From the IMG/VR virus record IMGVR_UViG_3300024346_000532, positions 1 through 23,269 of that record: DNA of 23,269 nt, one strand, 5' to 3'. The notes beneath the pieces were generated by a model that was not told the origin of the DNA, ran no database searches, and saw only the letters and a list, made by a program, of their open reading frames with translations. The DNA comes from a virus. The translations under genes and the position numbers were made by a program. Below, in pieces: positions 1 to 23,269 of this stretch (positions within the stretch are counted from its first letter, which is position 1; every line of letters begins with the position of its first letter).

Positions 1-1516
1 CGACAGTGCGCTTGTGCTTAACAATAATACGTGCGCTTTCTAGTTGGTTTACACTCTTACGTGCAGAACCAGTCCAGCCGCTAAAGCCTTCGTTTACGCC
101 TTCTGGAAGTTTGTTGATTGGGCCACGCATCCTTCTAGACTTGTACCCGTGTTTTTGGTCCATTCTATCTTCAAGATCGAAACGGTCGCTCTTAACTTGT
201 GACAAGGGGGTGTTTGTGTTTTTCCCCCATTTTTGGGCATAGCGTTGCTTAACGCCCTTATCATATGCAGTGGCAGTTCCTCTCGGTCCATTCTTAATTA
301 ATTTTTCTGCTCGGTCATGATCAGGGTTCTTTGGCCCTTGTTTTTTAAGTTTCTGCGAAGTCATAGGTTCGCCCATCAATCCAAATTTCGCGCTTATGCC
401 TGCGTTTGGAGAAGTTATTGCGCCTTGCTTCATTGCTTTTTGCTTTGGTGTCAATTCATTAATCCGCTCAACTTCATTCATTGCTGTATCATATGCTGAT
501 TCTTCTTTAACGTTCCAAGAAATTTTGCCATTTACCAACTTGCCTATTTCGCCTTCAGGTTGTAGATTATCATCTGTTGCAACTAGAACTAATTCTTCTA
601 TATCAACGCCGTGTTTAGCCGCAAGTTCTTCTATTGGTGCTGTCAATGTTCCATTCATGCCTGGATAGCCGTCATCTTCACCAACTAGCTCACCGTTTAC
701 GTATAGTCTTAGCATATAAAAGTCGTCACTGTAATCGTATGATACTTTCATTTCAGCTGGCGCGTTTGTGTACGCTGATTCATTTTTTACCATTGCTTCT
801 TTGTCCCTTGTTTCGCGTGACTTGCCTGTGCTAGCAAAGCTGCGGGCTTGTTCTTCGTTTCTGAATGATTTAAGCTTGCCATTTAAGTTTGTTGCAAACC
901 AGCCGATTTTACTCTTTGATACTGTGCCTGCTACTCCTTCTTGTACTTTTGAATGTGTAGTCACAAGATCTTTACCAGCATCAGTTGCAATATAACCCTT
1001 ACGGACCTTACCATCCTTAACAAATGGCTCAATAAGGCCTTGTTTTTTTAATGCATAGAATGCCCGGCGGGTTTCACTTCCAGGTGCCATAATATATTTG
1101 TTAACAATATCTGTTAATACTGTTAATTGTCTAGCATTTAATTGTGACGACTCTTGTACTTTATTTTTTGCCATGTATGCGAAGTCCCTTGGTTCTATTG
1201 ATTTACCAAATGTCTTGACCGTATACTCAATAATATGACGGTTGGCTAAGTTGCGGATTGATGATAGTAATGACTTAACGCCTTTAATGTCTGTGTCTTT
1301 GCTTAGGTTCACTACTATTTCATTAGTAGTCTCGTCTACAACATAGTTGACCATCATCTGAATATTTTTTAAGTAAAAGCGACGAGCTTCTGTTGGGTTT
1401 GTTGTCTTTTTCCCATCATCAGTAAACAACACGAGTTTGTTAGAACTCCCGCCTACACCAGTACCTGTAAGTACCTTAAATAATTGTTCTGCAATATGAT
1501 CTACTGATTTTGTCAT
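1..1516 (-). CDS. Large phage protein of unknown function, 3' part outside the window
   Basis: An open frame of 505 full codons runs from an ATG at 1516 to the left edge with no stop, so the C-terminus lies outside the window. The N-terminus reads MTKSVDHIAEQLFKVLTGTG. The chain is hydrophilic and rich in Lys, Asn and Asp, with no signal peptide or membrane segment. The last visible part contains QLESARIIVKHKRTV, which resembles proteins I remember from marine T4-like phages that have no assigned function, so a virion or assembly role is an inference. The gene starts 16 bases after the terminase stop. It has no Shine-Dalgarno sequence, but a perfect late promoter box lies 5 bases before the ATG. 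I am sure it is a gene and unsure of its role. Confidence 0.85.
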   Translation of the reverse strand, partial: MTKSVDHIAEQLFKVLTGTGVGGSSNKLVLFTDDGKKTTNPTEARRFYLKNIQMMVNYVVDETTNEIVVNLSKDTDIKGVKSLLSSIRNLANRHIIEYTVKTFGKSIEPRDFAYMAKNKVQESSQLNARQLTVLTDIVNKYIMAPGSETRRAFYALKKQGLIEPFVKDGKVRKGYIATDAGKDLVTTHSKVQEGVAGTVSKSKIGWFATNLNGKLKSFRNEEQARSFASTGKSRETRDKEAMVKNESAYTNAPAEMKVSYDYSDDFYMLRLYVNGELVGEDDGYPGMNGTLTAPIEELAAKHGVDIEELVLVATDDNLQPEGEIGKLVNGKISWNVKEESAYDTAMNEVERINELTPKQKAMKQGAITSPNAGISAKFGLMGEPMTSQKLKKQGPKNPDHDRAEKLIKNGPRGTATAYDKGVKQRYAQKWGKNTNTPLSQVKSDRFDLEDRMDQKHGYKSRRMRGPINKLPEGVNEGFSGWTGSARKSVNQLESARIIVKHKRTV

Positions 1517-1521
1517 GCTAG

Positions 1522-1529
1522 TATTTATA
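1522..1529 (-). promoter_or_regulatory. T4-type late promoter TATAAATA before the left-edge gene
   Basis: On the minus strand the box is an exact TATAAATA, the T4 late consensus read by the gp55/gp33 sigma system. It lies between the terminase stop and the next ATG. With the usual position of the box (about -13 to -6), transcription would begin on the A of the ATG at 1516. Confidence 0.75.
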
Positions 1530-1532
1530 CCT

Positions 1533-3089
1533 TTATAAAATTCCAACTGGCATTGGTCTGCGCAGTTCGCTATCGTCAAAGCTGTCTTTTAAATCATCAA
1601 ATGCATCAGGATCATACTTGGCAACTTGCATAGCCATACGAACAGCTAAGATGGTTGACATAACTAGATCGTCAGTTTCGCCTTCTTTAGCTTTGTAACT
1701 ATTACCGTGTGCAATGAATGTTTTAAGTTCACGTATAAGGTTCTTGCTGCGAACTTTCATACTATCTTCTTCTATCCAACGTTTTAGTTTTGCGCAGGCT
1801 GATAGCTTTGTTGAATTAGTAGTAGTAAACCCTTTTCTAAAGCGGCGGCCGTTACCTTTTTTCTTTGGTTCACTTAGGAATATGCCAGGAATGTTCTCCT
1901 CGCCCATCTCAGAGAGTGAGATAAGTGCAGCTTCACCAAGTGTATTGTTTTCTACACTGTAATAGATTTCACTATTTGGGGCAGCTTCTTCAATTTCTTC
2001 CAGAATATTCTTTAGGATTTTAATTTGCATCTGTATTGGTGTTTTGTTATGTTGCCACTCGCCAACTTGTCGCATACCCGGAATCGCATATACTTGTATA
2101 GCAGACGGGTCACCACCTGTTCCTAAACTAGGATCAAGGGCTACTAGGTATGTTTGATCATCGCGGATCTTATCGTACCAACGTATTTGTCCAACTTTGC
2201 GCATTGGCTCCATACCAAGATCCATTTCACTTAGGTAAATGCTGTTGATTAGTGTTTCGTCAAACGCAATGAATTCACATTCATGCTCACGGCGGAAACG
2301 CTCGTCACCAATCTTGGCGCGTTCTTCATCTGCCCATGCTTGGTCGCGATCTGGGTGCTTGTCCCATTTAACTAGGTAAGGACGGAATCCGTTCACACCT
2401 ATATCTGTTTCGTTACCATACTCATCAACACGCTTGTTAGCTTGTTTCCAAATACGTGCAAATTGGTCATCGTCTTGGTTAGGGGTTGATGTAATAATAC
2501 ACTTACCACCAGTTGACAATGTTGGTGAGATAGATGTCCAAAACTCTTCTGCAACACGCGGAGGGACAAATGCAAATTCGTCCAAATACACAAGTGAAAG
2601 TGCTAGACCACGTCCAGTATTTTCAGTTGTAGCTTGCGCAATAATTTTGCTGCCGTTATCAAATGTAATGCTACCTTTGTTGTACTCTGTTGCCCCAGCA
2701 CGAATAAAGTCTGGGCAACTCTCATACATATAACGTAGACGTGTCATAATTTCGTTTGCACCATCACGCTTGTGTGCTGCAACTAGGATTGTGCTGTCTG
2801 GCTTAAACATCGCAAACCAAAGTAAGTATGCCGCGGCGCAGGTGGACTTACCAGTTTGACGTGATAGTAGACTGATTGAATACCGGAAATCGTTGTATGA
2901 ATTTACAAGACCTTCTTGATAGTCAAACAATTCAAATGCCATCCTACCTTTAGTAGGGTGCTGAATGTAGCAATAGTTGCGGATAAAATACAAAGGGTTG
3001 ACAGAACAAAGAGCCAATTCTCTAAGTTCATTTTGACTCATACGCTCCGTTGTATACGGGCGTTTAACTAAGTCAGTATTTACCGCCAT
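1533..3089 (-). CDS. 17: Terminase large subunit (gp17-like packaging ATPase and nuclease)
   Basis: This is the motor that pumps DNA into the prohead and cuts the concatemer. The 518-residue protein has an N-terminal ATPase with Walker A SRQTGKST (residues 76-83), Walker B LVYLDE (about 166-171) with the catalytic Glu, and the coupling motif TSTP (about 200-203). The C-terminal half is a RuvC-like nuclease, with ALDPSLGTGGD (around Asp319), a middle acidic patch at YYSVENN, and a final ETDD near the C-terminus. T4 gp17 is about 610 residues, so this is a shorter version, as is common outside the T4 subgroup. Its ATG abuts the stop of the preceding gene. It would work with the gp16-like protein at 4357-4890 and the portal, which is not in the window. 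Confidence 0.97.
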   Translation of the reverse strand: MAVNTDLVKRPYTTERMSQNELRELALCSVNPLYFIRNYCYIQHPTKGRMAFELFDYQEGLVNSYNDFRYSISLLSRQTGKSTCAAAYLLWFAMFKPDSTILVAAHKRDGANEIMTRLRYMYESCPDFIRAGATEYNKGSITFDNGSKIIAQATTENTGRGLALSLVYLDEFAFVPPRVAEEFWTSISPTLSTGGKCIITSTPNQDDDQFARIWKQANKRVDEYGNETDIGVNGFRPYLVKWDKHPDRDQAWADEERAKIGDERFRREHECEFIAFDETLINSIYLSEMDLGMEPMRKVGQIRWYDKIRDDQTYLVALDPSLGTGGDPSAIQVYAIPGMRQVGEWQHNKTPIQMQIKILKNILEEIEEAAPNSEIYYSVENNTLGEAALISLSEMGEENIPGIFLSEPKKKGNGRRFRKGFTTTNSTKLSACAKLKRWIEEDSMKVRSKNLIRELKTFIAHGNSYKAKEGETDDLVMSTILAVRMAMQVAKYDPDAFDDLKDSFDDSELRRPMPVGIL

Positions 3090-3821
3090 TTACTTACCTT
3101 TGAATTTACGGTAGGCTTTTGCAAGGGTTGAAGGCTTAATTGATTCTTCAATGCGGACAGGCATTGCTTTAGCATTAACATAACGACGTAGGCTGAGATC
3201 AACTGTTTCGCCTTCTGGCTGCTCTTGATAATGACCACGATCATCATACTGCTTATAAACAGAGTTTGCCCATTCACGCATTTGCTGTTGCTCATTTTTT
3301 GGCTCTTTGGCTGACTCCGTTGCAGTGTGTGTAACATCTGCTAGATGTGCGTCAATACCAGACGTAGATTTCAATCCCCACTTTGCAGCGGCTTTTTGTG
3401 CAGCGCCATAACTAGAAGTAGCAGTTACTTCTGTCATGCCTTTTTTAGCATGGACACAAACATAAGGACGACCATCAGCTGACTCGTCAAGCTCTTCATC
3501 ATCATCGACAAACCGCCCTCCCCAGCCGCCGCCACCATAGCGATTCAGTTCTTCGTCGTCATCGTCTTCATCATCATCATCTGACTCATTTACTGACTCG
3601 TCCCATGGCGCTTTCTTTAGCGATACTTTTTTGCTGCGAGTCTCATCTGCTTTGTCAAATGCAGCTTGCTTAGCTTTTTCTTCTGCTTCGCCCTCATAAA
3701 CAACAGGAACATATGTTTCCATAATAGTTTGCACTGTCTTATTAGTATCAGTTGTCTCTTTTTTCACAGCTGGTGTGTTACCTGCAAGTACGCGAAGTCT
3801 TTCGAGTTCTTTTTTATCCAT
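3090..3821 (-). CDS. Acidic phage protein of unknown function upstream of terminase
   Basis: This is a 243-residue protein starting MDKKELERLRVLAG, a start I recognise from small proteins in marine T4-like phages. The middle (about residues 75-115) is very acidic, with runs of Asp and Glu around a Gly-rich stretch. It is followed by a folded-looking segment (VCVHAKKGMTEV to GIDAHLADV, about 121-163). The C-terminus is basic (LAKAYRKFKGK). There is no signal peptide. It sits directly between the gene at 3823 and terminase, with one base between neighbours on one side and none on the other, so the three are probably translated together. An assembly or packaging role fits the location but is not shown by the sequence. 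Confidence 0.85.
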   Translation of the reverse strand: MDKKELERLRVLAGNTPAVKKETTDTNKTVQTIMETYVPVVYEGEAEEKAKQAAFDKADETRSKKVSLKKAPWDESVNESDDDDEDDDDEELNRYGGGGWGGRFVDDDEELDESADGRPYVCVHAKKGMTEVTATSSYGAAQKAAAKWGLKSTSGIDAHLADVTHTATESAKEPKNEQQQMREWANSVYKQYDDRGHYQEQPEGETVDLSLRRYVNAKAMPVRIEESIKPSTLAKAYRKFKGK

Positions 3822-3822
3822 T

Positions 3823-4332
3823 TTAGTTCTCTACTTTCTTTAGGTGCTCTGCACGGTCTGCGGCGATCTCTTTAATGAATGAAGCTTTGAACTTCTCGCC
3901 ATAAAAATCATCTGCGTTTACTTTTTCAGCTTCGGAATATTCATCATCACCAATACGTGGCTTATAATCTTCTTCAGGCATTTCTTCTGCTTCATCTTCA
4001 ATATGCAGAGGCTCTAGCTTATTGCGTACAATAATGAAGCGCTCATGTATGCCCATTTTTTGTGTTAATTCAGCTAGCAATGTAAGTGGACTCGCTGGTT
4101 GGCGTGTTTTAAAGTCAATCATGTAAACTTCTGCTGCATCAATGCTGCGGAAATCGCGCGGGTTGCGCTGGATAATTGTTTTTTGTGGGGTGCCAATGTC
4201 AAATCCATCATATTTGCGTAGGTGCAACTCCATTGCGTCGAGCTGCGTGTCTGTTGGCTCCATAGCGATTTTTACACGAAATTCATGTACCGCTTCATTT
4301 TCTGCCAAATATTGCCCTAGTTTCTTGTTCAT
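3823..4332 (-). CDS. Phage protein of unknown function in the packaging cluster
   Basis: This is a 169-residue protein (MNKKLGQYLAENEAVHEFRV). The first two thirds look like a compact alpha/beta domain with a repeated pattern of short strands (EFRVKIAME, VYMIDFKT, RFIIVRNK). The C-terminal third is acidic and helical. The start is supported by an AGGAG Shine-Dalgarno site about 5 bases upstream and by a late promoter box at 4354-4361. I do not recognise the family firmly. It lies between the gp16-like gene and terminase, so a virion or head-assembly role is the best guess. Confidence 0.85.
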   Translation of the reverse strand: MNKKLGQYLAENEAVHEFRVKIAMEPTDTQLDAMELHLRKYDGFDIGTPQKTIIQRNPRDFRSIDAAEVYMIDFKTRQPASPLTLLAELTQKMGIHERFIIVRNKLEPLHIEDEAEEMPEEDYKPRIGDDEYSEAEKVNADDFYGEKFKASFIKEIAADRAEHLKKVEN

Positions 4333-4353
4333 AGGAGTCTCCTGCTTATATTG

Positions 4354-4361
4354 TATTTATG
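4354..4361 (-). promoter_or_regulatory. Late promoter CATAAATA overlapping the end of the gp16-like gene
   Basis: The minus strand reads CATAAATA, one base from the T4 late consensus. The expected transcript start is near 4348. This gives a leader of about 16 bases that contains the AGGAG ribosome site of the gene starting at 4332. Confidence 0.65.
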
Positions 4362-4890
4362 CATCACTGTCTCTTTTTATGCCTGCAAGAATGTCATTCA
4401 ACATGTCATTGCGAGTTGAGATAATATGGCCTTCAGTCTCTTGAACATCACCACCTTCTGGCGTTTTGAGGTGACGTTGCTTGAGATAGTCAAGCTTTTC
4501 GTTTTCATGCTCTAACTTAGCTTTCTGAATCTGTAGTTTGATTACATCAAGCTTCTTTTGTGCTTTATTAGTTTTAGCGGTAATTGCGTTACCCATCATG
4601 CTGCTAGCTGCATTAAAAATATCTGCTGCGTGGCGATCTTCGACATTTTTGCCTAGTTCAACTAGTTCATCAAATGTATCAATTGCCTTACGTGCATACT
4701 CGTCATAGTCAACATCAACGTTGTCTAGCCCGCTGACTTGCGGTAAGGCAGCATCTATTTTGTCTGCTCTCTCCATAATCTGATTCATATCTTCTTGAGA
4801 ATAGTAGCTAATTTCTTCTACTTCACTATCATCAATTTCTGGTAGATTCATCGGCGGTAGATTAAATGTTTCTTCTAGTTTACGTGTCAT
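4357..4890 (-). CDS. 16: Probable terminase small subunit (gp16-like)
   Basis: Small terminase binds DNA and regulates the gp17 ATPase. The 177-residue protein has the layout of T4 gp16 (about 164 residues). It begins with an acidic N-terminus with a proline motif (FNLPPMNLPEIDD, compare the LDISDLPGID region of gp16). A central helical part follows, containing DIFNAASSMMGNAITAKTNK, which resembles the oligomerising helices. A Lys- and Glu-rich coiled coil comes next, and the tail is polar. Similarity is by pattern and position only, as this family diverges fast. The gene lies two genes upstream of gp17 on the same strand. Its start has an AAGGA site 6 bases upstream. Confidence 0.72.
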   Translation of the reverse strand: MTRKLEETFNLPPMNLPEIDDSEVEEISYYSQEDMNQIMERADKIDAALPQVSGLDNVDVDYDEYARKAIDTFDELVELGKNVEDRHAADIFNAASSMMGNAITAKTNKAQKKLDVIKLQIQKAKLEHENEKLDYLKQRHLKTPEGGDVQETEGHIISTRNDMLNDILAGIKRDSDA

Positions 4891-4899
4891 GTTGATTCC

Positions 4900-5268
4900 T
4901 TATTGGTCCCATAGTCGTGTATCTATCACTTTAAGCACAATTCCAAATGGGGTGAGGTCCTGGCTATTTGCAAATGCTAGTTCTTCGTCATTTCTTGCTA
5001 ACAATACGCAAACTGGAAGCTTGTTTGCCTCATTTGCATATATAAGACTTTGTCCAATACACTCATATAACTTTGTTTGTGTTGCCCAGTCAAATTCCAT
5101 TATGGCAAATGTTGTTTGGCAGTCTGGTCTAAGTCCAGACTGCAACCATTTTGTTGTGCCTTTATACTCTTGACTGCATACTAGATCTGAGTAATAACTC
5201 TCACGTTCTGCTGCAAATGCTGATGTTGCAATCAACATAAATGCTATAATTGCATAAATTAATTTCAT
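4900..5268 (-). CDS. Small secreted (periplasmic) protein with four cysteines
   Basis: The 122-residue protein has a clear Sec signal peptide. It starts MKLIYAIIAFMLIATSAFA, with a basic N-terminus, a hydrophobic core and an AFA-A signal peptidase I site after residue 19. There is no lipobox cysteine. The mature part carries four cysteines (31, 50, 70 and 87), enough for two disulfides, which fits the periplasm. I do not recognise the family. Its ATG overlaps the stop of the KTSC gene (ATGA-type coupling), so it belongs to the small accessory insert between gp4 and the gp16-like gene. Possible roles are cell-envelope effects such as superinfection exclusion or lysis control, but this is inference. 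Confidence 0.82.
   Translation of the reverse strand: MKLIYAIIAFMLIATSAFAAERESYYSDLVCSQEYKGTTKWLQSGLRPDCQTTFAIMEFDWATQTKLYECIGQSLIYANEANKLPVCVLLARNDEELAFANSQDLTPFGIVLKVIDTRLWDQ
5119..5143. repeat. Perfect 9-bp inverted repeat inside the secreted-protein gene
   Basis: GCAGTCTGG and CCAGACTGC flank a 7-base loop. The hairpin is inside codons 42-51 and is not followed by a T run, so it is probably not a terminator. It may be chance or may slow translation. Confidence 0.4.
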
Positions 5269-5498
5269 ATTCTACTTACTCTATAATTACCACGAATATC
5301 GCTGTGCCAATACTTACCTTTACTAGGTGCTTTGACCCATTGCCTAAACATTCCCTCAGGGACGCCAAGAACTCTGTATCTGCGGCCGTTGTTTAACGTC
5401 AAATTGACTGCGCCTTCTTCATAGTCTAAATCAGCAATCCAGCTAGACATCACACTAATTTCGTCTATCTGCATTTCATTTATTTCATTTAGGCGCAT
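5265..5498 (-). CDS. KTSC-domain protein
   Basis: The 77-residue protein matches the small KTSC domain (PF13619). It shows SSWIADLDYEEG, then LTLNNGRRYRVLGVP, then APSKGKYWHSDIRGNY. This is the usual order of an N-terminal Ser-rich strand, a Tyr-x-x-x-x-Val-Pro turn and a C-terminal S-K-G-x-(Y/F) and IRG motif. The domain is common in phages and bacteria and is suspected to bind nucleic acid, but no function is established. It overlaps the CxxC mini-gene upstream by 14 bases and the secreted-protein gene downstream by 4. The ribosome site is weak (GAAG), so translation is probably coupled to the upstream gene. Confidence 0.88.
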   Translation of the reverse strand: MRLNEINEMQIDEISVMSSWIADLDYEEGAVNLTLNNGRRYRVLGVPEGMFRQWVKAPSKGKYWHSDIRGNYRVSRI

Positions 5499-5589
5499 CT
5501 TGCTTCTTCAATATTTCTTTTTGGCACTCTTTGCAGATCTCAGATCCGTATTCAGCGCAATCTTTACATGTGTCTGGTAATTTGCTCAT
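5485..5589 (-). CDS. 34-residue CxxC...CxxC mini-protein
   Basis: A short frame starts at an ATG that overlaps the gp4 stop in an ATGA junction and ends inside the KTSC gene. The product has cysteines at 8, 11, 19 and 22, arranged C-x2-C-x7-C-x2-C (DTCKDCAEYGSEICKECQK). This is a typical four-Cys zinc knuckle, followed by a basic tail. The spacing is too regular to be chance, and the coupled overlaps on both sides support translation. The function is unknown. A metal-stabilised adaptor or nucleic-acid binder is the most likely kind of role. Confidence 0.7.
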   Translation of the reverse strand: MSKLPDTCKDCAEYGSEICKECQKEILKKQDAPK

Positions 5590-6059
5590 CGTTTTATCCT
5601 TTTGGGGAATTTAGCTTTCTTTTGCGGACGAGCTTTTTGCGGCTTATTGAATATTTCTTTCTCAGTTACGATACGAAATCCAATGCCTTGCTGTCTGCAC
5701 CATTGTCGTGCATAATTCCATTTTGCTTCATTTATGACTGCCATCGCTTGGTCATACTGGCCTTTAGCATTGCCTGCCATTTGCCCGCTTGGTTTAACTT
5801 CAACCAACTCTGCATGTTTTTTGCCTTCTTTATCCATGTAAACAACAAAGAAATCTGGTATATAGTTTGCACGTTTACCAGTAATAGGGTTGATATAAGG
5901 AATTTTGTGGCTTTCACTTGCCCATGCTAATATTGAGGGGTGATTGTCGCACATACGCATAAACTGCAATTCCCAACCTGACCTGTACTTAGGAATGTGC
6001 TTGCCTATGTACTTTTCAGTATTCTTTGGTTGATAGTTGCCTTGTTGATAGTTTCCCAT
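5586..6059 (-). CDS. 4: Head completion protein gp4 (gp50/gp4 nuclease-fold family)
   Basis: In T4, gp4 completes the filled head before tail joining. The 157-residue protein closely follows T4 gp4 in sequence order: EKYIGKHIPKYRSGWE, a segment with DNHPSILAWASE, IPYINPITGKRANYIPDFFV, and a VEVKP motif. Glu30, Asp69, Glu87 and Lys89 form the E...D...ExK pattern of the PD-(D/E)xK (TnsA/Hjc-like) nuclease fold. The C-terminus is strongly basic (about residues 139-157), suggesting DNA contact. There is no Shine-Dalgarno site. A late promoter box lies 5 bases before the ATG. The stop is coupled to the CxxC mini-gene. Confidence 0.95.
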   Translation of the reverse strand: MGNYQQGNYQPKNTEKYIGKHIPKYRSGWELQFMRMCDNHPSILAWASESHKIPYINPITGKRANYIPDFFVVYMDKEGKKHAELVEVKPSGQMAGNAKGQYDQAMAVINEAKWNYARQWCRQQGIGFRIVTEKEIFNKPQKARPQKKAKFPKRIKR

Positions 6060-6064
6060 AACGA

Positions 6065-6072
6065 TATTTATG
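6065..6072 (-). promoter_or_regulatory. Late promoter CATAAATA directly before gp4
   Basis: The minus strand reads CATAAATA, then five bases (TCGTT), then the gp4 ATG. With usual spacing the transcript would begin on the ATG. This is the same geometry as at 1522-1529. Confidence 0.7.
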
Positions 6073-6769
6073 TATTGTTTATAAAGTCAAGTACCGCTTG
6101 TGGGGCAGTGAGTGTTCCTGCAAACGTTTCGGTTCGTGTCGTTTGTCCTGTTGACGACTGTCTTGACGCGCTGCCACCTGAGCCGCCAGTCTCATTAACC
6201 TGTATGCTTTCAGGCTGGAATGTTACACTGTACATAACAGGGTTGCTGTCACTGTAATCTAGTGTATCACCTTGGATATTGGTGATAGTAGGATTAATCA
6301 AAATCGTGTCACGTGAGAGACCTGCGTGTCCATTTTGATTAATTACAATACGAGGGAAAAAGTATCGATCAGCGTTTGGTGTAAATCCTAGGTCAGTTTC
6401 AAAGTTTGGGTCGACTGTGCTGCTGCCTTCTCGTGATATACGTTGATCGATACCTTTTCCGCCGTTGAAGTAATGCGACAGATAGTCACGCATTAGGGTG
6501 TGCCATTCACTATCGAATGTATCGTAAAATGACACCGTAATTGGTTCATAATTGAGACGGGTTTGTACCACTCTCTTTTTATTGTATTGATTCATTAATT
6601 GTGTGTCTACACTATAGCTAGCTGCTGATACACTGCTGACACGAGTAAAAACGATACTAGGGCGATCAAATCGCTCTAGTATCAACGTAAAGTTAAACTT
6701 TTGGCGTGGCACCAAAATGCCACCGCCACCTTTGCCAAATTCCTCTGCTGCAAAATTAGTAATTGCCAT
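6068..6769 (-). CDS. Second tail-tube-fold virion protein, possible tube initiator
   Basis: The 233-residue protein lies directly after the tail tube gene, 12 bases away, and has the same kind of make-up. It has an N-terminal beta strand (KFNFTLILERFDRP), a 'VSSVSAASYSVDTQLMNQYN' segment like the loop of tube proteins, then EPITVSFYDTFDSEWHTLM, and later NPVMYSVTFQPESIQV. The C-terminus is a Ser/Gly/Thr-rich linker plus a short tail. In T4, the baseplate tube initiators gp48 and gp54 share the tube fold. A gp54-like or other tube-end role is my inference. The first ATG has a weak AGGA site. It probably shares the tube mRNA. Confidence 0.62.
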   Translation of the reverse strand: MAITNFAAEEFGKGGGGILVPRQKFNFTLILERFDRPSIVFTRVSSVSAASYSVDTQLMNQYNKKRVVQTRLNYEPITVSFYDTFDSEWHTLMRDYLSHYFNGGKGIDQRISREGSSTVDPNFETDLGFTPNADRYFFPRIVINQNGHAGLSRDTILINPTITNIQGDTLDYSDSNPVMYSVTFQPESIQVNETGGSGGSASRQSSTGQTTRTETFAGTLTAPQAVLDFINNT

Positions 6770-6781
6770 TGCTATCCTAAA

Positions 6782-7396
6782 TTAGGTTGTCGCGTTAGTA
6801 TCTGCGTTTGTATCGCCGTTGAATACTGGGTTGCTTAGAGTATCAGTAATACCACTATCAACAACACCGTGACGTGCATTGTCGTAACGAAGTGTTACGC
6901 TAATGGTCTGGTATTCACCACCGCTTGCATAGTTTGTCTCATTGTATGTCAAGTTTGAAATGTAGCAACCACTCAATTCCCATTCGTCTAGGACTACTGG
7001 GTCAGGGTTACCACCGTTCAAGTTCTGGATAACACATTCAAACTTGTAGCTTGTGCCTGCCTGTACTGAACTTTGGTTTGCCATGTCAATTTGACGTGCA
7101 ACTTGCTGGTCAAACAGTGTGCTAGTTGCTGATGTAATATCGTCACGTAGCTCGATTGTAACTGGTTCCCACGTATGCTTACCAGCTAGGTAAATGCGTG
7201 AGTTATATGTATCTACAAGCACTTCATCATGTGTCATGTTAGGGCGTGTTACACTTACAACGTTTTGTGTTGCAACTGATGTATCGCCTGCACCCATTCT
7301 GAGAAAGTTTACGCGGAAACGATATTGTAGTTTTGGCATCAACGTACCCTGTTGTTCAGTGGTTGTTGGTACACTTAATTTGTCTAGAACTGCCAT
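6782..7396 (-). CDS. 19: Tail tube protein gp19
   Basis: gp19 hexamers stack to form the inner tail tube. The 204-residue protein has the marine T4-like gp19 pattern: an N-terminal PKLQYRFRVNF, VSVTRPNMTHDEVLV, then KHTWEPVTIELRDD, and a C-terminal GGEYQTISVTLRYDNARH. The T4 protein has 163 residues, and the extra length is mostly at the Ala/Thr/Asn-rich C-terminus. The start has a strong AAGGAGA site and a late promoter (7431-7438). It is separated from the sheath gene by the plus-strand cassette, whereas gp18 and gp19 are adjacent in T4. Confidence 0.9.
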   Translation of the reverse strand: MAVLDKLSVPTTTEQQGTLMPKLQYRFRVNFLRMGAGDTSVATQNVVSVTRPNMTHDEVLVDTYNSRIYLAGKHTWEPVTIELRDDITSATSTLFDQQVARQIDMANQSSVQAGTSYKFECVIQNLNGGNPDPVVLDEWELSGCYISNLTYNETNYASGGEYQTISVTLRYDNARHGVVDSGITDTLSNPVFNGDTNADTNATT

Positions 7397-7430
7397 TCAT
7401 CTATCTCCTTAGTATGCGCTCTGCTGTAAG

Positions 7431-7438
7431 TATTTATC
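7431..7438 (-). promoter_or_regulatory. Late promoter GATAAATA of the tail tube gene
   Basis: The minus strand reads GATAAATAC upstream of gp19. The predicted start is near 7425, leaving a leader of about 29 bases with an AAGGAGA ribosome site. It diverges from the early promoter at 7457-7485. Confidence 0.72.
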
Positions 7439-7456
7439 CAAAACGCCATTTTTTTC

Positions 7457-7485
7457 TTGACACCCTAAACGCCTTACTGTATAAC
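7457..7485 (+). promoter_or_regulatory. Early sigma70-type promoter (copy 1)
   Basis: It has TTGACA at 7457-7462, a 17-base spacer, and TATAAC at 7480-7485. The spacer CCCTAAACGCCTTACTG resembles those of the promoters at 13280 and 13806. The downstream leader AGTAAGTAAAGGAGA (7491-7505) is also shared with them. It drives the four plus-strand small genes. Confidence 0.82.
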
Positions 7486-7509
7486 ATAGGAGTAAGTAAA
7501 GGAGACACT

Positions 7510-7668
7510 ATGATGGACATGGATGAAATTCTTACCCGATTTAATGAATATTGGGGCATGATGCCGCGACCTATGACTGCTATTGAAGTTGCGTATATGT
7601 TTGTTGATGATTACCCTGATGTGGGTTATGACGCAGATGAAATTGCAACTGCATGGCACGATGCATAA
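7510..7668 (+). CDS. 52-residue acidic early protein of unknown function
   Basis: This is the first gene of the plus-strand cassette. The start ATG is chosen because of the AAAGGAGA site 5 bases before it and the sigma70 promoter just upstream. Longer in-frame starts would lie upstream of the promoter. The product begins MMDMDEILTRFNEYWG and is acidic, with a helical N-terminus and a FVDDYPDVGYDADEI segment. I do not recognise it. The size, acidity and promoter type suggest a host-takeover or regulatory peptide, which is inference. Confidence 0.72.
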   Translation: MMDMDEILTRFNEYWGMMPRPMTAIEVAYMFVDDYPDVGYDADEIATAWHDA

Positions 7669-7678
7669 GGAGTTGAAA

Positions 7679-7924
7679 ATGACACGAACTGTAACTGATG
7701 AAGATATCCTGTCAGACCTCGAGTATCGCGGCATTGACGCATTTTTAGGTGAGATGGCTACTGGCCTGAATGTGCCTGAATGCTTTGCTGTCCGTGTGTT
7801 TGACATTATTCGTACTGCATATGACACAGAATTGCAGTGTGTGGCAAAAACCACAACCAAGCGTAGTGGCTCATTTTGTTTGATGCCTTACACTGACCAA
7901 TACATTGTAACACTTGTTTCTTAA
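7679..7924 (+). CDS. 81-residue early protein of unknown function
   Basis: The ATG at 7679 has an AAGGAG site 6-7 bases before it and lies 10 bases after the previous stop. A longer frame from 7583 would overlap the previous gene and is not likely. The product begins MTRTVTDEDILSDLEYRG, has an amphipathic helical N-terminal half and three cysteines (VPECFAV, LQCVAK and SFCLMP), and ends in a beta-like segment (QYIVTLVS). There is no signal or membrane segment. Family unknown. It is cotranscribed with its neighbours from the promoter at 7457. Confidence 0.75.
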   Translation: MTRTVTDEDILSDLEYRGIDAFLGEMATGLNVPECFAVRVFDIIRTAYDTELQCVAKTTTKRSGSFCLMPYTDQYIVTLVS

Positions 7925-7935
7925 GGAGACACACT

Positions 7936-8304
7936 ATGAAATCAATTGACTATTACAACGGCGTTGATCTTGAATTTCCGATCCGTCCATCAAAGCCAGG
8001 GTCGTTTGACCGCAATGATCCACAGAATATGCGTGATTTTGCTGACCGTATGGAAGCATATCAAGAACGTGATGTTGAATATCGTGCTGATATGGTCGCT
8101 TATCGTGCAGAAGTGCGCGGGCGCAGGGATGACCTTATGGAAGACCTAGGCCGAAATTTTGACTTGACATCAGCCCAAACTCAAGTAGTGTTCACAAAAG
8201 CTTGGGAAGATGGCCACTCAAGTGGCATTACAGAAGTCATCAACCTATTCGGAGATTTTGTTGACCTCATCGAATCATTTAATAACGCTGTAGAAGGAGA
8301 ATAA
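7936..8304 (+). CDS. 122-residue phage protein with AWEDGHSSG motif, function unknown
   Basis: The start has an AAGGAGA site 7 bases upstream. The N-terminus is Pro-rich (LEFPIRPSKPGSFDRNDP). It is followed by a long charged helix, probably a coiled coil (MEAYQERDVEYRADMVAYRAEV), and a C-terminal domain with KAWEDGHSSGITEVINLFGDF. The last motif occurs in small uncharacterised proteins that I recall from many tailed phages, so this is a widespread family with no known role. It is the largest gene of the early plus-strand cassette. Confidence 0.82.
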   Translation: MKSIDYYNGVDLEFPIRPSKPGSFDRNDPQNMRDFADRMEAYQERDVEYRADMVAYRAEVRGRRDDLMEDLGRNFDLTSAQTQVVFTKAWEDGHSSGITEVINLFGDFVDLIESFNNAVEGE

Positions 8305-8305
8305 T

Positions 8306-8392
8306 ATGACTAACTTTGAAAACCTCGTGATCATGGCCACTTTGCAGGTGGTTGATTTCATCAACGTATATGGTGTCGCCTTTTTTGGCTAA
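8306..8392 (+). CDS. 28-residue hydrophobic peptide
   Basis: A short frame begins one base after the preceding stop, with an AGAAGGAGA site 6-7 bases before the ATG. The product, MTNFENLVIMATLQVVDFIN plus VYGVAFFG, is mostly hydrophobic and could be a small membrane peptide, though it contains Asp and Asn. It is the last gene before the terminator. The good ribosome site is the main support. Confidence 0.55.
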   Translation: MTNFENLVIMATLQVVDFINVYGVAFFG

Positions 8393-8563
8393 CCATAATG
8401 ACTAGCAACCCGTGAAACTCTTCAGAGACACTGGGCCCACTAAGAGCATTGAACGGCCTAATAAGAAAGCTGGGTGGGTATTTAGATTGCATTGTAATCA
8501 CCGATTGCATGGATGCATTTTTGAGTCGTAGTAATGCCCGTGGTTAGTGCCAAACACATTCTA
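8393..8563. other. Non-coding stretch before the terminator
   Basis: No frame of note, tRNA or promoter can be seen in these 171 bases. It would be transcribed as the 3' trailer of the plus-strand cassette. It is more GC-rich in places (GGGCCC at about 8434) and may be structured. Confidence 0.5.
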
Positions 8564-8577
8564 CTAGTCATGACTAG
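8564..8577. repeat. Perfect 14-bp palindrome CTAGTCATGACTAG
   Basis: This exact dyad touches the terminator hairpin, sharing its last two bases with it. It may be an operator-like site or an alternative stem that competes with the terminator. No known binding protein can be assigned. Confidence 0.6.
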
Positions 8578-8602
8578 GGCGGGGAATTTCCCCGCCCTTA
8601 TC
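8576..8602. terminator. Strong hairpin between convergent genes, probable terminator
   Basis: AGGGCGGGG and CCCCGCCCT pair in a 9-bp, nearly all-GC stem around a 5-base AATTT loop. It lies between the end of the plus-strand cassette and the end of the sheath gene, so it could stop both. The downstream T tract is weak on each side (TTATCTATT on the plus strand). Confidence 0.75.
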
Positions 8603-8609
8603 TATTAGT

Positions 8610-11081
8610 TTATAGTGCGCCTGTGTTAACAATACGGATCGGAATGTAGATAAATTCTACGCTCTTTGTAGGAGCAATCGCAATGTCAATGTATAGTTCA
8701 TTGCGGTCAATTCTGATTGGCGTATTGTTTGATTCGTCACAAACAACTGCAAAGTCTGTAAGTGCTCGCTTAGTTAGCAAGTCGCTTAGGAAGGCTTCAA
8801 AGATGCGCTGTGCGCGATCACGTGTCAACTTGTCGTTCTGTTCAAACAATAGTGGACGAGCAATCTCATCAAAGCGTTCACGCAAGTAAGCAACTAGGCG
8901 TGCTACGTTTACACGATCCAATGCGCTTGACACTGGGTGCAATGTCTTCTGACCAAACACAACTACACCTTCTAGTGGGAAGTTAGCAATTGGGTTCAGC
9001 TTGTTAACATATGCTGCATCACGCTGGCCTTGGCTTAGTGATACTGCCTTAAACTCGCCTTCGCTAGTAATATAACCAACTGCGCTACCATTTTGGATAA
9101 CACCGCGTGTTAGGCCTGCTGGTGCAAACCATGGGTAGCTGATGTTGTCGTTGTAAGCGTAGGTGTAAAGTACCATGTGACTTGCCGGAACGGTAACAGT
9201 GTTACCTGCAGGTGTTGTTGAACGTCCCGCTGGGTAGTATACTGCTGAGTAAGTGTTCTTTGTAACAAGACCTTCATCACCATTCTCTGTTGCACCAACA
9301 CCAAGAACCCAGCTTGTAGCTTCGGTTGGTGTGAGACGCATTGGAGTATCAATAATGATAAATCCTGTTTCGCCACGGTCTGCATTCAAGTTTACAAGTT
9401 CATCTGTAAGCTCTGGGAAGTTAGGCGCACAAAGTAGCGTAAAGTTACGTGACGGATCACGTAGGTCTTCGTTACCTGATACTGCTGCCTGCATTGCAAC
9501 GCTGATAACTTTGCGCTGTGCTTGGCGTCCAAATAGGCCGCTTCCGTCTGCGCGGTTGCCTGCTGCATTAATCCATGCATCAACTGTTGCTGCACCACTG
9601 TTTACTGGGATGCCAGTTGTATATACACGAACAGTACCTTGGCTTAGAGCCATGTTAACTGCTAGCATATCTGTTGGATATAGTGCTGGATCTGGTGCTG
9701 AGTCAAAGCCTAGGCTGTTTGCATCGTAGCTTGTGCCGCCTGCTGTAACACCAGTGTCTGCTGTCAAATCAGCAAATACTACACCACGTTCAGTGCTTTG
9801 GTCTGTGTTGTCATATAGTGTCCAGGTTGAACCGATATAACGGTAAATCTTTGGATACTCGCCTTCAGTTCCATCAGTCTCTACCCAAATGTCACCTGCT
9901 GTTGGCGTACCAGTTGGTTCAGTTGTTGAGTATGTGATGTCTGCGGCTGCGATTTTTTCCCAATCACCACTTGCGTTAATGTAAAGATCAAGTGCTGAAA
10001 GTGTTGAGTCATACCAAAGTGCGCCTGCTGTTGGCGTACCAACTGGCTCGTCAGTTTGTGCGTATACTTCTGCTGCGATGATTGCAGGTGCGCCGTTAAC
10101 AATTTCTTCAAGTCCAAAACCACTACTTGCTGCCGCTGCGGTAAAGTTAAGTGACAAATTGCCGTCTGTCATTGTTGCTACAATATTGGTTGCACTTGGA
10201 ATATCTTGTGCAATGTAAGTTGTACCACCGTCAAGTGTAACACCTTCAACTTCAACTAGACCAAATACGCCTAGGCTGTTTGATTGATAAACAACAAGGT
10301 TTAGACCGTTGCCTGGCTGAGTAACTTTAACCCAAATATCACCTACTACTGGTGTAGCTGGTGTGCTATAGTGTGCTGCATAAGTTACTGTAGCGGCTGC
10401 ACCTAGGGCAGTAGCTGTTGCCTGTGTCTGGTTAACTGCAAACCATGCAACACCGTCTGAACGGAAATAACCAATTGTAGTTCCAGTTACGCCTGCATCA
10501 TTAAGAACAGCAACTAGATAGTCGCCATCTGCGCCTACTGCGGTAGTTGGTACAAATGTTGATGGGGCAGTGACTTCGCCAATTGCTGCGGCTAAGTCAA
10601 TTTCAACTGATACAGTTTGTAGGACCCATGCTGAACCATTCCAAACGTGAAGTCCAAAAGAGCTAGCATCTGTGTCTATCCAAAACTGGTTACCATTTGC
10701 TGGACCTGTTGGTGCTGTGTCTTGTGCAGTTAGTTCTGCAAGGTCAATGTCAGCGCGGACGATATAAGCTTGTGAGCCTTGTCCTAGGTAGCTATATGCT
10801 GCAAGAAGACCATATTCACTTGTCTCAGCACCTTCAGTGCTTGCAAATGTTGGATCTCCAAAAAATTGTGTTAATTCACGTTGTGATGTTACAGGCACAA
10901 CAAGACCAGCATTTGCTGACTTGGTGTATTTTGCGATGCCATCAGTTTCTGTGCCTGTTGGATCTGTTTTATCTTGTGCTGTAGCAACGACAACGAGAGG
11001 AATTGTGCCCGTTCCTGGGCTTGCGTAAGCGCTTTCGTCTGTTACTGTGACGTCTACGCCTGGTGATACTAGTGTAGCCAT
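8610..11081 (-). CDS. 18: Tail sheath protein gp18 with a long repeated-module insertion
   Basis: gp18 forms the contractile sheath. The N-terminus (MATLVSPGVDVTVTDES, then YLGQGSQAYIVRAD) and the C-terminal domain (SYPWFAPAGLTRG, ALDRVNVARLVAYLRERFDEIARPLLFEQND, and the end IPIRIVNTGAL) are typical sheath. The protein has 823 residues against 659 in T4. The extra length lies mainly in residues 120-430, where at least four copies of a module with a G-x-(I/L/F)-W...L-x-(V/L)-(W/Y)...W pattern occur (about 123-157, 239-278, 344-377 and 387-426). A fifth, weaker copy is at about 183-219. The insertion should face outward. AGGAG lies 7 bases before the ATG, with a late promoter at 11120. Confidence 0.96.
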   Translation of the reverse strand: MATLVSPGVDVTVTDESAYASPGTGTIPLVVVATAQDKTDPTGTETDGIAKYTKSANAGLVVPVTSQRELTQFFGDPTFASTEGAETSEYGLLAAYSYLGQGSQAYIVRADIDLAELTAQDTAPTGPANGNQFWIDTDASSFGLHVWNGSAWVLQTVSVEIDLAAAIGEVTAPSTFVPTTAVGADGDYLVAVLNDAGVTGTTIGYFRSDGVAWFAVNQTQATATALGAAATVTYAAHYSTPATPVVGDIWVKVTQPGNGLNLVVYQSNSLGVFGLVEVEGVTLDGGTTYIAQDIPSATNIVATMTDGNLSLNFTAAAASSGFGLEEIVNGAPAIIAAEVYAQTDEPVGTPTAGALWYDSTLSALDLYINASGDWEKIAAADITYSTTEPTGTPTAGDIWVETDGTEGEYPKIYRYIGSTWTLYDNTDQSTERGVVFADLTADTGVTAGGTSYDANSLGFDSAPDPALYPTDMLAVNMALSQGTVRVYTTGIPVNSGAATVDAWINAAGNRADGSGLFGRQAQRKVISVAMQAAVSGNEDLRDPSRNFTLLCAPNFPELTDELVNLNADRGETGFIIIDTPMRLTPTEATSWVLGVGATENGDEGLVTKNTYSAVYYPAGRSTTPAGNTVTVPASHMVLYTYAYNDNISYPWFAPAGLTRGVIQNGSAVGYITSEGEFKAVSLSQGQRDAAYVNKLNPIANFPLEGVVVFGQKTLHPVSSALDRVNVARLVAYLRERFDEIARPLLFEQNDKLTRDRAQRIFEAFLSDLLTKRALTDFAVVCDESNNTPIRIDRNELYIDIAIAPTKSVEFIYIPIRIVNTGAL
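9804..10715 (-). repeat. Diverged coding repeats in the sheath insertion
   Basis: The region encodes sheath residues 123-426. Two copies are closest: DEPVGTPTAGALWYDST (about 344-360) and TEPTGTPTAGDIWVETD (about 387-403), which also match at DNA level around CCTGCTGTTGGCGTACCA. The repeats suggest internal duplication of a surface domain. Confidence 0.7.
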
Positions 11082-11119
11082 GTTTTATCTCCTGTCAAAG
11101 CTTGTATATACTCTGCCAG

Positions 11120-11127
11120 TATTTATT
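11120..11127 (-). promoter_or_regulatory. Late promoter AATAAATA of the sheath gene
   Basis: The minus strand reads AATAAATAC about 39 bases upstream of the sheath ATG. The leader would be about 33 bases and contains the AGGAG site. Confidence 0.65.
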
Positions 11128-11175
11128 TGGTGGCTACTTATCTTGGGTGGTTACGCAGATAACTACGTAGATAAC

Positions 11176-11799
11176 TTATTTAATTGCCTTGTCAACTTCT
11201 GCTTTGAGTTCTGCAATTCCACTATCATTTGGAATAGTGCGGTCAAATTCTGATGCATGATCAAGCCAACGCCATTCACTTTGGTGAATTTCTGGATGGT
11301 CTTCCATCCAAGACGTATCGTAACGATTGTCAGAAATTGCTGATGAAACCCATTCAGGATCATTGCCTTGTTTGACTCTCCAAACCTGGCCGCCCATTTC
11401 ACGCACAAGATCGCGCTCGTTAAAAAAGCGGACGTCGGGTATCACGTAGTTTGTATCAGGGTTTGCTTGTAACGTTTGCTTGACAATAAGAGTCCAGACT
11501 CGATCATCTAATCCTTGGCGCATACAATCAGTTCCGACGCGCTGCATTACTAGCCGCGGCGTTAAATCATATCCAAGTTCGTTTGACCACCATTCATCTG
11601 GTGTGTCTCGCCATTGGCGACCTTCAACAGTGTCGCCTTCAATCAACGCGCGATCCCAACTAAACATTATAGCTGCTACGTCTTTAAGACGATCTGCATA
11701 GCTAAGTTTAGTATAACCATATTCCTCGACGAGGATGTCGCCCACTGTGCCTTTACCACTTCCGATAAAGCCACATATTCCAATTATTTTTCTTGTCAT
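11176..11799 (-). CDS. 1: Deoxynucleoside monophosphate kinase (T4 gp1-like)
   Basis: The enzyme phosphorylates dNMPs to dNDPs with ATP, feeding phage DNA synthesis. The 207-residue protein begins with a P-loop, GFIGSGKGT (residues 10-18), after a hydrophobic strand (KIIGICG). It continues with SYADRLKDVAA, PRLVMQRVGTDCMRQ and a conserved NYVIPDVRFFNE, matching the dNMP kinase family that includes T4 gp1 (241 residues). It is the last gene of the early cassette. It may also have its own promoter at 11820-11848. GGAG lies 7 bases before the ATG. In T4 gene 1 lies near the gene 3-2-64-4 cluster, so its place next to sheath is a rearrangement. Confidence 0.93.
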   Translation of the reverse strand: MTRKIIGICGFIGSGKGTVGDILVEEYGYTKLSYADRLKDVAAIMFSWDRALIEGDTVEGRQWRDTPDEWWSNELGYDLTPRLVMQRVGTDCMRQGLDDRVWTLIVKQTLQANPDTNYVIPDVRFFNERDLVREMGGQVWRVKQGNDPEWVSSAISDNRYDTSWMEDHPEIHQSEWRWLDHASEFDRTIPNDSGIAELKAEVDKAIK

Positions 11800-11819
11800 T
11801 ATTGCTCCATGTGTTTATC

Positions 11820-11848
11820 ACTATAACACATTTTGTCAATAAAATCAA
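11820..11848 (-). promoter_or_regulatory. Possible sigma70 promoter before dNMP kinase
   Basis: On the minus strand TTGATT (11848-11843) is followed by 17 bases and TATAGT (11825-11820). A TGT just before the -10 gives an extended -10 element. It lies in the 45-base gap before the kinase gene. It lacks the conserved spacer of the three main early promoters. Confidence 0.5.
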
Positions 11849-12096
11849 GAACTTAATTTTTTCATCAGTGCTTTTTGATTGCGGTCTTCTAGAGTATCAA
11901 TCAAGTAATCGACATCTTTTTCAGTACCGCGTTCAATGGTACGTAACATACCTAAAGTTAAAACTAGCAACGTAGTTGATTCTGAACCATCAGTTTCTCT
12001 GTGCCATGCCTTCCACTCTTTTAAAAGTCGGGTGGCTGCTGCTCGTTTTTCTGCCATACGCAACAGGTCAATTCGGTTTTGTTTATCTGTTATCAT
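11845..12096 (-). CDS. 83-residue helical early protein ending in the MKKLS motif
   Basis: The protein begins MITDKQNRIDLLRMAEKRAA and looks entirely helical, with basic and acidic patches. It has no signal peptide. Its end, DTLEDRNQKALMKKLSS, matches the ends of the products at 12093 and 12492. The ATG overlaps the preceding stop (ATGA), so translation is coupled. Family unknown. Confidence 0.8.
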   Translation of the reverse strand: MITDKQNRIDLLRMAEKRAAATRLLKEWKAWHRETDGSESTTLLVLTLGMLRTIERGTEKDVDYLIDTLEDRNQKALMKKLSS

Positions 12097-12335
12097 GATT
12101 CTAGCTTCTTCATTACTGCCCGCTGTTTGATGGCATCAAGATCCTCAGCTAGTTTTTCAGGGACATAATTTTTAAGAAAATCATCTTCTGGCAGTGCATC
12201 CCATAAAGATACAAAATATGAATATATCACGCCACGAGCCATGGCGCATTCATATCCATGTATGGCGACAACATCAGCATCTCGCGCTTCTCTGTGTATT
12301 TCTCTCAACAAGTCTCTGAGTTCATCAGCTGTCAT
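12093..12335 (-). CDS. 80-residue helical early protein ending in the MKKLS-like motif
   Basis: The start at 12335 (MTADELRDLLREIHREARD) is chosen over the longer frame because it overlaps the stop of the basic mini-gene by 11 bases, and the longer frame would cover that gene. The product is acidic and helical, with a GYECAMARGVIYSYFVSLW segment, and ends AIKQRAVMKKLES. It shares that end with two neighbours. Family unknown. It is coupled on both sides. Confidence 0.75.
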   Translation of the reverse strand: MTADELRDLLREIHREARDADVVAIHGYECAMARGVIYSYFVSLWDALPEDDFLKNYVPEKLAEDLDAIKQRAVMKKLES

Positions 12336-12489
12336 TGTCACGGCCCTTGTGCTTGCGCTTGCGCGGAATAACAGCGTCACGCTTGTTAGGGATTGTCTTA
12401 GGACGGAATGGGCCGTTAGGATCGCGCACAAGTGCAGCCGCATAATTGCGTTGCTTAGGCATTTGCGGTGTGCGGATCTTCTTAGCCAT
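12325..12489 (-). CDS. 54-residue very basic protein
   Basis: The frame starts at an ATG two bases after the stop of the upstream gene and ends 11 bases inside the next gene. The product begins MAKKIRTPQMPKQRNYAAAL and has a long Lys/Arg-rich C-terminus (VIPRKRKHKGRDNDS). Over a third of its residues are Lys, Arg or His. Codon use looks like that of its neighbours. Such a protein would be expected to bind nucleic acid. Small basic phage proteins with this kind of N-terminus are known but have no assigned function. Confidence 0.75.
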   Translation of the reverse strand: MAKKIRTPQMPKQRNYAAALVRDPNGPFRPKTIPNKRDAVIPRKRKHKGRDNDS

Positions 12490-12491
12490 TG

Positions 12492-12731
12492 TTACAGTCC
12501 TTCAGACAATTTCTTCATCATTGCTTTATCCAATGTATTTTGCAACTTCGTATGAATATAAAGCAATCGTTTTTCATTATACGAATATCTGATCGTCTTG
12601 TCAAGCTTCTTTCGCTCTTTATAGAATGGGCGGATACCCCACGTGTCAAGTTCTTTTACAAGATACAGACATTGATTTCGCAGTTCTTGGGTTGACGGTG
12701 AATCAACCCAAGGATTTATATCACGTGTCAT
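12492..12731 (-). CDS. 79-residue early protein ending in the MKKLS motif
   Basis: The protein begins MTRDINPWVDSPSTQELRN, is basic and mainly helical, and ends LQNTLDKAMMKKLSEGL. The end resembles those of the two other helical proteins of the cassette. The ATG has an AGGAAA site about 7 bases upstream and overlaps the end of the previous gene by 11 bases. The WGIRPFYKERKKLDKTIRYSYNEKR stretch is strongly basic. Family unknown. Confidence 0.78.
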   Translation of the reverse strand: MTRDINPWVDSPSTQELRNQCLYLVKELDTWGIRPFYKERKKLDKTIRYSYNEKRLLYIHTKLQNTLDKAMMKKLSEGL

Positions 12732-12888
12732 TTTGGTTTTCCTTGTTGAGACGTGTCATGTCAAACATGATAGTCTCGCCCATCGTTTTCATTTGGGCTT
12801 TGATATGGGGGTCTTGTTTTTCCCAATCATTCAAAATTTTGAAGAATACGACACGAGCCTCGTCCCAAGTTTCTTGATCAATTTTCAT
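12721..12888 (-). CDS. 55-residue early protein of unknown function
   Basis: The start at 12888 (MKIDQETWDEARVVFFKI) is preferred over a longer frame because AAAGGAAA lies 5 bases before it. The longer frame would also run into the previous gene. The product looks like one or two amphipathic helices and ends MTRLNKENQNDT. Family unknown. It overlaps the next gene by 11 bases. Confidence 0.72.
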   Translation of the reverse strand: MKIDQETWDEARVVFFKILNDWEKQDPHIKAQMKTMGETIMFDMTRLNKENQNDT

Positions 12889-12898
12889 GCCGTTTCCT

Positions 12899-13252
12899 TT
12901 AAAGGTAATGTGGGCCAGTCCAAGCAATGCTGTAACCGCCGTCTAGGACGTTACCACGTGCTTTGTTACGCGCAGGTGCTGCCCAACCAGCAGCTTTAAG
13001 GATGTCGCCTTTGCGGAATTGCTTGTCCTTTTCAGTAGCAACAATAAAGCCCCAAACGCTGCCGTTTTTAACAATTTTGATGTACTTGCTGCCGCGCACT
13101 AGGCTGAAGCTTTCGTTAAACTCTGCAATCATTTTTACGTTTACAGGGCTTGGCTCGGCTTTGCCGTGCAGCGTATAAGTCAAGTAATCTTCTTTGATCG
13201 CTTCAACAAGAAAGTCAACTGCATTATCAAGTGTCATGTCTGTGGTGTTCAT
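12899..13252 (-). CDS. 117-residue early protein of unknown function
   Basis: The start at 13252 (MNTTDMTLDNAVDFLVEAI) is chosen because a sigma70 promoter and an AGAGGA site lie just upstream. The longer frame would begin before the promoter. The N-terminal half is helical. The C-terminal half has beta-strand segments (KYIKIVKNGSVWGFIVA) followed by FRKGDILKAAGWAAPARNK and a final IAWTGPHYL. The C-terminal block looks conserved in character, with many Gly and Trp residues, and I have a sense of having seen it in other phage proteins, but I cannot name a family. First gene behind promoter copy 2. Confidence 0.82.
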   Translation of the reverse strand: MNTTDMTLDNAVDFLVEAIKEDYLTYTLHGKAEPSPVNVKMIAEFNESFSLVRGSKYIKIVKNGSVWGFIVATEKDKQFRKGDILKAAGWAAPARNKARGNVLDGGYSIAWTGPHYL

Positions 13253-13259
13253 TGTGTTA

Positions 13260-13274
13260 TCCTCTTTGCTTACT
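13260..13274 (-). promoter_or_regulatory. Conserved early leader with ribosome site (copy 2)
   Basis: The minus strand reads AGTAAGCAAAGAGGA. Copies 1 (7491-7505) and 3 (13786-13800) differ by only a few bases. It contains the ribosome binding site. Confidence 0.7.
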
Positions 13275-13279
13275 CTTAC

Positions 13280-13308
13280 TTTATACAGTAAAGCGTCTTG
13301 GTTGTCAA
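13280..13308 (-). promoter_or_regulatory. Early sigma70-type promoter (copy 2)
   Basis: On the minus strand TTGACA (13308-13303), a 17-base spacer (ACCAAGACGCTTTACTG) and TATAAA (13285-13280) are present. The spacer matches copy 3 at most positions. It sits in the 79-base gap between the DUF6011-like gene and the 117-residue gene. Confidence 0.85.
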
Positions 13309-13331
13309 CAACTATTTCAACATTTTTAAAT

Positions 13332-13778
13332 TTATTCCATGCGTCCTGCACAAACTGGACCAAGTCCAGTTACAATGCTTTCTGGCACAGTAAGTGTGCG
13401 CCCACAGCATCCGCATTTACCAGCGTGGTAAAACTCAACAGTGTCTGGCAACTTACCAGCAGCCAACTTACCAACAAGCCAGTTAAGTGCAACAAAGCTG
13501 TCAGCATCTGGGTGGCCTTTGGCGCCAGGGATCAACTCGTTGCGGTTTTTCTTGAGAAGGTATCCTAAATAGCTATAGTTGGAAACATTGTCAGGACCGC
13601 TGAGTACATTAACAAACATGATACGCTTGTCTTTATCGCTGCGCGGTGCTTTAACTTTGTAGGTAAAACGATTGCCAGTCACTTTGCTGACAATGGTGAA
13701 CAGTGCGCGACCAGCAAAAACAAATCGCTGTACGTCTTCTGCGTTGAGCATCTGCTCATCAAAAACATCGGTTTTCAT
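13332..13778 (-). CDS. DUF6011-like zinc-finger protein
   Basis: The 148-residue protein has a C-terminal CGCCGRTLTVPESIVTGLGP-VCAG block (Cys122, 124, 125 and 143). This matches the C-x2-CGR-L-T-x-P-E-S...GxGPxC pattern of DUF6011, a small presumed zinc-binding domain common in phages and actinobacteria. The N-terminal part has GRALFTIVSKVTGNRFTYKV and FVNVLSGPDNVSNYSYLGYL, which often precede that domain. The function is unknown, though the zinc finger suggests contact with nucleic acid or protein. It is the first gene behind promoter copy 3. GGAG lies about 8 bases before the ATG. Confidence 0.85.
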   Translation of the reverse strand: MKTDVFDEQMLNAEDVQRFVFAGRALFTIVSKVTGNRFTYKVKAPRSDKDKRIMFVNVLSGPDNVSNYSYLGYLLKKNRNELIPGAKGHPDADSFVALNWLVGKLAAGKLPDTVEFYHAGKCGCCGRTLTVPESIVTGLGPVCAGRME

Positions 13779-13805
13779 ATCAAAATCTCCATTGCTTACT
13801 ACTTG

Positions 13806-13834
13806 ACTATAAAGTAATACGCCTTGGTTGTCAA
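13806..13834 (-). promoter_or_regulatory. Early sigma70-type promoter (copy 3)
   Basis: On the minus strand TTGACA (13834-13829), a 17-base spacer (ACCAAGGCGTATTACTT) and TATAGT (13811-13806) are present, followed by the leader AGTAAGCAATGGAGA (13800-13786). It drives the DUF6011-like gene and probably the cassette beyond. Confidence 0.82.
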
Positions 13835-13841
13835 TACTTAT

Positions 13842-14045
13842 TTACTCTGAGTCTGAAGTATTTCCGTCATAGCACCAGATATAGTAACCGTCCATAGCTA
13901 CTTCGTCTGTTAAATGCCAAATATGTACGGCTGGTGTGCTAGTTCCTGGGAACATCAAAGCGTTTCCGTTGTCCAACATTGTTGGTTCAACAAGTATGAA
14001 CTGTAAAAACAGCATTAGCTCTTTACCAGACAAGCAAGTAATCAT
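13842..14045 (-). CDS. 67-residue protein coupled to the gp13-like gene, unknown function
   Basis: The ATG overlaps the stop of the gp13-like gene (ATGA junction), so the two are probably translated together. The product begins MITCLSGKELMLFLQFILVE, continues with TMLDNGNALMFPGTSTPAVH, and ends in an acidic tail (YDGNTSDSE). The N-terminal 20 residues are hydrophobic, but not a clean signal peptide. Family unknown. Only the coupled start and an intact frame support it. Confidence 0.6.
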   Translation of the reverse strand: MITCLSGKELMLFLQFILVEPTMLDNGNALMFPGTSTPAVHIWHLTDEVAMDGYYIWCYDGNTSDSE

Positions 14046-14782
14046 CCGATGATAATTCCTAACCCTGCACTTCCATCTCTGTACATTTTGATATCGTCTT
14101 CAAGCTGTGCAAGTTCGTTGAGTGCGTCTGCTTTAAGCTGTTCGCCGTTCAATGTAGTACCACCTTGTGGGCCAGCCACAGTAGCGTATTTGCCACGTGC
14201 TTCACCGAGCATCAATTTGCTTTGTGCCAGAGAATAATCTTTGATCCAAGGATATGCGCGGTGGTCAGCAAATAAGTCAAGTTCTTCACGGTATGCGTAA
14301 CAATGTAGGTAGACTGTTAGTTCGCGTCGTGGACGGCGGTGAATTAGAAGCTGATGCTTTGTGCGGTTCCATGTATATTGAAACTCGTAACCAAACATTC
14401 TACCAACTAATTCCAAATGCTGTTGTAAAAATTCATATGTAGCAAGTCCGCCGCTTTGGCCGCTAGCTAGTGGACCTAAGAACGTGTTCATATACTGTGC
14501 ACCGAATGGTTCAAATTCTACACCTTGATTAAGGATGCCGCCAGTTGAACGCTGGTAAATGTCCCTGATGTCAATAATCTCGTCAGGCAATGTGTAAATG
14601 TTTTGTTCCGCTACAATTTCAAGGTCAACAAACTTTTCTTCTACTGCATTTTCTGCACGTTGGCGGTACTTCTCTAACGCCTTATCAATTGCTAACTCGT
14701 AGTGCTCAGGGTCAAGTTCAACATCAACCATCTGTCCACCTAATCTTAGCTCAATTTCTTTTGTGATTTTGCTGCGCGTCAT
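14042..14782 (-). CDS. 13: Neck protein, gp13-like
   Basis: The start is set at 14782 (MTRSKITKEIELRLGG), 7 bases after AGGAG. The ATG at 14785, directly before it, is also possible. Starts further upstream lie before the late promoter. The 246-residue protein carries ELRLGGQMVDVELDPEHYELAIDKALEKYR, which resembles the N-terminus of T4 gp13 (LGGGVVNIEVTDDQ). It continues with IYTLPDEIIDIRDIYQRS, ATYEFLQQHLELVGRMFG, WIKDYSLAQSKLMLGEARGKY and a GLGIIIG end. That pattern belongs to a conserved virion protein of marine T4-like phages. A head-to-tail connector role as gp13 is probable, though T4 gp13 is larger (309 residues). Confidence 0.75.
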   Translation of the reverse strand: MTRSKITKEIELRLGGQMVDVELDPEHYELAIDKALEKYRQRAENAVEEKFVDLEIVAEQNIYTLPDEIIDIRDIYQRSTGGILNQGVEFEPFGAQYMNTFLGPLASGQSGGLATYEFLQQHLELVGRMFGYEFQYTWNRTKHQLLIHRRPRRELTVYLHCYAYREELDLFADHRAYPWIKDYSLAQSKLMLGEARGKYATVAGPQGGTTLNGEQLKADALNELAQLEDDIKMYRDGSAGLGIIIG

Positions 14783-14802
14783 CATTATACTCCTACTGTC
14801 TA

Positions 14803-14810
14803 TATTTATC
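14803..14810 (-). promoter_or_regulatory. Late promoter GATAAATA, leftward neck gene
   Basis: The minus strand reads GATAAATAT. The predicted start is near 14797, after the upstream in-frame ATG at 14848, which supports the later start of the gp13-like gene. It is back to back with the rightward promoter at 14818. Confidence 0.72.
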
Positions 14811-14817
14811 CTGATAC

Positions 14818-14825
14818 CATAAATA
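14818..14825 (+). promoter_or_regulatory. Late promoter CATAAATA, rightward neck genes
   Basis: The plus strand reads CATAAATAC. The predicted start is near 14831, leaving an 11-base leader with AAAGGA before the ATG at 14842. Only seven bases separate it from the leftward box. Confidence 0.72.
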
Positions 14826-14841
14826 CTAGAAAGGAATTTCA

Positions 14842-15978
14842 ATGCCAAGAATCAGTATGTGGAGCCCCAACAAAACGAACGATTATCGGTTCTTTGACCG
14901 TACAATTCGTGAGCAATTTCATATTGGTGGCGTTGGCGCATTAGTACACAAATATATTGGACCTGAGGACGCACCTAATTTAGATGATCCTACACAGCCA
15001 GCGTATGACGATATTATAAACGAAACCACTATACAAGACTTACTGCTACTAGAGAACCGTGACCGCAAGTATGATATGAATGTGTATGACATGCGTGGCG
15101 TATATAACGTTAGCGATAACGACTTTGACCTTACCCAATTTGGTTTGTTTTTGACAAACGATACGCTTTATATGACATTTCACCTTAATGAAATGGTCGA
15201 GCTGCTAGGGCGCAAGCTTATGAGTGGCGACGTTATTGAGCTACCGCATTTAATTGACAATTATGGACTAAGTGACGACACACCTCCTATCCCCAAGTTC
15301 TATGCTGTAGGCGATGGTAATAAGGGCGGTGAAGGTTTTAGTGCTAGTTGGTGGCCGCATATTTGGCGTGTTAAGCTTGAGCCAATTACTGATAGCCAAG
15401 AGTTTGATGGTATTTTAGGGCAGGGCGCTGACGATGGCAGCATGGCTAATATCTTTAGTACATTCAGCGCTGAAATGGACATAACTAATGCGATTGTTGA
15501 TAGTGCAACGCAGGACGACCCAATTGGGGGCGGCACTGCACTTACTACACATTTGCACAACTATGTAGATGCTGAAGGTTTCTCATGGGATGCAGGCGAA
15601 ACAATAGACACAGGCGGAAACTTTCCGTCACAGCCTAACCAAGGTAACTTCTTTATACGTACAGATTTCCAGCCAAACCGTCTCTTTGTATATCGTGACT
15701 CACGTTGGGTTAGACTATATGACAATATTGATGACCGTACCTGGAGCGACAGAACCTTTAACGCGTCAACCTTCGTAAATAACACTACTGAAGATGTTGC
15801 AAGCGGCATTTTCTATCCAAGCAGACAAGACATAAGTGAAGTAATTCCACCTCGTGCAGATTATGACGACACTCGTCTAATTGGTGAAGGTGTAATTGGT
15901 GTACAGGAAGACCTAGAAAACATCACTAACATACTACCACCAACTATCGCTATTTGGAACGCAAACTTCAGCGCCTAA
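14842..15978 (+). CDS. 14: Neck protein, gp14-like
   Basis: The 378-residue protein has, at about residues 85-180, the segment order of T4 gp14 (256 residues). It shows FGLFLTNDTLYMTFHLNEM, then LMSGDVIELPHLIDN, then WWPHIWRVKLEPITDSQEF, comparable to FG...DEVTLSI, GDLIYFPMD and F-E-I-N-W-V-E-P in T4. The extra C-terminal half contains FFIRTDFQPNRLFVYRDSRW and VRLYDNIDDRTWSDRTFN, a surface-type module also seen in the sheath insertion. It would sit on the head-tail joint with the gp13-like protein and gp15. AAAGGA lies 6 bases before the ATG. Assignment is by pattern and context and is not certain. Confidence 0.7.
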   Translation: MPRISMWSPNKTNDYRFFDRTIREQFHIGGVGALVHKYIGPEDAPNLDDPTQPAYDDIINETTIQDLLLLENRDRKYDMNVYDMRGVYNVSDNDFDLTQFGLFLTNDTLYMTFHLNEMVELLGRKLMSGDVIELPHLIDNYGLSDDTPPIPKFYAVGDGNKGGEGFSASWWPHIWRVKLEPITDSQEFDGILGQGADDGSMANIFSTFSAEMDITNAIVDSATQDDPIGGGTALTTHLHNYVDAEGFSWDAGETIDTGGNFPSQPNQGNFFIRTDFQPNRLFVYRDSRWVRLYDNIDDRTWSDRTFNASTFVNNTTEDVASGIFYPSRQDISEVIPPRADYDDTRLIGEGVIGVQEDLENITNILPPTIAIWNANFSA

Positions 15979-15979
15979 T

Positions 15980-15985
15980 AAAGGA
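15980..15985 (+). promoter_or_regulatory. Ribosome site AAAGGA that fixes the gp15 start at ATT
   Basis: This site ends 8 bases before an in-frame ATT at 15994, while the only in-frame ATG or GTG codons are far downstream. It is the main evidence for the non-standard start. Confidence 0.65.
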
Positions 15986-15993
15986 ATAAGACA

Positions 15994-17331
15994 ATTCAGT
16001 ATTTTTACGACGAACAAATTCGCAAGTACATCCTACAGTTTATCCGTATCTTCGGAAATTTTACTGTACAAAAAGGATGGGACGAACAGAGCAACCCTAT
16101 TTACTCTACCGTGCCTGCACGTTATGGTGACATGAGCCGTCAAGTTGGTCACATCTTAAAAGAGAATTCAGAGAACACGCTTAACACTGTGCCATTTATT
16201 AGCTGCTATATCAACAGCTTGGAAATGAATCCAGACCTACGTCGTTACCCGCAGTTTGAAGAAACTTTGCAAGTAATTGAAAAGAAGTTTGATGAAGCAA
16301 TTCACGACTATGTCGACGAGCCAGGCAACAGCTATGATGTAACACGTTACCAGCCTGTGCCATATATGTTGCGCATGAATGTGGACGTTTGGACAAGCAA
16401 TACAGATCAAAAGTTTCAATTGCTTGAGCAGATACTTGTGCTGTTTAATCCAGGCATCAACCTGCACCGTAACCAAAATGCACTAGATTGGTCTAGCCTA
16501 ACATACTGTGAGCTGACATCAACAACATGGTCAAGCCGCAGCTTGCCAGGCGGTGCTGATACAGTTATTGATGTTGCAACGCTGCAATTTGACATTCCAA
16601 TTTATATCAACCCACCTGTACGTGTACAACGCATGAACATTATCCAAACTATCCTAACACAAGTTCATACATTAGATCAAACAAATTTTGATACTTGGAC
16701 AGTAGACGCTTTAACAGGCGCCAATTCAGACTATGTTATTACAACACTGGAGGACTATTGGATTCGTTATGAAAACGGTTTTGCTACGCTACTTAATAGC
16801 GGTGGCATAGATGCAAGCGGTAACTGGAAAACTGACGTATTTGATGTTTACGGCGAAGTACGCCCAGGGATCAGCCAGATCCGCCTCAGACAGGGCGCTG
16901 ACGTTACTGACCCTAGTAACGATGTAATTGGTACGATTGACTATGATTTAAATGACCCAGGCAGATTGCTTGTAACAATTGACCCTGATACACTTCCAAC
17001 TAACACTCAAACAGATATTGATGCAATTGTCAACCCACAACGTAACTATCCAGGTGATGGTGTGTTGCCTGCTATTTTAAGTGGACAACGCTATTTGGTT
17101 TTAGACGAAGTTCCTAGCGGCGGAACATGGGGCACTATTGATGCAGATGCAAACGACATAATTGAATTTAACGGTACTAGCTGGGTTGTCAGCTTTGACG
17201 CAAGCGCTAATGGCGGCACAGAATACGTTACCAACACTGCTACAGGTGATCAGTTCGAATGGACTGGTGTACATTGGCAGAATAGCTATGAGGGGACCTA
17301 CCGCGAAGGCTGGTGGCGTCTCTACATTTAA
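15994..17331 (+). CDS. 15: Tail completion / sheath stabiliser gp15, apparent ATT start
   Basis: gp15 caps the tail and joins it to the neck. The frame opens after a stop at 15979 and has no ATG or GTG before 16111. Yet the codons from 15994 encode QYFYDEQIRKYILQFIRIFG, the conserved N-terminus of this family (compare FYNSSFRRYATLMGDLF in T4 gp15), so translation must begin near ATT 15994. Further family features are VPARYGDMSRQV, NTVPFISCYI, ADVWTSNTDQKFQLLEQILVLFNP-like text (here VDVWTSNTDQKF), and VATLQFDIPIYINPPVRVQ. The 445 residues exceed T4 gp15 (272), with an added C-terminal part containing GQRYLVLDEVP and NDIIEFNGTSWVVSFD. The gp14-like stop is 15 bases upstream. Confidence 0.9.
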   Translation: MQYFYDEQIRKYILQFIRIFGNFTVQKGWDEQSNPIYSTVPARYGDMSRQVGHILKENSENTLNTVPFISCYINSLEMNPDLRRYPQFEETLQVIEKKFDEAIHDYVDEPGNSYDVTRYQPVPYMLRMNVDVWTSNTDQKFQLLEQILVLFNPGINLHRNQNALDWSSLTYCELTSTTWSSRSLPGGADTVIDVATLQFDIPIYINPPVRVQRMNIIQTILTQVHTLDQTNFDTWTVDALTGANSDYVITTLEDYWIRYENGFATLLNSGGIDASGNWKTDVFDVYGEVRPGISQIRLRQGADVTDPSNDVIGTIDYDLNDPGRLLVTIDPDTLPTNTQTDIDAIVNPQRNYPGDGVLPAILSGQRYLVLDEVPSGGTWGTIDADANDIIEFNGTSWVVSFDASANGGTEYVTNTATGDQFEWTGVHWQNSYEGTYREGWWRLYI

Positions 17332-17340
17332 GGACACAAT

Positions 17341-17763
17341 ATGACACTAAAAGCTAGCGGATGTATTCTTCTTAGTGAAGATACTAAACGCATACTTTTG
17401 CAACTACGAGCACCCGACCGTAGGAATAAAAACTACTGGGGATTTTGGGGTGGCGGCAGTGAAAACCATGAACTGCCAGTACAAACAATTGAGCGTGAGC
17501 TTGAAGAAGAGCTTGGTTTCCTACCTGACATAACTAAATTTTACCCAATACACAAAATGGTTAGCAATGACGAATCATTTGAATACAACACGTTCCTTGC
17601 TACTGTACCAACAGAATTCACTCCTAATATTAATAAAGAAAGTGAAGGCTATGCTTGGGTCAACTATGATCGTTATCCTGTGCCGCTGCACCCAGGCGCT
17701 AAATTAGTATTGCAAAATCCTCGCATTGCGAGCAAGATTAAGACTATTGTGGATCAATTGTAA
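17341..17763 (+). CDS. Nudix hydrolase
   Basis: Nudix enzymes hydrolyse nucleoside diphosphates linked to another group. The 140-residue protein has a full Nudix box (residues 38-60): G-x5-E-x7-RELEEELGF, with Arg52, Glu53, Glu56 and Glu57 in place for metal binding. Upstream are GCILLSEDTKRILLQLRAP and the usual NYWGFWGG before the box. The substrate cannot be read from the sequence. T4 NudE hydrolyses ADP-ribose and Ap3A, and others clean oxidised dNTPs. It follows gp15 by 9 bases with an AGGA site and is likely cotranscribed from the late promoter at 14818. Its 3' end overlaps the convergent gene at 17744 by 20 bases. Confidence 0.93.
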   Translation: MTLKASGCILLSEDTKRILLQLRAPDRRNKNYWGFWGGGSENHELPVQTIERELEEELGFLPDITKFYPIHKMVSNDESFEYNTFLATVPTEFTPNINKESEGYAWVNYDRYPVPLHPGAKLVLQNPRIASKIKTIVDQL

Positions 17764-18412
17764 CAGTATCGATCTCTGTTTCATCTGTAGCCATAAAGTA
17801 TTTGTCAGGATATAACCGTACGCCGTTTGGCATAATAAATATCTTAGGTTTTAAATAAATTGCGTTCATTGCAGTTGGAGAAAACCCAAAATTCCAATCG
17901 TCTTCAAATTCTTGCTCAGGTTCAATTATCCAGGCATATTTTGTGCTTAGAGTGCGCATCACACTCTTGCACATTGCCTTTTCATCATTTATGATAAGAG
18001 GAGCGACACGATTCCAACGATTGGTAAATTTTTTGTATCGCTCTCTTGATTCAGTCGTTCTATCAATTTTTACATAAATGTCGTATATGTTGCGTTCAAC
18101 CTGGGCAGGGCGCGTTTGATGGCGTTGTTGTATACGACGATTTCTATTTGTCGGGACCAATACCGCAATCGGATGGACTTCATATCCTGCACTGTTTACC
18201 TTTTTAAAAACATGACACATATCTTTTTCATTGTCATCAGGCAACCAGCTCAAAGAAAAATCCCGTTCCAATTTGGCATATTTGTCTACCAACCAGACAT
18301 ATTGAGTGTCATATGCATCAGCTTGTGTGTAATCGTAGATATTTTCAGTACGTACAACTGGCCAAGGTTTACGGAAAGAATCAGCTAGACTAGGGATACT
18401 TGAAAAGATCAT
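17744..18412 (-). CDS. Protein of unknown function paired with the glycosyltransferase
   Basis: The 222-residue protein begins MIFSSIPSLADSFRKPWPVV. It is rich in Tyr, Trp and Asp (NIYDYTQADAYDTQYVWLVD), then has DFSLSWLPDDNEKD, VFKKVNSAGYEVHPIAVLVP, IYDIYVKIDRT and FGFSPTAMNAIYLKPKIFIMP. I do not recognise a named family. The W-x-P-D motif recalls domains that accompany glycosyltransferases in other T4-like phages. Its ATG overlaps the stop of the glycosyltransferase by 4 bases, so the two are translationally coupled and probably act together. It is the last gene of the operon and converges on the Nudix gene. Confidence 0.82.
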   Translation of the reverse strand: MIFSSIPSLADSFRKPWPVVRTENIYDYTQADAYDTQYVWLVDKYAKLERDFSLSWLPDDNEKDMCHVFKKVNSAGYEVHPIAVLVPTNRNRRIQQRHQTRPAQVERNIYDIYVKIDRTTESRERYKKFTNRWNRVAPLIINDEKAMCKSVMRTLSTKYAWIIEPEQEFEDDWNFGFSPTAMNAIYLKPKIFIMPNGVRLYPDKYFMATDETEIDTVTIDPQ

Positions 18413-19005
18413 AATTTATACTGGCGTGTACCGCAGTGTCCTATCAAATTACTGGCTTCAAAGTTTACATGTATGCTGTATCCAGCTTCACGTGCTTGTT
18501 CACAGAAGTAAACATCTTCTCCATTATAATACTTGCGATCATGATCCCAATAAAATTGGAACCAAGGTTGCGGTAAGTAGCTAAACACTGATGTGCGAGT
18601 CAACATGACGCCCATGCCTACAGCATCAACTTCTACTGCTTCACCATGTATTAGCGATACGCTACATGCTTCACCATTTAATTCTCTAAACGCAACAGAC
18701 ATATTACGGTTGTCTTTTGTTGAGTACGTACAAGCTATAATGTCTTGGTCTTGACGGCGCAGCAATTGATATATGTCTGAAGGGAATGTCATGTCACTAT
18801 CCAGCCAGAGTATGTAGCTTGACCCAATTTCTAATGCTTCAGTTACTAGATGCGCCCGCTGTTCAGGTAACATGCTGCCTTTGCGCATATGTACTGTGTG
18901 TTTAATGCCCGCATGAGTTAGCTCTGCTGTTAATTCAGCTAAGCTATACGCAAATTCTGAATAGACTTGTTCACGGCAAGGGATGCATATTGAAAGTTCG
19001 TTCAT
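18409..19005 (-). CDS. GT-A fold glycosyltransferase (GT2-like)
   Basis: The 198-residue protein starts with a nucleotide-sugar-binding strand (LSICIPCREQVYSEF). It has SYILWLDSDMTFPSD, with the DxD metal motif at residues 69-71, then DIIACTYSTKDN, VDAVGMGVMLTRTSVF and YYNGEDVYFCEQAREAGY, an ED motif typical of GT2 acceptor/catalytic regions. It is short but appears complete. Possible acceptors are phage DNA bases, a virion protein or host surface glycans, and the location beside tail-fibre genes favours the last two. It overlaps both neighbours by 4 bases. No membrane segment is present. Confidence 0.9.
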   Translation of the reverse strand: MNELSICIPCREQVYSEFAYSLAELTAELTHAGIKHTVHMRKGSMLPEQRAHLVTEALEIGSSYILWLDSDMTFPSDIYQLLRRQDQDIIACTYSTKDNRNMSVAFRELNGEACSVSLIHGEAVEVDAVGMGVMLTRTSVFSYLPQPWFQFYWDHDRKYYNGEDVYFCEQAREAGYSIHVNFEASNLIGHCGTRQYKL

Positions 19006-19406
19006 AAAAACCCGCTTGTATTTTCTTTTTGGTATAGATTTTCTGCTGCTTTGACTTTTCTGTCAAGTTCACGAGCAATTTTTGTACATACTAAAATAGC
19101 TTGTTCAAAACCTTCATCGTCTAAACAGCTTAATTTCATCATAGTTTCTGAATCAACTCTGCTGCTGGTAACTAATTGGATGCCAGCTTGCTTGCCCAAT
19201 GTATGTATCCAATAATCACGTTCATCTTTGTCAGTCAATTCAAGTTCGGACACTGAATATCGTCTTTCCATATCTTGCATTAATGCACTGTATGGGTTGA
19301 CGCCTTGGTTATCATGATAATCATCACAAATACGTTTGTATTTCGATGCGGTGCTTGTATAGTTTGATAGTGTAAATGTTTCGTATTCAAACCTAGTAAT
19401 TGTCAT
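19002..19406 (-). CDS. 134-residue protein of unknown function
   Basis: The protein begins MTITRFEYETFTLSNYTST and is polar and mostly helical. It has ELTDKDERDYWIHTLGKQAGIQL in the middle, a C-terminal DDEGFEQAILVCTKIARELD, and a basic end. There is no signal peptide. Its ATG overlaps the stop of the preceding mini-gene in a TAATG junction, and its end overlaps the glycosyltransferase start by 4 bases. It may be an accessory part of the glycosylation operon. Family not recognised. Confidence 0.8.
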   Translation of the reverse strand: MTITRFEYETFTLSNYTSTASKYKRICDDYHDNQGVNPYSALMQDMERRYSVSELELTDKDERDYWIHTLGKQAGIQLVTSSRVDSETMMKLSCLDDEGFEQAILVCTKIARELDRKVKAAENLYQKENTSGFL

Positions 19407-19573
19407 TAGCCTGCTCCTCCAAATGTGGCTGAAAGACTGACAGGGTTACCTATTGTGATACCCGCTTGCTCGTCACCAAGTTGGCTCAGACTACGGTTAC
19501 TCTCATCAATATATCCATAAGCGTTTTGTACTTGGTTAATACTAATTTGGGAACCTGTTGGTGGCAAAGCCAT
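19406..19573 (-). CDS. 55-residue fibre-associated type peptide (MALPPTG start)
   Basis: The frame starts at 19573 and ends in a TAATG junction with the next gene. The product reads MALPPTGSQISINQVQNAYG and then SNRSLSQLGDEQAGITIGNP, ending ATFGGAG. This kind of sequence, MALP-x-(S/T)-G-x-ISI-x-Q(V/I), is seen at the N-terminus of many phage fibre-linked or virion proteins and in stand-alone small proteins. The exact role is unknown. It is first in the operon behind a promoter that combines early and late elements. Confidence 0.75.
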   Translation of the reverse strand: MALPPTGSQISINQVQNAYGYIDESNRSLSQLGDEQAGITIGNPVSLSATFGGAG

Positions 19574-19597
19574 ATGTATTAATCTTTCATTACTCTA

Positions 19598-19635
19598 ATA
19601 ATACGTTGATATCAGTAGTTTGTCAAGTATTTATT
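19598..19635 (-). promoter_or_regulatory. Combined early (sigma70) and late promoter
   Basis: On the minus strand AATAAATA (19635-19628) is followed at once by CTTGACA (TTGACA at 19626-19621), a 17-base spacer and TATTAT (19603-19598). Both promoter types could drive the glycosyltransferase operon at different times. The spacer is not the conserved early one. Confidence 0.7.
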
Positions 19636-19642
19636 TGATAGT

Positions 19643-20392
19643 TTATTTCACTAAATCTTTGCCAATAAGTTTAATAACGAGTCCTGAAATGTCAAGTTCC
19701 CACCAGCGATATTGAAAAGACGCCAATCTCGGTTTTGCGTGATGGTTATTGTGCCAATTCTCACCCCAGGCAAGTATAGTCAACCACCAAGTGTTGCGAC
19801 TGTTATCTTTTATAGCAAAATTCTTATAGCCAGTAGTATGAGTAGACCAGCTTATGATTACTGACATTAGCGAAGTTCCTGCTTGCGGAATGAATCCTAG
19901 GAATACCACTGCATGCCAACCACCTAAGAGAAAAAGTACAAGATAGAAAGCTGCAAATACTTTGACTGCGTGCTTGTGCATAAAGTGAAGATATGGGTCC
20001 TTTAGCATACGTTTCACTAAACGATAATTAACATCTTGATCGTAGTTTGGCATAAGGAATGCCTTAACCCCATTCATCGGCGTGTGCGGGTCTTGGTCAG
20101 TATCACTATGTCGGTGGTGCTTGCGATGCACAGCTACCCAAGCAATCGCGCTTCCTGTTCCTCCGAGAGTGCCAAGGAGTATACACAGCTTTTCTAACCA
20201 TTTAAAACGAAATTTGAAACTGTTGTGGGCGAGGTATCGGTGAAATGTAATCGTGACGCCTAGACATGAAAAGGCAAAATATGCGATGCCCGCAGCTATC
20301 CACCATAACGGATCAGCACCGATTACAAGATAATAAATTGCTGACAGTATACCCATTGACATTAGCGCCATGTAGTGTATCGTTTTAAACAT
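19643..20392 (-). CDS. Fatty acid desaturase (acyl-CoA/acyl-lipid type, membrane)
   Basis: The 249-residue protein has the three histidine boxes that hold the di-iron centre: HRYLAH (51-56), HRKHH (89-93) and HNNHH (214-218). The spacing is right for the delta-9 desaturase branch. Hydrophobic segments lie at about 8-24, 29-48, 70-87, 145-168 and 172-183, as expected for an integral membrane enzyme. It inserts a double bond into a fatty acyl chain using O2 and reduced ferredoxin or cytochrome b5. All key residues are intact. It is an auxiliary metabolic gene and sits among tail-fibre genes, downstream of the tail-assembly chaperone. Start supported by a GGAAT site 7 bases upstream. Confidence 0.95.
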   Translation of the reverse strand: MFKTIHYMALMSMGILSAIYYLVIGADPLWWIAAGIAYFAFSCLGVTITFHRYLAHNSFKFRFKWLEKLCILLGTLGGTGSAIAWVAVHRKHHRHSDTDQDPHTPMNGVKAFLMPNYDQDVNYRLVKRMLKDPYLHFMHKHAVKVFAAFYLVLFLLGGWHAVVFLGFIPQAGTSLMSVIISWSTHTTGYKNFAIKDNSRNTWWLTILAWGENWHNNHHAKPRLASFQYRWWELDISGLVIKLIGKDLVK

Positions 20393-20409
20393 TTAGTTTC
20401 ATTCCTATG

Positions 20410-20874
20410 TTATGTCGGCGGGGTTGGCCATATTACATCATCTGGCCAACCAGGTTGGCCAGTAACGTTGCGCAATTCCTGTCTATAAGCTACCCAAGCT
20501 GGTCTATCGGCAGGAGAATCTGGCAATTGCGTCCAATCAGATTCTCGTAAAAATCTATCTCTTTCTGCTCGAGCATAGTCGCTATTTGCTTTTGCTCGTG
20601 TGGATATTGCTTCTGTTGATTTTGGCACTTGATACCAGCCAATTTGCCACACGTCATTTACTAAAGTGGGTATATCATCGCGGGCAATATCATGAGTTTT
20701 TTCATTGAACGATGGTTGAGATAATACCGTAACAGGATATACATCATAGTTAGCCAATAGCTCTGCATTGTGCTCATATCCTCTTGGAAAACTTGTGTTA
20801 GGATTCCCCTTTCTCAAGTCGTCCATTCTATATGGAAATTTTACAATTTCACCATTTACTACTTTTACGTGCAT
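20410..20874 (-). CDS. Probable tail fibre assembly chaperone
   Basis: The 154-residue protein ends in a block like the phage tail assembly chaperone family (PF16778): RAERDRFLRESDWTQLPDSP, then WVAYRQELRNVTGQPGWP and a final VIWPTPP. The N-terminal part (about 1-90) is different. It reads as a small domain (VVNGEIVKFPYRMDDLRKGNPNTSFP) also seen in such chaperones, which are thought to fold or trimerise fibre tips. It lies close to the fibre genes. AAAGGAAT lies 6 bases before the ATG. Confidence 0.85.
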   Translation of the reverse strand: MHVKVVNGEIVKFPYRMDDLRKGNPNTSFPRGYEHNAELLANYDVYPVTVLSQPSFNEKTHDIARDDIPTLVNDVWQIGWYQVPKSTEAISTRAKANSDYARAERDRFLRESDWTQLPDSPADRPAWVAYRQELRNVTGQPGWPDDVIWPTPPT

Positions 20875-20890
20875 ATTTTTATTCCTTTCA

Positions 20891-21268
20891 TCATGGTATT
20901 ATTAATTCCATGGTAGCAATGTTGTTTTCATTATATCCTAAAAAAGTCCATTCAGGATATCTTGTTGTTAGAAATAGTTCTCTACCTGGCTTATCATACG
21001 TGAATATAAATCTTTTTGTGCCGAATAATTCTGCGTATGGAACAGGATTTTTTGATATAAACGATAGATGATGATGTTTGGAATTGGTTGCTGTTTCTTG
21101 TGACCAACCTGGCCTAGCAGACAGCATCAACTCTACCCCTTGACTTGCTGCTGCACCTTGCAACAAAGAAATGTATCCTTGGGAATCGTATATCATACGC
21201 ACTGTACGCGCAGTAGGCGAAGAGTATGCGGGCCTAGCAAAATCTATAGTTGCATCATATAGTAACAT
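20891..21268 (-). CDS. 125-residue protein in the tail-fibre cluster, unknown function
   Basis: The start at 21268 (MLLYDATIDFARPAYSSPTA) is chosen because it forms a TAATG junction with the previous stop. A TTG 12 bases further upstream is less likely. The product is rich in beta-prone segments (RFIFTYDKPGRELFLTTRYPEW and ENNIATMELIIP) and has SKHHHLSFISKNP. It has no signal peptide. I do not recognise the family. Its location suggests a structural or fibre-accessory role. Confidence 0.78.
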   Translation of the reverse strand: MLLYDATIDFARPAYSSPTARTVRMIYDSQGYISLLQGAAASQGVELMLSARPGWSQETATNSKHHHLSFISKNPVPYAELFGTKRFIFTYDKPGRELFLTTRYPEWTFLGYNENNIATMELIIP

Positions 21269-22053
21269 TATTTTTTCCAAGTAGTCATGAAATCAGGATT
21301 GGCTATACCATCAACTCCAAACATTCGTTGAGCTGCTTCTTTTGCGCAGTGTTGATATTTATCAGCCATTTCATCTAAAAAATCTTCAATATGGGCTGCG
21401 GATGGAATATTATTGTTTTTGATTAGTTCTTCTACTACCATCATATAGCCTGAAACCTCACGAATCGCTACCTGAGTATGCACACCAAATTGAGTGAGAT
21501 ACTCTATTGTTGCTTTTTTGGCTCGGCTAGATTCTACTAAATTATGATATAAAAGTTCAAATCCGCGACGTATGTGATGTCTACATTCACTCTGTTCAAA
21601 TTCTTCTTCTGTCCAGGTTCCGAAACCCGACTTTTCGACAAGCCTGTCATATGCACCAATTAATGTAGCAATATCCTTTATTGATCCGCCAATTTTCGAT
21701 TCTAGTTTTTGCAAATTAAACTGGGCCTGTCTATGCTCGGCTTCTTCTACCGGCGTGCCAGGCACGGTATCAAGCGCTTCCAATAATTTAGCATGGGAAA
21801 CCTGCGCTTCGGCCAAAGCAGATTGCCTTTTTTCAATTTCCGCCAAAGTTTGCCTAATTTGGCGCATAGGCGACTGACCAGTGTTCATTGTCAACGTCAT
21901 CATGTTTAATGTCGTTTGACTGTTGTTGCGATTAAAAACATCTGTCTTTTTAGTTAGCTCTGGTAATCTATCAGATACTAATTTAACTGCTGCCGGCGGT
22001 GCAGATGAAGTACCTGTTAACTGTGTTGATAATATTTGCATTTCATTTTTCAT
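21268..22053 (-). CDS. 261-residue coiled-coil protein in the tail-fibre cluster
   Basis: The protein begins MKNEMQILSTQLTGTSSAPP. At about residues 42-130 there is a long helical region, with SQTTLNMMTLTMNTG, then RQIRQTLAEIEKRQSALAEA and QVSHAKLLEALDT, which should form coiled coil. A second helical domain follows (SECRHHIRRGFELLYHNLVESSRAKK). Proteins like this occur near fibre genes of marine T4-like phages, but no function is known. AGGAG lies 6 bases before the ATG. A possible late-promoter-like GATAAATA is inside the gene (21356-21363). Confidence 0.82.
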   Translation of the reverse strand: MKNEMQILSTQLTGTSSAPPAAVKLVSDRLPELTKKTDVFNRNNSQTTLNMMTLTMNTGQSPMRQIRQTLAEIEKRQSALAEAQVSHAKLLEALDTVPGTPVEEAEHRQAQFNLQKLESKIGGSIKDIATLIGAYDRLVEKSGFGTWTEEEFEQSECRHHIRRGFELLYHNLVESSRAKKATIEYLTQFGVHTQVAIREVSGYMMVVEELIKNNNIPSAAHIEDFLDEMADKYQHCAKEAAQRMFGVDGIANPDFMTTWKK

Positions 22054-22054
22054 A

Positions 22055-22993
22055 TTAATCTCCTGAAAATCCTGCCGATTCGGCGCGGGTAACAGTCAAA
22101 TCGCCAAAATCTGTTGCATTGCCTGTTGTTGCTATAGTGACATATTGTATTACGTTCGAGGCTGCACCTCCACTTATAATTCCTCTCGTATCATTTGCAG
22201 CGCCTGACAGTTCTCTTTGTGCAATCAATATATCTCCAAAATCTGTGGCGTTCCCAGTTGTATCTATAGTGACGTAATCTATTGTATTAACATTGTTCTT
22301 GATGTAATCAGTACCACCGCCCGCCCAACAACCGCGAGAGCCATCCGAAAACCCGCCTGTCCAAGCGCGACTTACAGTCAAATCGCCAAAATCTGTTGCA
22401 TTGCCTGTTGTTGCTATAGTGACATATTGTATTACGTTTACGAATCCTGAGTTTGTATCAACTCCTCCACTAAAAAGGGCCCTTGTTTCACTGCTTATGC
22501 CAGTCAGGTTGGCAGTTACAGATACCGTATCTCCGAAATCTGTTGCGTTGCCTGTTGTTGCTATAGTGATATATTGTATCTCATTGCGGTAGGCAGAAGC
22601 ATCGAGACCACCTGCGTATAATCCTCGAACACCGTCAGATGATCCCGCTCCGACCTCGGATGCGGCCAATAGATCGCCAAAATCTGTTGCATTGCCTGTT
22701 GTAGATATAGTAATATAATCTATTACATTTGTTCGAGTAGGGGTATTATTAATGCGTCCGCTAAGCGAAACACCTCGGCCACCTCCAGCTAGACCGGCTG
22801 CCCAAGATCGTCCAATTGTTAGATCACCAAAATCTGTTGAATTGCCAGTTGTTGGTATAGATACATAATCTATAACATCTAAAAATGTCGGGCCATCGGC
22901 TGTCCAACCGCCTGATGTAACACCTCTATCACCTAGAAAGGCGGGCTCGACACCTCCGAAACCTGCCGCTCCGATTATACTTGATCTGAGCAT
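22055..22993 (-). CDS. Six-repeat propeller-like protein of the tail-fibre cluster
   Basis: The 312-residue protein consists of repeats built around TTGN(A/S)TDFGD, found at about residues 48, 98, 146, 195, 246 and 289, a spacing of 43-51 residues. Each repeat also holds (V/I)(I/T)(Q/D)Y(V/I)(T/S)I before it and a later RG...(S/A)GG, as in kelch-type beta-propellers. The chain starts with the second half of a unit (FLGDRGVTSGGW) and ends after the first half (AESAGFSGD), as in propellers closed by a 'velcro' blade. It is probably an adhesin or fibre component. The ATG forms a TAATG junction with the fibre gene stop. Confidence 0.85.
   Translation of the reverse strand: MLRSSIIGAAGFGGVEPAFLGDRGVTSGGWTADGPTFLDVIDYVSIPTTGNSTDFGDLTIGRSWAAGLAGGGRGVSLSGRINNTPTRTNVIDYITISTTGNATDFGDLLAASEVGAGSSDGVRGLYAGGLDASAYRNEIQYITIATTGNATDFGDTVSVTANLTGISSETRALFSGGVDTNSGFVNVIQYVTIATTGNATDFGDLTVSRAWTGGFSDGSRGCWAGGGTDYIKNNVNTIDYVTIDTTGNATDFGDILIAQRELSGAANDTRGIISGGAASNVIQYVTIATTGNATDFGDLTVTRAESAGFSGD
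22092..22156 (-). repeat. Exact 65-bp direct repeat, copy 1
   Basis: This stretch is identical to 22374-22438, 282 bases away. It encodes the core of one repeat of the propeller-like protein. Perfect DNA identity, with neighbouring repeats diverged, points to recent copying. Confidence 0.85.
22374..22438 (-). repeat. Exact 65-bp direct repeat, copy 2
   Basis: This is the second copy of the repeat at 22092-22156, in the fourth unit of the propeller-like protein. Confidence 0.85.
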
Positions 22994-23269
22994 TATGTTC
23001 CATTTCCTATTAGAGCGCCGTATAGTGTTGTACTAACTTTCCAAAGTGATACAACTGTATAGCCAGTTGTCGCTAATGTAGGTGCAGCACCTGCATTATT
23101 TACCCACGTCATAGTTGGCCAAGTAATAGTTCTTGCCGTGCCATCGTCGATCATAAGTGTGATTGCCTCTCCTGCCGTAAGGCCGTCAGTAGGGGTTGAA
23201 TTTGCTGTCAGAGCCCATGTTTGTATCGTGCCGTTAGACGGATTTAAAGACGGTGTAGTTCCTGTTACC
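22993..23269 (-). CDS. C-terminal end of a tail-fibre-like protein (5' part outside the window)
   Basis: The frame is open from the right edge to a TAA at 22993-22995 that overlaps the ATG of the next gene. The 91 visible residues are VTGTTPSLNPSNGTIQTWAL and onward, with LTAGEAITLMIDDGTARTIT and WPTMTWVNNAGAAPTLATTG, ending WKVSTTLYGALIGNGT. This matches the C-terminal domain that ends many tail-fibre and appendage proteins in marine myoviruses. It is beta-rich with conserved Trp residues. Most of the gene is outside the window, so the full architecture is unknown. Confidence 0.85.
   Translation of the reverse strand, partial: VTGTTPSLNPSNGTIQTWALTANSTPTDGLTAGEAITLMIDDGTARTITWPTMTWVNNAGAAPTLATTGYTVVSLWKVSTTLYGALIGNGT

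Follow-up and report, generated by a model that had tools for sequence, protein, structure and literature searches.

Three predicted promoter modules in a fragment of a T4-like virus

The stretch of DNA analysed here (23,269 nucleotides, hereafter the window) is part of the genome of a T4-like virus, a fragment of 23 kb. Its terminase shares 54% identity with those of the Pseudomonas jumbo phages Paride and PA5oct and 62-65% with those of several of the uncultured IMG/VR contigs used in this study, and a BLAST search of the window itself against sequenced phages gave no match. As a hint to the host, the only matches of the phage S21 protein were weak ones to alphaproteobacteria.

Three sites in the window carry TTGACA at exactly 17 bases from a second hexamer: TTGACA-N17-TATAAC from 7457 on the plus strand, and TTGACA-N17-TATAAA from 13308 and TTGACA-N17-TATAGT from 13834 on the minus strand. 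Module 1 occupies 7457..7485 (+), with TTGACA at 7457-7462, the spacer CCCTAAACGCCTTACTG and TATAAC at 7480-7485, and is followed at the expected transcript start by the conserved leader AGTAAGTAAAGGAGA (7491..7505, +), whose 3' end is a Shine-Dalgarno sequence. It is directed away from the tail-tube gene and into a putative early operon (7510..8304, +) of three small ORFs with no assigned function (7510-7668, 7679-7924 and 7936-8304), the second of which shares 53% identity with a protein directly under the module in another lineage (contig G013). Between this putative operon and the convergent tail sheath gene, a consensus scan placed a terminator-like hairpin with eight G-C pairs, AGGGCGGGGAATTTCCCCGCCCT (8576..8598, +); the scan found 13 hairpins in the region versus 10.2 expected.

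Modules 2 and 3 lie close together on the minus strand. Module 2 (13806..13834, -) consists of TTGACA at 13834-13829, the spacer ACCAAGGCGTATTACTT and TATAGT at 13811-13806, and its conserved leader AGTAAGCAATGGAGA (13786..13800, -) starts at 13800. The gene beneath it (13332..13778, -) encodes a protein of 148 aa assigned to phrog_20259, with a DUF6011 motif at its C-terminus. Module 3 (13280..13308, -) consists of TTGACA at 13308-13303, the spacer ACCAAGACGCTTTACTG and TATAAA at 13285-13280, with the conserved leader AGTAAGCAAAGAGGA (13260..13274, -) starting at 13274, and stands before a gene for a protein of 117 aa assigned to phrog_5014 (12899..13252, -). Further small ORFs 3' of module 3 (12492..12931, -) are probably co-transcribed. 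At each module an ATG follows 24-28 bases after the end of the -10 hexamer, together with a Shine-Dalgarno-like sequence, and the TGn element is absent from all three promoters. A fourth match, TTGACA-N17-TATAAT at 12604 (-), falls within an ORF; its spacer is unrelated, and it was placed outside the module family. T4-type late promoters (NATAAATAC) are found upstream of structural genes, for example at 7438 (-), 11127 (-), 14810 (-) and 14818 (+), and the modules stand among them, so that late and putative early promoters are interleaved in the window.

The likeness of the three sites extends well beyond the hexamers. Outside these, 19 of 32 columns are invariant across the three modules, whereas random triples from the window (n = 100,000) have a mean of 2.1 and a maximum of 11. 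A 44-column matrix was trained on 141 modules of other contigs, with the window and its near-identical relatives left out, and found exactly three sites in the window, modules 3, 2 and 1, at 48.6, 40.2 and 29.0 bits; the next site scored -11.4, and 200 shuffles reached at most 2.0. When the hexamers were masked, the same three sites remained at the top with 33.8, 20.6 and 16.1 bits, versus 16.0 for the best of 200 shuffles; at 7457 the spacer and leader alone are therefore marginal, at about the best shuffle score. The first-pass annotation had described TTGACA, the 17-base spacing and alike spacers and leaders at these three positions, all of which hold as described and agree with the matrix built from other viruses. 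The position-matrix search that it proposed yields only those sites in the window and more copies in relatives. It had regarded a lack of further copies as evidence against its reading, and such a lack is contradicted in the relatives, with up to 18 matches per contig, while the window's own genome is represented by the 23-kb fragment only.

Spread of the module in uncultured marine viruses

The module of about 44 bp is present in more than 150 stretches of contigs of uncultured marine and estuarine T4-like viruses in IMG/VR, where the module patterns matched 60 and 111 stretches. When 12 contigs, one of them the window and together about 725 kb long, were scanned with a matrix, 29 sites reached 18 bits or more, versus none in reversed or Markov controls. 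While the window has three copies, most long contigs of relatives have 2-18 matches. The proteins encoded downstream of the module in relatives comprise 177 distinct sequences in 69 clusters, mostly with no known function; DNA ligase, AAA ATPase, HD phosphohydrolase and cell-wall hydrolase occur occasionally. These gene families, at least 69 and unrelated to one another, fit the earlier proposal that the modules define a regulon. Its early timing is suggested by the consensus sigma70 hexamers, the small genes of no known function and the separate T4-type late promoters.

A search of 84,980 bacterial genomes found no copy of the module, and BLAST of the 44-mer consensus against 50,697 sequenced phages gave no match above chance. 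Four cultured relatives (Paride, Phosso, Vibrio 2.275.O and Atu_ph07) have no such site family, with one stray pattern match in Paride.

A dyad between the promoter hexamers

In many relatives the spacer between -35 and -10 is a perfect 16-bp dyad, AGTAAGACGTCTTACT, with the core AAG-N4-CTT; in its full form the dyad reads either so or CCAAGACGTTTTGG. Of 220 gene-linked promoters whose hexamers stand 17 bp apart, 38 have the core in the spacer, compared with 1 of 91 that lack a gene and 0 of 73 from reversed sequence; none was seen at 16- or 18-bp spacing. Most strong dyads in 1.8 Mb (46 of 58) lie within promoters. The dyad pairs -1/+1, -2/+2, -6/+6 and -7/+7 are complementary above column shuffles (p 0.001-0.009), in a statistic that ignores shared ancestry.

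The dyad does not keep one position. Counted from the start of the -35 hexamer, it occurs at registers 8, 9, 11 and 14, while the leader element TATAAGTTAA/AGTAAGTTAA keeps a constant distance from the -10 hexamer across relatives. The possibility that the AGTAAG of the leader is a third operator half-site was ruled out, because its distance to the -10 is unchanged when the dyad shifts. In a single contig, modules can differ in register and in the four bases at the dyad centre, while AAG/CTT is kept. Homologous genes can stand under different registers, 9 in the window and in contig G001 and 8 in G002; the module stands immediately before genes for homologues of the phrog_5014 protein (about 50%) in G001, with operator register 9, and in G002 and G009, with register 8.

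In IMG/VR, the register-8 pattern matched 19 stretches and the register-11 pattern 50, versus none for a register-11 control pattern with inverted half-sites. At registers 10 and 12 there were 0 and 1 matches, so that these are essentially missing and the operator positions are discrete rather than free, which rules out a freely floating operator. Such discreteness could reflect a constraint of geometry, or a few founder cassettes may have spread. Register 9 is over-represented because most relatives were collected with register-9 patterns.

Across the relatives, the core promoter is overlapped by a site with twofold symmetry, which is imperfect in the window copies: modules 2 and 3 have ACCAAG...TTACT, and module 1 retains the right half-site CTTACT intact next to a degraded left half-site.

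Copying of the module and upstream stem-loops

In 13 site pairs an identical 44-mer precedes unrelated genes, with upstream flanks that are mostly unlike, which indicates copying as such, by recombination or otherwise. In contig L016 the first 43 bases of module 2 recur, and there they precede a different gene. This contig comes from the sample that also yielded G025, a near-identical relative of the window, and possibly belongs to the same virus, in which case its module would be a fourth copy. In the relatives, 55 of 181 sites have a stem-loop with a T run just upstream, versus 2 of 181 shuffled; the three window modules have none.

Repeated early-promoter cassettes are already known in T4-like viruses. 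The PeSL cassettes (promoter-early-stem-loop) of T4-type phages were reportedly described by Arbiol in 2010 and by Comeau in 2014. Going by papers that cite this work, the modules resemble PeSLs in being near-identical sigma70-type units repeated between small variable genes, with identical units before unrelated genes and, in relatives, many units directly after a stem-loop terminator. The window has predicted sigma70-type promoters between genes, with near-consensus hexamers and 17-bp spacing. Unlike PeSLs as those papers present them, the three window units lack a stem-loop and the relatives' units carry the putative spacer dyad operator; with neither a stem-loop nor more than an imperfect dyad, the window copies are not full PeSL cassettes. 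We know of no description of a spacer dyad operator for PeSLs, and by a limited literature search, which covered sources other than the original PeSL papers, the spacer dyad across this uncultured clade appears to be new.

A putative operator for shared control of early genes

The first-pass annotation offered two explanations for the shared spacers, that a cassette was recently copied or that a further factor recognises them, and both have gained support: the former from the identical 44-mers, unlike flanks and unrelated genes together with the repeat of the 13834 module in L016, the latter from a spacer dyad that in relatives is concentrated in promoters at several offsets from the hexamers. 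We favour a reading that combines them, with a probability of roughly 0.55, in which the modules are strong host-sigma70 early promoters carried on a portable cassette with a spacer operator for a dimeric repressor. The three window sites would belong to a clade-wide family of strong host-sigma70 promoters for small accessory, probably early, genes, and the promoter would move as a cassette of about 44 bp (-35 to about +9) copied upstream of many unrelated genes. The spacer dyad of the relatives would be the operator of a putative dimeric DNA-binding protein encoded by the phage, which, by sitting on the spacer, would switch many early genes off together. The leader element, tied to the transcript start, would probably serve initiation or the 5' leader.

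Copying as the whole explanation, with a strong promoter recently recombined in the manner of PeSLs and a spacer that has no function of its own, would account for the identical 44-mers before unrelated genes and for the frequent upstream stem-loops, and discrete registers with none between them resemble founder cassettes. We nevertheless consider it unlikely, since neutral copies should decay evenly, whereas the dyad positions co-vary and AAG/CTT is kept within contigs that vary in the inner four bases and in register; the absence of a stem-loop at all three window copies also speaks against it. Still less probable is that the spacer and leader merely improve contact with the host polymerase, as is thought for T4 early promoters, which have -35, -10 and TGn elements and further consensus regions beyond the hexamers (PMC2988021). 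The modules are like these in being predicted strong host-polymerase promoters with extra consensus, in a virus with T4-type late promoters as well, and their leader is fixed relative to the -10. They differ from T4 early promoters in lacking TGn and in that the extra consensus is a variable-offset dyad: polymerase contact predicts a fixed register, whereas the dyad is found at four offsets, and its twofold symmetry suggests a dimer. Conserved symmetry at shifting offsets is thus explained neither by copying alone nor by polymerase preference alone, and a dimeric protein on the spacer would explain it best.

Such a protein could in principle activate. MerR-type proteins act between the -35 and -10 hexamers, and their promoters have over-long spacers. 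A MerR-like phage or host protein that turns the promoters on at a set time would fit the place of the dyad and the occurrence of only some registers. It is, in our judgement, quite improbable, as the modules combine a 17-bp spacer with near-consensus hexamers, registers 9 and 14 lie on opposite helix faces, and no MerR domain was found in the 12 contigs. With near-consensus hexamers and the correct spacing an activator is not needed, and repression is most likely. From the module, its copies and the dyad at its several positions, which are present in the DNA itself, we infer promoter activity, early timing, a binding protein and repression; the last, most simply as early shut-off, is the least secure step. 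The occurrence of only some registers may mean that position matters, which would weaken a pure steric block, or that a few founder cassettes spread. Since the dyad is imperfect in the window, regulation there may be weaker or may act via one half-site, and the regulation of the window's own modules is the least certain part of the reading.

The proposed operators also invite comparison with repressor sites of other phages. Lambda OL/OR and the stoperators of mycobacteriophage L5 are many dyad or repressor sites across a phage genome that overlap promoters. The spacer dyads resemble them in their many copies and their overlap with promoters, and differ in lying within the spacer and in that no repressor gene was found in the contigs examined. 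The met box of MetJ is AGACGTCT, and the commonest dyad centre includes it. Unlike in the MetJ regulon, the centre differs between lineages and the outer AAG/CTT stays, and the dyads are single rather than tandem boxes. A MetJ regulon was rejected, with no MetJ in the 12 contigs and no tandem met boxes.

More tentatively, and with less confidence than an even chance, this large uncultured clade of marine T4-like viruses may shut off its early genes as a single regulon, by means of one dimeric repressor that acts on spacer operators numbering in the dozens, and genes gaining the cassette would join the regulon at once. If so, the module would be a sequence tag for early genes of uncultured marine viruses, the tagged genes mostly encoding proteins of no known function that are likely host-acting, and would explain how newly gained genes could acquire correct timing. 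Lytic viruses would then possess an early-gene socket that is portable and regulates itself. Early shut-off by a repressor would also be added to what is known of T4-like viruses; in T4 itself the shut-off still takes place when AsiA is missing (PMC2988021).

Search for a regulator

The HTH_3, MerR_1, TetR_N and MetJ models gave nothing above cut-off against the contigs, which are incomplete, and RHH_1 gave one weak sub-threshold match. Screening of the proteins under the module and of conserved small proteins gave no convincing candidate regulator. In some lineages only (contigs G006, G010, G015, G017, G021 and G024), AbrB/MazE-like proteins of 60-70 aa, scoring below cut-off, are a lead to such a regulator.

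Candidate regulator and possible stand-alone operator

A conserved AbrB/MazE-like protein of 60-70 aa, encoded in the uncultured virus contigs G017 (34875-35075), G006, G010, G015, G021 and G024, is kept in several lineages bearing the promoter-leader module and is a possible candidate for the regulator proposed to act on the spacer dyad; its AbrB/MazE-like match is below the Pfam cut-off. Four contigs, G001 (stretch L069, ~94861-94886), G004 (37033), G005 (60289) and G023 (33023), share a long intergenic palindrome, GGCTCGGTAAGATGTCTTACCGAGCC, conserved between a helicase-like gene and one for an ATPase. It may act as a strong operator on its own or form a hairpin. The palindrome lies outside any promoter and contains the operator core (AAG-N4-CTT).

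Other features of the window and of contig G012

The phrog_20259 protein encoded in the window ends in a DUF6011 cysteine motif (C-terminal 30 residues; 13332-13430, minus strand), which is common to phage proteins that are otherwise unlike (phrog_636, 4046 and 6032) and looks like a portable zinc-binding tail. T4-type late promoter motifs, NATAAATAC, are located upstream of structural genes at 7438-, 11127-, 14810-, 14818+, 4361- and 1529-, with 14810- and 14818+ forming a divergent pair. The minus strand also carries a fatty acid desaturase gene (19643-20392; PF00487, E 2.1e-19) and, adjoining the tail genes, a gene for a repetitive protein with repeated ATTGNATDFGDL units (22055-22993). In G012, a cluster of genes host-like by appearance (162868-169538 and 93187-99622) appears to encode ribosomal protein S21, ClpS-like and ClpP-like proteins, adenine phosphoribosyltransferase, ferredoxin, iron-sulfur assembly proteins and possibly an IF3-like protein.
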